A stretch of DNA of 39,968 nt from positions 1 through 39,968 of IMG/VR virus record IMGVR_UViG_3300034072_000973. The stretch is one strand, 5' to 3'. The notes under the pieces are model-generated. The model had not been told where the DNA came from. It saw only the letters and a list, made by a program, of their open reading frames with translations, and did no database searches. Shown here in pieces: positions 1 to 39,968 of this stretch (positions are counted from its first letter, which is position 1; each line of letters opens with the position of its first letter). The stretch comes from a virus. The translations under genes and the position numbers were made by a program.

Positions 1-1
1 A

Positions 2-307
2 TCAGAATATATAAGAAGCCTGTTTGGCTATCTCATACCAAAGTGGCTTGAGTTCATCAATTATGATGTCAACTTGGTATTGACAGATTTCGTCTGGTAT
101 ATTCTGCATCATAGCATCTCGAAGTTCGTCAGCCATTAGTTCAAGAGCCCTAAAGGGATACTTCTTTTCAACCCAAAGAGGCAAGACATGACAGACTAGT
201 CCAACCACGATAGCATCTAAGGCTTGATCAGGTGTGAGAAACTCACGCTGTTTGGTCTGCGGAAGTGCCTTGGTTTCAGGCAAGCGGAAGTCTAGAATTT
301 TTGCCAC
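2..307 (-). CDS. hypothetical protein, 101 aa
   Basis: I do not recognise this family. The ORF is complete: GTG start at 307, TGA stop at 2-4. A hydrophobic stretch around residues 31-45 (IVVGLVCHVLPLWV) lies in an otherwise acidic, helical-looking protein, so one membrane contact is possible but not certain. No Shine-Dalgarno is visible; instead a TAAATA box (312-317) sits 4 bases before the GTG. The same arrangement recurs before several accessory genes here and suggests a leaderless transcript. Confidence 0.6.
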   Translation of the reverse strand: MAKILDFRLPETKALPQTKQREFLTPDQALDAIVVGLVCHVLPLWVEKKYPFRALELMADELRDAMMQNIPDEICQYQVDIIIDELKPLWYEIAKQASYIF

Positions 308-460
308 ACTTTATTTAGCGGGCTATAACTCTAAATTTTATCGTATGCTCTCGCGCATAAATTCTTCCTCAATATGTGGCCTTGCACCACTCCGGTGGTC
401 ATTGCTTTACGTGATTCCGACGGTGACCCGCCATGTGGAATCATACCACTAAACGAAACT
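308..460. other. short intergenic stretch before tRNA
   Basis: No convincing gene. It holds the TAAATA box of the gene ending at 2 and a small hairpin (ACCACTCCGGTGGT, about 388-401), probably the trailer of the upstream suppressor-type tRNA. Confidence 0.4.
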
Positions 461-463
461 TGG

Positions 464-537
464 TGGCCACAGTGGGGTTCGAACCCACGCCACACAAGAT
501 TTTAGAGATCCCGGCTCTACCGCTGAGCTATGTGGCC
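464..537 (-). tRNA. tRNA with anticodon CTA (amber suppressor type)
   Basis: The acceptor GGCCACA pairs with TGTGGCC; discriminator A; CCA is encoded at 461-463. The D arm is GCTC/GAGC and the T arm GTGGG-TTCGAAC-CCCAC. The anticodon stem GGGAT/ATCTT closes the loop CTCTAAA, so positions 34-36 are CTA, reading UAG. Other registers of the stem do not pair. The variable region is 7 nt, slightly long. The charged amino acid cannot be told from sequence. Confidence 0.85.
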
Positions 538-574
538 ATAACCTCTTTATAGAGATAATGGCCCGTTGTGTCAA

Positions 575-856
575 TCAAAGATTAACCGTGGTATTACCAA
601 CGTGGTCAATATATCCATTAGCCTCGAGCCAACCTGATAGCTTGTCAGCAGTCTTAAAGCTCAGATCCTCATCACCTAGTGTAACAAAGAACTTGCCAGC
701 CTTTTTATAAACCCAAACTCTTTGGGGCTGATCGGCTTTGCTTGTTCTCTTTTGGAACTCAGCAACTTCAGCAGTATCCTGAATATCCTGGGTGTCCCAA
801 TCTGGGATGCTATCTAGATCATCAAAACTTTCATTTATGATTTCATTCCAACGCAT
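575..856 (-). CDS. small protein with capsid-targeting-like N-terminus
   Basis: 93 residues. It begins MRWNEIINE-S, one of a family of N-termini in this window that resemble the T4 capsid-targeting sequence, which the prohead protease cuts after (L/I)xE. The rest is acidic to residue 30, followed by a compact domain with a WVYKKAGKFFVTLG beta-hairpin pattern; I recognise no function. ATG at 856 has an AAGGGAGAT ribosome site, and a TATTTATC (late-promoter-like on the minus strand) lies at 877-884, 20 bases upstream. Stop is TGA. An internal head protein delivered with DNA is an inference from the N-terminus only. Confidence 0.7.
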   Translation of the reverse strand: MRWNEIINESFDDLDSIPDWDTQDIQDTAEVAEFQKRTSKADQPQRVWVYKKAGKFFVTLGDEDLSFKTADKLSGWLEANGYIDHVGNTTVNL

Positions 857-876
857 ATCAGATCTCCCTTTCTGAT

Positions 877-884
877 ATTTATCG
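877..884 (-). promoter_or_regulatory. T4-late-like box GATAAATA
   Basis: Minus-strand GATAAATA about 20 bases before the ATG of the 575-856 gene; one mismatch to the T4 late consensus TATAAATA. Confidence 0.5.
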
Positions 885-1403
885 GTTGTATCCGCCTCTA
901 TTGATCTCGACTAGTTTAGGAAAGAGCAGAAGCTTCTCTTCATAATAGGTTTTCACAATCTTGATGAGCTCTCCACCAAGACCCAAATAGTCATCCACAT
1001 ATTCAATCATCAAACGATTGGGAAACATAGCAGGACGATGCGCTTTCATCCAGTCAAAAGCTGACTGTGGGTCCATTCCGCCTTGAATCAGAATGCCAAT
1101 GCCTGCCGCAGTGCTGCGGCTTTTTCCCGCAGTACAGTGGACTAGAAGTCGCCCGTTGCTTGGAACCATAGCCGCAGTTTCCAGAATGTCTTTTATATCC
1201 TGGCGGGTTGGGACCACATACTCAGAAGAGTTTTCATTTTCAACATCATGGAAGCTGAAGATATAGTGGTCATTATGCTGACGGTCGATTACCGTCGCAC
1301 CAAAATCACCACCGGCTTCATTCACGATGCTAATAATATGGGTGGGCCAGTCTTCTGCGATGAGACGCTTGGCTTTGCTTATTCCATCGACTTTGAGTTC
1401 CAT
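879..1403 (-). CDS. dual-specificity/tyrosine phosphatase-like protein
   Basis: The protein carries the cysteine phosphatase signature HCTAGKSRS (HC-x5-R), with an upstream Asp-rich loop (FHDVENENS) that could supply the general acid. The fold resembles small bacterial and phage dual-specificity phosphatases, which remove phosphate from Tyr or Ser/Thr. ATG at 1403 (MELKVDGI) is preceded by AAGGGTGGGACAG and preferred over an in-frame start at 1436, because that would overlap the neighbour ending at 1420. It is about 174 residues, normal for a minimal catalytic domain. The substrate is unknown. Confidence 0.85.
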   Translation of the reverse strand: MELKVDGISKAKRLIAEDWPTHIISIVNEAGGDFGATVIDRQHNDHYIFSFHDVENENSSEYVVPTRQDIKDILETAAMVPSNGRLLVHCTAGKSRSTAAGIGILIQGGMDPQSAFDWMKAHRPAMFPNRLMIEYVDDYLGLGGELIKIVKTYYEEKLLLFPKLVEINRGGYNR

Positions 1404-1419
1404 CTGTCCCACCCTTATC

Positions 1420-1782
1420 TTATTCAACAGGAGCAATCAAGCAAACTAGCTTTTCGTTAACCAGTGCCTGAAATGCGGTATCCCAATCCCTGCCTGATCT
1501 ATCCCAGGCAAAATCCATTAGGTCCTTGCGAATCACAATCGGAGGAGTATTGCCCGTTGAAAGGACATAAAATTCCTGTCCGGTGTTCCAGCGGATATCA
1601 CACCCAATTAGAGTGATATTAACAGTTTGGCTACCAATAGTCAAAGGGGCGGTTCTATCATCCAACCGTCCAATAGTAGCTGTCATGATTTTTACATGAC
1701 CGGGAGGCGTAACCTGAGCCATTGCTGGTGTGGCGAAAGTCGCAGTCAGCGCAACCAGAGCGCTAAGAATCATCTTCATCAT
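1420..1782 (-). CDS. small exported protein
   Basis: The N-terminus is a clear Sec signal peptide: two Met and Lys, then ILSALVALTATFATPAMA, with likely cleavage after AMA. The mature part (about 98 residues) is beta-rich (VKIMTATIGRLDD, IGSQTVNITLIGCDI) with two cysteines. ATG at 1782 has GGAG eight bases upstream. I do not recognise a function. It lies just upstream of the phosphatase gene, in the same direction, with a 16-base gap. Confidence 0.75.
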   Translation of the reverse strand: MMKMILSALVALTATFATPAMAQVTPPGHVKIMTATIGRLDDRTAPLTIGSQTVNITLIGCDIRWNTGQEFYVLSTGNTPPIVIRKDLMDFAWDRSGRDWDTAFQALVNEKLVCLIAPVE

Positions 1783-1880
1783 ATATAATTCTCCAGGCGA
1801 TAGCGCCCTAATGCGCTTTACGCCTGAAACCACTATACAGTAACCTGGTGATTGAACGCTATATTCAAATAGACAAAGAA

Positions 1881-1904
1881 GAAGCCGCCCCGAAGAGCGG
1901 CTTC
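1881..1904. terminator. hairpin with T-rich flanks below tRNA-Ser
   Basis: Stem GAAGCCGC/GCGGCTTC with an 8-nt loop. T-rich sequence flanks both sides (TTTTT on plus, TTCTTTG on minus), so it can work in either direction. On the minus strand it follows tRNA-Ser(TGA). Confidence 0.7.
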
Positions 1905-1911
1905 TTTTTGG

Positions 1912-1997
1912 CGGAAGGCTGAGGACTCGAACCCCAAGCGGTTTCCCGCTCCATCTGTTTTCAAGGCAGCGTCCACGCCCTGGTGGATCAACCTTCC
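1912..1997 (-). tRNA. tRNA-Ser (TGA)
   Basis: Acceptor GGAAGGT/GCCTTCC, discriminator G, CCA encoded at 1909-1911. The anticodon loop CTTGAAA gives TGA, reading UCA. The long variable arm is typical of tRNA-Ser. Its first ten bases are also the last codons and stop (TGA) of the endonuclease gene at 1988-2518. Confidence 0.9.
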
Positions 1998-2518
1998 GTG
2001 TAGAGTCGAACAAAGTCGGCTCCGTATTTACCTTTAACATACTGGAAAACGTACGCCAAGTCTACTTCTTTTAGAAGTTTTATTGGATGGGGAAAATCTC
2101 GGATCTTTGCTCGGGACTGGTCCGTCTCAAACCCCTTTATCTCAACATAGGTTCCGTCTTCTAAAATGAAATCAGGAATCCAGTTACAAGTCTTACCATC
2201 AAACTGATATTGGAACTTTGCGGTGTTTCTCGTGAATGTGATACCATGGTCTAGGTTATAGATAACCCAGGCGAGTTCGTAGCTACTATCGCACCAGTAT
2301 CCTTTGTAACGCCCTTTGTGACCTCGACCAGAACGCTCATTATATCCACCGAGACCACGCTCTTTGGCAATTTGAGAGAGCTTCTCTTTGGTGTCTGATC
2401 TCTGACCTCGAGCAGCAGGCGGAAGAATACCTTTGAGTTCCGGCCGCGCACAACGAGGATCGCCCCGAAGACCCTTATTCCAAGGAATACTTCCAGGTTT
2501 TCTACCGCATTTGCCCAT
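1988..2518 (-). CDS. PD-(D/E)XK homing-type endonuclease with NUMOD3-like motif
   Basis: The N-terminus has a NUMOD3-like DNA-binding module (PGSIPWNKGL) common in homing endonucleases. The C-terminal half has WIPDFIL followed by YVEIKGF, the D ... ExK metal site of the PD-(D/E)XK fold. 176 residues, ATG at 2518, overlapping the stop of the upstream gene region by one base. The gene runs into tRNA-Ser(TGA): its stop TGA is tRNA bases 8-10. A free-standing homing endonuclease that uses the tRNA gene as landing site is the likely interpretation. Confidence 0.8.
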   Translation of the reverse strand: MGKCGRKPGSIPWNKGLRGDPRCARPELKGILPPAARGQRSDTKEKLSQIAKERGLGGYNERSGRGHKGRYKGYWCDSSYELAWVIYNLDHGITFTRNTAKFQYQFDGKTCNWIPDFILEDGTYVEIKGFETDQSRAKIRDFPHPIKLLKEVDLAYVFQYVKGKYGADFVRLYTEG

Positions 2519-2799
2519 TAATAACCAATATAGTTGAAATCCTCAACCAACACCATCTTTTTCGCATCAAGGATACTCATTGCTTCCTTGATGGAATTGG
2601 CCCGCTGACCAGCAAGTCCAAGATTGTGGTCCTCAATGACCTCGTTCATTGCCTCGCAATAATCGTTATTTTCCTTGTAGAGATCTTCAACCTCATCCAT
2701 TTGGGACTGGTCAAGGATCCAGTAAGTGAGATCTTCGCCGCACCCACTTGCCTCGACTGCGATATATCCGGCCTGGTAACCAGCAGGGATAACAACCAT
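2518..2799 (-). CDS. hypothetical protein, translationally coupled
   Basis: About 93 residues starting MVVIPAGYQAGY, acidic, with helical segments. No family recognised. The start codon overlaps the stop of the 27-residue ORF just upstream (TAATG at 2799), and no Shine-Dalgarno is seen, so translation is probably coupled to that peptide. This start is preferred to one further upstream in the same frame, which would read through the small ORF in another frame. Confidence 0.65.
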   Translation of the reverse strand: MVVIPAGYQAGYIAVEASGCGEDLTYWILDQSQMDEVEDLYKENNDYCEAMNEVIEDHNLGLAGQRANSIKEAMSILDAKKMVLVEDFNYIGY

Positions 2800-2882
2800 T
2801 AGAAAATAATCGCACCAGCAACAAAAGCAAGGGCGGCGGTTGCCAGCGGATGCTGGGAAACCCAAAGCTGAACTCGGTCCAT
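2799..2882 (-). CDS. 27-residue membrane peptide
   Basis: A tiny ORF, MDRVQLW followed by the hydrophobic stretch ATAALAFVAGAIIF, that forms one predicted membrane helix. It has a strong ribosome site (AAGGAGATTACC-ATG). Its stop overlaps the next start (TAATG). Function unknown; it may be a small membrane peptide or a leader whose main job is coupling. The Shine-Dalgarno lies in the 3' arm of a hairpin (2891-2917). Confidence 0.65.
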   Translation of the reverse strand: MDRVQLWVSQHPLATAALAFVAGAIIF

Positions 2883-2890
2883 GGTAATCT

Positions 2891-2917
2891 CCTTCCCAGC
2901 CGTTTTAGCTGGGAAGG
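2891..2917 (-). promoter_or_regulatory. hairpin overlapping ribosome site; possible terminator
   Basis: Ten-base stem CCTTCCCAGC/GCTGGGAAGG with a 7-base loop. It sits between two genes, and its 3' arm contains part of the AAGGAG ribosome site of the 27-residue ORF, so it could hide that site as well as attenuate transcription from the gene above. No T-run follows. Confidence 0.55.
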
Positions 2918-2938
2918 AGACCAATGTCAAATATTGCC

Positions 2939-3361
2939 TTACTTGCGGGCAGCAATGATGGTATTCTTGGCCAGGTCGGTAAAGCTGACTTCCTTGCCAG
3001 TAGCAATTTCGACGAAGCGGTAGGGATACTTGGCGCGCCGGTGGGTATTGAAGCCGATCAGCTTGTACTGCTTGCCCTTCGAGGTGATGATGGCACCGAA
3101 ATCACTTTCCTCCAGGTCATAATACTTGGCGAAGGTGTTGAACAATTCGCGCTGCTTGGCTTCAATGCCAGCTTCGCCGCCGACCACAAATCGAATCTTC
3201 ATTTCAATGGTCTTGCCATCGCGATAAAGGCCCCACTTGCCTTCCTGCTTGACACCGAGACCCAGCGTCGCAGCATATTCGGCCAGCTTTTCCAGCGCGC
3301 CATCGACCACTTCTGCACCGTTCTTGAAGGTGAGGTGGGTAATCTGCGTTTCCTTTGCCAT
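2939..3361 (-). CDS. hypothetical phage protein
   Basis: 140 residues beginning MAKETQITHLTFKNG; mixed alpha/beta with many Lys and Glu; no known domain recognised. ATG at 3361 is chosen because AGGAGATCGAAAC lies directly before it. The same leader (AGGAGATCGAA) and a TTGACT-N16-TA promoter precede genes at 4877 and 38348, so these form a co-regulated set. Stop is TAA. Confidence 0.7.
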   Translation of the reverse strand: MAKETQITHLTFKNGAEVVDGALEKLAEYAATLGLGVKQEGKWGLYRDGKTIEMKIRFVVGGEAGIEAKQRELFNTFAKYYDLEESDFGAIITSKGKQYKLIGFNTHRRAKYPYRFVEIATGKEVSFTDLAKNTIIAARK

Positions 3362-3395
3362 GTTTCGATCTCCTGTTTGCGTTTCCGATAAACAG

Positions 3396-3423
3396 GTGAT
3401 AACATGATTCAGGGTAGAGTCAA
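3396..3423 (-). promoter_or_regulatory. sigma70-like promoter, TTGACT-N16-TATCAC
   Basis: The -35 box is at 3418-3423 and the -10 at 3396-3401, with 16 bases between, upstream of the 2939-3361 gene. It belongs to a group of promoters in the window that all use 16-base spacing. Confidence 0.55.
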
Positions 3424-3930
3424 CCACTTTTTATGTGCCACCACCAGAGCTGCCTTATATATGGCGTATTGGAGCGGATTCATCACAGACTTCGCATCAA
3501 GCGGTGATACTATAACAGGAGTCAGGCACTCATCATTTTCCACATATGGCTTTGACCACATCACGTCGCCAACATAGAACTGTTGATAGGATATAGGCCA
3601 GGGATAGCGATAATCATCAGGCTTGATACCCTTACAGGTATGCTTCAAATATCCCACTGCTCTGATATGGCTGACCCAATAACCAGTCTCTTCCAAGCAT
3701 TCTCTATGACTGGCCGAGCAGGACGTTTCCAAGGGCTCAATATGGCCCCCAGAGAACTCCAGTCCCCGTCTGCGATTGTTGGCCATTACCACGCTACCAT
3801 CGGGCAGCAGGGGCAACATAAACCCTGTAGAAGTGCTTTCACGGGGAGACAGGACGTCATCCACAATGAACTCAATACCATTGGGTATGGGCAGGTATGA
3901 AATGTTTTCGCGCTGGTAGATCGTATTCAT
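3409..3930 (-). CDS. Nudix hydrolase
   Basis: The Nudix box is complete: G-HIEPL-E-TSCSASH-RECLEETGY, matching GX5EX7REUXEEXGU, at about residues 61-84. Such enzymes hydrolyse nucleoside diphosphates linked to other groups, using Mg2+ bound by the REXXEE helix. 173 residues fit a single Nudix domain. The start ATG at 3930 is the first Met. The 3' end overlaps the promoter of the next gene. Phage Nudix proteins often clear toxic or signalling nucleotides, or decap RNA; which applies here cannot be told. Confidence 0.88.
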   Translation of the reverse strand: MNTIYQRENISYLPIPNGIEFIVDDVLSPRESTSTGFMLPLLPDGSVVMANNRRRGLEFSGGHIEPLETSCSASHRECLEETGYWVSHIRAVGYLKHTCKGIKPDDYRYPWPISYQQFYVGDVMWSKPYVENDECLTPVIVSPLDAKSVMNPLQYAIYKAALVVAHKKWLTLP

Positions 3931-3939
3931 GCCGAAACT

Positions 3940-4293
3940 TTATACTGTTTTGGTTAATCCGTCTAGTTCATATTCAATAGCGGTGATACGTTCATTCAGA
4001 CGTCTCTGGGCTGACAGGATACGCTCCTGGTTTGTCAGAACCTCTCGAATCATCTCATGAAGATCCTCGGTATCACGGTTCTGAGTGTTTTGAAGAAGGA
4101 AAACCATGAGGAAGGTAGCAATGGTGGTTCCCGTATTCACCACTAATTGCCATGTCTGGCTAAAACCTGTAAATGGACCCCAGATAGCCCATACCACAAT
4201 AGCGGATAGGGCAAGAGTAAACGCTAGAGGTTTACCTAGACTATCAGCAATCCATTCAGAGATATGATCAAATTTCTTGCTTAGATAGGCCAT
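3940..4293 (-). CDS. low-affinity iron permease family protein
   Basis: The core SQTWQLVVNTGTTIATFLMV followed by FLLQNTQNRDTEDLH matches the bacterial low-affinity iron permease family (PF04120 type). Two membrane helices (about residues 22-42 and 52-70) precede a cytoplasmic coiled tail. 117 residues is typical of the short bacterial members. Direct metal transport has not been shown for these short proteins. Why a phage carries it is unclear; it may have been acquired from the host. Confidence 0.85.
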   Translation of the reverse strand: MAYLSKKFDHISEWIADSLGKPLAFTLALSAIVVWAIWGPFTGFSQTWQLVVNTGTTIATFLMVFLLQNTQNRDTEDLHEMIREVLTNQERILSAQRRLNERITAIEYELDGLTKTV

Positions 4294-4375
4294 GGCGTCA
4301 CTCCCGCGACTAGTCTGGTGTCATAGGACTCCTGATGGTTGATGAAAACTAGGGATAACCCTCGGATTATTTATG

Positions 4376-4756
4376 TCAGGCATCCGGATCGAGGGTGCGG
4401 ACTCCGATCAGATCATCAAGTGTCGCAGGCCGTTCAGCATCATAAAGACATTCAGCCACTTTCGCATTACCCGCGAACTCGAAGCCTGCAGGATGATCAA
4501 ATATTTTGATCTCTCCGGCATTCAAAGCCTTCCAGACCTTGCTGCCGTCCGAAGTGTCACTGATTTTTCCAATGCTGATACTTTTACCATAGCTTTGGAG
4601 ATTATCCAGGAATTGGCTCAAATGGAGAAACCCTGCCTGGCTGACTTGATTGAGCCCAGGACCATACTGAGCAAGGACGCTATGCTCCACTCCGGCATAT
4701 TTGCTGATGAAGAGAAACGTGCCATCATTGAACATCACATATTTGGTGTAGCTCAT
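4376..4756 (-). CDS. hypothetical protein
   Basis: 126 residues starting MSYTKYVMFNDG. ATG at 4756 is chosen for the AAGGAGGACCGAGC leader. Mixed alpha/beta; no domain recognised. A TATTTATG box lies at its 3' end (about 4368-4375), facing the gene at 3940-4293. Confidence 0.65.
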   Translation of the reverse strand: MSYTKYVMFNDGTFLFISKYAGVEHSVLAQYGPGLNQVSQAGFLHLSQFLDNLQSYGKSISIGKISDTSDGSKVWKALNAGEIKIFDHPAGFEFAGNAKVAECLYDAERPATLDDLIGVRTLDPDA

Positions 4757-4876
4757 GCTCGGTCCTCCTTGCTCCAGTGCCCGCAGTCTCGACAGCGCCG
4801 ATAATAACACTGGGGTTTGATTATAACACCAGAGGTGTTGTGCCGACCAAACCAGCACAACACCTTCTGAAGCGTC

Positions 4877-5569
4877 TTACGCATAGTAAAAATCACCAGC
4901 GTAGTTCTGACCGTTGGTGCGGATTGCGAGGATCGAAGCCAGTCCGATCGAGCGCACGATGACCTGATTTTCGGCCTTGAGACCGCCCTGGATCTGTGCG
5001 CCTTCCTTCAGGACCGGCTTTTCATAGCCGATGATGTCAGCTTCGTCGATGGGCTGACCGTCCAGGAAAAATTCCGATTTGCCGGCGCGCAGGAAGATGG
5101 TGTCCAGGTAAAAGCTGGGGTGGACTTCGCCGTTCTTCACATGGCGAATAATCGGGGTGTTGGGAATACGCTCACCCCACTTGCGGGCCTGAACTTCGAA
5201 GCGCTCTTCAGCCTCGTCCTTGCGCTCGGCTTCACCGGCGATCAGCGCAGCTTCGATCTTCGCCGACAGTTCATCGAGTTCATCGGCGCTCAGAACGTCC
5301 ATGAGCAGGCCCTTGCCTTCATCGGCCTTGGCAGCAGCCTCGGCCAGCAGCTCGCCTGCGATGCGATTGCGAACCATATTCTGGTAGGTGTTGGTGTTCT
5401 TGTTCTGGGCGACCAGCACCGTCGAACCGATCACGCGCTTGGTCACGCGACCCTGCATCTCGTTCTTCTTGCCACCCTTCAGCGGAACGACCGTTTCCAT
5501 ATCGAGGCCGATGAAGCTGACTCCGCGCAGTGCGGCGAGGACGGTTGCTACGTTAAACATCTGTGCCAT
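4877..5569 (-). CDS. hypothetical phage protein, 230 aa
   Basis: A soluble protein with a charged helical middle (residues about 85-130, Ala, Glu and Lys rich) between two beta-rich parts. No family recognised. The leader AAGGAGATCGAACAC before the ATG at 5569 and the promoter at 5604-5631 group it with genes 2939-3361 and 38348-39250. The base composition is higher in GC than its neighbours (codons ending in C or G dominate), which may mark a highly expressed or differently acquired gene. Confidence 0.7.
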   Translation of the reverse strand: MAQMFNVATVLAALRGVSFIGLDMETVVPLKGGKKNEMQGRVTKRVIGSTVLVAQNKNTNTYQNMVRNRIAGELLAEAAAKADEGKGLLMDVLSADELDELSAKIEAALIAGEAERKDEAEERFEVQARKWGERIPNTPIIRHVKNGEVHPSFYLDTIFLRAGKSEFFLDGQPIDEADIIGYEKPVLKEGAQIQGGLKAENQVIVRSIGLASILAIRTNGQNYAGDFYYA

Positions 5570-5603
5570 GTGTTCGATCTCCTTTGTGTTTGCCTATGTT
5601 CTC

Positions 5604-5631
5604 TTTCTATACAGAACAGGTGAATAGTCAA
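5604..5631 (-). promoter_or_regulatory. sigma70-like promoter, TTGACT-N16-TAGAAA
   Basis: The -35 box is at 5626-5631 and the -10 at 5604-5609; it serves the gene starting at 5569. Confidence 0.5.
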
Positions 5632-5764
5632 CCAGAAATTTGAACTTTGGTGGATTTTCTGATCTAGCATCAGTTACTATGCTAGATCATGGTTTACAGT
5701 AGGCCGGGCACGTGTCAACTGTTCATGGCTGAGCCCCAGTCTCATGAGACCAGGGCCCAAAGGT

Positions 5765-6484
5765 TTACTTGGTTACGATGAAGTCGAAAACATGATCCTC
5801 ACCAGCGAAGTTGACCGTGATCGAGATGTTCTCAGGATACTTGGTCTTTTTGATCTTGTTGAGAACCACCCGACCGCCATAGGAACCATCCGTGTCAACC
5901 GTGGTGGTCTGCAGGATCTCGTCGTTCAGGCTATCAAGCGTCTGCTGAAGCCGATACTGACTCAGCGCAATGCCACCAGCGCCTGCGGCGAGCGTGGCAA
6001 CCTGACCACCGCTGAGGCCAGGGTTTTGGATCCTGGTAGTATAAACCCCGCCACGCGGCGTTGTGGTAGTGATCAGGGTGTTATTATTCTGAGCCGCTGC
6101 TGCCACACCAGCAAGCATGGCAATGCCGATCTGCGACCACATCGCTCGGTTCTTGGCTTTGCTTTCCAACTCGTCCTTGGTAAAGCAAGCAATCCGTGTG
6201 TCGCCACGGGTCATGAAAACATTCTCAACGCCGAAGTTTGTGGACTCAGGCCCCTTGTTGTATGCGACCACCATGAACTGGAGACTTCCATGATCCAGTG
6301 ATGGGATTGGCATGATGCGAACTGCGCCATTCGTCATGTCATCTTCGATTGTGGGATTCCCCTTGTCATAGCGAACGGTCTGGCCTTCGCGAGGGACAGG
6401 CTTGATGCTGATCGGCTTTGCCAAAGCCGGACTAGCAAGACTCAGAGCAGCAACGATGGCGGCTCCAATAAAACTTTTGAACAT
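5765..6484 (-). CDS. exported protein with Gly/Ala-rich centre
   Basis: Signal peptide MFKSFIGAAIVAALSLASPALA, with cleavage likely after ALA. The mature part has a beta-rich N-terminal half, a hydrophobic helix (about residues 118-135), a Thr/Gly-rich linker (NNNTLITTTTPRGG) and a C-terminal beta domain. 239 residues. ATG at 6484 has AAGGAGATCGGA before it; an in-frame extension upstream lacks a ribosome site and covers a promoter. The function is not recognised; an envelope-located protein is likely. Confidence 0.7.
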   Translation of the reverse strand: MFKSFIGAAIVAALSLASPALAKPISIKPVPREGQTVRYDKGNPTIEDDMTNGAVRIMPIPSLDHGSLQFMVVAYNKGPESTNFGVENVFMTRGDTRIACFTKDELESKAKNRAMWSQIGIAMLAGVAAAAQNNNTLITTTTPRGGVYTTRIQNPGLSGGQVATLAAGAGGIALSQYRLQQTLDSLNDEILQTTTVDTDGSYGGRVVLNKIKKTKYPENISITVNFAGEDHVFDFIVTK

Positions 6485-6509
6485 TCCGATCTCCTTGTTA
6501 AGATTCCTA

Positions 6510-6537
6510 TTCGTAACAAGGACATAGCGGATGTCAA
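6510..6537 (-). promoter_or_regulatory. sigma70-like promoter, TTGACA-N16-TACGAA
   Basis: The -35 box at 6532-6537 is a perfect TTGACA; the -10 is at 6510-6515. It drives the exported protein gene starting at 6484. Confidence 0.6.
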
Positions 6538-6550
6538 GTTCAGACATGGA

Positions 6551-6580
6551 GAACCCCCAGCCGTTTCCGACCGGGGGTTC
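6551..6580 (-). terminator. strong hairpin at the 3' side of structured RNA A
   Basis: Stem GAACCCCC/GGGGGTTC, extended by inner CG pairs, with no clear T-run. Its position between the structured region and the next promoter fits a 3' end, either intrinsic or by processing. Confidence 0.55.
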
Positions 6581-6584
6581 ATGA

Positions 6585-7543
6585 GGAGGTTGAGAATACA
6601 CCTCTTATAAAACGTCTTCGAGCATTATCCCTGGCTTCTGACCAGTTTTCTCTCGATTTCCACTAAGCGTAGCCGAGGCAGTCACTTAGTAACGTCTCAA
6701 AGCCGCCAATTTATAAACCGCTGGCATTAGCGGTGTCCTTGTGAGTCTTTCGGCAGCGTCTAGCTACGCCTGGAATCGCTCCCAGTTAAGCGGCCGCTAA
6801 GCCACAACATAACCTCTTCTACCAACACCAATAGACGTTTGCCCCTATTAGTGTCCCTGTTAGCTTACGCCCAGGGAATTAGGCTTCTTCAACTTCACAA
6901 GCGAGTCAGGCTTTCAATTTTTGACAGCTATGTCCAATACAGCTAAACTGGCCTTGCGGCTAGAACCCATTGCGATGTGCTGACTCAGTAGCTTCAAAGG
7001 CTTTTGACCCTCAAAATACTACACACCACGTATCTTTCGCCTTGCGGGGCTACTAGATCAGTTTTCAAGAATTGTAATACAAAGCTGAACCTTTGTATTC
7101 CAACCCTATCAACTTGCCACTTGCCCTTGGCGCGACCCTCGGACTGAAGTGACTATCTCTTCCCACTTAGTACTGACCATATTTCGCTGGAGACGTTGGG
7201 GTGCGAAACCCATTATCGAGCCATCCGTTGGACCACTCGACTTATACCGCTTTCGCGGAACAGTCATCCTATGGTGTCCTACCTATCTCCGCAACCCTTG
7301 GAAGGGCCCGAAGAGCTATCTTTTGGATAGCAGGGTGAGACTTGCTTGTTATTGACCTATATTGCTATAGGCGGGACCTATTGGGTTTCGGCCCCTTTCC
7401 CTAAGTTGCCCTAGGTTATCTGCTACAAGCAGCAATCTCTAATCTCTTGAGCCTCTCAAGTAACACCTAAGTATCACCTTGTCAACAAAAAAGATTCGAT
7501 CGTTACCAACATTTTGCTTCGCAACGCTCTGCGCCGTGTTGGT
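6585..7543 (-). ncRNA. large structured non-coding RNA candidate (A)
   Basis: About 960 bases with no credible gene but many helices. Examples are AATACAAAG/CTTTGTATT (7076-7099), GCTATC/GATAGC around 7315-7331, CCTATA/TATAGG around 7356-7373, ACCGCT/AGCGGT (6717-6735), GCGTAGC/GCTACGC, and TCCCTG/CAGGGA. A promoter reads into it at 7550-7578, and a hairpin closes it at 6551-6580. Size, density of helices and placement in a tRNA-rich phage resemble the large ornate phage RNAs GOLLD and ROOL. I cannot assign either family by eye. Confidence 0.65.
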
Positions 7544-7549
7544 CTCATT

Positions 7550-7578
7550 GGTATATATAGGTTCAACACAGGCGTCAA
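7550..7578 (-). promoter_or_regulatory. promoter for structured RNA A, TTGACG-N17-TATACC
   Basis: The -35 box is at 7573-7578 and the -10 at 7550-7555, in the overlap of ATATATA-rich sequence. It lies just past the stop of the GIY-YIG gene and reads into the gene-free structured region, so that region has its own transcription start. Confidence 0.6.
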
Positions 7579-7607
7579 CAAGAAAAATACACTCTATGAC
7601 ATTTTTC

Positions 7608-8795
7608 TTACGTAGCCAATCTTTCTTCAATTCTTTCAGAGAGTTCCAGAATAGTGGAACGCGCTTCCTCAACTGTCATCTGAAACCATTCACCGTTTGG
7701 TCCACGCTTTTTAGCAAAAAATTTATGGATCACCTTTTCTGCGAGAACTCGATCTGGGAATCCGTGATAGAACGCAAACGAGAAGTCACCATGTGGATTG
7801 TGTGTATTGAATCCCACAAGCCTTTGGTTCAAGTCCATTGTCTGACCGATCTTAATCCATCCGGGAAATGAGGGTGATGTGACGATATATACAAAACCAC
7901 GACGATCAATATTTCGAGATTGGACCATTTTCAATTTTGGTTCAGTAGATTTGATCTCTACCTGCAAAGATAGTTGATCCTTGATTCTTTGTTCTTCTTT
8001 CCTCTTTATGGATTCTTTTTCCATGTTTAGTTGATGTTCACGTTGCTTTAAATTTTGAGAAATCTCTTTTCGTATAAAAGCTCGCAAGTCTTCTACTGAA
8101 GTCCAATTAGATAAAAGCTGGTTCCTTAATCTCTTTCGTTTTTTGTGAGTAGGAGCAAATATTTGCGCTACATAGTGAGCATTATATTTTGAAGCCGATA
8201 ACGAAATCCATTGTTCTTTACATAAATCATGGAATAATTGGCCGAATGAAGAGGAATCTGATACCACTACATTATTTGATACGGTTCCCATTTCTTTGTC
8301 AGCACGCCTCTGTTGCTTAGTCATCAGCTTTTCTTGACAACGCCGCATTTCCATGGCTTCAATTTCTTTTTCTCGAATAGCAATCTCGGCCGGTGTCAAA
8401 GACTTACCTAAATGGCGTTTGAGCACTATAAGGGGATAGGATTCATATAACTTATAAAATTCATCTTCACTAACCGCAATGAATTGACATACTGTCCGAT
8501 AATCTATCTCAACTCTGAAAGCGTGAAATACATCTAAAAGATTGGTTAAAGAGTTATCTGATAAGACTCTTGAATCAAGGTTTTCCTGTATCACATCATT
8601 TGATGCGTTTTGCTTTTCTAAAAGAAAAGCATCAGTCAGATTGAAAGTATCTATAGCTTTTAGAAAAGCCGGTAGTGATTGATGATAGCAAAGCTGCTGA
8701 TTCCAGTCTCGAACAGTTGAAAGCCCGATGGCTCGCCTGAGCGCGTTGAGCTTATTAATGCGTTTACGCAGGAATCTAGGTTTCAATTTTTCCAT
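7608..8795 (-). CDS. T5orf172-type GIY-YIG endonuclease
   Basis: The C-terminal 90 residues are a GIY-YIG-like nuclease of the T5orf172 class: GFVYIVTSPSFPGWIKIGQT, an Arg in NQRLVGFN, and a conserved EK helix (LAEKVIHKFF) ending in GEWFQM. Residues 1-290 are a long, charged, helical region with a coiled coil near 240-275 and probably bind DNA. 395 residues. The codon use is A/T-rich compared with neighbours, which suggests recent entry. It lies between two structured RNA candidates, which fits a mobile endonuclease inserted in a conserved non-coding region. Confidence 0.82.
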   Translation of the reverse strand: MEKLKPRFLRKRINKLNALRRAIGLSTVRDWNQQLCYHQSLPAFLKAIDTFNLTDAFLLEKQNASNDVIQENLDSRVLSDNSLTNLLDVFHAFRVEIDYRTVCQFIAVSEDEFYKLYESYPLIVLKRHLGKSLTPAEIAIREKEIEAMEMRRCQEKLMTKQQRRADKEMGTVSNNVVVSDSSSFGQLFHDLCKEQWISLSASKYNAHYVAQIFAPTHKKRKRLRNQLLSNWTSVEDLRAFIRKEISQNLKQREHQLNMEKESIKRKEEQRIKDQLSLQVEIKSTEPKLKMVQSRNIDRRGFVYIVTSPSFPGWIKIGQTMDLNQRLVGFNTHNPHGDFSFAFYHGFPDRVLAEKVIHKFFAKKRGPNGEWFQMTVEEARSTILELSERIEERLAT

Positions 8796-8829
8796 AGTCC
8801 GAAAATAACGTCAACTAGGAAACCGTCAA

Positions 8830-9480
8830 TCAGGAATAGCTATGGGGACCCATAAAATGGCCTCCCAGCGGACTTTCGTCGTGGGCAATGCTGATAGAGG
8901 GCTGACCCGCGGGAATTGACTATCGATCTGAAACTCAAACTACCGTGATTTCTCTCACTGCCAATAGATAGGTTTAGGGCTCCAAAAGACCCTAAAGCCT
9001 TTTGGAGCCCAACCAATAGCAAATAAATTTGCTATGGTTTCCTTGCTGGGTTCTAGAGCCGACCCGAAGGCTAAGCTCAATAGTCCATACTTGGAACCGG
9101 TTTAGGGATCCTGATTTGTTTGACCATCTCAGGATCCCAACCAACACAAATATTTCTATCTGTGTGGTTTTTGTGTAGTTTTCTACTGTTGCTTTGAAAC
9201 AAATCCGAAGATTTGCTCCAGGGAGTTCAATAGATCTTCCACAAAACTCGGGTTTAGACCAGCTGGGTTTTCACCGAAGTTACTAGCACCAGCTGGTCAA
9301 CCAGTGTAAACCGAAGCCTACATGGTATCGGATGTGTTCTGCGTCTTTACGTTCTACTATTTGCCGAAGCATTTAGTAAATCGTTTAGTGCGTCTGCGCT
9401 TCCGATAACAATCATCTACGCAGATTCGATCGCGCTTACAAGCTTTTTTACAGGATTGTTACGGTTTTGTGTGGATAAGA
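8830..9480 (-). ncRNA. structured non-coding RNA candidate (B) with three like hairpins
   Basis: About 650 bases with no credible gene. Three hairpins share one design: on the minus strand each starts with GGTT and ends in CTAAACC. They span 8971-9014 (stem GGGCTCCAAAAG), 9099-9142 (stem GGGATCCTGA) and 9251-9312 (stem ACCAGCTGG). Smaller ones include CAAATC-CGAA-GATTTG and AGCAAAT/ATTTGCT. CGATCGAATCT near its 5' side also occurs near the start of RNA A, which suggests related leaders. The strand is inferred from neighbours. Confidence 0.6.
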
Positions 9481-9490
9481 CTGTGAATAA
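9470..9490 (+). promoter_or_regulatory. two tandem DnaA boxes
   Basis: TGTGGATAA (9470-9478) and TGTGAATAA (9482-9490) are both matches to the DnaA box TTATNCACA on the other strand, three bases apart. They lie at the 5' edge of structured RNA B and just beside the stop of the gene at 9492. They could bind host DnaA for replication or for control. Confidence 0.6.
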
Positions 9491-9491
9491 C

Positions 9492-9821
9492 TTAGGAGAA
9501 GACCCATCCAGCCTTGCTAGCGTTCTCCACGAACGTGTCCACAAACCGGTTATTGACTTCATCGCTGTCACCAAAGCAAGGCCAATCAGTGCGACAATAG
9601 TGCTGAGCGACCGCGTCCATCAGGTAATCCCGTTCATACGTATCGAGGGTGCCGTTGCTGACATCTCCCGTATAATAGCTTTTGAGACACCTGACCAGTG
9701 TGGGCGATGTCATGATGATAGCGGCCAGGATAGCCTTGTTGGGCGCGATAATGCCGCGCCCCTTCAGCGTATTGTTACAAATGCTGATTTGCGACGAAGT
9801 AAGTGTGGAGAGACGAGGCAT
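9492..9821 (-). CDS. hypothetical protein, 109 aa
   Basis: No domain recognised. It starts MPRLSTLTSSQIS; its ATG overlaps the stop of the upstream gene (TAATG at 9819-9823), so the two are translated together. It has five Cys residues scattered along its length. Confidence 0.65.
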   Translation of the reverse strand: MPRLSTLTSSQISICNNTLKGRGIIAPNKAILAAIIMTSPTLVRCLKSYYTGDVSNGTLDTYERDYLMDAVAQHYCRTDWPCFGDSDEVNNRFVDTFVENASKAGWVFS

Positions 9822-10192
9822 TAACGAGCTCCTTCCTTGGGAACCCTGAACGTGATCTCCAGACGATTACTGGGCTCATTACAATAGGGTTCATAATAGG
9901 TGTCGATGTCAATGTAGTCCAAGACCGCAATGCCACCTACAAGACCGACTTTGAGGTTATAGAGCTGACGAAGATCCTCTTTGCTCAGGCCGTGAACATA
10001 GATCGTGAGATCATTTTCCCTGACTTGAAAGGCATCAACATACATGCTGAGCTTGTCGAAGAGATATTGCTTCTGCGCTTCAGATACCGTGATCTGAAGG
10101 TTAGCATAATGCGCCCGCATCACCTTTGAATTTTGCTTAGCCAACCAAGCTTCAAGCCATTCAACGGTGGCCTTCGTCATATCGATCTTCAT
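9821..10192 (-). CDS. hypothetical protein, 123 aa
   Basis: An alpha/beta protein beginning MKIDMTKATVEWLEAWL; no family recognised. AGGAGGTGCTTT precedes the ATG at 10192, and a consensus-like promoter lies at 10217-10244. It forms a two-gene operon with 9492-9821. The ending (ITFRVPKEGAR) recalls the C-terminal pattern of three small proteins at 11340, 18487 and 20358, but the match is weak. Confidence 0.65.
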   Translation of the reverse strand: MKIDMTKATVEWLEAWLAKQNSKVMRAHYANLQITVSEAQKQYLFDKLSMYVDAFQVRENDLTIYVHGLSKEDLRQLYNLKVGLVGGIAVLDYIDIDTYYEPYCNEPSNRLEITFRVPKEGAR

Positions 10193-10216
10193 AAAGCACC
10201 TCCTATCTTGTCACCA

Positions 10217-10244
10217 GGTATAACACCAGAATAGATGGTGTCAA
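10217..10244 (-). promoter_or_regulatory. sigma70-like promoter, TTGACA-N16-TATACC
   Basis: Perfect -35 at 10239-10244 and a good -10 at 10217-10222, upstream of the 9821-10192 operon. Confidence 0.65.
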
Positions 10245-10265
10245 CCGATCAGGTGGATGGAGGTA

Positions 10266-11294
10266 TTATGACCATTTACAGGCAATTGTCCATCTGGGGT
10301 CTAGATAGATCTCACGCAAATCATCTTTGAAAGACGTGAACTCAGAGACCGAGACGCCGGTCTTCTTATCCTTGGGAAGAGCCAGCCTGCGATAGATAAG
10401 ATTTTCAGATACTTCTAAGACGCGCTGGTGCTTTATAGCAAATTCCTGTATTCGCCGATGAGCCCAAGCCTGTTCATCTCGGAACATCTCGTCAGAAATC
10501 CAAGTGGCAATCTGCAATGTGATGTGTCCAGGATCACCGTCCATCACATGCGACAACGCACTATCACAAGGCGCAGTTCTGATATCACCATGGGTGATAG
10601 AGTTGAAGAAGCGAATACATTGCTGATTCCATCCTTCGGCAGAGATGGCATATTTGGTAAATCCAATTTTCCCCAAGAGGGCCCCACCATTGAATGGTAT
10701 TAGGACATTGGAACCCTTGTAGCTGGGGAAATATTTACCACAGAGCATAAACAGCGTGGTGTATCGTCCCCAGTCTGGTAGACTATTGGTCAGTAGCTTA
10801 ATCGGATCTCGGCTCACTGCTCCACGTTGAAGCATACGATACAAGGTGTGCTGATTGACAATGATATGAGACGAGATCACATCAATGTAGAATTTACGCT
10901 TTCCAACCGCATAGTTGATGTTTTGGAGTTCGAGAAACTTTTCAAATCGTTCACCCTGAAACTCTTTGGAATCAGAGCAACTCATTTCCTTGAAGTCCCA
11001 AACAAAGCTGCTATTGACATCTAGGACTGGCCCGTTTTCATCCATGCGCCCGCGGACTGTTTGATGATTAAAGGAGTTCAATCTTGCTTTGAGTTGTGAG
11101 CTGATATTGGCTTTGACTTTCTTCAAGCGAGTATCAGAAAGACCAGTTTTGCCTTCATAGAGGCTCTTGCCATTTGGCCAAAAGATATCAAAAATGGTAT
11201 CGTGTAGGATACCCTCTGATCTAGGTTTGATAAGGCGACGAATCTCGTCCTTTACTAGACCCCATGCTAGTTTATCATAGTCTTGGACAGACAT
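10266..11294 (-). CDS. hypothetical protein, 342 aa
   Basis: A large soluble protein with no family that I recognise. It begins MSVQDYDKLAWGLVKDEIRR. A long alpha/beta body contains two stretches rich in aromatic residues (LFMLCGKYFPSYKG, AEGWNQQCIRFFNSI) and a Cys/His-bearing middle without metal-site spacing. The ribosome site GAGGAGATCGTCC fits the ATG at 11294, and the promoter at 11316-11343 drives it. It is complete, with a TAA stop. Confidence 0.7.
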   Translation of the reverse strand: MSVQDYDKLAWGLVKDEIRRLIKPRSEGILHDTIFDIFWPNGKSLYEGKTGLSDTRLKKVKANISSQLKARLNSFNHQTVRGRMDENGPVLDVNSSFVWDFKEMSCSDSKEFQGERFEKFLELQNINYAVGKRKFYIDVISSHIIVNQHTLYRMLQRGAVSRDPIKLLTNSLPDWGRYTTLFMLCGKYFPSYKGSNVLIPFNGGALLGKIGFTKYAISAEGWNQQCIRFFNSITHGDIRTAPCDSALSHVMDGDPGHITLQIATWISDEMFRDEQAWAHRRIQEFAIKHQRVLEVSENLIYRRLALPKDKKTGVSVSEFTSFKDDLREIYLDPRWTIACKWS

Positions 11295-11315
11295 TGGACG
11301 ATCTCCTCAATCTGA

Positions 11316-11343
11316 CCTATAGCATAGGATACTGTGATGTCAA
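11316..11343 (-). promoter_or_regulatory. sigma70-like promoter, TTGACA-N16-TATAGG
   Basis: The -35 is at 11338-11343, overlapping the stop of the upstream gene, and the -10 at 11316-11321; it serves the 10266-11294 gene. Confidence 0.6.
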
Positions 11344-11654
11344 ACAGAACAAGAATTTGCCACTGACTTAGGATATTCGATTTCCGCGCCTATCCAGGCC
11401 AGCTTACAGAACATCGCGGCCCGTTCATTTGGCAGCACAAAGGAAAACGATGTAAACTTTTCACCCTTGTCCTTTGCTAAATTTTCTTCCAGCCAGCTGA
11501 GATTTAGTGAGACTAGCTGGCGGGTTCGTTCTAGAGATATTTCCCCACCGTGTGTGTCTGCCCACATAACCCACCCCTCCGCATGGTTATCAAGCCACTG
11601 GTATAGAAGGGGGACATCCTTAAACTGGATCCAGATGTTAGCCTTTATTTTCAT
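11340..11654 (-). CDS. hypothetical protein of a small paralog family
   Basis: 104 residues beginning MKIKANIWIQFKDVPLL. The C-terminal part FSFVLPNERAAMFCKLAW is like parts of the proteins at 18487-18807 and 20358-20654 (F-x-F ... AM-x-x-KL-x-W/Y), so these three are probably paralogs. Function unknown. ATG at 11654 is the likely start; a more upstream TTG lacks support. A weak TTGATT-N16-TAGTCT pair lies just upstream. Confidence 0.6.
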   Translation of the reverse strand: MKIKANIWIQFKDVPLLYQWLDNHAEGWVMWADTHGGEISLERTRQLVSLNLSWLEENLAKDKGEKFTSFSFVLPNERAAMFCKLAWIGAEIEYPKSVANSCSV

Positions 11655-11700
11655 ACCAATTAGACTAGCACCAATTTCCGGCAAATCAACCAGAAATTAA

Positions 11701-11730
11701 AGAACCCCGGAAGTTGCCTTCCGGGGTTCT
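11701..11730. terminator. perfect 13-bp hairpin terminator
   Basis: Stem AGAACCCCGGAAG with loop TTGC. On the minus strand it lies between the tRNA-like element at 11884 and the gene starting at 11654; the following TTTAATTT is moderately T-rich. Confidence 0.7.
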
Positions 11731-11883
11731 AGGACTTTCACCTTTTGCGCTCGAACGTCTGAGCCCAAAACAGCATATCTGCTGGTATCCAAGGGATAGA
11801 GGAGCCCTCCCTATTCCCTTTTAGCTACCTAGGGCTGGCCCTAGTCGAGCGGCCAGGTTGCCCAGGGAGCGACGTAATTTTAG

Positions 11884-11958
11884 CATCGGGGGATGGGCTC
11901 GAACCACCGCCGACCGCAGCTTCACGCCGCAGCGCTCTACCAACTGAGCTACCCCGAT
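11884..11958 (-). tRNA. tRNA-like gene with aberrant anticodon loop
   Basis: Good acceptor (ATCGGGG/CCCCGAT), D arm (GCTC/GAGC) and T arm (GGTGG-TTCGAGC-CCATC). The anticodon arm is odd: the best 7-base loop is CGTGAAG, which lacks U33; a 5-base loop GTGAA would put GTG (His) there. There is no CCA. It may be inactive or of unusual identity. Confidence 0.6.
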
Positions 11959-12068
11959 ATAAAGAGGTAGAAACTTGCCGGTCTCTACCCCTAGGAGGTG
12001 CGTCGCTAGGCTTGCACCGCCTCTGTCACAATGGCTACTATAACTCAGAGCCAGTGTCAACAGATATT

Positions 12069-12758
12069 TTAATCGTCCGACTTGATTCCCACAAACCGCA
12101 GGATGAAGAGGAACATATTCAGGAAGTCGAGGTAGAGGTTCAAAGCCCCCATGACCACGATGCGTCCCTGTGTGTCCCCGCTCATGCTGGGGTCGTAGGC
12201 ATCCTTGAGGCTCTGCGTGTCCCAGGCGGTCAGACCTGCGAAGATCAGGATGCCCGCGATGCCAATGAATAGGTTCAGACCGCTGCTGGGAATGAAAATG
12301 TTCAGAATCATCAGCGCAATCAGACCAAACAGGGCAAACACCAGGAATGCTCCAATGGGGCCGAGATCCCGCTTGGTAGTGTAACCATACAGCGAGCACC
12401 CGGCGAAGCCAACCGCGCTAGCAAGGAATGCCATGAGGATTGATCCACCGGTATAACGACTCAGGATAACCGATAGCCCAAGCCCTTCAAGGATCACAAA
12501 CGACCAGTAGAGAGCATGAAGTGTTGTCAGCTTCATACGCTCGACGCCGAGGCTCATTGCGATTACCAGCCCTAGTGGGGAAAGTGCTACCAGCCAAAAC
12601 AGGAGACCACCCTGCTTAAGGGTCTCTACCATGCCACTCGCAGTAGCAAACCATGCTGCTCCCGCGCTGACCAAGAGACCCATGAGCATCATGTTATAGA
12701 TGCCCGTCATATAATTGCGAAGTCCTTGGTCGTAGGACCAGTCGCGTGATGCTTCCAT
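12069..12758 (-). CDS. Bax inhibitor-1 family membrane protein
   Basis: Seven hydrophobic helices and the family pattern (YNMMLMGLLVSAGAAWF near the N-terminus, a GLTAWDTQSLK loop before the last helix) place it in the BI-1/YccA group, which form Ca2+/H+-type leak channels or modulate FtsH in bacteria. 229 residues is normal for bacterial members. ATG at 12758 is chosen for AGGGAG eight bases upstream. It has its own promoter (12789-12817). The frame is open back to the TAG stop of the thrS gene. A phage role could be to change membrane proteolysis. Confidence 0.88.
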   Translation of the reverse strand: MEASRDWSYDQGLRNYMTGIYNMMLMGLLVSAGAAWFATASGMVETLKQGGLLFWLVALSPLGLVIAMSLGVERMKLTTLHALYWSFVILEGLGLSVILSRYTGGSILMAFLASAVGFAGCSLYGYTTKRDLGPIGAFLVFALFGLIALMILNIFIPSSGLNLFIGIAGILIFAGLTAWDTQSLKDAYDPSMSGDTQGRIVVMGALNLYLDFLNMFLFILRFVGIKSDD

Positions 12759-12769
12759 GTGATTGTTCT

Positions 12770-12813
12770 CCCTTGGGTTCACTCCTGCATTGTAAAGTGA
12801 GTGAACCCAAGGG
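12770..12813 (-). promoter_or_regulatory. 15-bp inverted repeat between thrS and BI-1 genes
   Basis: CCCTTGGGTTCACTC and its exact complement lie 14 bases apart, covering the BI-1 promoter spacer and the Shine-Dalgarno region. In the thrS transcript it folds into a long hairpin (3' end); as DNA it could be an operator. Confidence 0.65.
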
Positions 12814-12817
12814 TCAA
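12789..12817 (-). promoter_or_regulatory. promoter TTGACC-N17-TACAAT
   Basis: The -35 is at 12812-12817 and the -10 at 12789-12794; it lies in the thrS to BI-1 gap and serves the BI-1 gene. Confidence 0.65.
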
Positions 12818-12818
12818 T

Positions 12819-14015
12819 CTATTTGATTAGAGACTGGATTTCCAAGAGAGCAAGCCCTGCACTCTTTTCTACCGCCCGGTCTTTGCCCAATTCGCGAACT
12901 GATACCATACCCTTTTCAACGTCTCGTTTTCCGATGACTACGATCCAGTTACGTTTCATTTCACTGTGCTCTTTGATCTTTTGCTTAAGGTTCTCATCAC
13001 GATCGTCGTAAATCACACGAGCACCCTGGGACTTAGCCAGATCTCTGAACGCTTCGGCCGCTTTTTCCCCGCCAGGTAGAGGAATGACTACCACGTTCTC
13101 GGGAGAAAGCCAAAAGGGAAGATTGCCCTCATAGTTCTCCAGAAGAATACCTATGAATCTCTCAAAAGATCCAAGGATCGCACGATGAAGCATGACCGGA
13201 CGCTGGCGCGAACCGTCTTTTGCCACATATTCTGCATTCAAGCGATTAGGCAGAACCATATCAAGCTGAATGGTGCCACATTGCCATTCGCGGCCCTTGA
13301 GATCACGTAGAGCAAATTCTAGCTTGGGTCCGTAGAACGCACCTTCGCCTTCTTGGATCTCAAAAACCAGGCCAGCAGCTTTGACAGCTTCAGATAGATC
13401 GTGCTCTGCTTTGTTCCAATCTTCCTCGGAACCAGCTCGCACCGCTGGGCGGGTCGATAGGCCGACCACAACATCAGAGAACCCAAAGTCATTATACACC
13501 TCCTTTAGCAAGAGGATGAACGACTTGACTTCATCAACTACCTGCTCAGGCGCGCAAAAAATATGCGCATCGTCTTGCGTAAACTGCCGAACCCTCATGA
13601 TACCATGTAGAGCGCCGCTGGGTTCGCTACGATGACAACATCCAAACTCAGCTAGACGGATAGGCAGTTGGCGATATGAAACCACATCGCTGTTGAATAT
13701 CTGAACATGACCAGGACAGTTCATTGGCTTGATAGCAAATTGCCTCTGATCATCGTCAAGGACGTACATATTGTCCTTGAACTTGTCCCAGTGTCCAGAC
13801 TTTTCCCAAAGGGATTTATCAACAAGCTGTGGCGTCTTGACCTCTTGATAGCCTTCACGTTTGAGCTTGGATCGGATATACTCTTCAATTATTCTGAAAA
13901 GTTCATACCCTCTTGGATGCCAGAATACTGAGCCTGCGGCATCATCTTGTAGGTGGAAAAGTTTGAGCTCACGACCAAGACGACGATGATCGGAATTTGA
14001 AAGTTGAATATCCAT
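12819..14015 (-). CDS. threonyl-tRNA synthetase, catalytic core and anticodon domain only
   Basis: The protein holds class II motif 1 (GYQEVKTPQL), motif 2 (FGCCHRSEPSGALHG, then FTQDDAHIF) and motif 3 (MLHRAILGSFERFIGIL), plus the NCPGH Cys that binds the active-site zinc in ThrRS. A C-terminal anticodon-binding domain follows (residues about 295-398). The usual TGS and editing domains are absent (398 residues against about 640), so it cannot correct Ser-tRNA(Thr) itself. The stop is TAG, and there is no clear ribosome site at 14015. Three or four phage tRNA-Thr genes in the window are plausible substrates. Confidence 0.93.
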   Translation of the reverse strand: MDIQLSNSDHRRLGRELKLFHLQDDAAGSVFWHPRGYELFRIIEEYIRSKLKREGYQEVKTPQLVDKSLWEKSGHWDKFKDNMYVLDDDQRQFAIKPMNCPGHVQIFNSDVVSYRQLPIRLAEFGCCHRSEPSGALHGIMRVRQFTQDDAHIFCAPEQVVDEVKSFILLLKEVYNDFGFSDVVVGLSTRPAVRAGSEEDWNKAEHDLSEAVKAAGLVFEIQEGEGAFYGPKLEFALRDLKGREWQCGTIQLDMVLPNRLNAEYVAKDGSRQRPVMLHRAILGSFERFIGILLENYEGNLPFWLSPENVVVIPLPGGEKAAEAFRDLAKSQGARVIYDDRDENLKQKIKEHSEMKRNWIVVIGKRDVEKGMVSVRELGKDRAVEKSAGLALLEIQSLIK

Positions 14016-14066
14016 AAAACACCACTTGAATTAGAAACAAAGAAAAACACTTGATGCCAACGCGGA

Positions 14067-14255
14067 TTAGGCGCTGGCGGTGGTAGTTGTTGTTTCTGTG
14101 GTGATTGGGTTATTCTGAGCCAGATTTTTGAGATGCCTGATGATGACACCATCCATGCTACCAATCGCTCCGACGGCAATGAATTCATCCAGCTTGCGAT
14201 CAAGCCAAGACTGGACTTCGGCGTCAGTTAGAGGAAAGGCGAGGGTGTTACGCAT
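14067..14255 (-). CDS. small protein, 62 aa
   Basis: MRNTLAFPLTDAEVQSW, one helical domain with a Thr/Ala-rich tail (TTETTTTTASA). No family recognised. TATAAATA is at 14263-14270 on the minus strand, 7 bases before the ATG at 14255, with no Shine-Dalgarno, which suggests a leaderless late transcript. Confidence 0.6.
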   Translation of the reverse strand: MRNTLAFPLTDAEVQSWLDRKLDEFIAVGAIGSMDGVIIRHLKNLAQNNPITTETTTTTASA

Positions 14256-14262
14256 CAGAACT

Positions 14263-14270
14263 TATTTATA
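14263..14270 (-). promoter_or_regulatory. T4-late-like promoter TATAAATA
   Basis: Perfect match to the T4 late consensus, seven bases before the start codon at 14255. Confidence 0.55.
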
Positions 14271-14646
14271 TTCTCTCTAAAACTAGAGCAAGAACTATAA
14301 TCCAACCTGCATAGATCCAGTTATTCCACTTGATTCTACGTTCAATTTTGTTCCAGCTTCTCATAGCGTTTTGACACCGAGTAGCATGATCAGGATTAGG
14401 ACCACTTCTCACTTGTATCTTACCATCCTTGTCTTGCCAGGCAGCAAAGCTAGGACGACCAAAATGTTCTCGTGAATTCAACAAGCGAGCATGTTCTGCG
14501 TCACGGTCCATGATAAGATTGGCCGCGAGACGTATCGCAAAATATGTCATCAGCCAGAATATAGTTGACTGCCAGATAACCCTAGACGGAGTGTTGGCAA
14601 GCCAAAGAACAGCCCATATTATGGGAAGAAAGAGAAAACCACTCAC
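14266..14646 (-). CDS. membrane protein, 126 aa
   Basis: Hydrophobic helices at residues about 2-18 (FLFLPIIWAVLWLA), 26-44 and 106-124 flank a polar middle (RDAEHARLLNSREHFGRP). GTG at 14646 is the likely start. No family recognised. Its 3' end contains the TATAAATA box of the next gene. Confidence 0.6.
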   Translation of the reverse strand: MSGFLFLPIIWAVLWLANTPSRVIWQSTIFWLMTYFAIRLAANLIMDRDAEHARLLNSREHFGRPSFAAWQDKDGKIQVRSGPNPDHATRCQNAMRSWNKIERRIKWNNWIYAGWIIVLALVLERI

Positions 14647-14696
14647 ACTAAAGTTCTATGCCCTTGTGGCTCAGAAATCAATTTAGATGAGAGGTT

Positions 14697-14829
14697 GCGA
14701 CGGGCAAGTTGATGTCTATGGTAGGGAGCCTGTTGCTCTACCAACTGAGCTACCACAGAGCGAACTCTGTGGATGGGATTCGAACCCACGACCTTCTGGT
14801 TTGGTAATCCACAAACTTCGGCCCGTCGC
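14697..14829 (-). tRNA. circularly permuted tRNA, Trp-like (CCA)
   Basis: On the minus strand the 3' half comes first: anticodon-side AAACCAG, T arm GTGGG-TTCGAAT-CCCAT, acceptor CCACAGA. After a 6-base linker (GTTCGC) the 5' half follows: acceptor TCTGTGG, D arm GCTC-AGTTGGTA-GAGC, then ACAGGCTCC. Joining the ends gives a loop CTCCAAA (CCA, Trp), although the anticodon stem has mismatches. The locus is enclosed by GCGACGGGC/GCCCGTCGC with the shared CGA and ACTT bases. The TTATC box is diverged (ATTACC). Confidence 0.65.
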
Positions 14830-14867
14830 ATGTAAGGTTTGCTTGGAATCAATTAAGATGTCAAGTC

Positions 14868-15047
14868 TTAAAAGAGAATCCCACTAGCCAAACCTGTATG
14901 CCTCAAGAAATACAACAGCGCAATGAGAACCACTATTACCTTGAGGATCTGATTCAGGGGATGGGTAAGAGACATCATGTCAATGACCAAAATGGCAACA
15001 TAGACAATTAATGCCAGAAAAAGAAGACTGATAAGAGTTGATACCAC
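14868..15047 (-). CDS. small two-helix membrane protein, 59 aa
   Basis: GTG start at 15047 with AAGGAG seven bases upstream. Two hydrophobic helices (STLISLLFLALIVYVAILVI and ILKVIVVLIALLYFL) are joined by DMMSLTHPLNQ, a hairpin topology common for phage small membrane proteins. Function unknown. Confidence 0.7.
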   Translation of the reverse strand: MVSTLISLLFLALIVYVAILVIDMMSLTHPLNQILKVIVVLIALLYFLRHTGLASGILF

Positions 15048-15113
15048 GAGTATTCTCCTTAGTTGGTATTAAACCATTATACTAGAAGAGAATACTAGAA
15101 GTCACTAACTTGG

Positions 15114-15197
15114 TGGGCATGGTGGGACTCGAACCCACACGGTACTAGACCACGGGATTTTAAGTCCCGCGCGTATCACCAATTTCGCCACATGCCC
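15114..15197 (-). tRNA. tRNA-Leu (TAA)
   Basis: Acceptor CATGCCC/GGGCATG, discriminator A, CCA at 15111-15113, long variable arm; the loop gives TAA, reading UUA. Confidence 0.92.
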
Positions 15198-15239
15198 GAG
15201 GCTGGGTTCTCTTACAATGTAGAAGAACTAAGATCAACC

Positions 15240-15752
15240 CTATTGATCAGATTTTGATTCTTCTACCGCGTTTAAGAGAATTTCCGCTAAGAACTGATTA
15301 AAGGTGATATCACGCTCATGGGCCATCTTAAACAACACCAAGAGCTGATCGTCATCTAGATCCAATGGGACGATGACTCTTGGGTCGAACTTTTCATTGG
15401 CCAACATGGCGACTCCCTTTTCCAAGATATCATCCACTACTTCAAGATCAATATACTGACATCCTTCAAATGCCTGGGTTCTATCAATTCGACGAGTATC
15501 GGCTTCTTTGAAAATCTCATCTCGAAAATCTGGGTTGATCCACCGATATGCGACGTTCTCATCAGCTTCCATCTCACTTGTCGCGGTGATCTCAATCACG
15601 GTTTGATCTGATCGACGGAAGGCAACATTAAATGCCGCAAACTCATTCACGCAACCAAGAACCTGAGCCTGTTGATAGGAAGTCCATTGATGCTCCCAAG
15701 CATCAGTAATTCTATACTGGATTGCGTTCAGGAATTTTTCTAGAATGCTCAT
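15240..15752 (-). CDS. hypothetical protein, 170 aa
   Basis: Begins MSILEKFLNAIQYRITDAW. Two parts: an alpha/beta N-terminal domain (IEITATSEMEADENVAY) and an acidic C-terminal helical segment (LDLDDDQLLVLFKMAHER, then FNQFLAEILLNAV) like a short dimerisation or toxin-partner helix bundle. No family recognised. Start at 15752 has GAGATATAAC upstream. Stop is TAG. Confidence 0.65.
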   Translation of the reverse strand: MSILEKFLNAIQYRITDAWEHQWTSYQQAQVLGCVNEFAAFNVAFRRSDQTVIEITATSEMEADENVAYRWINPDFRDEIFKEADTRRIDRTQAFEGCQYIDLEVVDDILEKGVAMLANEKFDPRVIVPLDLDDDQLLVLFKMAHERDITFNQFLAEILLNAVEESKSDQ

Positions 15753-15792
15753 GTTATATCTCGCTGCTATCATCCGATCTAACCATTATGTC

Positions 15793-16692
15793 TTATTGGG
15801 TTTGACCTTCAGAAGTCAATCTACTTTCTGCATAGGCAATATAGTTGGGATCAATATCAAACCCAATCCAATCTAATCCCATCTCCTTGGCAGCAATCGC
15901 ACTGGTCCCAGTGCCCATAAAGGGGTCAAGCAACGTCCCTGATACTCCACTGAACTTAATGGCTCGCTTTGCTAGTTCAACTGGAAAAGTGGCAGGATGT
16001 GTTCCTCTTTGTGCGCTGCGATCCACAATGGTATCATAGGGAATATACCAAGTATTTCCCGGGCAATGAACGTCCTCTACCGGTCCATGTGCTTCTAGCT
16101 TATGCGCAAGCGCATCTTCTAGTGCTTGACGCTCAGCGGGGCTCGCTGACGCATCAAACGCCTTCTTATTGCTATAGCCCATCTTCTTGATCAGCTTACC
16201 ACGCCATCTGCCACTTTTGTCCAAGTTGCCTTTGTCAGCATATGGGACACCTATGGCATTCTTGTCACAAGGCACAGAGCCAGTTTTGGTAAAGTGAAAA
16301 AGATGTTCCCAAGTTGGATTCGCAAACCTCTTGCTGTTGATTGGTTTATAGTGGCCAATTTGTTGACCATCGACTGCTATACTCTTGACCCATGTGAAAT
16401 TATTCTGAAGGGTCATGTGCTGACGAGCTACGTTGGCAACGTCCATACCAACCCAAGGGTCTACATTGCTGTAGCCCATGTTGAGGAAGAAGTGACCATT
16501 GGGTTTTAGAACACGAGTGATCTGTTCAAAAACGCTGGACAGCCATCTGAGGTATTCGTCTCTTGGCTTATTGTCCTGATATTCCCCATATTTGATATCG
16601 AGATTATAAGGAGGACTCGTGATACAGATATCCACGCTCTCAGAGGGCAGTTCTTTCATGCCTTCCACACAGTCTTGTAATATGATAGCCAT
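15793..16692 (-). CDS. DNA (N6-adenine or N4-cytosine) methyltransferase, beta class
   Basis: The catalytic motif TSPPYNLD (SPPY type) is near residue 26, and the AdoMet motif LLDPFMGTGTSAIAA with WIGFDIDPNYI near the C-terminus; this order (IV before I) is the beta class. The long middle (residues about 75-215) is the target recognition region. About 299 residues from ATG at 16692; a GTG at 16710 is the alternative start. No partner restriction gene is nearby, so it is an orphan, likely protecting phage DNA or altering regulation. The recognition site is unknown. Confidence 0.92.
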   Translation of the reverse strand: MAIILQDCVEGMKELPSESVDICITSPPYNLDIKYGEYQDNKPRDEYLRWLSSVFEQITRVLKPNGHFFLNMGYSNVDPWVGMDVANVARQHMTLQNNFTWVKSIAVDGQQIGHYKPINSKRFANPTWEHLFHFTKTGSVPCDKNAIGVPYADKGNLDKSGRWRGKLIKKMGYSNKKAFDASASPAERQALEDALAHKLEAHGPVEDVHCPGNTWYIPYDTIVDRSAQRGTHPATFPVELAKRAIKFSGVSGTLLDPFMGTGTSAIAAKEMGLDWIGFDIDPNYIAYAESRLTSEGQTQ

Positions 16693-16737
16693 GTCGTACT
16701 TATTAGGCACGACATAACTTTTCTACCAGTCAAGGCG

Positions 16738-16767
16738 AATCCCCGGTTGAGTGAACAACCGGGGATT
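16738..16767. terminator. 12-bp hairpin
   Basis: AATCCCCGGTTG pairs perfectly across a 6-base loop. It sits between the gene at 16772 and the methyltransferase, so it ends the upstream transcript on the minus strand. Confidence 0.65.
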
Positions 16768-16771
16768 GTAA

Positions 16772-17044
16772 TCAAATACTGGGTTTGTCCCGATTGGCTT
16801 CCATGGCAATACGTTCAGCCTCCGCTTGTGCTTTACGTTCTGCCTTAGTTGGAACAGCGGTCATTGCCTTGATATAACCAGCTTGCTCTTCAGGACTCAT
16901 ACGGGACATGATATCCTCTCGGATGAATTCAAATCTAGAGACCTCAGAGCTTTCTGAGTTATGACCACGAAGGCTTCGCAGACGCATATCAATCAGCTGG
17001 AGATATTTTTGATTTTCGGTGAGGACAATTTTATCGTCGGCCAT
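16772..17044 (-). CDS. hypothetical protein, 90 aa
   Basis: MADDKIVLTENQKYLQLIDMR, a charged helical protein with an Ala/Glu/Lys-rich C-terminal coiled segment (PTKAERKAQAEAERIAMEAN). AAAAGGAACAAGC before the ATG is an acceptable ribosome site. No family recognised. Confidence 0.65.
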   Translation of the reverse strand: MADDKIVLTENQKYLQLIDMRLRSLRGHNSESSEVSRFEFIREDIMSRMSPEEQAGYIKAMTAVPTKAERKAQAEAERIAMEANRDKPSI

Positions 17045-17124
17045 GCTTGTTCCTTTTGCTCTAGTGATATCACCAGTAGTGTAAGGAGACTCAGGCTACA
17101 ATATCTTTTTTAGTCAAGGAGAAA

Positions 17125-17147
17125 CCTCCGGCCATTGAGACCGGAGG
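17125..17147. terminator. hairpin below tRNA-Ser(GCT)
   Basis: Stem CCTCCGG/CCGGAGG with a 9-base loop between the Ser tRNAs and the gene starting at 17044. Confidence 0.6.
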
Positions 17148-17155
17148 CTGATTGG

Positions 17156-17238
17156 CGGAAAGCTAGAGACTCGAACTCTACTCCTTTCGGAGCACACTCC
17201 TTAGCAGGGAGGTCCAGACCCTGTCTGGTTAACTTTCC
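17156..17238 (-). tRNA. tRNA-Ser (GCT)
   Basis: Acceptor GGAAAGT/GCTTTCC, discriminator G, CCA encoded, long variable arm, loop CTGCTAA. Confidence 0.9.
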
Positions 17239-17242
17239 ATGG

Positions 17243-17325
17243 CGGATAGCGAGGGACTCGAACTCTACCCCTTGCGGAGCCAATCGCTTTCCAGGCGATG
17301 CCACACCCTGTGTGGTTCACTATCC
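17243..17325 (-). tRNA. tRNA-Ser (GGA)
   Basis: Acceptor GGATAGT/GCTATCC, discriminator G, CCA encoded, stem ATCGC/GCGAT, loop CTGGAAA, long variable arm. Confidence 0.9.
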
Positions 17326-17329
17326 ATGG

Positions 17330-17415
17330 CGGAAGACTAGGGACTTGAACCCTACACCCCAAAGGGTGCTCACTGGTTTCGAATCAGGCCCGGGGCCCTC
17401 CCCGGTTAATCTTCC
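17330..17415 (-). tRNA. tRNA-Ser (CGA)
   Basis: Acceptor GGAAGAT/GTCTTCC, discriminator G, CCA encoded, loop TTCGAAA, long variable arm. Third of three adjacent Ser tRNAs. Confidence 0.88.
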
Positions 17416-17428
17416 ATAGTATTTAGTC

Positions 17429-17568
17429 GAGGGCAAGTAGCCGTATGGCATCGTTCCGTCGCGTCTACCAATTTCCGCCACTTCCCGTCAGTTGGTCGGG
17501 AAGGCAGGGATCGAACCTGCAAGACCAAAGTCAACAGTTTTATTAGATAAGCCAAACAATCGGCCCTC
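17429..17568 (-). tRNA. circularly permuted tRNA, Leu-type body
   Basis: 3' half first: long variable arm, T arm GCAGG-TTCGATC-CCTGC, acceptor CTTCCCG, A, CCA. A 5-base linker ACTGA is followed by the 5' half: acceptor CGGGAAG and a Leu-type D arm (GTGGCGGAAATTGG). The terminal helix is GAGGGC/GCCCTC with CGA, TTATC and ACTT boxes. ACGG and CTGT form the anticodon stem after joining, but the loop (AATAAA or CTAATAA) gives no clear Leu anticodon. The linker is identical to that of the locus at 32492. Confidence 0.7.
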
Positions 17569-17574
17569 AACTTG

Positions 17575-17648
17575 CGCCTCTGACGGGACTTGAACCCGTG
17601 ATCTCCTCCGTGACAGGGAGGCGGGGACTCCAACTCCCCTACAGAGAC
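17575..17648 (-). tRNA. tRNA-Asp (GTC)
   Basis: Acceptor GTCTCTG/CAGAGGC, discriminator G, anticodon stem CCTCC/GGAGG, loop CTGTCAC. No CCA. The permuted element at 17429 starts 6 bases after its 3' end. Confidence 0.88.
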
Positions 17649-17658
17649 ATATCACATC

Positions 17659-17838
17659 TCAAGATGTGTAATCATCAACCACTTTAGCAATGGCTCGATG
17701 TCGTTGTCTATATTCTTTTGCTGAAGCATTGGCTTCAAAGTCAGTATCATGATAGGACCCAATTACCAAAGTCCTACAATCCTCACTGATCATAAACCAT
17801 CGAAAGCGCCCGCATGGCTGAAGTAACACCTCGATCAT
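17659..17838 (-). CDS. small protein, 59 aa
   Basis: MIEVLLQPCGRFRWFMISED, then a conserved-looking middle and a basic tail (EYRQRHRAIAK). No family recognised. ATG at 17838; the upstream GGTGA is a weak ribosome site. It fills the gap between tRNA-Asp and the permuted tRNA-Arg. Confidence 0.5.
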   Translation of the reverse strand: MIEVLLQPCGRFRWFMISEDCRTLVIGSYHDTDFEANASAKEYRQRHRAIAKVVDDYTS

Positions 17839-17888
17839 TTTTCACCAATAATATGAGTGGATTATACTCATATTTACTCAGTGTGGGT

Positions 17889-18029
17889 TTCAACGGGCAA
17901 GTTACGAAAAGGATGTTTTTCGGTGTCCTAACCACTAGACGAACCCCGCATAATGTAGAGCGGAGTATGGGATTCGAACCCATGTTACCGGCTTAGAAGG
18001 CGATAACCCTCATCAGTCGGCCCGTTGAA
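17889..18029 (-). tRNA. circularly permuted tRNA-Arg (TCT)
   Basis: 3' half: GC-CTTCTAA-GCCGG, variable TAACA, T arm ending CCCAT, acceptor ACTCCGC. A 10-base linker is followed by the 5' half: acceptor GCGGGGT, D arm GTCTAGTGGTTAGGAC, ACCG. Joining ACCG to GCCTTCTAA gives a perfect stem CCGGC/GCCGG with anticodon TCT; the break is between positions 29 and 30. The terminal helix TTCAACGGGC/GCCCGTTGAA has the CGA, TTATC and ACTT boxes. A normal tRNA-Arg(TCT) lies at 18847. Confidence 0.8.
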
Positions 18030-18437
18030 TTATTTTGGATCGCGCATCATATCCACTGCGCCGTCAACTTCGTCCATTTCATGGAAACCATGCTTTTTAT
18101 ACCAAGCAACCAAAACGTCTGTTGAGGTATCAGCATAGCCATCAGCAGTGAGCTTGATCGTTACGTCATATTTGTCAGCAAGATCACACAAAACCCTCAG
18201 AGCCTGGGTTCCCGACCCCGAGCCCGAACCCTGTATATCACTAAGGCGAACCGTGGTGTTTCCCAAACCTCGAACTTCAACCTTTGCGGAACCAAGGATT
18301 CGCTGCCTGTGGTTGAATGGACTCTCTTGGGTGATACTATCCAATTCGTCTAGAAATTTTTGTGCCGGGGAGTCAGCTGATGGTGTCATGCCACCCAGCT
18401 TGATTGTTATCTCATTTGTGATTTCGTGCCAGCGCAT
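18030..18437 (-). CDS. GNAT-like acetyltransferase with capsid-targeting-like N-terminus
   Basis: Starts MRWHEITNE, like other putative packaged proteins here. The C-terminal half reads IQGSGSGSGTQALRVLCDL, then VTIKLTADGY and LVAWYKKHGFHEM: the acetyl-CoA pyrophosphate loop, beta strand and C-terminal YxxxGF of GNAT enzymes. 135 residues. AATAAATA lies four bases before the ATG and directly follows the CCA of tRNA-Arg(CCT). The stop abuts the permuted tRNA. Substrate unknown; an injected acetyltransferase is the inference. Confidence 0.72.
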   Translation of the reverse strand: MRWHEITNEITIKLGGMTPSADSPAQKFLDELDSITQESPFNHRQRILGSAKVEVRGLGNTTVRLSDIQGSGSGSGTQALRVLCDLADKYDVTIKLTADGYADTSTDVLVAWYKKHGFHEMDEVDGAVDMMRDPK

Positions 18438-18441
18438 AATG

Positions 18442-18449
18442 TATTTATT
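18442..18449 (-). promoter_or_regulatory. AATAAATA box at tRNA end
   Basis: Late-promoter-like box between the CCA of tRNA-Arg(CCT) and the ATG at 18437, sharing one base with the CCA. Confidence 0.45.
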
Positions 18450-18451
18450 GG

Positions 18452-18519
18452 CGCTCCGAGCAGGATTCGAACCTGCGGTGGTCTCTTTAGGAGAGAGACT
18501 TCCATCCACTGGCCGGAGC
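18452..18519 (-). tRNA. tRNA-Arg (CCT), short D arm
   Basis: Acceptor GCTCCGG/TCGGAGC, discriminator G, CCA encoded, stem TCTCT/AGAGA, loop CTCCTAA. Only 14 bases lie between the acceptor and the anticodon stem, so the D arm is very short (68 nt in total). Confidence 0.85.
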
Positions 18520-18807
18520 ATCTTTCCAAACCAACTTGACCAACATAGCGTCTTTGGGATCCACAAAGCTGAACCCTCGCTTGAAATCATTGGTAAAGAG
18601 CTTATAGGTAAAATAGGTGAGCTGGCGATCTTTAAGCCAGATAAAAAGATCATTCCAAAGACTAGTGTTGGGATATACTAGCTTGGAATCAAAATCCAAC
18701 TCCAACATAAAGGTAACCTTGAGATCATCCACGAATCCAGCTCTATTAGCCCGCCTAATCATTCGGGGGTGCATATAAGGATCGTGTTTGAATGTTCCCT
18801 TGTACAT
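18487..18807 (-). CDS. hypothetical protein overlapping tRNA-Arg(CCT)
   Basis: 106 residues, MYKGTFKHDPYMHPRMIRR, related by its C-terminal pattern (FSFVDPKDAMLVKLVW) to proteins at 11340 and 20358. The last 11 codons are the 5' half of tRNA-Arg(CCT): KDAPASGWKSLS ends with a TAA in the anticodon loop. So the tRNA has either been overrun by this gene or supplied its C-terminus. The promoter at 18814-18841 drives it. Confidence 0.65.
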   Translation of the reverse strand: MYKGTFKHDPYMHPRMIRRANRAGFVDDLKVTFMLELDFDSKLVYPNTSLWNDLFIWLKDRQLTYFTYKLFTNDFKRGFSFVDPKDAMLVKLVWKDAPASGWKSLS

Positions 18808-18813
18808 GACACC

Positions 18814-18841
18814 AAAGTAGCATAGGCTACTAGTAAGTCAA
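18814..18841 (-). promoter_or_regulatory. sigma70-like promoter, TTGACT-N16-TACTTT
   Basis: The -35 is at 18836-18841, the -10 at 18814-18819; only a few bases lie between the -10 and the ATG at 18807. Confidence 0.5.
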
Positions 18842-18846
18842 CCTGG

Positions 18847-18920
18847 CGTTCTCGAGAGGATTCGAACCTCTGACCTGAAGATTAGAAGTCTCCTGCTCTA
18901 TCCAGCTGAGCTACGAGAAC
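18847..18920 (-). tRNA. tRNA-Arg (TCT)
   Basis: Acceptor CGAGAAC/GTTCTCG, discriminator G, CCA encoded, stem GGAGA/TCTTC, loop CTTCTAA. Normal arrangement. Confidence 0.93.
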
Positions 18921-18926
18921 ATCAGG

Positions 18927-19610
18927 TTATTTTCTTACGATGAATTCCTTGCTTCCCAGGGAATTCGTGATCCACACTATTCGGTTACGATCAATTTCGC
19001 TAGAAAAAACTTCGGCCTTGTCCAAGATTTTTTGGTTGTATTCCAATGCCCACTTGCGATCACTCATGAGATCCTTTTTCAAGTCGTCTCCATCAGTGAT
19101 AAAGCTTTTGCGGGAATTGTAGATGTTGTAATATTGGGGATGATCCCGATTTCTGATATAGTATCGACCATCGAGTTTTAGATACCCAGAGGCTTCATAT
19201 TTGGCGACCAGCTGGTCGATCTCTTCTTCCGACCTAACTGGCTTGAGTATCTCACGCCATTCCTTGGAAGTCCTCATACCAGCAAAGTGTTCCGCCACCC
19301 TTCTGTCAGAGCTCCAGGACTCCAATATCCCCTTTTGCCAGGCTGTATATGAACCATCTTTGATGATGCCACGATAAAGAGAAACTTTGGCGGGAAGTAG
19401 AGCACGGACTGGAGCAAACGCTGCTTCAATCTCTTGGGCAACTTCGTCGTTGGCTTTGATGTGATTTACCAAATCGCCTTCAGTCCAGTTGGCAGTTTCC
19501 CAAAGATCGATGGCCGATTTGGCTTCGCGGCCGAGAGAAGCATATGCTTTCTTGGCAAGACCAAACACATTGCTCACTGGGGCTTTTTCGAAGATCTCTT
19601 TGTAACGCAT
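18927..19610 (-). CDS. ADP-ribosyltransferase-like protein with capsid-targeting-like N-terminus
   Basis: Begins MRYKEIFE-K. The catalytic pattern is of the Arg-specific R-S-E class (T4 Alt/ModA type): SLYRGI (Arg), ESWSSDRRVAEHFAG (S-x-S with an Ala-Phe helix), and GSKEFIV at the C-terminus (Glu). About 227 residues. TATAAATA (19616-19623) lies 5 bases before the ATG with no ribosome site. Like T4 Alt it may be packaged and act on host proteins at once after entry. The position of the catalytic Glu is the weakest point. Confidence 0.75.
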   Translation of the reverse strand: MRYKEIFEKAPVSNVFGLAKKAYASLGREAKSAIDLWETANWTEGDLVNHIKANDEVAQEIEAAFAPVRALLPAKVSLYRGIIKDGSYTAWQKGILESWSSDRRVAEHFAGMRTSKEWREILKPVRSEEEIDQLVAKYEASGYLKLDGRYYIRNRDHPQYYNIYNSRKSFITDGDDLKKDLMSDRKWALEYNQKILDKAEVFSSEIDRNRIVWITNSLGSKEFIVRK

Positions 19611-19615
19611 AACCA

Positions 19616-19623
19616 TATTTATA
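19616..19623 (-). promoter_or_regulatory. T4-late-like promoter TATAAATA
   Basis: Perfect box immediately before the ADP-ribosyltransferase-like gene; it predicts an RNA starting at or near its ATG. Confidence 0.55.
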
Positions 19624-19668
19624 GATCAGCGCCTGGTGATACTATAATCATCAGATTCAGAGGTAAAA

Positions 19669-19825
19669 TGAGACCCAAGGCCGGATTCCTCACCCCGGCT
19701 CCAACACGGTCACCGGATTCTAAGTCCGGGCCGTCCGCTCAACAAGGCATTCTATATAGTCTTGAGGGCGAGGACTCCGGAAATCCAGCCTTATCTCAAT
19801 GTTCAATCATGCCCTCAAGGGTCTC
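19669..19825 (-). tRNA. degenerate tRNA-Leu(TAG)-like structured element
   Basis: Outer helix GAGACCC/GGGTCTC. Inside are a helix TTGAGGGC/GCCCTCAA, a clean anticodon arm CCGGA-CTTAGAA-TCCGG (TAG) and a stem GCCGG/CCGGC with a 10-base loop in place of the T loop. It may be a tRNA-Leu with an enlarged D region and changed T loop, or a decayed permuted copy. The arrangement is not resolved. Confidence 0.4.
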
Positions 19826-19827
19826 GG

Positions 19828-19906
19828 TGCTGACGGTGGGACTCGAACCCACGGTGTGGTATGAGGCCTTACGAAAGCCTTGGAATCGCCGCTATCCGAC
19901 GTCAGC
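19828..19906 (-). tRNA. tRNA-Thr (CGT), 11-base variable region
   Basis: Acceptor CGTCAGC/GCTGACG, discriminator A, stem AGGCT/GGCCT, loop TTCGTAA, T arm GTGGG-TTCGAGT-CCCAC. The variable region (CATACCACACC) is longer than usual for Thr. CC but not CCA is encoded. Confidence 0.75.
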
Positions 19907-19921
19907 ATTTTAGGAAATTGG

Positions 19922-19993
19922 TGCTCCGGCAGAGAATCGAACTCTGGACTACGGGTTACAAATCCGTCGTTTTACCACTAGAACTAACAGAGC
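19922..19993 (-). tRNA. tRNA-Thr (TGT)
   Basis: Acceptor GCTCTGT/CCGGAGC (one mismatch), discriminator A, CCA encoded, loop TTTGTAA. Confidence 0.85.
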
Positions 19994-20288
19994 ATTCACA
20001 TAGCCTATTTATTCAATAAGCCATGTGTGGAATTGTCGGACTTTATAGACTTTCGTCCTCAACGACCCTTTCAGCGGAACCATCTATCAGGGCTTCACAG
20101 CAGCGCCAATAGATATAGTTCTACGGAAAGAAGTTCACTTGGATTTTCCATATGGCGTTTTCCCCTAGCGTAGCTGATAATAGCTAGAAGTCTTCCATAC
20201 AGTCCATCTTGAGACCGACAATTCCAGTGTGAACTTAACAACAGTACCTCCGTGTTGTCAAGTTCAATCTTCCTGCAGGAAGATTTGG
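19994..20288. other. gene-free stretch with inverted repeats
   Basis: No supported gene. A plus-strand fragment begins MCGIVGLYRLSS (class II amidotransferase-like N-terminus) but stops after 30 codons. GGAATTGTCGG occurs twice in inverted order (about 20035 and 20215). Hairpins include GAACTTAACAACA with its partner near 20252, and a perfect 20-base palindrome at 20266-20285. Confidence 0.5.
20266..20285. repeat. 20-base perfect palindrome next to tRNA CCA
   Basis: AATCTTCCTGCAGGAAGATT directly follows the CCA of tRNA-Arg(TCG) on the minus strand. As RNA it folds into a hairpin at the tRNA trailer. Confidence 0.8.
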
Positions 20289-20356
20289 AGCCCCAACTAG
20301 GATTCGAACCTAGCCTCCAGCGTTCGAAGCGCCGGGTCCCATCCATGGGCTGGGGC
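20289..20356 (-). tRNA. tRNA-Arg (TCG), short D arm
   Basis: Acceptor GCCCCAG/TTGGGGC, discriminator T, CCA encoded, stem CGGCG/CGCTG, loop CTTCGAA. The D region is about 15 bases, as in tRNA-Arg(CCT). Confidence 0.85.
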
Positions 20357-20357
20357 A

Positions 20358-20654
20358 TTATGCTGGACAGCAACCATACACTAGCTTGAAAGCCATAGCG
20401 TGACGCTTTTCCATAAACCAAATTTCCATCTGTTCTCCGATACCATCTATCGGAGTATCAACCCAGAAATCACCTCTCTGACCGACCATGCGATAAAGCC
20501 ATTCCTCGATGTCCGCTTTTAGCCATCGCTGTTTGGTCAAGTATTGCTTGAAGGTCATTGTGGGATCTGAACCATTGAAAGGTTCATAGAATCGATCTGT
20601 TTCAGATTCGGACAGTTCAAAAACATATCCGCCCTCATCTTCATAAAGATTCAT
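20358..20654 (-). CDS. hypothetical protein of small paralog family
   Basis: 98 residues, MNLYEDEGGYVFELSES; the ending EIWFMEKRHAMAFKLVYG matches the C-terminal pattern of proteins at 11340 and 18487. It has GGAGGTGTAAT before the ATG at 20654. A TTGACA box at 20696-20701 with TATAAG 15 bases downstream may be its promoter. The stop abuts tRNA-Arg(TCG). Function unknown. Confidence 0.7.
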   Translation of the reverse strand: MNLYEDEGGYVFELSESETDRFYEPFNGSDPTMTFKQYLTKQRWLKADIEEWLYRMVGQRGDFWVDTPIDGIGEQMEIWFMEKRHAMAFKLVYGCCPA

Positions 20655-20705
20655 ATTACACCTCCTACACCTAGCTTATAACCAGGTGTAGAAGATGTCA
20701 AACAG

Positions 20706-21005
20706 TTATCCTTCGGTCTTTGGTGTTTCACCAACTGGCTTGTCCCCAATGGCTTCGGTGGTAGCATAACGCAAAAGAGCTGTAATGATACCAACAACGG
20801 TCAAGATAGCACCACTGTGGGCGCCCATTAGAGCCTGCATCGAAGGCAGATAAAGCTGAAGAGCACCAAAAATTGTTAGGGCAGTCGAGAACCAAATAGT
20901 TCTGGACTTTGCTGACTTGATTAGCCAATCCTTGGCATTTAGACCAAGAAGCTTCAAGGTTTCAAGATATGGAACAACGTCGGGTTCATTCTTAGGTTCA
21001 GTCAT
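20706..21005 (-). CDS. holin-like membrane protein
   Basis: 99 residues with two membrane helices (TIWFSTALTIFGALQLYL and SGAILTVVGIITALLRYA) and polar ends (MTEPKNEPDVVPYLE at the N-terminus, a Lys/Pro tail at the C-terminus). The layout resembles small phage holin-type proteins, but no lysis gene is nearby, so this is a structural guess. The start at 21005 has AGGGAGATCGGCT. Confidence 0.55.
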   Translation of the reverse strand: MTEPKNEPDVVPYLETLKLLGLNAKDWLIKSAKSRTIWFSTALTIFGALQLYLPSMQALMGAHSGAILTVVGIITALLRYATTEAIGDKPVGETPKTEG

Positions 21006-21052
21006 AGCCGATCTCCCTGTGAGAGTGTCGACTATTTACCGCTAAAAGAGGA

Positions 21053-21125
21053 ACATGGGCAAGTTAGTGGACAGGAGATTGGTTCAAAGTTTGAGTTTGA
21101 TAATCCTGTGCCATTCGGCCCATGT
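21053..21125 (-). ncRNA. empty copy of the permuted-tRNA flanking element (1)
   Basis: 5'-ACATGGGC-CGA ... ACAGGA-TTATC ... GAACC ... TCCTGT ... ACTT-GCCCATGT-3': the same terminal helix, CGA, TTATC and ACTT boxes as the permuted tRNAs, but only about 20 bases lie in the middle and no tRNA. It starts two bases after the CCA of the initiator tRNA. Confidence 0.7.
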
Positions 21126-21130
21126 ATTGG

Positions 21131-21204
21131 TTGCGGGAGACGGATTTGAACCGCCGACCTTTAGGTTATGAGCCTAACGAGCTACCAGGCTGCTCCATCC
21201 CGCG
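21131..21204 (-). tRNA. initiator tRNA-fMet (CAT)
   Basis: The unpaired C1-A72 end (CGCGGGA/TCCCGCA), GGAGCAGCCTGGTAGCTCG D region and CTCATAA loop are hallmarks of bacterial initiator tRNA. Discriminator A, CCA encoded. The anticodon stem has two rather than three G-C pairs next to the loop. Confidence 0.93.
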
Positions 21205-21248
21205 TCAATACTGTTAGCAAGAACTTTGCCTTGAGTCAATAATCTTTG

Positions 21249-21433
21249 TGGAGACGACGGGATTCGAACCCGCACGATTCGCTTACCTGGACATTACTCC
21301 AGGCATCCGCTATGGTGTAGGAATTCATCGCGAGCCGACAAAAAGCACCTAGCGTCACTTCAAAGTGAATCGGATTTTACTCCGAACCGCGTCCTTTCCT
21401 TGCGATTGCCTGTCCCTCTAGGCGGACGTCCCC
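21249..21433 (-). tRNA. tRNA interrupted by about 110 bases near the anticodon (Thr GGT?)
   Basis: Acceptor GGGGACG/CGTCTCC, D arm GCCTAGAGGGACAGGC and T arm CGGG-TTCGAAT-CCCG are sound, and TCGC/GCGA can form the anticodon stem. Between them lies an insertion with two like hairpins (GGA-GTAAAA-TCC and GGA-GTAATG-TCC). The 3' side GGTAAGCGA would give anticodon GGT. There is no group I core and no permuted-element motif; an unknown small intron or a decayed gene. Confidence 0.5.
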
Positions 21434-21442
21434 AAAAGTTAG

Positions 21443-21517
21443 AGGCGGGAGTGGGATTCGAACCACACGACCTTGAGCTTATGAGGCTCACGAGCTACCG
21501 GACTGCTCCATCCCGCA
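21443..21517 (-). tRNA. tRNA-Met (CAT), initiator-like
   Basis: Very like the initiator gene next to it (GGGATGGAGCAGTCCGGTAGCTCG), stem TGAGC/GCTCA, loop CTCATAA, but with T1-C72 and no CCA. Probably a diverged duplicate of the initiator gene. Confidence 0.8.
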
Positions 21518-21519
21518 AG

Positions 21520-21592
21520 TGCAACCCGTGGGGATCGAACCCACATTCTCGGCTTTTCAAACCGGCGCATGAACCATCACTGCCAGAGTTGC
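21520..21592 (-). tRNA. tRNA-Phe (GAA)
   Basis: Acceptor GCAACTC/GGGTTGC, discriminator A, loop TTGAAAA, T arm GTGGG-TTCGATC-CCCAC. Closely similar to the gene at 29325. Confidence 0.8.
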
Positions 21593-21593
21593 A

Positions 21594-21962
21594 TTATTTG
21601 TTCGTATAATCGATCACCCTGATCATGCTTGCTGGAATTGCTTCCGGACAACGCAAGAACTCGCCTAGCTTGGAACGAACACTACTAGCCAATTCAGGGG
21701 TGAGAGTAACCTCAAGTATCACTCCCGGTTCTGTGGAATCACTGTTATCACCACCCGGTGCAAACTTGTAGGCGGTGCGAACCGACCAAGCAAGAAACAC
21801 ATACGGATGATCTTCATCAGGCAAAGCCTGAGGAGTCAGTCCCGAACCTTTAATGTGCTTCTCATATGTCGAAAGATGAGTGCCATGATATAGCGTTAGA
21901 GGAATCTCTTCCTGATCCGCCGACATAGCCATCTTTGTTTCAACAATTTCCGAAAAGCGCAT
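21594..21962 (-). CDS. ADP-ribosyltransferase-like protein (H-Y-E type) with capsid-targeting-like N-terminus
   Basis: Begins MRFSEIVE-T. LYHGTHLSTYEKHIKGSGL is the NAD-binding HGT strand-helix of the diphtheria toxin/PARP/KptA-like class; FLAWSVRTAYKFA supplies the second conserved Ser/Tyr helix and GVILEVTL a possible catalytic strand. 122 residues, a minimal domain. TATAAATA at 21985-21992 and the ribosome site GGAGGACAACAA precede the ATG. It ends one base before tRNA-Phe. Target unknown; a tRNA 2'-phosphotransferase-like role is an alternative. Confidence 0.75.
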   Translation of the reverse strand: MRFSEIVETKMAMSADQEEIPLTLYHGTHLSTYEKHIKGSGLTPQALPDEDHPYVFLAWSVRTAYKFAPGGDNSDSTEPGVILEVTLTPELASSVRSKLGEFLRCPEAIPASMIRVIDYTNK

Positions 21963-21984
21963 TTGTTGTCCTCCAGTTTCACCC

Positions 21985-21992
21985 TATTTATA
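21985..21992 (-). promoter_or_regulatory. T4-late-like promoter TATAAATA
   Basis: Perfect box 23 bases before the ATG at 21962, with a proper leader and ribosome site. Confidence 0.65.
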
Positions 21993-22027
21993 GAGTAAAA
22001 CTAGAGGAGCAACTGGAAGATCAAAGA

Positions 22028-22390
22028 TCATTCCTTTTCGAACTTAGCTTTCAGCTGTTCGTAGAGCTCTCGCTCCTTGTCCAGCTTTGCTGCCTTGCGC
22101 CGAGCATTTGCCTCGCGGCGCTTTTCGGCTGTGGCAGCTTGCTTTGCTCTATAGACCTTGAGCTTATCCAGCCTTGCAGCGTATTCTTCGTCCGTTTCCG
22201 GACGATCACGTTCAAGACGGATAGTTACCGTGCAATCATCATAATACCAGTCTGTTTCCACGCAGAGGGATAACCCTCGTCCGTGTTCAGCCTGGATATC
22301 ATCGAGCTTATATAGTTCATCCTTTTCAAGATAAGCTACAAACTCCTTGATTACTTGACGTTCAAGATCCTCTTTTGTCAACAATTCCAT
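22028..22390 (-). CDS. hypothetical protein with C-terminal coiled coil
   Basis: 120 residues from ATG at 22390 (GAGGGAAGT upstream; MELLTKEDLERQVIKEF). An alpha/beta N-terminal half is followed by a long charged helix (residues about 75-120, KRREANARRKAAKLDKEREL). No family recognised. Confidence 0.65.
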   Translation of the reverse strand: MELLTKEDLERQVIKEFVAYLEKDELYKLDDIQAEHGRGLSLCVETDWYYDDCTVTIRLERDRPETDEEYAARLDKLKVYRAKQAATAEKRREANARRKAAKLDKERELYEQLKAKFEKE

Positions 22391-22444
22391 ACTTCCCTCC
22401 TCTGTCAATCAATCTGACCTCAGAGGGGTTCTGTGTGTTGTTGG

Positions 22445-22519
22445 AGGCGCGCAAGGGACTCGAACCCTCATACTTCAGCTTTGCAGGCTAACGGACTAAC
22501 CAATTCTCACCAACGCGCC
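22445..22519 (-). tRNA. tRNA-Cys (GCA)
   Basis: Acceptor GGCGCGT/GCGCGCC, discriminator T as expected for Cys, CCA encoded, stem TTAGC/GCTGA, loop CTGCAAA. Confidence 0.93.
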
Positions 22520-22633
22520 ATGTTTGGTAGTTTTGTGGAGAACCAACTCCACGGGAACTTGCGAACCTACCACCCAGCAGCCGAAGCTGTCTCTCGGATA
22601 TAAGGATTATGGATCCTCATGTCAACTATTAAG

Positions 22634-22704
22634 AGCGGGCGAAGGGATTCGAACCCTCAAGATCAGCTTGGAAGGCTGACATGTTACCGTTACATCACAC
22701 CCGC
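22634..22704 (-). tRNA. tRNA-Gly (TCC)
   Basis: Acceptor GCGGGTG/CGCCCGC, discriminator T, stem TCAGC/GCTGA, loop CTTCCAA. Confidence 0.92.
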
Positions 22705-22809
22705 ATGATGACTCCCAACCGTCGACCTTCCTAGGTGTCTTCGGTGCTCCTCGTGCTCGAGACGAGACCTTGAAGAACCACACGGGCGCAACAGTGGGTG
22801 GAGCCTTTG

Positions 22810-22882
22810 AGCGGGTAAGGGGAATCGAACCCCTCTCATCGCGTTGGCAACGCGATGTAATCAACCAATATACTATACCCGC
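22810..22882 (-). tRNA. tRNA-Gly (GCC)
   Basis: Acceptor GCGGGTA/TACCCGC, discriminator T, loop TTGCCAA closed by CGCG pairs. Confidence 0.92.
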
Positions 22883-23109
22883 AAGTTTAATCCTGAAGAT
22901 CCATAGCCGCGATCCTGTTCTATGCTACAATCTACCTACCCGAATATTACTATTCGTGTGCCTCGCCATTATGCGATGAGACCTTATTGGTCTCCGGCTG
23001 CGCCAACCCGACCATATAGCTGAAGGATTGCCATGGTCTGTTTGGCTTGCTGGCTTAATCACGGTGGTCTCTTCCCTTGTGCTGGTCTATTCGTCCAACT
23101 CCCACTCGT
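22883..23109. other. gene-free stretch above tRNA-Gly(GCC)
   Basis: About 227 bases without a supported gene, between the GIY-YIG gene and tRNA-Gly. Several short inverted repeats (for example GAATA/TATTC near 22943) suggest a structured leader. Nothing else is recognisable. Confidence 0.4.
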
Positions 23110-23709
23110 TCACTTCTTACGGTTTGTTTTTCTGGCCTTAATCAACTGAGAAGCTTTCTCTTTTCCGTGAATTTCTACTAGGGTTTTACCCTTTAGTTTG
23201 GCTCTGATATTATCTCCCCAACCCTCAGGGACCGTTCTCCCTTTAGACCACCCTTGCTTAGTCCAAGTATCAAGCTCATCCGACTTGATCTTTTTATTAC
23301 CAAGTTCTGGATGAGTGATCCATATAGATCCAAATTGGGTATTGTTAGAACCAACACCGACTTGTTTTAGTTGTCGGGTAGATTGTCTCTTCTTCTGAGC
23401 TTGTGGCGTTTGAGCAAACTTTCGAGCAAATTCATACCCGCCGTCACCGCCCTTTGTCAAATTATAGGTATCAGTGCGGGCTACAAACTCTTCTGTAACG
23501 ACCTCTTTCTCTTTCAGATACATTTCTGATCTTGAAGAAAAATTTTCTAGAACCTCCTTTTGAAAGTTCTCGATACCATACTTGGCAATAGCTGACTTGA
23601 TAAGTTCTCCTGAACCCATATAGCCATCGTCTAAATCAGTAGTTGAATGAACCCCGATATAGATCTTGCCATTAATGAGATTGGTGATCTTGTAGAGTAT
23701 GTAATTCAT
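23110..23709 (-). CDS. GIY-YIG homing endonuclease (Seg-like)
   Basis: The N-terminal catalytic domain reads NYILYKITNLINGKIYIGVHST (the Y-x-x-Y ... YIG strands), with YMGSGELIKSAIAKYGIENF and the catalytic Glu region VVTEEFVARTDTYNLTKGG. A C-terminal DNA-binding region follows (FGSIWITHPELGNKKIKSDE). 199 residues, free-standing. A TAAATA box lies 4 bases before the ATG (23714-23719). Related to the GIY-YIG gene at 28751. Confidence 0.9.
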   Translation of the reverse strand: MNYILYKITNLINGKIYIGVHSTTDLDDGYMGSGELIKSAIAKYGIENFQKEVLENFSSRSEMYLKEKEVVTEEFVARTDTYNLTKGGDGGYEFARKFAQTPQAQKKRQSTRQLKQVGVGSNNTQFGSIWITHPELGNKKIKSDELDTWTKQGWSKGRTVPEGWGDNIRAKLKGKTLVEIHGKEKASQLIKARKTNRKK

Positions 23710-23779
23710 ACTCTATTTACCTCGTCACGAACTTCCTCAAAAGCTTTCGCCCCTGCTGTAGCTCGACCTGCAAGATTGG

Positions 23780-23850
23780 TACGCCCACGAAGACTCGAAC
23801 TCCGATAAACCGGTAATCGGCCGGTTGCCTTACCATTAGACGATGGGCGT
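23780..23850 (-). tRNA. tRNA-Ile-like (GAT) lacking U33
   Basis: Acceptor ACGCCCA/TGGGCGT, discriminator A, CCA encoded, stem ACCGG/CCGGT. The loop is CCGATTA, so position 33 is C and 37 is T, both unusual. A regular tRNA-Ile(GAT) is at 30099, so this copy may be inactive. Confidence 0.7.
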
Positions 23851-23905
23851 AAAGTTGATTCAAAAAGCGTGGCTTGGTTCCCCGTTTCAAGCACCACAAG
23901 CGACT

Positions 23906-24073
23906 CTATACCAATACTCCACCGGAGCATTCAGTGCGCAACTCTGACTCTACCAGGTTCAAATCCTGGTCATGATATTCAGCAACCATACCCTCGAGAC
24001 CTTTGATGTCTGCGAAAGTATCACGCTTTTTGAATCCATTGAATATAACAAAGGTCATGACCTTTGTCAACAT
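23906..24073 (-). CDS. small protein, 55 aa, starting at a tRNA CCA
   Basis: MLTKVMTFVIFNGFKKRDTF, then an acidic helical part ending SGGVLV. The ATG directly follows the CCA of tRNA-Gly(GCC), so tRNA 3' processing would make a leaderless message. The start region contains a 20-base palindrome. Stop is TAG. The family is unknown, and a second ATG six codons in is possible. Confidence 0.5.
   Translation of the reverse strand: MLTKVMTFVIFNGFKKRDTFADIKGLEGMVAEYHDQDLNLVESELRTECSGGVLV
24048..24067. repeat. 20-base perfect palindrome near tRNA-Gly CCA
   Basis: ACAAAGGTCATGACCTTTGT, six bases after the tRNA CCA and inside the start of the 55-residue ORF. It may be a trailer hairpin or a binding site. 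Confidence 0.75.
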
Positions 24074-24076
24074 TGG

Positions 24077-24147
24077 AGCGGATAGGGAGAATCGAACTCC
24101 CCTAACTACGTTGGCAACGTAGCGCATTACCACTATGCTATACCCGC
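24077..24147 (-). tRNA. tRNA-Gly (GCC), second copy
   Basis: Acceptor GCGGGTA/TATCCGC, discriminator T, CCA encoded, loop TTGCCAA. Confidence 0.92.
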
Positions 24148-24317
24148 ATGGTATTTGCTGACCGGAACCTCTCGCCAACAGCGCAAGCTCACCACACTTC
24201 CGTGCCCGGCCATCTTGCCATTTTTGCTCGACCGCTAGGTAGTCTGTGCCTCTAAAGGTTTCACATCCTACATCAGCAAGTTTGCTCTAACAAATCTTAA
24301 TCAATTTGTCAATCTGG

Positions 24318-24393
24318 GGTGACCGGCGGGAATTGAACCCAGCACCTTCGGCTTCACAGGCCGCTATCCACAAACCAGTAGACCACGGTCACC
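24318..24393 (-). tRNA. tRNA-His (GTG)
   Basis: Acceptor GTGACCG/CGGTCAC with an extra encoded G at -1 opposite C73, the His identity pair. CCA encoded, loop CTGTGAA closed by CGGC/GCCG-type pairs. It is near the phage histidyl-tRNA synthetase gene (25178). Confidence 0.93.
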
Positions 24394-24400
24394 ATACAGA

Positions 24401-24811
24401 TCAGAGGGCTTTGCCCGTCCTCGCATCAACAATTCTTACTCCTGGAAAAACAGCCAGGCTACCACTTTCTCCACCTTGGAAATAGGAGTCGTATCCTTTT
24501 GCTCGAAGCTCTCTAAAAAACCCCGGTATCTTTTCCATTTCTCCATAATACTCTTCTATTTCATCCTCTGTGGGATGGTAGATATTATGAACATCCAAAT
24601 AGCAAGCATAGGTTTCGGCCAAGTTGTCCCCGTAAATTTTCTCACCCCAGGTGGGCGAATCGGAGAACCATAAACCAGCATCTGGTATCTTGAACTTGGT
24701 GATATTCTTGGTATTACTACCATGATACATGACGCTCTTGACCTTGGAGCCAGAGAAAGGATTTGGAACAAACTGCTCCGAATCTTCACCAATGATTTGT
24801 TTCCATCGCAT
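24401..24811 (-). CDS. ADP-ribosyltransferase-like protein with capsid-targeting-like N-terminus
   Basis: Begins MRWKQIIGE-D. VMYHGSNTKNITKFKI, GLWFSDSPTWGEKIYG and the following YACYLDVHN make the NAD-binding half of an H-Y-E/MuF-type ART domain; GYDSYFQGGESGSLAVFPG is the usual C-terminal strand pair. 136 residues. AATAAATA lies four bases before the ATG and begins right at the 3' end of a tRNA (24824). It ends 7 bases before tRNA-His. A packaged toxin-like enzyme is inferred. Confidence 0.77.
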   Translation of the reverse strand: MRWKQIIGEDSEQFVPNPFSGSKVKSVMYHGSNTKNITKFKIPDAGLWFSDSPTWGEKIYGDNLAETYACYLDVHNIYHPTEDEIEEYYGEMEKIPGFFRELRAKGYDSYFQGGESGSLAVFPGVRIVDARTGKAL

Positions 24812-24815
24812 TGGA

Positions 24816-24823
24816 TATTTATT
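24816..24823 (-). promoter_or_regulatory. AATAAATA box at tRNA end
   Basis: Late-promoter-like box between the tRNA 3' end at 24824 and the ATG at 24811. Confidence 0.45.
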
Positions 24824-24912
24824 CTGCTGAGCGCGGAGTCGAACCGCCTACCGTTTATGGCATCGCCCATCACTTCTTATTGATTCGTACTGGCCCGGCC
24901 AGCTACTCAGCA
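24824..24912 (-). tRNA. tRNA-like, long variable arm, isotype unclear
   Basis: Acceptor TGCTGAG/CTCAGCA, D arm GCTG-GCCGGGC-CAGT and T arm GCGG-TTCGACT-CCGC are fine. The anticodon stem ATCA/TGAT closes an 8-base loop (ATAAGAAG; AAG would be Leu). 89 bases in all. Possibly defective. Confidence 0.5.
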
Positions 24913-24915
24913 TGG

Positions 24916-24989
24916 CCCTCTGGACGGGACTCGAACCCGCCTCGACCCGGCGTGACAAGCCAGCGGCGTCACCCGACGCCTCCCAGAGG
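24916..24989 (-). tRNA. tRNA-Asp (GTC), second copy
   Basis: Acceptor CCTCTGG/CCAGAGG, discriminator G, CCA encoded, stem CTGGC/GCCGG, loop TTGTCAC. Confidence 0.9.
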
Positions 24990-25043
24990 ATATGGTTTTC
25001 TGCTCTCAGAATGTCACGCCTAGTTTCAGCGGCGTTCCCTCGG

Positions 25044-25116
25044 TGGAGACTAGGGGGATCGAACCCCTGACCTACGCAATGCCATCGCGTCGCTCTCCCA
25101 GCTGAGCTAAGTCCCC
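25044..25116 (-). tRNA. tRNA-Ala (GGC)
   Basis: Acceptor GGGGACT/AGTCTCC, discriminator A, loop ATGGCAT, D arm GCTC/GAGC. Confidence 0.9.
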
Positions 25117-25177
25117 ATGTTGCGCGGGTGGAACCTTGGACTCAAGTCCTCTTGCACGTTCCCACCCGCGTCTTAGT

Positions 25178-25790
25178 TCATGCTAACAGGAGCCTTTCGA
25201 CTCCAATGGCCCACCCTATGCCTTCGGCATAACGTCCACCACCAGCAACTTGTTTCTGCGCGCCTAGCTGCTCGCACTCAACTTCAAAGCCATCTTCCAC
25301 ATAGTAGGAGAGACCCCGCTTTACAGCGTCATTGAGCTTGTATGAGACGCCTTGGGCGTCCATGCAGCGTCGCAGTAGCTCAATTACTTCATCGCGGTCC
25401 TCTGGGCCCTGTGAGCCCAAATATTCCACTCCGAATTGGGTGAATTCCCGATATCGACCAGCCTGTGGTCTTTCATATCGGTAACAGCGACTAACATAGA
25501 AGATCTTCATGGTCTTCTCGGAATATCGCCATTTGTCTCGCCAGAGCTCTTGAATGAGTCCTGTGGCTTCGGGGATCAAACAAACGTCTCGACCTCCCTT
25601 ATCCTTGAAGGCCCACATTTGATTGACTATCTCTGGTCCAGCTTTGTCGATGAAAGTCTGTTGTTCCCACAGTGCAGGAAGAATAACCTCATCGTATCCG
25701 GCTTCAGTGAACCAACCCCCTCAAGGAGTCGATCACACTGGTCATTTCACGGGCGTCGTCACCCATGAGAACCCTTGTTCCCCTTAGCAT
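25178..25790 (-). CDS. minimal histidyl-tRNA synthetase with +1 frameshift
   Basis: Class II HisRS core: RGTRVLMGDDAREMTSVI (N-terminus), AGYDEVILPALWEQQTF (motif 1), YRYERPQAGRYREFTQFG (motif 2), RGLSYY (His-binding) and GGRYAEGIGWAIGVERLLL (motif 3). About 205 residues; the anticodon-binding domain is missing. ATG at 25790 has GAGGTG upstream. The first 28 codons and the rest are in different frames: at a G5 run (25711-25730 region) a +1 shift joins IDSLRG to WFTEAGYDE. It could be programmed, a real mutation or a sequence error. It pairs with the nearby tRNA-His. Confidence 0.85.
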
Positions 25791-25829
25791 AAATCACCTC
25801 TTTTGATCAGCGACCTCTGTGGTCGTTGG

Positions 25830-25901
25830 ATGCCCCTCTAGGGTTCGAACCTAGGTTGACGGATTCAAAGTCCGCTCTCTTACCGATTAGAGGAAGGGGC
25901 A
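25830..25901 (-). tRNA. tRNA-Gln (TTG)
   Basis: Acceptor TGCCCCT/AGGGGCA, discriminator T, CCA encoded, loop CTTTGAA with GCGGA-type stem, D arm CTCT/AGAG. Confidence 0.9.
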
Positions 25902-25907
25902 ATGACG

Positions 25908-25973
25908 CCTGAGCAAGTTGATGCGGCGAAGGGTTCATCATTACAAAGGATAACCTTCATGCTTCGGCTCAGG
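25908..25973 (-). ncRNA. empty copy of the permuted-tRNA flanking element (2)
   Basis: 5'-CCTGAGC-CGAAG ... GAAGG-TTATC ... GATGAAC-CCTTC ... ACTT-GCTCAGG-3', 66 bases. It has the terminal helix, CGA, TTATC and ACTT boxes with no tRNA in the middle. It lies 11 bases below the permuted element at 25985. Confidence 0.7.
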
Positions 25974-25984
25974 ACCAAATTATA

Positions 25985-26101
25985 AAGTGAGCAAGTGTTT
26001 GTAAAGGACTTTCCCAGTTGCCTGGGTTGATGGATTTGAACCATCTATTTCAGTTTATAAGACTAAAAGTTTTCCGATAACCCTTTACGATCGGCTCACT
26101 T
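25985..26101 (-). tRNA. circularly permuted tRNA, Ile-like (TAT), D arm reduced
   Basis: 3' half: anticodon arm TTAGT-CTTATAA-ACTGA (TAT), T arm GATGG-TTCAAAT-CCATC, acceptor part AACCCAG. Linker GCAA, then 5' half CTGGG only, so after joining little or no D arm remains. The terminal helix AAGTGAGC/GCTCACTT with CGA, TTATC and ACTT, plus a 7-bp inner helix GTAAAGG/CCTTTAC, is the best of the set. It starts directly at the CCA of tRNA-Asn. Confidence 0.7.
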
Positions 26102-26103
26102 GG

Positions 26104-26174
26104 CTGGGGAACTAGGATTCGAACCTAGATTGAACGATTAACAGTCGCTTCTCTTACCCTTAGAGGATACCCCA
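26104..26174 (-). tRNA. tRNA-Asn (GTT)
   Basis: Acceptor TGGGGTA/TTCCCCA (one mismatch), discriminator G, CCA encoded, loop CTGTTAA. Confidence 0.9.
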
Positions 26175-26180
26175 ATGTTT

Positions 26181-26193
26181 GCTGACTAACAGC
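26181..26193 (-). repeat. tRNA trailer hairpin GCTGNCNNACAGC (copy 1)
   Basis: GCTGACTAACAGC, followed on the plus strand by TTGG. It lies just after the CCA of tRNA-Arg(GCG). Copies 2-4 are at 27843, 29892 and 30639. Confidence 0.7.
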
Positions 26194-26197
26194 TTGG

Positions 26198-26268
26198 CGC
26201 CCTCGGGAGGATTCGAACCTACCTCATCTTCCCTTCGCAGGGGAAGTGCATGATCCACATGCGAGGGC
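26198..26268 (-). tRNA. tRNA-Arg (GCG)
   Basis: Acceptor GCCCTCG/CGAGGGC, discriminator G, CCA encoded, loop CTGCGAA closed by TTCCC/GGGAA. The D arm is the short GCATG-TGGAT-CATGC form. Confidence 0.9.
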
Positions 26269-26273
26269 ATTAG

Positions 26274-26345
26274 TAGTCCCGTGGTGACTCGAACACCAAT
26301 CCGCCCTTTATGAGAGGGTGGCACTAACCTTTGTGCTACAGGACC
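26274..26345 (-). tRNA. tRNA with CAT anticodon (Met or Ile2)
   Basis: Acceptor GGTCCTG/CGGGACT, discriminator A, loop CTCATAA. It could read AUG, or AUA after lysidine modification. Confidence 0.85.
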
Positions 26346-26350
26346 ATTGG

Positions 26351-26423
26351 TGAACCGGGCGGGACTCGAACCCGCGACCAGCTGATTAAAAGTCAGCTGC
26401 TCTACCGACTGAGCTACCGGTCC
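26351..26423 (-). tRNA. tRNA-Lys (TTT)
   Basis: Acceptor GGACCGG/CCGGTTC, discriminator A, CCA encoded, stem GCTGA-type, loop CTTTTAA. Confidence 0.94.
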
Positions 26424-26540
26424 ACTCAAGCTCTTTTTAGCTCAGTGGGATCGGAAGTCAACAACTTTACACCAAACTATTTTAAAATTACCGGTATGTT
26501 CATCTTCTTGGCCAGGTCTATTACCTGGTCTCGAAAACGT

Positions 26541-26927
26541 TCATCGTAATCCTGTCCACCTTGGTCTCTTATCCATATCTCCTTGACAGTCAAGGAGATA
26601 TGGATAAAGAGGTGATGGCTCTATCACCGTTTCATCTTCGGGACGAGTCCCCAAAATGATTCTGACTTCGTCCCAACGATCTACCATCTGTATCTCATAC
26701 CCTTTTGGGGATTTGAGCACGAATGTCACGTTGGCAGAATTCTTTACACCACCAGAGAACCAAAGGTTGGGATTGGTAGTGGTAGAAACAAAATATTCCT
26801 CATTGCGATCGTGGTCGATGTCATCGTAACTGGTATGAATTCCACCATCTTTTAATATACTGAGTGCGGGACCCATGTCAGTGGCATGATATAAAACACC
26901 ACCAGTCAAGACTTCGAATAATCGCAT
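26541..26927 (-). CDS. possible ADP-ribosyltransferase-like protein, capsid-targeting-like N-terminus weak
   Basis: Begins MRLFEVLTGG. VLYHATDMGPALSILKDGGI resembles the NAD-binding HGT/HAT strand-helix, and YFVSTTTNPNLWF the Ser/Thr-rich second motif; the last Glu strand is not clear. 128 residues. TAAATA (26932-26939 region) lies between the CCA of tRNA-Val and the ATG. The assignment is weaker than for 21594 and 24401. Confidence 0.6.
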   Translation of the reverse strand: MRLFEVLTGGVLYHATDMGPALSILKDGGIHTSYDDIDHDRNEEYFVSTTTNPNLWFSGGVKNSANVTFVLKSPKGYEIQMVDRWDEVRIILGTRPEDETVIEPSPLYPYLLDCQGDMDKRPRWTGLR

Positions 26928-26942
26928 ATGGATATTTAGTGG

Positions 26943-27015
26943 TGGGAGCCGTGGGAATTGAACCCACCTCGTTCTGCTTGTAAAACAGATGTCATCACCA
27001 GATGGCTAGACTCCC
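26943..27015 (-). tRNA. tRNA-Val (TAC)
   Basis: Acceptor GGGAGTC/GGCTCCC, discriminator A, CCA encoded, loop TTTACAA. Confidence 0.9.
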
Positions 27016-27016
27016 A

Positions 27017-27050
27017 TGGTAGTCGGTGAGGGTCTCGAACCCCCGACATT
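27017..27050 (-). pseudogene. tRNA 3'-half fragment
   Basis: Only a T arm (GGGGG-TTCGAGA-CCCTC), acceptor ACCGACT, A and CCA. It closely matches the 3' half of the tRNA-Val next to it (ATGTCGGGGGTTC shared), so it is a partial duplication. Confidence 0.8.
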
Positions 27051-27058
27051 CTCTTTGG

Positions 27059-27129
27059 TAGGCAGTGAGGGAATTGAACCCCCGACATCGCTGTGTAAAA
27101 GCGAGGTTATACCATTTAACTAACCGCCC
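27059..27129 (-). tRNA. tRNA-Val (TAC), second copy
   Basis: Acceptor GGGCGGT/ACTGCCT, discriminator A, CCA encoded, stem TCGCT/AGCGA, loop TTTACAC. Its first ten bases encode the last codons and TAG stop of the HNH gene. Confidence 0.9.
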
Positions 27130-27542
27130 ATGCTTTTATACTGTTGTAGGTATAGGTTTCGTTTTGTTGATTTGCGCTGATACCTAACTCCTTGACCTTT
27201 GGCACCAAAAGTATCAGTCTGCGTATGGCAATTTGGGCATAACAGGCGAAGATTACTGGGCAAGTTATTGTCACTGTTACCATCTATATGGTCTAGTTGT
27301 AGGACTAACGGTTTATTGTTCCAATTAGAACCTTGACCACATTCCTCACAATTTTCGCCCCGCTTTTCAGCGAGATACTTCTTTAGTGTCGCTGGACCAG
27401 CAGTTGTTCCGGCCTCAATACGAGGAACAGTCTCATGAATCCATTTGTAGGATCCTTGACACTGGTTATTGCAGAACTTGTTGATCTTACTATGACCGAA
27501 CTTGTTTTCATTACCACAATGAAGGCAATTGTAAATGCGCAT
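27120..27542 (-). CDS. HNH homing endonuclease
   Basis: Two zinc-type Cys pairs at the N-terminus (CLHCGNENKFGHSK, KFCNNQCQ) precede an HNH core: CEECGQGSNWNN, LQLDHIDGNSDNNLPSNLRLLCPNCH. 140 residues, ATG at 27542. The C-terminus runs into tRNA-Val(TAC), and the stop TAG is tRNA bases 8-10. It is typical of free-standing HNH nucleases in phage tRNA arrays. Confidence 0.9.
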   Translation of the reverse strand: MRIYNCLHCGNENKFGHSKINKFCNNQCQGSYKWIHETVPRIEAGTTAGPATLKKYLAEKRGENCEECGQGSNWNNKPLVLQLDHIDGNSDNNLPSNLRLLCPNCHTQTDTFGAKGQGVRYQRKSTKRNLYLQQYKSMGG

Positions 27543-27583
27543 CACTTAAGATACGAAATGATCACCGTGATCGTCAATATTGG

Positions 27584-27663
27584 TGAGAAGCAATGGAGTC
27601 GAACCATTCCCCGAAGGCGCGGTTTTACAGACCGCTCGCTAGAACCGCTAGCTTTTGCTTCCC
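27584..27663 (-). tRNA. tRNA-Tyr (GTA)
   Basis: Acceptor GGGAAGC/GCTTCTC, discriminator A, CCA encoded, stem GCGGT/ACCGC, loop CTGTAAA, long variable arm. Confidence 0.92.
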
Positions 27664-27674
27664 ATGTTTCTTAG

Positions 27675-27746
27675 TAGCGCGGACGGGAATCGAACCCGCT
27701 TACACCTGGGTGAAAACCAAGCCGCCTGCCATTAGCGTTCCGCGCC
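27675..27746 (-). tRNA. tRNA-Glu (TTC)
   Basis: Acceptor GGCGCGG/CCGCGCT, discriminator A, stem CTTGG/CCAGG, loop TTTTCAC. Confidence 0.9.
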
Positions 27747-27765
27747 ATGAAGTCATGAAGTATTG

Positions 27766-27837
27766 TGACCCATAGGGGGATCGAACCCCTGTTCTCGCCT
27801 TGAAAGGGCGCGCTCTTAACCATTAGAGGAATGGGCC
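27766..27837 (-). tRNA. tRNA-Glu (TTC), second copy
   Basis: Acceptor GGCCCAT/ATGGGTC, discriminator A, loop CTTTCAA closed by CGCC/GGCG. Confidence 0.9.
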
Positions 27838-27842
27838 ATGGT

Positions 27843-27855
27843 GCTGTCAAACAGC
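27843..27855 (-). repeat. tRNA trailer hairpin (copy 2)
   Basis: GCTGTCAAACAGC with TTGG following, just after the CCA of tRNA-Val(GAC). Confidence 0.7.
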
Positions 27856-27859
27856 TTGG

Positions 27860-27931
27860 TGGACGATGTAGGATTTGAACCTACGACCTACGCCGTGTCG
27901 AGGCGGTGCTCTACCACTGAGCTAATCGTCC
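27860..27931 (-). tRNA. tRNA-Val (GAC), C33
   Basis: Acceptor GGACGAT/ATCGTCC, discriminator A, CCA encoded, D arm GCTC/GAGC. The loop is TCGACAC, so the anticodon is GAC but position 33 is C instead of U. Confidence 0.8.
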
Positions 27932-27934
27932 ATG

Positions 27935-28606
27935 TTATGCAAAAAGGTTTTTGCTGTCGCCCTTTTGTAGAATATTACCATTTGAATCAAGGCCTGGCCG
28001 ACTATGATCCCTGAGGATAACATGAGCCGCTGCCCGCCGCCTCAAGCCAGGAAAGTCCTTGGTATATAGGATGAGGGAGTAGGACAGTAATTCTTCACTG
28101 CCACCGCCTGATCCAGTATTAATTCCGATCCTTCTGAGGTGGTCGGAATCAACCAGATGCTTTCGATAAACGTTACCTTTGGGACGGAGCCTAATTGTGC
28201 CTTCCCAACCGGCCTCCGGCACATGGGGGGAATCTTTCCCCCAGCCAGTATGTTTTTGACCAATTGGTGCTGAATGAGTTGTTGGACATTTCTGGTTGAA
28301 CTTCAATGTTGAAATTTCAAATTCAACATAGTCATCAGCAGTTGGATAGTAGGGCTTTTTGGCTTCCCAACGTGGTCCAAAGTGCATGGAAATTTTCATG
28401 TAATTCTCTGTCAACCACTCCGCAATTGCGTCAGTGGTATCCAGGATATACAAGCCCTTCAAAAACTCATCGAACTCAGCAGCCAGCCTTGCTTTTTCAC
28501 GCTCAAAGCGCAAATCAAGACGGACTTTCTTTAAGTGAGCAGCATACTTGCTAGAACTCTCAAAGAGTTTTCCAGTCCAAGGGCATTTGTTGACAACAAC
28601 CTTCAT
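27935..28606 (-). CDS. hypothetical protein, 223 aa
   Basis: N-terminal KCPWTGKLFESSSKYAAHLKK looks like half of a C2H2-type zinc finger (Cys ... His). A long helix then leads into an alpha/beta body with a Gly-rich turn (INTGSGGGSEELLSYSLIL). No family recognised. It ends 3 bases before tRNA-Val(GAC). Confidence 0.65.
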   Translation of the reverse strand: MKVVVNKCPWTGKLFESSSKYAAHLKKVRLDLRFEREKARLAAEFDEFLKGLYILDTTDAIAEWLTENYMKISMHFGPRWEAKKPYYPTADDYVEFEISTLKFNQKCPTTHSAPIGQKHTGWGKDSPHVPEAGWEGTIRLRPKGNVYRKHLVDSDHLRRIGINTGSGGGSEELLSYSLILYTKDFPGLRRRAAAHVILRDHSRPGLDSNGNILQKGDSKNLFA

Positions 28607-28645
28607 GCCAACTGAGTAGCATAAAAAGTCCAGTTGTCAACGTGG

Positions 28646-28690
28646 TTGCAGAGGTGGGATTTGAACCCACGTAGCCTTGCGGCAGCCTCT
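28646..28690 (-). pseudogene. tRNA 3'-half fragment
   Basis: T arm GTGGG-TTCAAAT-CCCAC, acceptor CTCTGCA, A, CCA; no matching 5' acceptor upstream. A truncated tRNA or a fragment left by recombination. Confidence 0.65.
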
Positions 28691-28699
28691 TTGTTTGGT

Positions 28700-28772
28700 T
28701 GCGGAAGTGGCGCTTGAATCCACCAGATTACCTGCTTATGAGACAGGCGACTAACCATCTTGTCCTTTCCGC
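28700..28772 (-). tRNA. tRNA with CAT anticodon (Met or Ile2)
   Basis: Acceptor GCGGAAA/CTTCCGC, stem CCTGT/GCAGG, loop CTCATAA. CCA follows after one extra A. Its first 22 bases overlap the end of the GIY-YIG gene. Confidence 0.8.
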
Positions 28773-29269
28773 TTCAAACTCTTTAATCGGAGAGTTTCAG
28801 CAATCTTTGCTTTTGTCTCCGGGGAATGTTTGCGGCCACGAGCTTTTGCCGCAATCTTGTCACCAGTTTCAGGCTTACGAATTCTGCGCTTGTTAGCTTC
28901 AGAGACTTTAGCTCTGAACTCATCGGATCGCTTTATGCCAAGACTTGAGAACTTAGCTTTCGCTTCAGCCGTATGAGTCTTACCTTTAAAATGAGGACCA
29001 CCTTCGCCCCCAACACCTATGTTGTAGGACAATGGGTTTGCTACCAACTCTTCAGTAACAAGCTCTCGCTCTTTTGAATTCATTTCTGCTTCAGTATCAA
29101 AATCGAAGAGGATCTCTTTGAGGAAGTTTTCTTTACCATGAAGCTTGATGGCGTTCATGATCGCGCGACCCGAACCAAAATATGAATCCAGAGGATTCAG
29201 CGTTTGATGCTTCCCTATATAAAATTTACCATTGAGCTTATTAGTCACTTTGTAGATTGTATATCTCAT
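28751..29269 (-). CDS. GIY-YIG homing endonuclease with NUMOD3-like repeats
   Basis: The catalytic N-terminus MRYTIYKVTNKLNGKFYIGK and FGSGRAIMNAIKLHGKENF are followed by VTEELVANPLSYNIGVGGEGG. The C-terminal region carries three NUMOD3-type modules (GKTHTAEAKAKFS, IKRSDEFRAKVSEANKRR, GRKHSPETKAKIAETLRL). 172 residues; ATG at 29269, with AATAAATA 5 bases upstream. The last 22 bases overlap a tRNA; the stop TAG falls in its D loop. Confidence 0.92.
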   Translation of the reverse strand: MRYTIYKVTNKLNGKFYIGKHQTLNPLDSYFGSGRAIMNAIKLHGKENFLKEILFDFDTEAEMNSKERELVTEELVANPLSYNIGVGGEGGPHFKGKTHTAEAKAKFSSLGIKRSDEFRAKVSEANKRRIRKPETGDKIAAKARGRKHSPETKAKIAETLRLKSLKRKGQDG

Positions 29270-29274
29270 GAGAT

Positions 29275-29282
29275 TATTTATT
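29275..29282 (-). promoter_or_regulatory. AATAAATA box
   Basis: Late-promoter-like box five bases before the ATG of the GIY-YIG gene; no ribosome site between. Confidence 0.45.
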
Positions 29283-29324
29283 AGCAGAACCGAGCGAGAT
29301 AACCAAACTCCTCTACCCTGCGAG

Positions 29325-29397
29325 TGCGCCCCGTTGGAATCGAACCAACATCCTCGGCTTTTCAAACCGGTGCCTGAACCATCACGGCCAGAGACGC
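29325..29397 (-). tRNA. tRNA-Phe (GAA), second copy
   Basis: Acceptor GCGTCTC/GGGGCGC, discriminator A, loop TTGAAAA; sequence close to the gene at 21520. Confidence 0.8.
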
Positions 29398-29481
29398 ATA
29401 GGACCTAATAGGGGCATTTCAGCCCTCACTTTCTGACCATCGTGTCGGTCAGCCGTGCCTCTTACACTAATTAGGATTTGG

Positions 29482-29554
29482 TGCAAAGTCGGAGAATCGA
29501 ACTCCGTTAGCCGGCTTATGAGACCAGTGCGATGACCATCACCGCCCACCTTGC
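29482..29554 (-). tRNA. tRNA with CAT anticodon (Met or Ile2)
   Basis: Acceptor GCAAGGT/ACTTTGC, discriminator A, CCA encoded, stem CTGGT/GCCGG, loop CTCATAA. Confidence 0.88.
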
Positions 29555-29558
29555 ATGG

Positions 29559-29629
29559 CACCTCCTGTAGGAGTCGAACCCACGCCCCTGGACTTGGAAA
29601 CCAGTGTGCTACCGTAACACTTAGGAGAT
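29559..29629 (-). tRNA. tRNA-Trp (CCA)
   Basis: Acceptor ATCTCCT/AGGAGGT, discriminator G as for Trp, CCA encoded. Centred loop TTCCAAG gives CCA; a shifted loop would give TCC (Gly). Confidence 0.7.
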
Positions 29630-29633
29630 ATGG

Positions 29634-29704
29634 CAGGGCGAGTAGGAATCGAACCCACAAAAGCTGGTTTGGAGCCAACCATGATACCATTTCATCATCA
29701 CCCT
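29634..29704 (-). tRNA. tRNA-Trp (CCA), second copy
   Basis: Acceptor AGGGTGA/TCGCCCT, discriminator G, CCA encoded, stem GTTGG/CCAGC, loop CTCCAAA. Confidence 0.9.
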
Positions 29705-29730
29705 ATGGAGCAAACACTGTTTGCCCTTTG

Positions 29731-29802
29731 TGCAGTATGGGGGAATCGAACCCACCACCTCCAGGATTGCGCCTGGTATGCTAAACCTACAACATAACCG
29801 CA
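29731..29802 (-). tRNA. tRNA-like with 6-base anticodon loop
   Basis: Acceptor TGCGGTT with TACTGCA, D arm TGTT/AGCA, anticodon stem CCAGG/CCTGG, loop CGCAAT. One base seems missing from a CTGCAAT-type loop, so Cys(GCA) is the best guess; likely defective. Confidence 0.55.
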
Positions 29803-29805
29803 TGG

Positions 29806-29885
29806 TGGGTGAGTATGGAGTCGAACCATTCCCGTGAAGAGCGGTTTTACAGACCGCCTGCCAGAACCGCTGGCTTTACTCACCC
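29806..29885 (-). tRNA. tRNA-Tyr (GTA), second copy
   Basis: Acceptor GGGTGAG/CTCACCC, discriminator A, CCA encoded, GCGGT/ACCGC, loop CTGTAAA; nearly the same core as 27584. Confidence 0.92.
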
Positions 29886-29891
29886 ATATTT

Positions 29892-29904
29892 GCTGACTGA
29901 CAGC
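29892..29904 (-). repeat. tRNA trailer hairpin (copy 3)
   Basis: GCTGACTGACAGC followed by TTGG, next to the CCA of the tRNA at 29909. Confidence 0.7.
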
Positions 29905-29908
29905 TTGG

Positions 29909-29988
29909 AGGACCAGGTGGGACTCGAACCCACGGTGTATAATAGCCGGTTAAAAGCCGACGCCGTTCGCCTCTACGGTAACTGGTCC
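29909..29988 (-). tRNA. tRNA with Lys anticodon (TTT), 11-base variable region
   Basis: Acceptor GGACCAG/CTGGTCC, discriminator T, CCA encoded, D arm CCGT/ACGG, loop CTTTTAA. The longer variable region TATTATACACC and the D arm resemble the tRNA-Thr(CGT) body more than normal Lys. Confidence 0.8.
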
Positions 29989-29997
29989 AAAGAGTGG

Positions 29998-30072
29998 TCA
30001 GGGTGAGAGGACTCGAACCTCCACGATGTCCTCCTTCCAAAGGAGACGACTTACCAATTAGTCCACACCCTG
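29998..30072 (-). tRNA. tRNA-Pro (TGG)
   Basis: Acceptor CAGGGTG/CACCCTG, discriminator A, CCA encoded, stem TCTCC/GGAGG, loop TTTGGAA. Confidence 0.92.
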
Positions 30073-30098
30073 ATGTGTTGGAACTTAGATATCATTGG

Positions 30099-30172
30099 TG
30101 GTTATGACAGGATTCGAACCTGTGACCTACGCCTTATCAGGGCGTTGCTCTACCGGACTGAGCTACACAACC
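30099..30172 (-). tRNA. tRNA-Ile (GAT)
   Basis: Acceptor GGTTGTG/CATAACC, discriminator A, CCA encoded, loop CTGATAA closed by CGCC/GGCG. Confidence 0.95.
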
Positions 30173-30252
30173 ATGCTTTCTGCCTCGCCAATAGGGAAGA
30201 CTTTCATTCTAGAATAGCTAGCTTCTAAGATCCAATTTATCAATAAAGGTAA

Positions 30253-30377
30253 ATGAGCAAGTAATCGAGTAGCGAATTTACTAGCCACCACGACCAGACC
30301 TACTAGGTAGGTCTGCTAGGAGTCGAACCTAGATCGTTTGATTTGCAGTCAAAGATAACGCTATTCTATCGGCTCAT
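30253..30377 (-). tRNA. circularly permuted tRNA-Cys (GCA)
   Basis: 3' half: anticodon arm TTTGA-CTGCAAA-TCAAA, T arm CTAGG-TTCGACT-CCTAG, acceptor CAGACCT and A. The short ACCTAGT linker leads to the 5' half: AGGTCTG, then a 15-base D region like that of the short-armed Arg tRNAs here. Terminal helix ATGAGC/GCTCAT with CGA, TTATC and ACTT; inner helix TAGCG/CGCTA. The break lies just before the anticodon stem. A normal tRNA-Cys(GCA) is at 22445. Confidence 0.78.
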
Positions 30378-30380
30378 CAG

Positions 30381-30454
30381 TGTCTCTGGTAGGATTCGAA
30401 CCTACAACATCCTCGTTTTAAGGGAGGCGCCTCTACCCTTTGGGCTACAAAGAC
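30381..30454 (-). tRNA. tRNA with Leu anticodon (TAA), short variable loop
   Basis: Acceptor GTCTTTG/CAGAGAC, discriminator A, loop CTTAAAA, five-base variable loop. A Leu anticodon in a type I body is unusual. Confidence 0.75.
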
Positions 30455-30458
30455 ATGG

Positions 30459-30541
30459 TGCGGATGACTGGACTCGAACCAGCACGCCACTAGGGCACCG
30501 CCTTCTGAGGACGGCAAGTCTACCAATTTCATCACATCCGC
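30459..30541 (-). tRNA. tRNA-Leu (CAG)
   Basis: Acceptor GCGGATG/CATCCGC, discriminator A, CCA encoded, loop CTCAGAA, long variable arm. Confidence 0.92.
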
Positions 30542-30559
30542 ATGTGGAAATTATATTGG

Positions 30560-30633
30560 TGCTCCATGAGGGACTCGAACCCACACTGAACGGAGTTTGA
30601 AACCGCTGACTCTACCAATTGGCCTAATGGAGC
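30560..30633 (-). tRNA. tRNA with Leu anticodon (CAA), short variable loop
   Basis: Acceptor GCTCCAT/ATGGAGC, discriminator A, CCA encoded. The best register gives loop TTCAAAC (CAA). A one-base shift would give TCA (opal) but pairs worse. Five-base variable loop. Confidence 0.7.
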
Positions 30634-30638
30634 AAAAT

Positions 30639-30651
30639 GCTGTCTAACAGC
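30639..30651 (-). repeat. tRNA trailer hairpin (copy 4)
   Basis: GCTGTCTAACAGC followed by TTGG, next to the CCA of tRNA-Leu(GAG). Confidence 0.7.
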
Positions 30652-30655
30652 TTGG

Positions 30656-30737
30656 TGCGGATAAGAGGACTCGAACCTCCACGACCTAAGTCACAGGCCT
30701 CTCATGCCTGCGTGGCTACCAATTACACCATATCCGC
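30656..30737 (-). tRNA. tRNA-Leu (GAG)
   Basis: Acceptor GCGGATA/TATCCGC, discriminator A, CCA encoded, stem CAGGC/GCCTG, loop ATGAGAG, long variable arm. Confidence 0.92.
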
Positions 30738-30811
30738 ATGGTCAACAAAGTGTCAATATTAACGACCTTTACTCTTACCTCCCGGAACGGTCAAGCGGGC
30801 GACTTTGTTGG

Positions 30812-30883
30812 TGCCCCATCCAAGAATCGAACTTGGATCTACGCCTTACCAAGGCGTTATAATAACCATTATAATAATGGGGC
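30812..30883 (-). tRNA. tRNA-Thr (GGT)
   Basis: Acceptor GCCCCAT/ATGGGGC, discriminator A, CCA encoded, loop TTGGTAA closed by CGCC/GGCG. Confidence 0.92.
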
Positions 30884-30887
30884 ATGG

Positions 30888-30959
30888 AGCAGGTAGAGGG
30901 GATCGAACCCTCTTCTACGGTTTGGAAGACCGTCATAATAACCAATATACTATACCTGC
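30888..30959 (-). tRNA. tRNA-Gly (TCC), second copy
   Basis: Acceptor GCAGGTA/TACCTGC, discriminator T, CCA encoded, loop CTTCCAA. Confidence 0.9.
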
Positions 30960-30963
30960 ATGG

Positions 30964-31037
30964 TATCCATGGAGAGATTCGAACTCTCACTGTCTGCATT
31001 CTAAGCGCAGTGCCTCTTCCGATTGGGCTACATGGAC
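30964..31037 (-). tRNA. tRNA with Leu anticodon (TAG), short variable loop
   Basis: Acceptor GTCCATG/CATGGAT, discriminator A, CCA encoded, stem CTGCG/TGCAG, loop CTTAGAA, variable loop five bases. Confidence 0.8.
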
Positions 31038-31041
31038 ATGG

Positions 31042-31136
31042 CAGAGAGCAGAGGACTTGAACCTCAAGCGTATGTAGGGGTAAAAGACGCTCACATGATT
31101 TTCATCAGCCCAGCGACCTCGCTGGTTTTACTCTCT
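31042..31136 (-). tRNA. tRNA-like, 95 bases, anticodon unresolved
   Basis: Acceptor AGAGAGT/GCTCTCT, discriminator G, CCA encoded, T arm GAGG-TTCAAGT-CCTC, D-type hairpin CCAGC/GCTGG. Two other hairpins (TGAT-GAAA-ATCA and AGCGT/ACGCT with a 15-base loop containing CTTTTAC) compete as anticodon arm. Interrupted or decayed. Confidence 0.5.
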
Positions 31137-31140
31137 ATGG

Positions 31141-31214
31141 AGGATCACCTGGGACTCGAACCCAGAACCATCGGCTTAAGAGGCCGCCGCACCAACCTAT
31201 TGTGCTAGTGATCC
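31141..31214 (-). tRNA. tRNA-Lys (CTT)
   Basis: Acceptor GGATCAC/GTGATCC, discriminator T, CCA encoded, loop CTCTTAA closed by CGGC/GCCG. Confidence 0.88.
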
Positions 31215-31218
31215 ATAT

Positions 31219-31330
31219 GGGGCGCCACTGGCTTGTTCGTTTCCCCGGTGTGCCATGGCGCCCAGCCAACAGCACAAGGGCAAAGCCTTGCTTAAGGGCT
31301 TTGTAAGACACGCCCCGTCCGACGTGTCTT
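31219..31330. other. three consecutive strong hairpins
   Basis: Gene-free. GGGCGCCA/TGGCGCCC (about 31219-31264), CAAAGCC/GGGCTTTG (about 31282-31307) and AAGACACG/CGTGTCTT (about 31307-31331) follow each other below the tRNA-Gln fragment. A structured processing or termination region. Confidence 0.6.
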
Positions 31331-31339
31331 GGAACTTGG

Positions 31340-31380
31340 ATGCCCATCGAGGATTCGAACCTCGGTTGACCGGTTCAGAT
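31340..31380 (-). pseudogene. 3' half of a split tRNA-Gln (CTG)
   Basis: Loop end CTGAA, CCGGT, T arm CGAGG-TTCGAAT-CCTCG, acceptor ATGGGCA, T, CCA. Its missing 5' half, with acceptor TGCCCAT, is at 32276-32308. About 900 bases holding two genes and an intact tRNA-Gln(CTG) separate them. Confidence 0.75.
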
Positions 31381-31595
31381 TAGATCTGACTCGAAAGTGA
31401 GACTTGTACCAGTCGAGGAACATCAGAAGTATCTATATCTAGAGCCTTAGAAATATCGACCACAGCCTGCGTCAAGCAGCCTACAGCAATAGCGAATAGT
31501 TCTTTATTTGTAACATTGTTTTCTTGAGCGTAGACATTCAGTTCTACGTTGAGTGCGTCTTGCAAAGCCGCACATAGGTTTTCATAAACACTCAT
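31380..31595 (-). CDS. hypothetical protein, 71 aa
   Basis: MSVYENLCAALQDALNVELN, an all-helical acidic protein. No family recognised. The ATG lies four bases after the tRNA-Gln 3' end with no ribosome site, so it may be translated from a tRNA-processed leaderless end. The stop TGA overlaps the broken anticodon loop of the split tRNA-Gln. Confidence 0.6.
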   Translation of the reverse strand: MSVYENLCAALQDALNVELNVYAQENNVTNKELFAIAVGCLTQAVVDISKALDIDTSDVPRLVQVSLSSQI

Positions 31596-31598
31596 TTG

Positions 31599-31671
31599 AT
31601 GCCCCTGATGGACTCGAACCACCAACATTCAGAATCAGAATCTGACGTGCTACCAATTGCACCAAGGGGCA
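31599..31671 (-). tRNA. tRNA-Gln (CTG)
   Basis: Acceptor TGCCCCT/AGGGGCA, discriminator T, stem TCAGA/TCTGA, loop TTCTGAT. No CCA. It sits inside the insertion that splits the other tRNA-Gln(CTG). Confidence 0.9.
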
Positions 31672-31675
31672 ATGT

Positions 31676-32263
31676 TTAGCCGATGAACTGTTTTGCTTGT
31701 TGGATGTATGTTTGCGGATCTGCAAACATTTCCTTCCAGCGAATCCTTAACACTTTCCAACCCTGAGCGTCAATAAAGGCATCCTTGCGGGCATCTCTAT
31801 CAATTGCTTCTTGGCTAGCGTAGTGTTGTTCACCGTCTATTTCGATGCACTTCTTCAAGTGCGGCCAAGCAAAGTCTAGTGAGAAGCTACCAAACGGCAT
31901 CTCCTTAACTACTTGCTTATCTTCAAATTCTCGCTCAATTATTCCGGCGAAAAACTTTTCAGGATATGAGGGCTGGCCTATGATCCGGTTGGATCTACCA
32001 AGTGTAGGATATGTGCCTTCATCCAAACGTCGTAGCATGTGCTCTCTGAGCTTTCGCCGGGTCTCAGGAGAGACAGTTGTAGGCTTCAACCTGCGACTAA
32101 TTTTCATCGCCTCTGATATCGTTCGTGTTTTTATCAAACCTAAACGAACAGCGCGATCAAAACCTGAGGGACTTATACCAAACTCATTGCAACATTCCTC
32201 CCTAGTATGATCCGAATCATAGTAGGCTTGGATTGCTTGGTAGTCGAACCTGGACTTACTCAT
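31676..32263 (-). CDS. DUF559/Vsr-like endonuclease
   Basis: The C-terminal domain is of the very-short-patch-repair fold: SLDFAWPHLKKCIEIDGEQHY, RDARKDAFIDAQGWKVLRIRW (D ... E-x-D/H and the catalytic strand). The N-terminal part has a helix-turn-helix-like segment (HTREECCNEFGISPSGFDRAV). 195 residues. TAAATA (32269-32274) lies 5 bases before the ATG. It lies between the two halves of a split tRNA-Gln; a homing nuclease is likely. Confidence 0.85.
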   Translation of the reverse strand: MSKSRFDYQAIQAYYDSDHTREECCNEFGISPSGFDRAVRLGLIKTRTISEAMKISRRLKPTTVSPETRRKLREHMLRRLDEGTYPTLGRSNRIIGQPSYPEKFFAGIIEREFEDKQVVKEMPFGSFSLDFAWPHLKKCIEIDGEQHYASQEAIDRDARKDAFIDAQGWKVLRIRWKEMFADPQTYIQQAKQFIG

Positions 32264-32275
32264 ATGAGTATTTAA

Positions 32276-32308
32276 CAGCCGGGTCTCTTACCGTTAGAGG
32301 AATGGGCA
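32276..32308 (-). pseudogene. 5' half of a split tRNA-Gln (CTG)
   Basis: Acceptor TGCCCAT, TC, D arm CTCTAACGGTAAGAG, then ACCCGGCT. With the 3' half at 31340 it would give stem CCGG/CCGG and a loop with CTG. Confidence 0.75.
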
Positions 32309-32326
32309 ATAAGAGATAAATTCTGG

Positions 32327-32397
32327 TAGCCCCAACGGGGATCGAACCCGTTTCACCGCCTTGAGAGGGCAGTAGCTTACCAATAGAAGATGGGGCC
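32327..32397 (-). tRNA. tRNA-Glu (CTC)
   Basis: Acceptor GGCCCCA/TGGGGCT, discriminator A, CCA encoded, stem CTGCC/GGCGG, loop CTCTCAA. Confidence 0.9.
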
Positions 32398-32401
32398 ATG
32401 G

Positions 32402-32486
32402 AGGACCGGGTGGGGTTCGAACCCACAAGGGACTTTCGTCCGTCGCATTAAGAGTGCGGTGAGCCAACCAATTGCTCAACCGGTCC
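32402..32486 (-). tRNA. tRNA with Lys anticodon (CTT) and long variable arm
   Basis: Acceptor GGACCGG/CCGGTCC, discriminator T, CCA encoded, stem CCGCA/TGCGA, loop CTCTTAA. A long variable arm (GGAC-GAAA-GTCC) is normal for Ser, Leu or Tyr but not for Lys. Confidence 0.85.
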
Positions 32487-32491
32487 ATGGT

Positions 32492-32629
32492 CAACGGGCA
32501 AGTGGTGAGTAGGATGTTTTTCCCGGCTTTACCAATTTGCCTATCCCCCGTCAGTTGGTCGGGGGAGGAGGACTTGAACCTCCAAACAGGGCTTTCCAAT
32601 AGCGATAACCCTAATCAATCGGCCCGTTG
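32492..32629 (-). tRNA. circularly permuted tRNA-Pro (TGG)
   Basis: 3' half: CT-ATTGGAA-AGCCC, T arm GGAGG-TTCAAGT-CCTCC, acceptor TCCCCCG, A, CCA. Linker ACTGA. 5' half: acceptor CGGGGGA, D arm GGC/GCC, GGG. Joining gives the perfect stem GGGCT/AGCCC with anticodon TGG; the break is after position 28 or 29. Terminal helix CAACGGGC/GCCCGTTG with CGA, TTATC and ACTT. It starts at the CCA of tRNA-Pro(CGG). A normal tRNA-Pro(TGG) is at 29998. Confidence 0.82.
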
Positions 32630-32630
32630 G

Positions 32631-32704
32631 TCTAGGTGAGAGGATTCGAACCTCCAATCCCTTGCTCCCGAAGCAAGTGCCTTACCAGATTAGGCCACAC
32701 CTAG
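32631..32704 (-). tRNA. tRNA-Pro (CGG)
   Basis: Acceptor CTAGGTG/CACCTAG, discriminator A, CCA encoded, stem CTTGC/GCAAG, loop TTCGGGA. Confidence 0.92.
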
Positions 32705-32738
32705 ATGGTAGTTTACCGACATTTCGGTCAATAACTGG

Positions 32739-32812
32739 CTCCCAATGTAGGACTCGAACCTACAGCATCGACGTTAACAGCGTCGCTCCCCTACCGACAG
32801 GGACCATTGGGA
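32739..32812 (-). tRNA. tRNA-Asn (GTT), second copy
   Basis: Acceptor TCCCAAT/ATTGGGA, discriminator G, CCA encoded, stem CGACG/CGTCG, loop CTGTTAA. Confidence 0.93.
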
Positions 32813-32838
32813 ATGAATAAACCTTGGAGGTTTATTGG

Positions 32839-32907
32839 TGGAACATAAGAGAATCGAACTCTTCCTACCGCGGTGCAAGCGCAGCGTCTAGACCCACTAG
32901 ATGCCCC
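32839..32907 (-). tRNA. tRNA-Ala (TGC)
   Basis: Acceptor GGGGCAT/ATGTTCC, discriminator A, CCA encoded, stem CTGCG/CGCGG, loop CTTGCAC. Confidence 0.88.
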
Positions 32908-32980
32908 AAAGCTAGGGATTGCCCGCCCTATCGGGTTTGTCCTCATTAGGCTGAATTACAGGACATTCCAGCTAATTTGG

Positions 32981-33054
32981 TCGGGATAGCAGGATTCGAA
33001 CCTGCGACCTCTCGTCCCCCAGACGAACGCGCTACCAGGCTGCGCTATACCCCG
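32981..33054 (-). tRNA. tRNA-Pro (GGG)
   Basis: Acceptor CGGGGTA/TATCCCG, discriminator A, CCA encoded, stem TTCGT/ACGAG, loop CTGGGGG; typical Pro D arm. Confidence 0.93.
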
Positions 33055-33055
33055 A

Positions 33056-33485
33056 TGATTTGGCCTTTTGTTTGTGATATGCGAAATATGTTCCCAGGCA
33101 CTTCTGGGTGATCCGCATGAGGAAGGATTGCTCCTTTCCCCTGTGCCTAAAGAACGGCGCATCACTACACCGTCCAATTTTTACTCCCACGTTCTCTCCG
33201 TGGTTTCATCCTTGGCCCGCCCATTTGGGTTTATTTAAAGTGGCTATCCCGCAGTCTCGTTCCGCATATGCCACTTGACAATTCAGGGAAATCGCACTAG
33301 GCATTTTCCTTGAAAAGTCGATCTATACCACACTAAGAAACTTTCGTTCCTTGGTGCTACGTCGCTGTGTCTTGTGGACATCAACTCCGTTTTTGAGTCT
33401 AGCAGCTTCTTTTTGCTGTGTCAACAACTTTTTCGTTGCTGCTAAACTTTTTTGTTTGTGCCTTCTGCGTTAGCATCGGGCGGTT
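33056..33485 (-). ncRNA. structured non-coding RNA candidate (C)
   Basis: About 430 bases without a credible gene, rich in helices: AGGCAC/GTGCCT around nested CCCAG/CTGGG and GGAAGGA/TCCTTTCC; GTGGC/GCCAC; a 10-base CACCAAGGAA hairpin; TAGCAGC/GCTGCTA around CAAC-GAAAAA-GTTG. It follows a terminator and leads into the tRNA array, so it is either a leader of that array or an independent RNA. Confidence 0.6.
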
Positions 33486-33520
33486 AAAAGGAAAGCCCCG
33501 GTAGTTTCCTACCGGGGCCT
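33486..33520 (-). terminator. intrinsic terminator
   Basis: Ten-base GC-rich stem GCCCCGGTAG/CTACCGGGGC with loop GAAA on the minus strand, followed by TTTCCTTTT. It ends the gene at 33552-33746. Confidence 0.85.
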
Positions 33521-33551
33521 TGTTTCCTTTTATGGGATGGACTTTTTGGAG

Positions 33552-33746
33552 TTATCCTCCGTGTCCCTCCTGGAAACTGGCCCCGGCCGTATCAAGATTC
33601 GCAGGCTTATTATAGCCGACGAGGATCCCAGCTGGGCGGGTAATTTGTTCGCTACGCTGCCATTCGGCGCCCATAGCGGAGGCGGTAAACAACGCGGCTT
33701 TCAAGCCGGCCTTTCCGCATTCCATATGGGTTCCAATATGCGACAT
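33552..33746 (-). CDS. hypothetical protein, 64 aa
   Basis: MSHIGTHMECGKAGLKAALF, then a Gly/Ala/Asn-rich end (GILVGYNKPANLDTAGASF). No family recognised. GAGGT lies eleven bases before the ATG at 33746; TATAAATA is at 33798-33805; a strong terminator follows. The full late-promoter to terminator unit supports a real gene. Confidence 0.65.
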   Translation of the reverse strand: MSHIGTHMECGKAGLKAALFTASAMGAEWQRSEQITRPAGILVGYNKPANLDTAGASFQEGHGG

Positions 33747-33797
33747 AGAAATCAATTACCTCAAATTCTGTGATGCCCGGATTGGCATCTGTGTTTC

Positions 33798-33805
33798 TAT
33801 TTATA
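33798..33805 (-). promoter_or_regulatory. T4-late-like promoter TATAAATA
   Basis: Perfect box 52 bases upstream of the 33746 start, with leader and ribosome site. Confidence 0.6.
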
Positions 33806-33941
33806 CTGAACGAATCATACGTCAAGCACAAAATTACCGCAAGGCAGAAAAAGTTTTCTGCGCTGCTACCGAGGACAAAACAAACGCCTCGGCATTTTGT
33901 TACGAGCAGTTGGAAATAAATTTCCAACCCCGCAACCTTAG

Positions 33942-34014
33942 TGGAGAATATCGGACTCGAACCGATCACCTACGCCTTGCAAAGGCGTCGCTCTCCCGGA
34001 TGAGCTAATCCCCC
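33942..34014 (-). tRNA. tRNA-Ala (TGC), second copy
   Basis: Acceptor GGGGGAT/ATTCTCC, discriminator A, loop TTTGCAA closed by CGCC/GGCG, D arm GCTC/GAGC. No CCA. Confidence 0.9.
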
Positions 34015-34177
34015 GTGGTTGCTATAGTCTTCCCGACCCTCCGGGTATAACCTCGCTTCTCGCTCGGTGCCTATAGCTAGGGTAGCTAGGTCTGCTATTG
34101 TGTTCCTGCTGCCCTATGTCCTCACTATACGAAAGTTTCTAGCCTTGGGCAATAACTTTTTTCAGTTTCTACAAATC

Positions 34178-34185
34178 TATTTATA
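34178..34185 (-). promoter_or_regulatory. T4-late-like promoter TATAAATA
   Basis: Perfect box between the glycosyltransferase gene and the first tRNA of the array; it reads into about 160 bases of gene-free leader and then tRNA-Ala. Confidence 0.6.
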
Positions 34186-34222
34186 CTTGGTTAATTATTT
34201 CTGGAATCAAACGCACCAAAAA

Positions 34223-35248
34223 CTACTTTCTGGGTACTAGCGCCTTGATAAACTGCTGGGTAGCGTTTTCCCATGTAAACTTCTCACTATGAGCCACAAC
34301 GTCCCAGCGAGGAATAACCGAACATACATTGATAGCCATAGCCAGGTCATCATTCATATAGCCGTTGAAGCAACTCTCAATGATGTCCTTGGGACCAGTA
34401 ACTGGATAGGCAGCGACCGGCGTGCCGCATTTCATAGCCTCAATCATTACCAGACCAAAAGTGTCTGACTTGCTGGGGAAAACAAACACATCAGCATAGC
34501 TATACCACCTGGCCAGCTCTTCTCCTTGCTTTGATCCCAAAAAGATCACGTCAGGATATTTGGCCTTGTAGGTTTCAAGCATTGGGCCGCTTCCAATTTG
34601 GATCTTGGTGCCAGGCATCTTGAGGTCATAGAACGCCTCAAGATTTTTCTCAACACTGACACGTCCTACATTGAGATAGAATGGACGAGGCATATCCTCG
34701 GATTCAAGAGGCGACCGCTCTCGAGGATAGAATATCTTGGTGTCAACACCTCGACCCCAAACGATCAGTTTGTTTTCAGGGAAGCCATGAGAGATCATTT
34801 CTTCTTTCATGGATTTGGTGGTGACTAGAATAAAGGCATCGTCACGATACACATGACGCAGCCAACGCCAGGCTAGCTTTTTACCAAACCCAACGCGAGC
34901 TTCAATATACTCAGCAAATTTGGTATGAAAGCTTGACGACCATTTTTCACCTCGACGCCTGAGAATCTTTCTCATTGCCAACCCAAGCGGACCTTCTGTG
35001 GCAATGTGTACCATATCGGGATTTTCAGCAGCTAGATAACTTTCAAGAACCGCCGATGGAAAGAGGGCTAGGCGAATTTCGGAATAGCCGGGGCAAGGCA
35101 TATTTCTAAAAAGACCAGGATGGACAACTTTGACCCTATAGCCCTGATTCTTGAGTTCCAAGACCGTGTTTTTCAGAGTTGTCACAACTCCATTGATTTG
35201 CGGTTCCCAGGCGTCAGTTACAATAAGAATCTTCTTCTTCTTCTTCAT
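34223..35248 (-). CDS. GT4-family glycosyltransferase
   Basis: GT-B fold. N-terminal ILIVTDAWEPQINGVVTTL is the usual glycolipid-type GT4 start; the C-terminal domain has FYLNVGRVSVEKNLEAF and FVFPSKSDTFGLVMIEAMKCG, which holds the sugar-nucleotide-binding E. 341 residues, a normal length. The ATG overlaps the stop of the phosphoesterase gene (ATGA), so the two are one operon. In alphaproteobacteria such a pair is linked to envelope glycolipid synthesis; here it may remodel host surface or membrane lipids. Stop is TAG. Confidence 0.9.
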   Translation of the reverse strand: MKKKKKILIVTDAWEPQINGVVTTLKNTVLELKNQGYRVKVVHPGLFRNMPCPGYSEIRLALFPSAVLESYLAAENPDMVHIATEGPLGLAMRKILRRRGEKWSSSFHTKFAEYIEARVGFGKKLAWRWLRHVYRDDAFILVTTKSMKEEMISHGFPENKLIVWGRGVDTKIFYPRERSPLESEDMPRPFYLNVGRVSVEKNLEAFYDLKMPGTKIQIGSGPMLETYKAKYPDVIFLGSKQGEELARWYSYADVFVFPSKSDTFGLVMIEAMKCGTPVAAYPVTGPKDIIESCFNGYMNDDLAMAINVCSVIPRWDVVAHSEKFTWENATQQFIKALVPRK

Positions 35249-36072
35249 AGTTTGTCCTCCAAGAGCACGATCGGTTGCTCATAAATATGAGCCGTTTCAA
35301 GTCCAGGCTCCCAGGTTGCTAGTTCCAATAGTTGCCCTTCTCTCCATTCGAGAAGAACAAAGCGTCCATCATGGTGCTCTGCTAGCGCGGTTCGGCTCTC
35401 CACAAAATCACCGTCATTCATATAAAGAATGCCGTCAATCATCCTGATTTCTGCATGATGAATATGGCCAGCAATAATGCCGTCGTAATTTCTAATCCTA
35501 CAAGCCTCAGCAAGACTCTCTTCAAACTTACCAATAAAGCTGGCAGCGTTCTTGACTTTGGTCTTTACATATCGACTCAGGCTCCAATAGCCCATTTTGA
35601 ACTTGCGACGAAACCAATTCAGATAACGATTGATTTCAATGAGAGTTACATATCCCCAGTCACCCAGTCTTGCTAACCACTTGTGGTAAGTGGTGATGAT
35701 ATCATACAAATCACCGTGAGTAACCAGCATTCGTTTGCCCGATGCTGTGATGTAATCATATTCTTGAACTACTTCTACATCACCAAGCATCAATGGAAGA
35801 TAGTCTCGAACCGTTTCATCATGGTTGCCAGGAATATAGATCACGCGAGTGCCTTTTCGACTCTTACGCAGGATCTTCTGGACCACTTCATTATGAACTT
35901 TAGGCCAATACCACTTTTTGCTCAGCTGCCACATATCGATTATGTCGCCAACCAAAAAGAGATTCTCAGACTCGGTGTTGCGGAGAAATGCTAATAGCTC
36001 TCTCGCACTTGCGCCCTTGGTTCCAAGGTGTAGATCAGAGATCCAGATGCTTTTGTAGACTTTGGGTTCCAT
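35245..36072 (-). CDS. calcineurin-like phosphoesterase, LpxH-related
   Basis: All metallophosphoesterase motifs are present: SDLHLGTKG, GDIIDMW, GNHDE, THGD and GHIHH. The fold is closest to UDP-2,3-diacylglucosamine diphosphatase (LpxH-like) proteins. 275 residues. First gene of the operon with the glycosyltransferase. Likely a di-manganese enzyme acting on a nucleotide-linked lipid; the exact substrate is uncertain. The pair was probably captured from a bacterial host. Confidence 0.9.
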   Translation of the reverse strand: MEPKVYKSIWISDLHLGTKGASARELLAFLRNTESENLFLVGDIIDMWQLSKKWYWPKVHNEVVQKILRKSRKGTRVIYIPGNHDETVRDYLPLMLGDVEVVQEYDYITASGKRMLVTHGDLYDIITTYHKWLARLGDWGYVTLIEINRYLNWFRRKFKMGYWSLSRYVKTKVKNAASFIGKFEESLAEACRIRNYDGIIAGHIHHAEIRMIDGILYMNDGDFVESRTALAEHHDGRFVLLEWREGQLLELATWEPGLETAHIYEQPIVLLEDKL

Positions 36073-36140
36073 GTAACCTAATTAGCTGACTAGGAACACA
36101 AAAATCTATTTTAACGAAAATGTAATCAGAAAGAAAAGCT

Positions 36141-36362
36141 TCAAGAGGTCGTGAACCCTTTTTCGTGAAACTTAGCGGCTACCGCGAGCCTCTGAGCAAA
36201 GGGGACTTGGATCGTTGCTCGACCACCATCCTTACAATGCTGAATGATCTTCTTGGCTTCCCTGATATCGCAATTTGTGATATCACGAATCAACATGGCA
36301 AGACCCTTGGTGTCTGTCTTGCCATCATGCTTGTGAATCGTCAATTCCGCCATAAAGTTCAT
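36141..36362 (-). CDS. small protein with L7/L12 C-terminal-like pattern
   Basis: 73 residues. LIRDITNCDIREAKKIIQHC followed by a short loop and LAVAAKFHEKGF follows the pattern of the ribosomal L7/L12 C-terminal domain (V-x-x-x-T-x-x-x-x-x-EAK-x-x-V ... A-x-x-x-x-x-x-L-x-x-x-G). L12-like phage proteins could bind translation factors. Start at 36362 or 36353; both have weak ribosome sites. Confidence 0.6.
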   Translation of the reverse strand: MNFMAELTIHKHDGKTDTKGLAMLIRDITNCDIREAKKIIQHCKDGGRATIQVPFAQRLAVAAKFHEKGFTTS

Positions 36363-36448
36363 TCCTATGATAGATACAATAAATGACTACTAGCACCAAG
36401 ACTGATACAATGTCAGTAACCATTTCCCACATAGTGGTTCTCCACATA

Positions 36449-36456
36449 TATAAATA
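36449..36456 (+). promoter_or_regulatory. T4-late-like promoter TATAAATA (plus strand)
   Basis: Perfect box five bases before the ATG at 36462, the only clear plus-strand promoter in the window. Confidence 0.6.
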
Positions 36457-36461
36457 AGCAT

Positions 36462-36629
36462 ATGCGTATTCGAGAATTCCTACCCGAGAATTGGTGGAAA
36501 GACCTCGATCCTGGGTTTCTTGGCATGATGGGTTACACGGAAGAAACCCAGGCTCCAGAGAATGCTCCAGCCGATCTAGTGTCTAGCATAGCAAGTGACG
36601 TCAAGAAGATTCGCCGTCGTCCTCGTTAA
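36462..36629 (+). CDS. 55-residue capsid-targeting-like protein, plus strand
   Basis: MRIREFLPE-NWWKDLDPGF, ending in a basic tail (SDVKKIRRRPR). The N-terminus matches the MR-x-x-E-I/F-x-x-E family. It is the only well-supported plus-strand gene. TATAAATA stands directly before it, with no ribosome site. The last 29 bases overlap, tail to tail, the HNH gene. A packaged DNA-binding peptide is possible given the basic end. Confidence 0.7.
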   Translation: MRIREFLPENWWKDLDPGFLGMMGYTEETQAPENAPADLVSSIASDVKKIRRRPR

Positions 36630-37038
36630 GCTTTGCCAATCGTCTTGCTTCTGCCCTAGCCGTTGCTTCTGCGCCGGTCTTCTTGTAGTGACATGGCTGA
36701 CAAAGTGTCTGAAGATTAGGCAACTTCCAATATTCTAAATCACCATTGCTCTCTATAAGAGGCTTTTTGTGATCCAAATGCCAGACGTCCTTGCCTTTAC
36801 GGGAACACTGATGTCCACACTCCTTACAGATGCCCTTATCTCGTCTATAAACAGCTTTGCGAGTCACTGCCGGCCAGTGAAGCAGCTTATATTCTTTGAC
36901 GCATGAGGGGTGCCAATTGGCCCTTTTATTCAGCGTTATACCGTCTGTCTTGAAGATCAACTGACCGCACCAACGACATTGACCAGGAAGTGGGTTATGA
37001 TAATGTGGTGGCTTGGGTGGTTCTCTATGTGAGCTCAT
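36601..37038 (-). CDS. HNH endonuclease
   Basis: The N-terminal zinc-ribbon-like CRWCGQLIF and HPSCVKEY are followed by the HNH core ICKECGHQCSRKGKD, WHLDHKKPLIES and LPNLQTLCQPCHYKKT. 145 residues with a charged tail. CATAAATA lies 4 bases before the ATG at 37038 (37043-37050). Free-standing, likely homing. Confidence 0.9.
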   Translation of the reverse strand: MSSHREPPKPPHYHNPLPGQCRWCGQLIFKTDGITLNKRANWHPSCVKEYKLLHWPAVTRKAVYRRDKGICKECGHQCSRKGKDVWHLDHKKPLIESNGDLEYWKLPNLQTLCQPCHYKKTGAEATARAEARRLAKLNEDDGESS

Positions 37039-37053
37039 CCGATATTTATGATA

Positions 37054-37482
37054 TCAGATGTCACCCAAGATCTTCTTTACCTCATCCTTACTGGGATACT
37101 TCTTGAGACTTGTCATCTTCAACGCCAGCTGGTATTGTTTCCAGGCTTGAACTACCTGTTCAGTCTGGGCTTCTTCTCCCATGATACATGGCATCAAGTC
37201 CATCCACACTGCGCTTTCAGTAATAAAGCGAGCACGGTGTCCATTGATTCTTGGTTGAATCAATTTCCCACTCAGATAGAGTTTGATAGCCATGTCATAA
37301 CATAAACCAGGATCCATACCCATCAGATAGTCTGAACGATAAAGATATTCGTCCACTACGTCTTCTATTTGACTGGAATCATAAATGGCAGTCTGGGCCA
37401 CTACCAGATAAACATCCTCGAAATCCACGGTGCCGTTCACCATATCGCGAACGCATCGACCAAAAGAGAAACCAATTTTCAT
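37054..37482 (-). CDS. hypothetical protein, 142 aa
   Basis: MKIGFSFGRCVRDMVNGTVD, a helical protein with several acidic patches (SSQIEDVVDEYLYRSDY). No family recognised. The start at 37482 has GTGGTGGC upstream and is 7 bases past the stop of 37490-37738. Confidence 0.65.
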   Translation of the reverse strand: MKIGFSFGRCVRDMVNGTVDFEDVYLVVAQTAIYDSSQIEDVVDEYLYRSDYLMGMDPGLCYDMAIKLYLSGKLIQPRINGHRARFITESAVWMDLMPCIMGEEAQTEQVVQAWKQYQLALKMTSLKKYPSKDEVKKILGDI

Positions 37483-37489
37483 GCCACCA

Positions 37490-37738
37490 CTATGCTTTAG
37501 AGGTAGCCTTTGCGTCAAGATTCTTCTCGAGCTTGTCAATGGACCCTAGAATGTTTCTAGTTTGGTTAATTCGCTCTCGACTAAGCCGATCGCCTAATGC
37601 CTCTGCTTCAGCAAGATCTGCATCCTCGAGGCGATCACCTAGGCCTTTTAGGATTAGAAGCAATTCCTTTGGTGTAACATAGAAGTTCCACAGTAGGCTA
37701 GCGGTCAGATGCCCATGGTGTAATTTAATATCGGCCAT
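37490..37738 (-). CDS. hypothetical protein, 82 aa
   Basis: MADIKLHHGHLTASLLWNFY, then amphipathic helices (LLLILKGLGDRLEDADLAEA, RINQTRNILGSIDKLEKNL). No family recognised. AGGAAGAGAAT fits the ATG at 37738. In operon with 37054-37482. Confidence 0.7.
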   Translation of the reverse strand: MADIKLHHGHLTASLLWNFYVTPKELLLILKGLGDRLEDADLAEAEALGDRLSRERINQTRNILGSIDKLEKNLDAKATSKA

Positions 37739-37850
37739 ATTCTCTTCCTCATTACGAGAACTTCTTGAGCTCTCATAATATAAGTGTATGAGAATGACGG
37801 TCTGTGGCAAAAATAATGAATATCGTCGATCAGTCGTGCTATACGAGCGA

Positions 37851-38291
37851 TCAGTCGTAATCTATGTCAAGGGACAGCACGATAACGCGCTGTTCAAATC
37901 CTGCGTTCCGATTGATCACAACCTCATGGCCTTCCCGACCGCAAGAGATAATATTACCTTCATAAACAGACCCATCAGGCAACATCATCCCACCAGGATG
38001 AATTTCTCGATCCAGGCAAACTGACTTCACTACATTTTTGATTTTGAAAATCTGATCGTTGTCCGACAGGACAAACCTACAACCCAGGGCAGATGCGGTT
38101 TTGTGACGAGTGTTTGCGTCGGCAATATTGATGAGTCGATCCATAATGCCTTGCGAATTGACCACCTCACAAATATAGGTCCCATGTGAGATGTTGATCT
38201 CCATACCGGGCGCCAAGTCTTCAGCATATGCGATAGGAAGAGTCTGAGCACCGAGAGCAAGAGCTGCTAATCCAATTACCACATTCGACAT
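37851..38291 (-). CDS. exported hypothetical protein
   Basis: Signal peptide MSNVVIGLAALALGAQTLPIAYA. The mature part is beta-rich with five Cys that could form disulfides (TYICEVVN, LGCRFVL, SVCLDRE, IISCGRE). 146 residues. GAGGAGGTCCCA precedes the ATG, and the promoter is at 38314-38341. Likely periplasmic; function unknown. Confidence 0.72.
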   Translation of the reverse strand: MSNVVIGLAALALGAQTLPIAYAEDLAPGMEINISHGTYICEVVNSQGIMDRLINIADANTRHKTASALGCRFVLSDNDQIFKIKNVVKSVCLDREIHPGGMMLPDGSVYEGNIISCGREGHEVVINRNAGFEQRVIVLSLDIDYD

Positions 38292-38313
38292 TGGGACCTC
38301 CTCTATTACCGCT

Positions 38314-38341
38314 ATGCTATGCTCTTTTTGGTTTAGGTCAA
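38314..38341 (-). promoter_or_regulatory. sigma70-like promoter, TTGACC-N16-TAGCAT
   Basis: The -35 is at 38336-38341 and the -10 at 38314-38319, upstream of the exported protein gene. Confidence 0.5.
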
Positions 38342-38347
38342 GATTTC

Positions 38348-39250
38348 TCAGACACAGCTCGTCGCAGCCATTCGACGATAATTGGAACGGATCTTCTTGG
38401 TCAGGCTACTCTTGGCATTGGCCACTTTCTTTTTGTGCTGCGCCTCCTCCAGCTTCTTAAACTCTTCGAGAAGCTCACGACTCTGAGACACAATGCTACG
38501 AACTTCTGGGCTATAGTTGAACAGAAAGCTCAGCTTACAGCGAAGAAGCGTTCCATTGCTATTCTTGACCATATAGCCATATAGCCTCGCATTGCGGGGG
38601 TTCAGACCAGCAATCTCAAACTGCTGACCTTTGAAATCAAACTTGATACCAACCAGTGGATGCTGACCGGTTTTTACCTTCATGCGCGTTTCAAAGAGGT
38701 CACCTTCAACAAACTCCTTCTTTGGATTGGTAAAGGCCGAAGCGGGAACTCGATGGTTGATAAACTGGCGACGGAATCGACGATAAATTTTCCGGAAAAA
38801 GTCACCATGGCCAGATTCATACCGACCAAGGCCTTCAAAAAACAAGGAGCGGTCACCTCGATCGATGAAGAGCGGATGACGACTGCCTGCATCCTTGAGA
38901 GCAAACTGAGTAATGTGTGAAAGCTCATGGGCCACGATGCTTTCTACCGCGATTCGCCAATCGTTGGTTTCAAACCCGCCAATCTCAGGCAAATCATTGT
39001 AACTAGCATACTCAACAAACGCCTGGATCTCCTCGCGGAGATAGTGATAGGACTGAATCAGAATTCTGAAGCCTGCGAACTCACCGGACTTTACCAGTCG
39101 ACGGGCCTGGCCCACCGGACCAGTGGGAACGTCAGCAATTTTGATGAAAAGCGGAATAGAGGGAAGATGGAATTCTGACTTCATCCACTCGACCTGTTCA
39201 GCCGTGGTTTGTTCCACATGAGCTTTGAACTGGTCCATGGTTGGAAGCAT
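38348..39250 (-). CDS. SprT-like zinc metalloprotease
   Basis: 300 residues from ATG at 39250 (AGGAGATCGAAT leader; a longer reading frame upstream is not supported). IVAHELSHITQFAL carries HExxH, and SGHGDFFRKIYRRFR the third His ligand of SprT/SPRTN-type proteases. The C-terminal 90 residues are basic and helical (QHKKKVANAKSSLTKKIRS), suiting nucleic-acid binding. SprT proteases cut DNA-bound proteins; a phage could use it to strip host chromatin proteins. Confidence 0.8.
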   Translation of the reverse strand: MLPTMDQFKAHVEQTTAEQVEWMKSEFHLPSIPLFIKIADVPTGPVGQARRLVKSGEFAGFRILIQSYHYLREEIQAFVEYASYNDLPEIGGFETNDWRIAVESIVAHELSHITQFALKDAGSRHPLFIDRGDRSLFFEGLGRYESGHGDFFRKIYRRFRRQFINHRVPASAFTNPKKEFVEGDLFETRMKVKTGQHPLVGIKFDFKGQQFEIAGLNPRNARLYGYMVKNSNGTLLRCKLSFLFNYSPEVRSIVSQSRELLEEFKKLEEAQHKKKVANAKSSLTKKIRSNYRRMAATSCV

Positions 39251-39279
39251 ATTCGATCTCCTGTTTCTGCCTATGCTTC

Positions 39280-39307
39280 CAATTAGCAGAAACAGGTGAT
39301 TAGTCAA
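39280..39307 (-). promoter_or_regulatory. sigma70-like promoter, TTGACT-N16-TAATTG
   Basis: The -35 is at 39302-39307 and the -10 at 39280-39285; the same leader family (TTGACTAATCACCTGTT) is seen upstream of 5569. Confidence 0.5.
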
Positions 39308-39314
39308 CCTGTTT

Positions 39315-39947
39315 TTAGAACTTTCTCTCTTTGATATAGTCCTTGACATTCTGTTGAATCTGAATGGTTTTTCTGGTGATTGTCTCGACTTCTTTTGATA
39401 GGCTTTTGACATAGCCGTTAGCCAATGCGATCCCCTGACGGTTGGATTCACAAAGTGGCTCAAACTCACTATGATCATTACCAAGACGACTATTGAACTG
39501 TGTCAGCGCATACATATGAGCGTTGAGAGATGAGATCCTGGACTGATTAGTCCTTCTTCTCAACACCAAGGTATTATATTCCTCGACATAAGGCTCAATT
39601 GCCTTGGGATCAAGATCTCTCCATGAACCAATGTATTTGGTTACATTCTTACCGATGCGATCATAATTGAGTTTAAACCAGACTGCGTTACTGGCTTCCT
39701 CAATTTGAATCACATGACCATAGAATTCTTCCTGCAGCTCTAACTTTACAAGAGCTTTCTGGAACTCATGCTCACCATGTGGCAGGATCTTATATCGACC
39801 CTTGATACCTCTTTTCAACAATTCAAGATCAAAGTCACCTCGGATAGTTCCTTGTTTATATCGACTCCTGTTTGTGCGATAGGTGTACGAATATGGACTC
39901 GTAGTAGTGGGCGAATGCCTGTTGGCTTGATAAAGAAATAGATGCAT
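39315..39947 (-). CDS. hypothetical protein, 210 aa
   Basis: Basic Tyr/Arg/Ser-rich N-terminus (SPYSYTYRTNRSRYKQG), a middle alpha/beta part, and a long C-terminal coiled coil (residues about 130-205). No family recognised. The frame is complete within the window. Confidence 0.65.
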   Translation of the reverse strand: MHLFLYQANRHSPTTTSPYSYTYRTNRSRYKQGTIRGDFDLELLKRGIKGRYKILPHGEHEFQKALVKLELQEEFYGHVIQIEEASNAVWFKLNYDRIGKNVTKYIGSWRDLDPKAIEPYVEEYNTLVLRRRTNQSRISSLNAHMYALTQFNSRLGNDHSEFEPLCESNRQGIALANGYVKSLSKEVETITRKTIQIQQNVKDYIKERKF

Positions 39948-39968
39948 GACTCTCTTGTGCAGAGTCTA

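What the first reader, a model, noticed from the sequence alone, without database searches (positions are those of the whole stretch)
6551..7578. Large structured RNA A with its own promoter
Nearly 1 kb without genes, with at least eight clear helices, a consensus-like promoter (7550-7578) and a closing hairpin. Giant phage RNAs such as GOLLD and ROOL are found near tRNAs, so this is either a new member or a new class.
Basis: partly seen in the sequence, partly recalled or inferred. Interest (0 to 1): 0.8.

Follow-up and report, generated by a model that had tools for sequence, protein, structure and literature searches.

The report
GOLLD cage RNA in jumbo phage
The 1-kb gene-free stretch makes a new member of GOLLD, a known family of large phage RNAs whose one solved member assembles on its own into a hollow cage; here it lies in a fragment of what is very probably a giant (about 435-kb) phage rich in tRNA genes.

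Summary
The minus strand of 6547-7578 is one RNA gene: a promoter (7578-7550), a roughly 999-nt transcript (7545 to about 6547) and a closing hairpin (6551-6580). It belongs to the known GOLLD family. Rfam RF02032 matches 6587-7029 over the whole model (163.5 bits, cut-off 150, E 3e-44). In a 56-sequence alignment of relatives, 88.5% of structure cells pair (68% shuffled, 34-43% slid), and 83 of 112 pairs keep pairing through changes on both sides. The upstream half, outside the Rfam model, is also GOLLD: its last 150 nt match a profile of other GOLLD 5' domains (E 2e-13). The RNA is 92-95% identical to that of a 435,856-bp phage contig, against 60-88% in neighbouring genes. The promoter is kept in four of four members of this lineage although its spacer differs. 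So this is a new member of a known kind, not a new class. By homology to the cryo-EM structure it should form an RNA-only cage; function is unknown. One feature of note: most relatives (37 of 56) carry a tRNA in the linker that faces the cage interior, but this lineage has only short hairpins there, so a tRNA cannot be essential to the family.

The parts
7550..7578 (-). sigma-70-type promoter TTGACG-N17-TATACC
   Evidence: Same boxes and spacing in G034, G019 and G069 with divergent spacer sequence; near-perfect promoters 400-720 nt upstream of the 3' domain in 19 of 52 relatives against 0.26 in shuffles
6547..7545 (-). predicted GOLLD transcript, about 999 nt (5' end set by the promoter and the conserved AGACCAA; 3' end inferred from the end of conservation)
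   Evidence: 92-97% identity to G034 inside the RNA against 77-84% in the intergenic flanks
7030..7545 (-). GOLLD 5' domain (the half that forms the cap in the solved structure); divergent except for its last 150 nt
   Evidence: nhmmer E 2e-13 to a profile of other GOLLD 5' regions built without this clade; consensus fold with 36 pairs showing compensatory change
6587..7029 (-). GOLLD 3' domain (conserved core), whole Rfam model 1-416
   Evidence: RF02032 163.5 bits, E 3.2e-44; covariation
6915..6972 (-). linker: the region that lies disordered inside the cage in the solved structure; short hairpins here, no tRNA
6980..6986 (-). GAGTCAG, 5' strand of a 7-bp helix that spans the linker (3' strand CTGACTC at 6903-6909)
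   Evidence: 99.7% of cells paired, 3 of 7 pairs with double changes, helix 3
6903..6909 (-). CTGACTC, 3' strand of the linker-spanning helix
   Evidence: helix 3
6882..6886 (-). AAGCC, 5' strand of a pseudoknot (3' strand GGCTT at 6700-6704)
   Evidence: found by covariation; 98.6% paired, all 5 pairs with double changes (helix 6)
6700..6704 (-). GGCTT, 3' strand of the pseudoknot
   Evidence: helix 6
6790..6805 (-). hairpin L21a with loop UUAGCG, counterpart of the self-kissing loop that joins the two half-shells
   Evidence: a self-complementary GC lies in this loop in 56 of 56 sequences; matched by position to bridge B8 of PMC12286853
6551..6580 (-). closing hairpin, 13 bp with GAAA loop, followed by TCCA, no U-run
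   Evidence: kept with compensatory changes in G019 and G069; 97% identical in G034

Best explanation
It is a full-length GOLLD RNA gene of a jumbo phage, transcribed from its own promoter as a stand-alone RNA of about 1 kb. Shown here by sequence: membership, the covarying fold of the 3' domain, the homologous 5' domain, the conserved promoter and the conserved closing hairpin. Inferred from the cryo-EM structure of GOLLD env-38 (PMC12286853): copies assemble without protein into a closed RNA cage through loop-loop and A-minor contacts, with the linker inside. Inferred with low confidence: the cage holds or protects something useful during infection, perhaps connected with translation, since the gene sits in a phage with dozens of tRNA genes, its own ThrRS and Y RNAs. 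In this lineage the cage carries no tRNA in its linker.
For: Rfam GOLLD over the full model, E 3.2e-44. 56-sequence alignment: 88.5% paired against 68.0 +/- 0.3 shuffled and 34-43% slid; 1290 cells changed on both sides against 397 shuffled. Two helices outside the Rfam structure covary too. 5' domain homology E 2e-13. Promoter conserved. RNA more conserved than its flanks. L21a GC kept in 56 of 56. Full-length relatives in contigs of 436, 465 and 417 kb.
Against: The Rfam score is only 13 bits above the cut-off, so it is a divergent member. The 5' domain is recognisable only over its last 150 nt, so the cap contacts and the copy number of a cage cannot be read off. No transcript or particle has been seen for this phage. 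The closing hairpin lacks a U-run, so the 3' end is uncertain.
Confidence: 0.85

Rival explanations
1. A new class of giant RNA that only resembles GOLLD.
For: Score close to the Rfam cut-off; 5' domain without BLAST similarity to the other GOLLDs gathered.
Against: Full-model match, sequence-level core motifs, covariation and 5' domain homology.
Confidence: 0.02
2. A decayed GOLLD: a relic on its way out.
For: Divergent score, linker tRNA absent, weak -10 box.
Against: Compensatory pairs kept; 92-97% identity inside the RNA against 60-88% in neighbouring regions; promoter kept in four of four.
Confidence: 0.05
3. Functional rival: GOLLD is mainly a carrier or store of phage tRNAs, the linker tRNA being the point.
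For: 37 of 56 relatives carry an ARAGORN tRNA at the same linker position with many identities; most of the rest look like degenerate tRNAs.
Against: The window and its three nearest relatives, and L204, L205, L237, have no tRNA there.
Confidence: 0.25
4. Functional rival: the cage binds or sequesters ribosomes, or shelters proteins or metabolites.
For: Ribosome pull-down and a lysis-time rise in expression are reported for GOLLD (cited in PMC12286853).
Against: Nothing in this sequence bears on it.
Confidence: 0.25
5. A long leader of the downstream gene 5765-6484 rather than a separate RNA.
For: Same strand, 60 nt apart.
Against: Conservation drops to 77% right after the hairpin; the relatives G019 and G069 diverge there; the downstream gene has its own ribosome-binding site.
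Confidence: 0.03

Closest known systems
GOLLD RNA, Rfam RF02032; structure of env-38 (Kretsch et al. 2025, PMC12286853)
   Same: Whole 3' domain model, covarying helices and pseudoknots, L21a loop with GC, 5' and 3' domains, size over 800 nt, phage genome rich in tRNA genes.
   Different: About 1 kb rather than 833 nt; strongly diverged 5' domain; no tRNA in the linker; conserved 13-bp GAAA hairpin after the Rfam 3' end.
GOLLD of Sinorhizobium phage Phosso (PV764938, 469 kb) and of phiCbK-like Caulobacter phages
   Same: Same family (186.6 and 169.7 bits), jumbo phages.
   Different: They carry a tRNA inside the linker, and an ordinary U-run terminator.
ROOL RNA
   Same: Giant phage RNA near tRNA genes that forms a cage (literature).
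   Different: No ROOL match in the window.

Membership tests
GOLLD (RF02032) | Covariance-model match over the curated cut-off | tested here: met
   163.5 bits against 150, model 1-416 complete
GOLLD (RF02032) | Conserved 3' domain with covarying helices and pseudoknots | tested here: met
   MAFFT alignment made without structure
GOLLD (RF02032) | Less conserved 5' domain upstream | tested here: met
   nhmmer E 2e-13 over the last 150 nt; the rest diverged
GOLLD (RF02032) | Length of many members over 800 nt | tested here: met
   999 nt between promoter and closing hairpin; ends not mapped by experiment
GOLLD (RF02032) | Phage or prophage location near tRNA genes | tested here: met
   52 ARAGORN tRNAs in the window; synteny with a 435,856-bp viral contig
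GOLLD (RF02032) | Self-complementary L21a loop (half-shell contact B8) | tested here: met
   UUAGCG in the window; GC in this loop in 56 of 56
GOLLD (RF02032) | Homo-oligomeric RNA cage (14-mer for env-38) | not testable with these tools
   needs mass photometry or cryo-EM
ROOL | Match to the Rfam ROOL model | tested here: not met
   no match at gathering threshold in the window, none with E up to 5 in 6300-7900
OLE | Match to the Rfam OLE model | tested here: not met

The most novel reading that the evidence does not exclude
The GOLLD linker is a swappable cargo site inside an RNA cage: most phage GOLLDs load a tRNA there (about a dozen identities by anticodon, including CTA and TCA, and two apparently circularly permuted tRNAs with encoded CCA), whereas this jumbo-phage lineage has replaced the tRNA by short hairpins and rebuilt its 5' cap domain, so its cage would be an empty or differently loaded variant.
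Probability: 0.15. Interest if true: 0.65.

Novelty: new member of a known kind. Interest (0 to 1): 0.35.

Why it matters
GOLLD is one of the few natural RNAs known to build a cage without protein, and its job is unknown. A lineage with a conserved fold but no linker tRNA limits the tRNA-carrier idea, and the cultured relatives found here (Phosso in Sinorhizobium, phiCbK-like phages in Caulobacter) are laboratory systems in which expression, assembly and deletion could be tested.

Tried and rejected
A tRNA-like 3' CCA end on the closing hairpin was considered, but it is confined to four related sequences and other GOLLDs end in ordinary terminators. Permuted tRNA genes elsewhere in the window were at first suspected; the flanking motif turned out to match Y RNA models and the phage relatives encode Ro60, so they are read as YrlA-like Y RNAs. 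The Rfam pairing of one hairpin (window about 6717-6734) was replaced by the one that covaries. ORFs inside the region were checked and dropped.

Full report
What is there. The window is a 39,968-base viral record, collinear over most of the stretch compared (window 4-27,053) with a 435,856-bp viral contig, G034, so it is very probably a piece of a jumbo phage. Most long ORFs and all 52 ARAGORN tRNA genes lie on the minus strand. Between a gene with a T5orf172 domain (7608-8795) and a 239-codon gene without known family (5765-6484) is a gap of about 1.1 kb that holds the finding.

It is GOLLD. cmscan against all of Rfam gives RF02032 at 6587-7029 (-), 163.5 bits, cut-off 150, E 3.2e-44, model complete. 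BLASTN finds the same core in Sinorhizobium phage Phosso and in phiCbK-like Caulobacter phages, whose copies also pass the GOLLD cut-off. A sequence pattern from the first helix found 76 viral stretches; of the 80 records then searched whole (these plus a few others and three phage records), 65 held GOLLD. After removal of near-duplicates 56 sequences were aligned with MAFFT, without structure.

Covariation. The Rfam structure of the window row, with one hairpin re-paired and two pseudoknot helices added, was counted on this alignment. 88.5% of cells pair against 68.0% in shuffles and 34-43% in slid controls; 83 of 112 pairs show changes on both sides; 1290 such cells against 397. Caveat: the added helices were chosen from the same alignment, so their own counts are not independent; the Rfam helices are. 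Some helices fit poorly (9, 10, 13 at 52-58%), as expected for a sequence-only alignment of variable stems. A 7-bp helix bridging the linker and a 5-bp pseudoknot, the latter resembling the L22-J17/22 pseudoknot of the cryo-EM structure, pair in 99.7% and 98.6% of cells.

The upstream half. Rfam models only the 3' half. The window and three contigs of 417-465 kb share the upstream 514-607 nt, which fold with 36 pairs showing compensatory change among only four sequences. A profile of the upstream regions of the other GOLLDs, built without this clade, finds the window 5' domain at E 2e-13 over its last 150 nt. So this is a full-length, diverged GOLLD.

Ends. The promoter TTGACG-N17-TATACC at 7578-7550 is kept as TTGACG-N17-TATAAG/C in the three relatives, each followed four bases later by AGACCAA, although the spacer is different. 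Near-perfect promoters (11 or 12 of 12) lie 400-720 nt upstream of the 3' domain in 19 of 52 relatives against 0.26 expected. Against G034 identity is 94.9% in the 5' domain, 91.9% in the 3' domain and 97.4% in the closing hairpin, but 77-84% in the intergenic flanks and 60-88% in neighbouring coding regions. The closing hairpin (6551-6580) is 13 bp with GAAA, and changes in G019 and G069 keep it paired. It lacks a U-run; several other GOLLDs, Phosso and phiCbK-like ones included, have ordinary terminators at this place.

Cage parts. In the solved GOLLD the linker (nt 497-538) is inside the cage and loop L21a joins half-shells by a self-complementary dinucleotide (PMC12286853). The corresponding window loop is UUAGCG, and GC is in this loop in 56 of 56 sequences. 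This assignment is by position, not by structure. No assembly was tested.

Linker. 37 of 56 GOLLDs have an ARAGORN tRNA at one fixed place in the linker, with varied anticodons. The annotated tRNA-Gly of Caulobacter phages is one of them. That tRNAs are sometimes in the linker is already published. The window, G034, G019 and G069 have only 45-58 nt with small hairpins. The sample was picked by a pattern, so the proportion is not a census.

Function. Not shown. What is inferred: own promoter, stand-alone RNA, protein-free cage. Holding tRNAs cannot be the whole story because this lineage keeps the RNA without one. The neighbourhood (tRNA genes; a ThrRS-like protein at 12819-14015 with 51.5% identity to that of Phosso; Y RNAs) fits a phage that takes over translation.

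Verdict. New member of a known kind.

Noticed in passing
window 14694-14832, 17423-17574, 17887-18031, 32488-32633 and (without tRNA-like part) 21049-21129, all minus: Five copies of a Y-RNA-like stem (GGGCCGA..GGNTTAYC....ACTTGCCC), four with a permuted tRNA-like module (T-arm, 3' acceptor, short loop, 5' acceptor, D-arm), two of these with ACCA after the acceptor. Read as YrlA-like Y RNAs; at Rfam's cut-offs only the 14.7-kb copy shows, as nematode sRNA ceN72-3. Copies also in G034, G019, Phosso and other contigs.
   Followed up: partly
G034, G019, G069 and Phosso records: These jumbo phages encode a TROVE-domain (Ro60) protein, the usual partner of Y RNAs; none is in the window fragment itself.
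   Followed up: partly
L212 (1501-1987) and L220 (1501-1990): The tRNA in the GOLLD linker appears circularly permuted, with encoded ACCA and intact anticodon arm (Lys CTT, Ile GAT): GOLLD sits in the tRNA's variable loop. ARAGORN accepts both after rotation.
   Followed up: partly
L160, L041, L199, L243: Further permuted tRNA-like elements with other flanking motifs (e.g. TTTTCAGCA...CCTGTTAA; GAGCCAATGCTTATTTCTT...TTGGCC), not identified.
   Followed up: no
window 461-537 (-): tRNA with anticodon CTA (possible amber suppressor); whether the phage reads TAG as sense was not tested.
   Followed up: no
L124 3132-3450 and L125 2201-2519: A permuted tmRNA lies about 0.6 kb or less from the GOLLD 3' domain on the opposite strand in phiCbK-like phages.
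   Followed up: no
G015:C1:167864-168218: A second, weak GOLLD-like match (40.2 bits) in a 424-kb contig that also has a full GOLLD.
   Followed up: no
window 7608-8795 (-): The gene just upstream of GOLLD, with a T5orf172 (GIY-YIG-like) domain, is only 60% identical with many gaps to its G034 counterpart, the fastest-changing of the regions compared.
   Followed up: no
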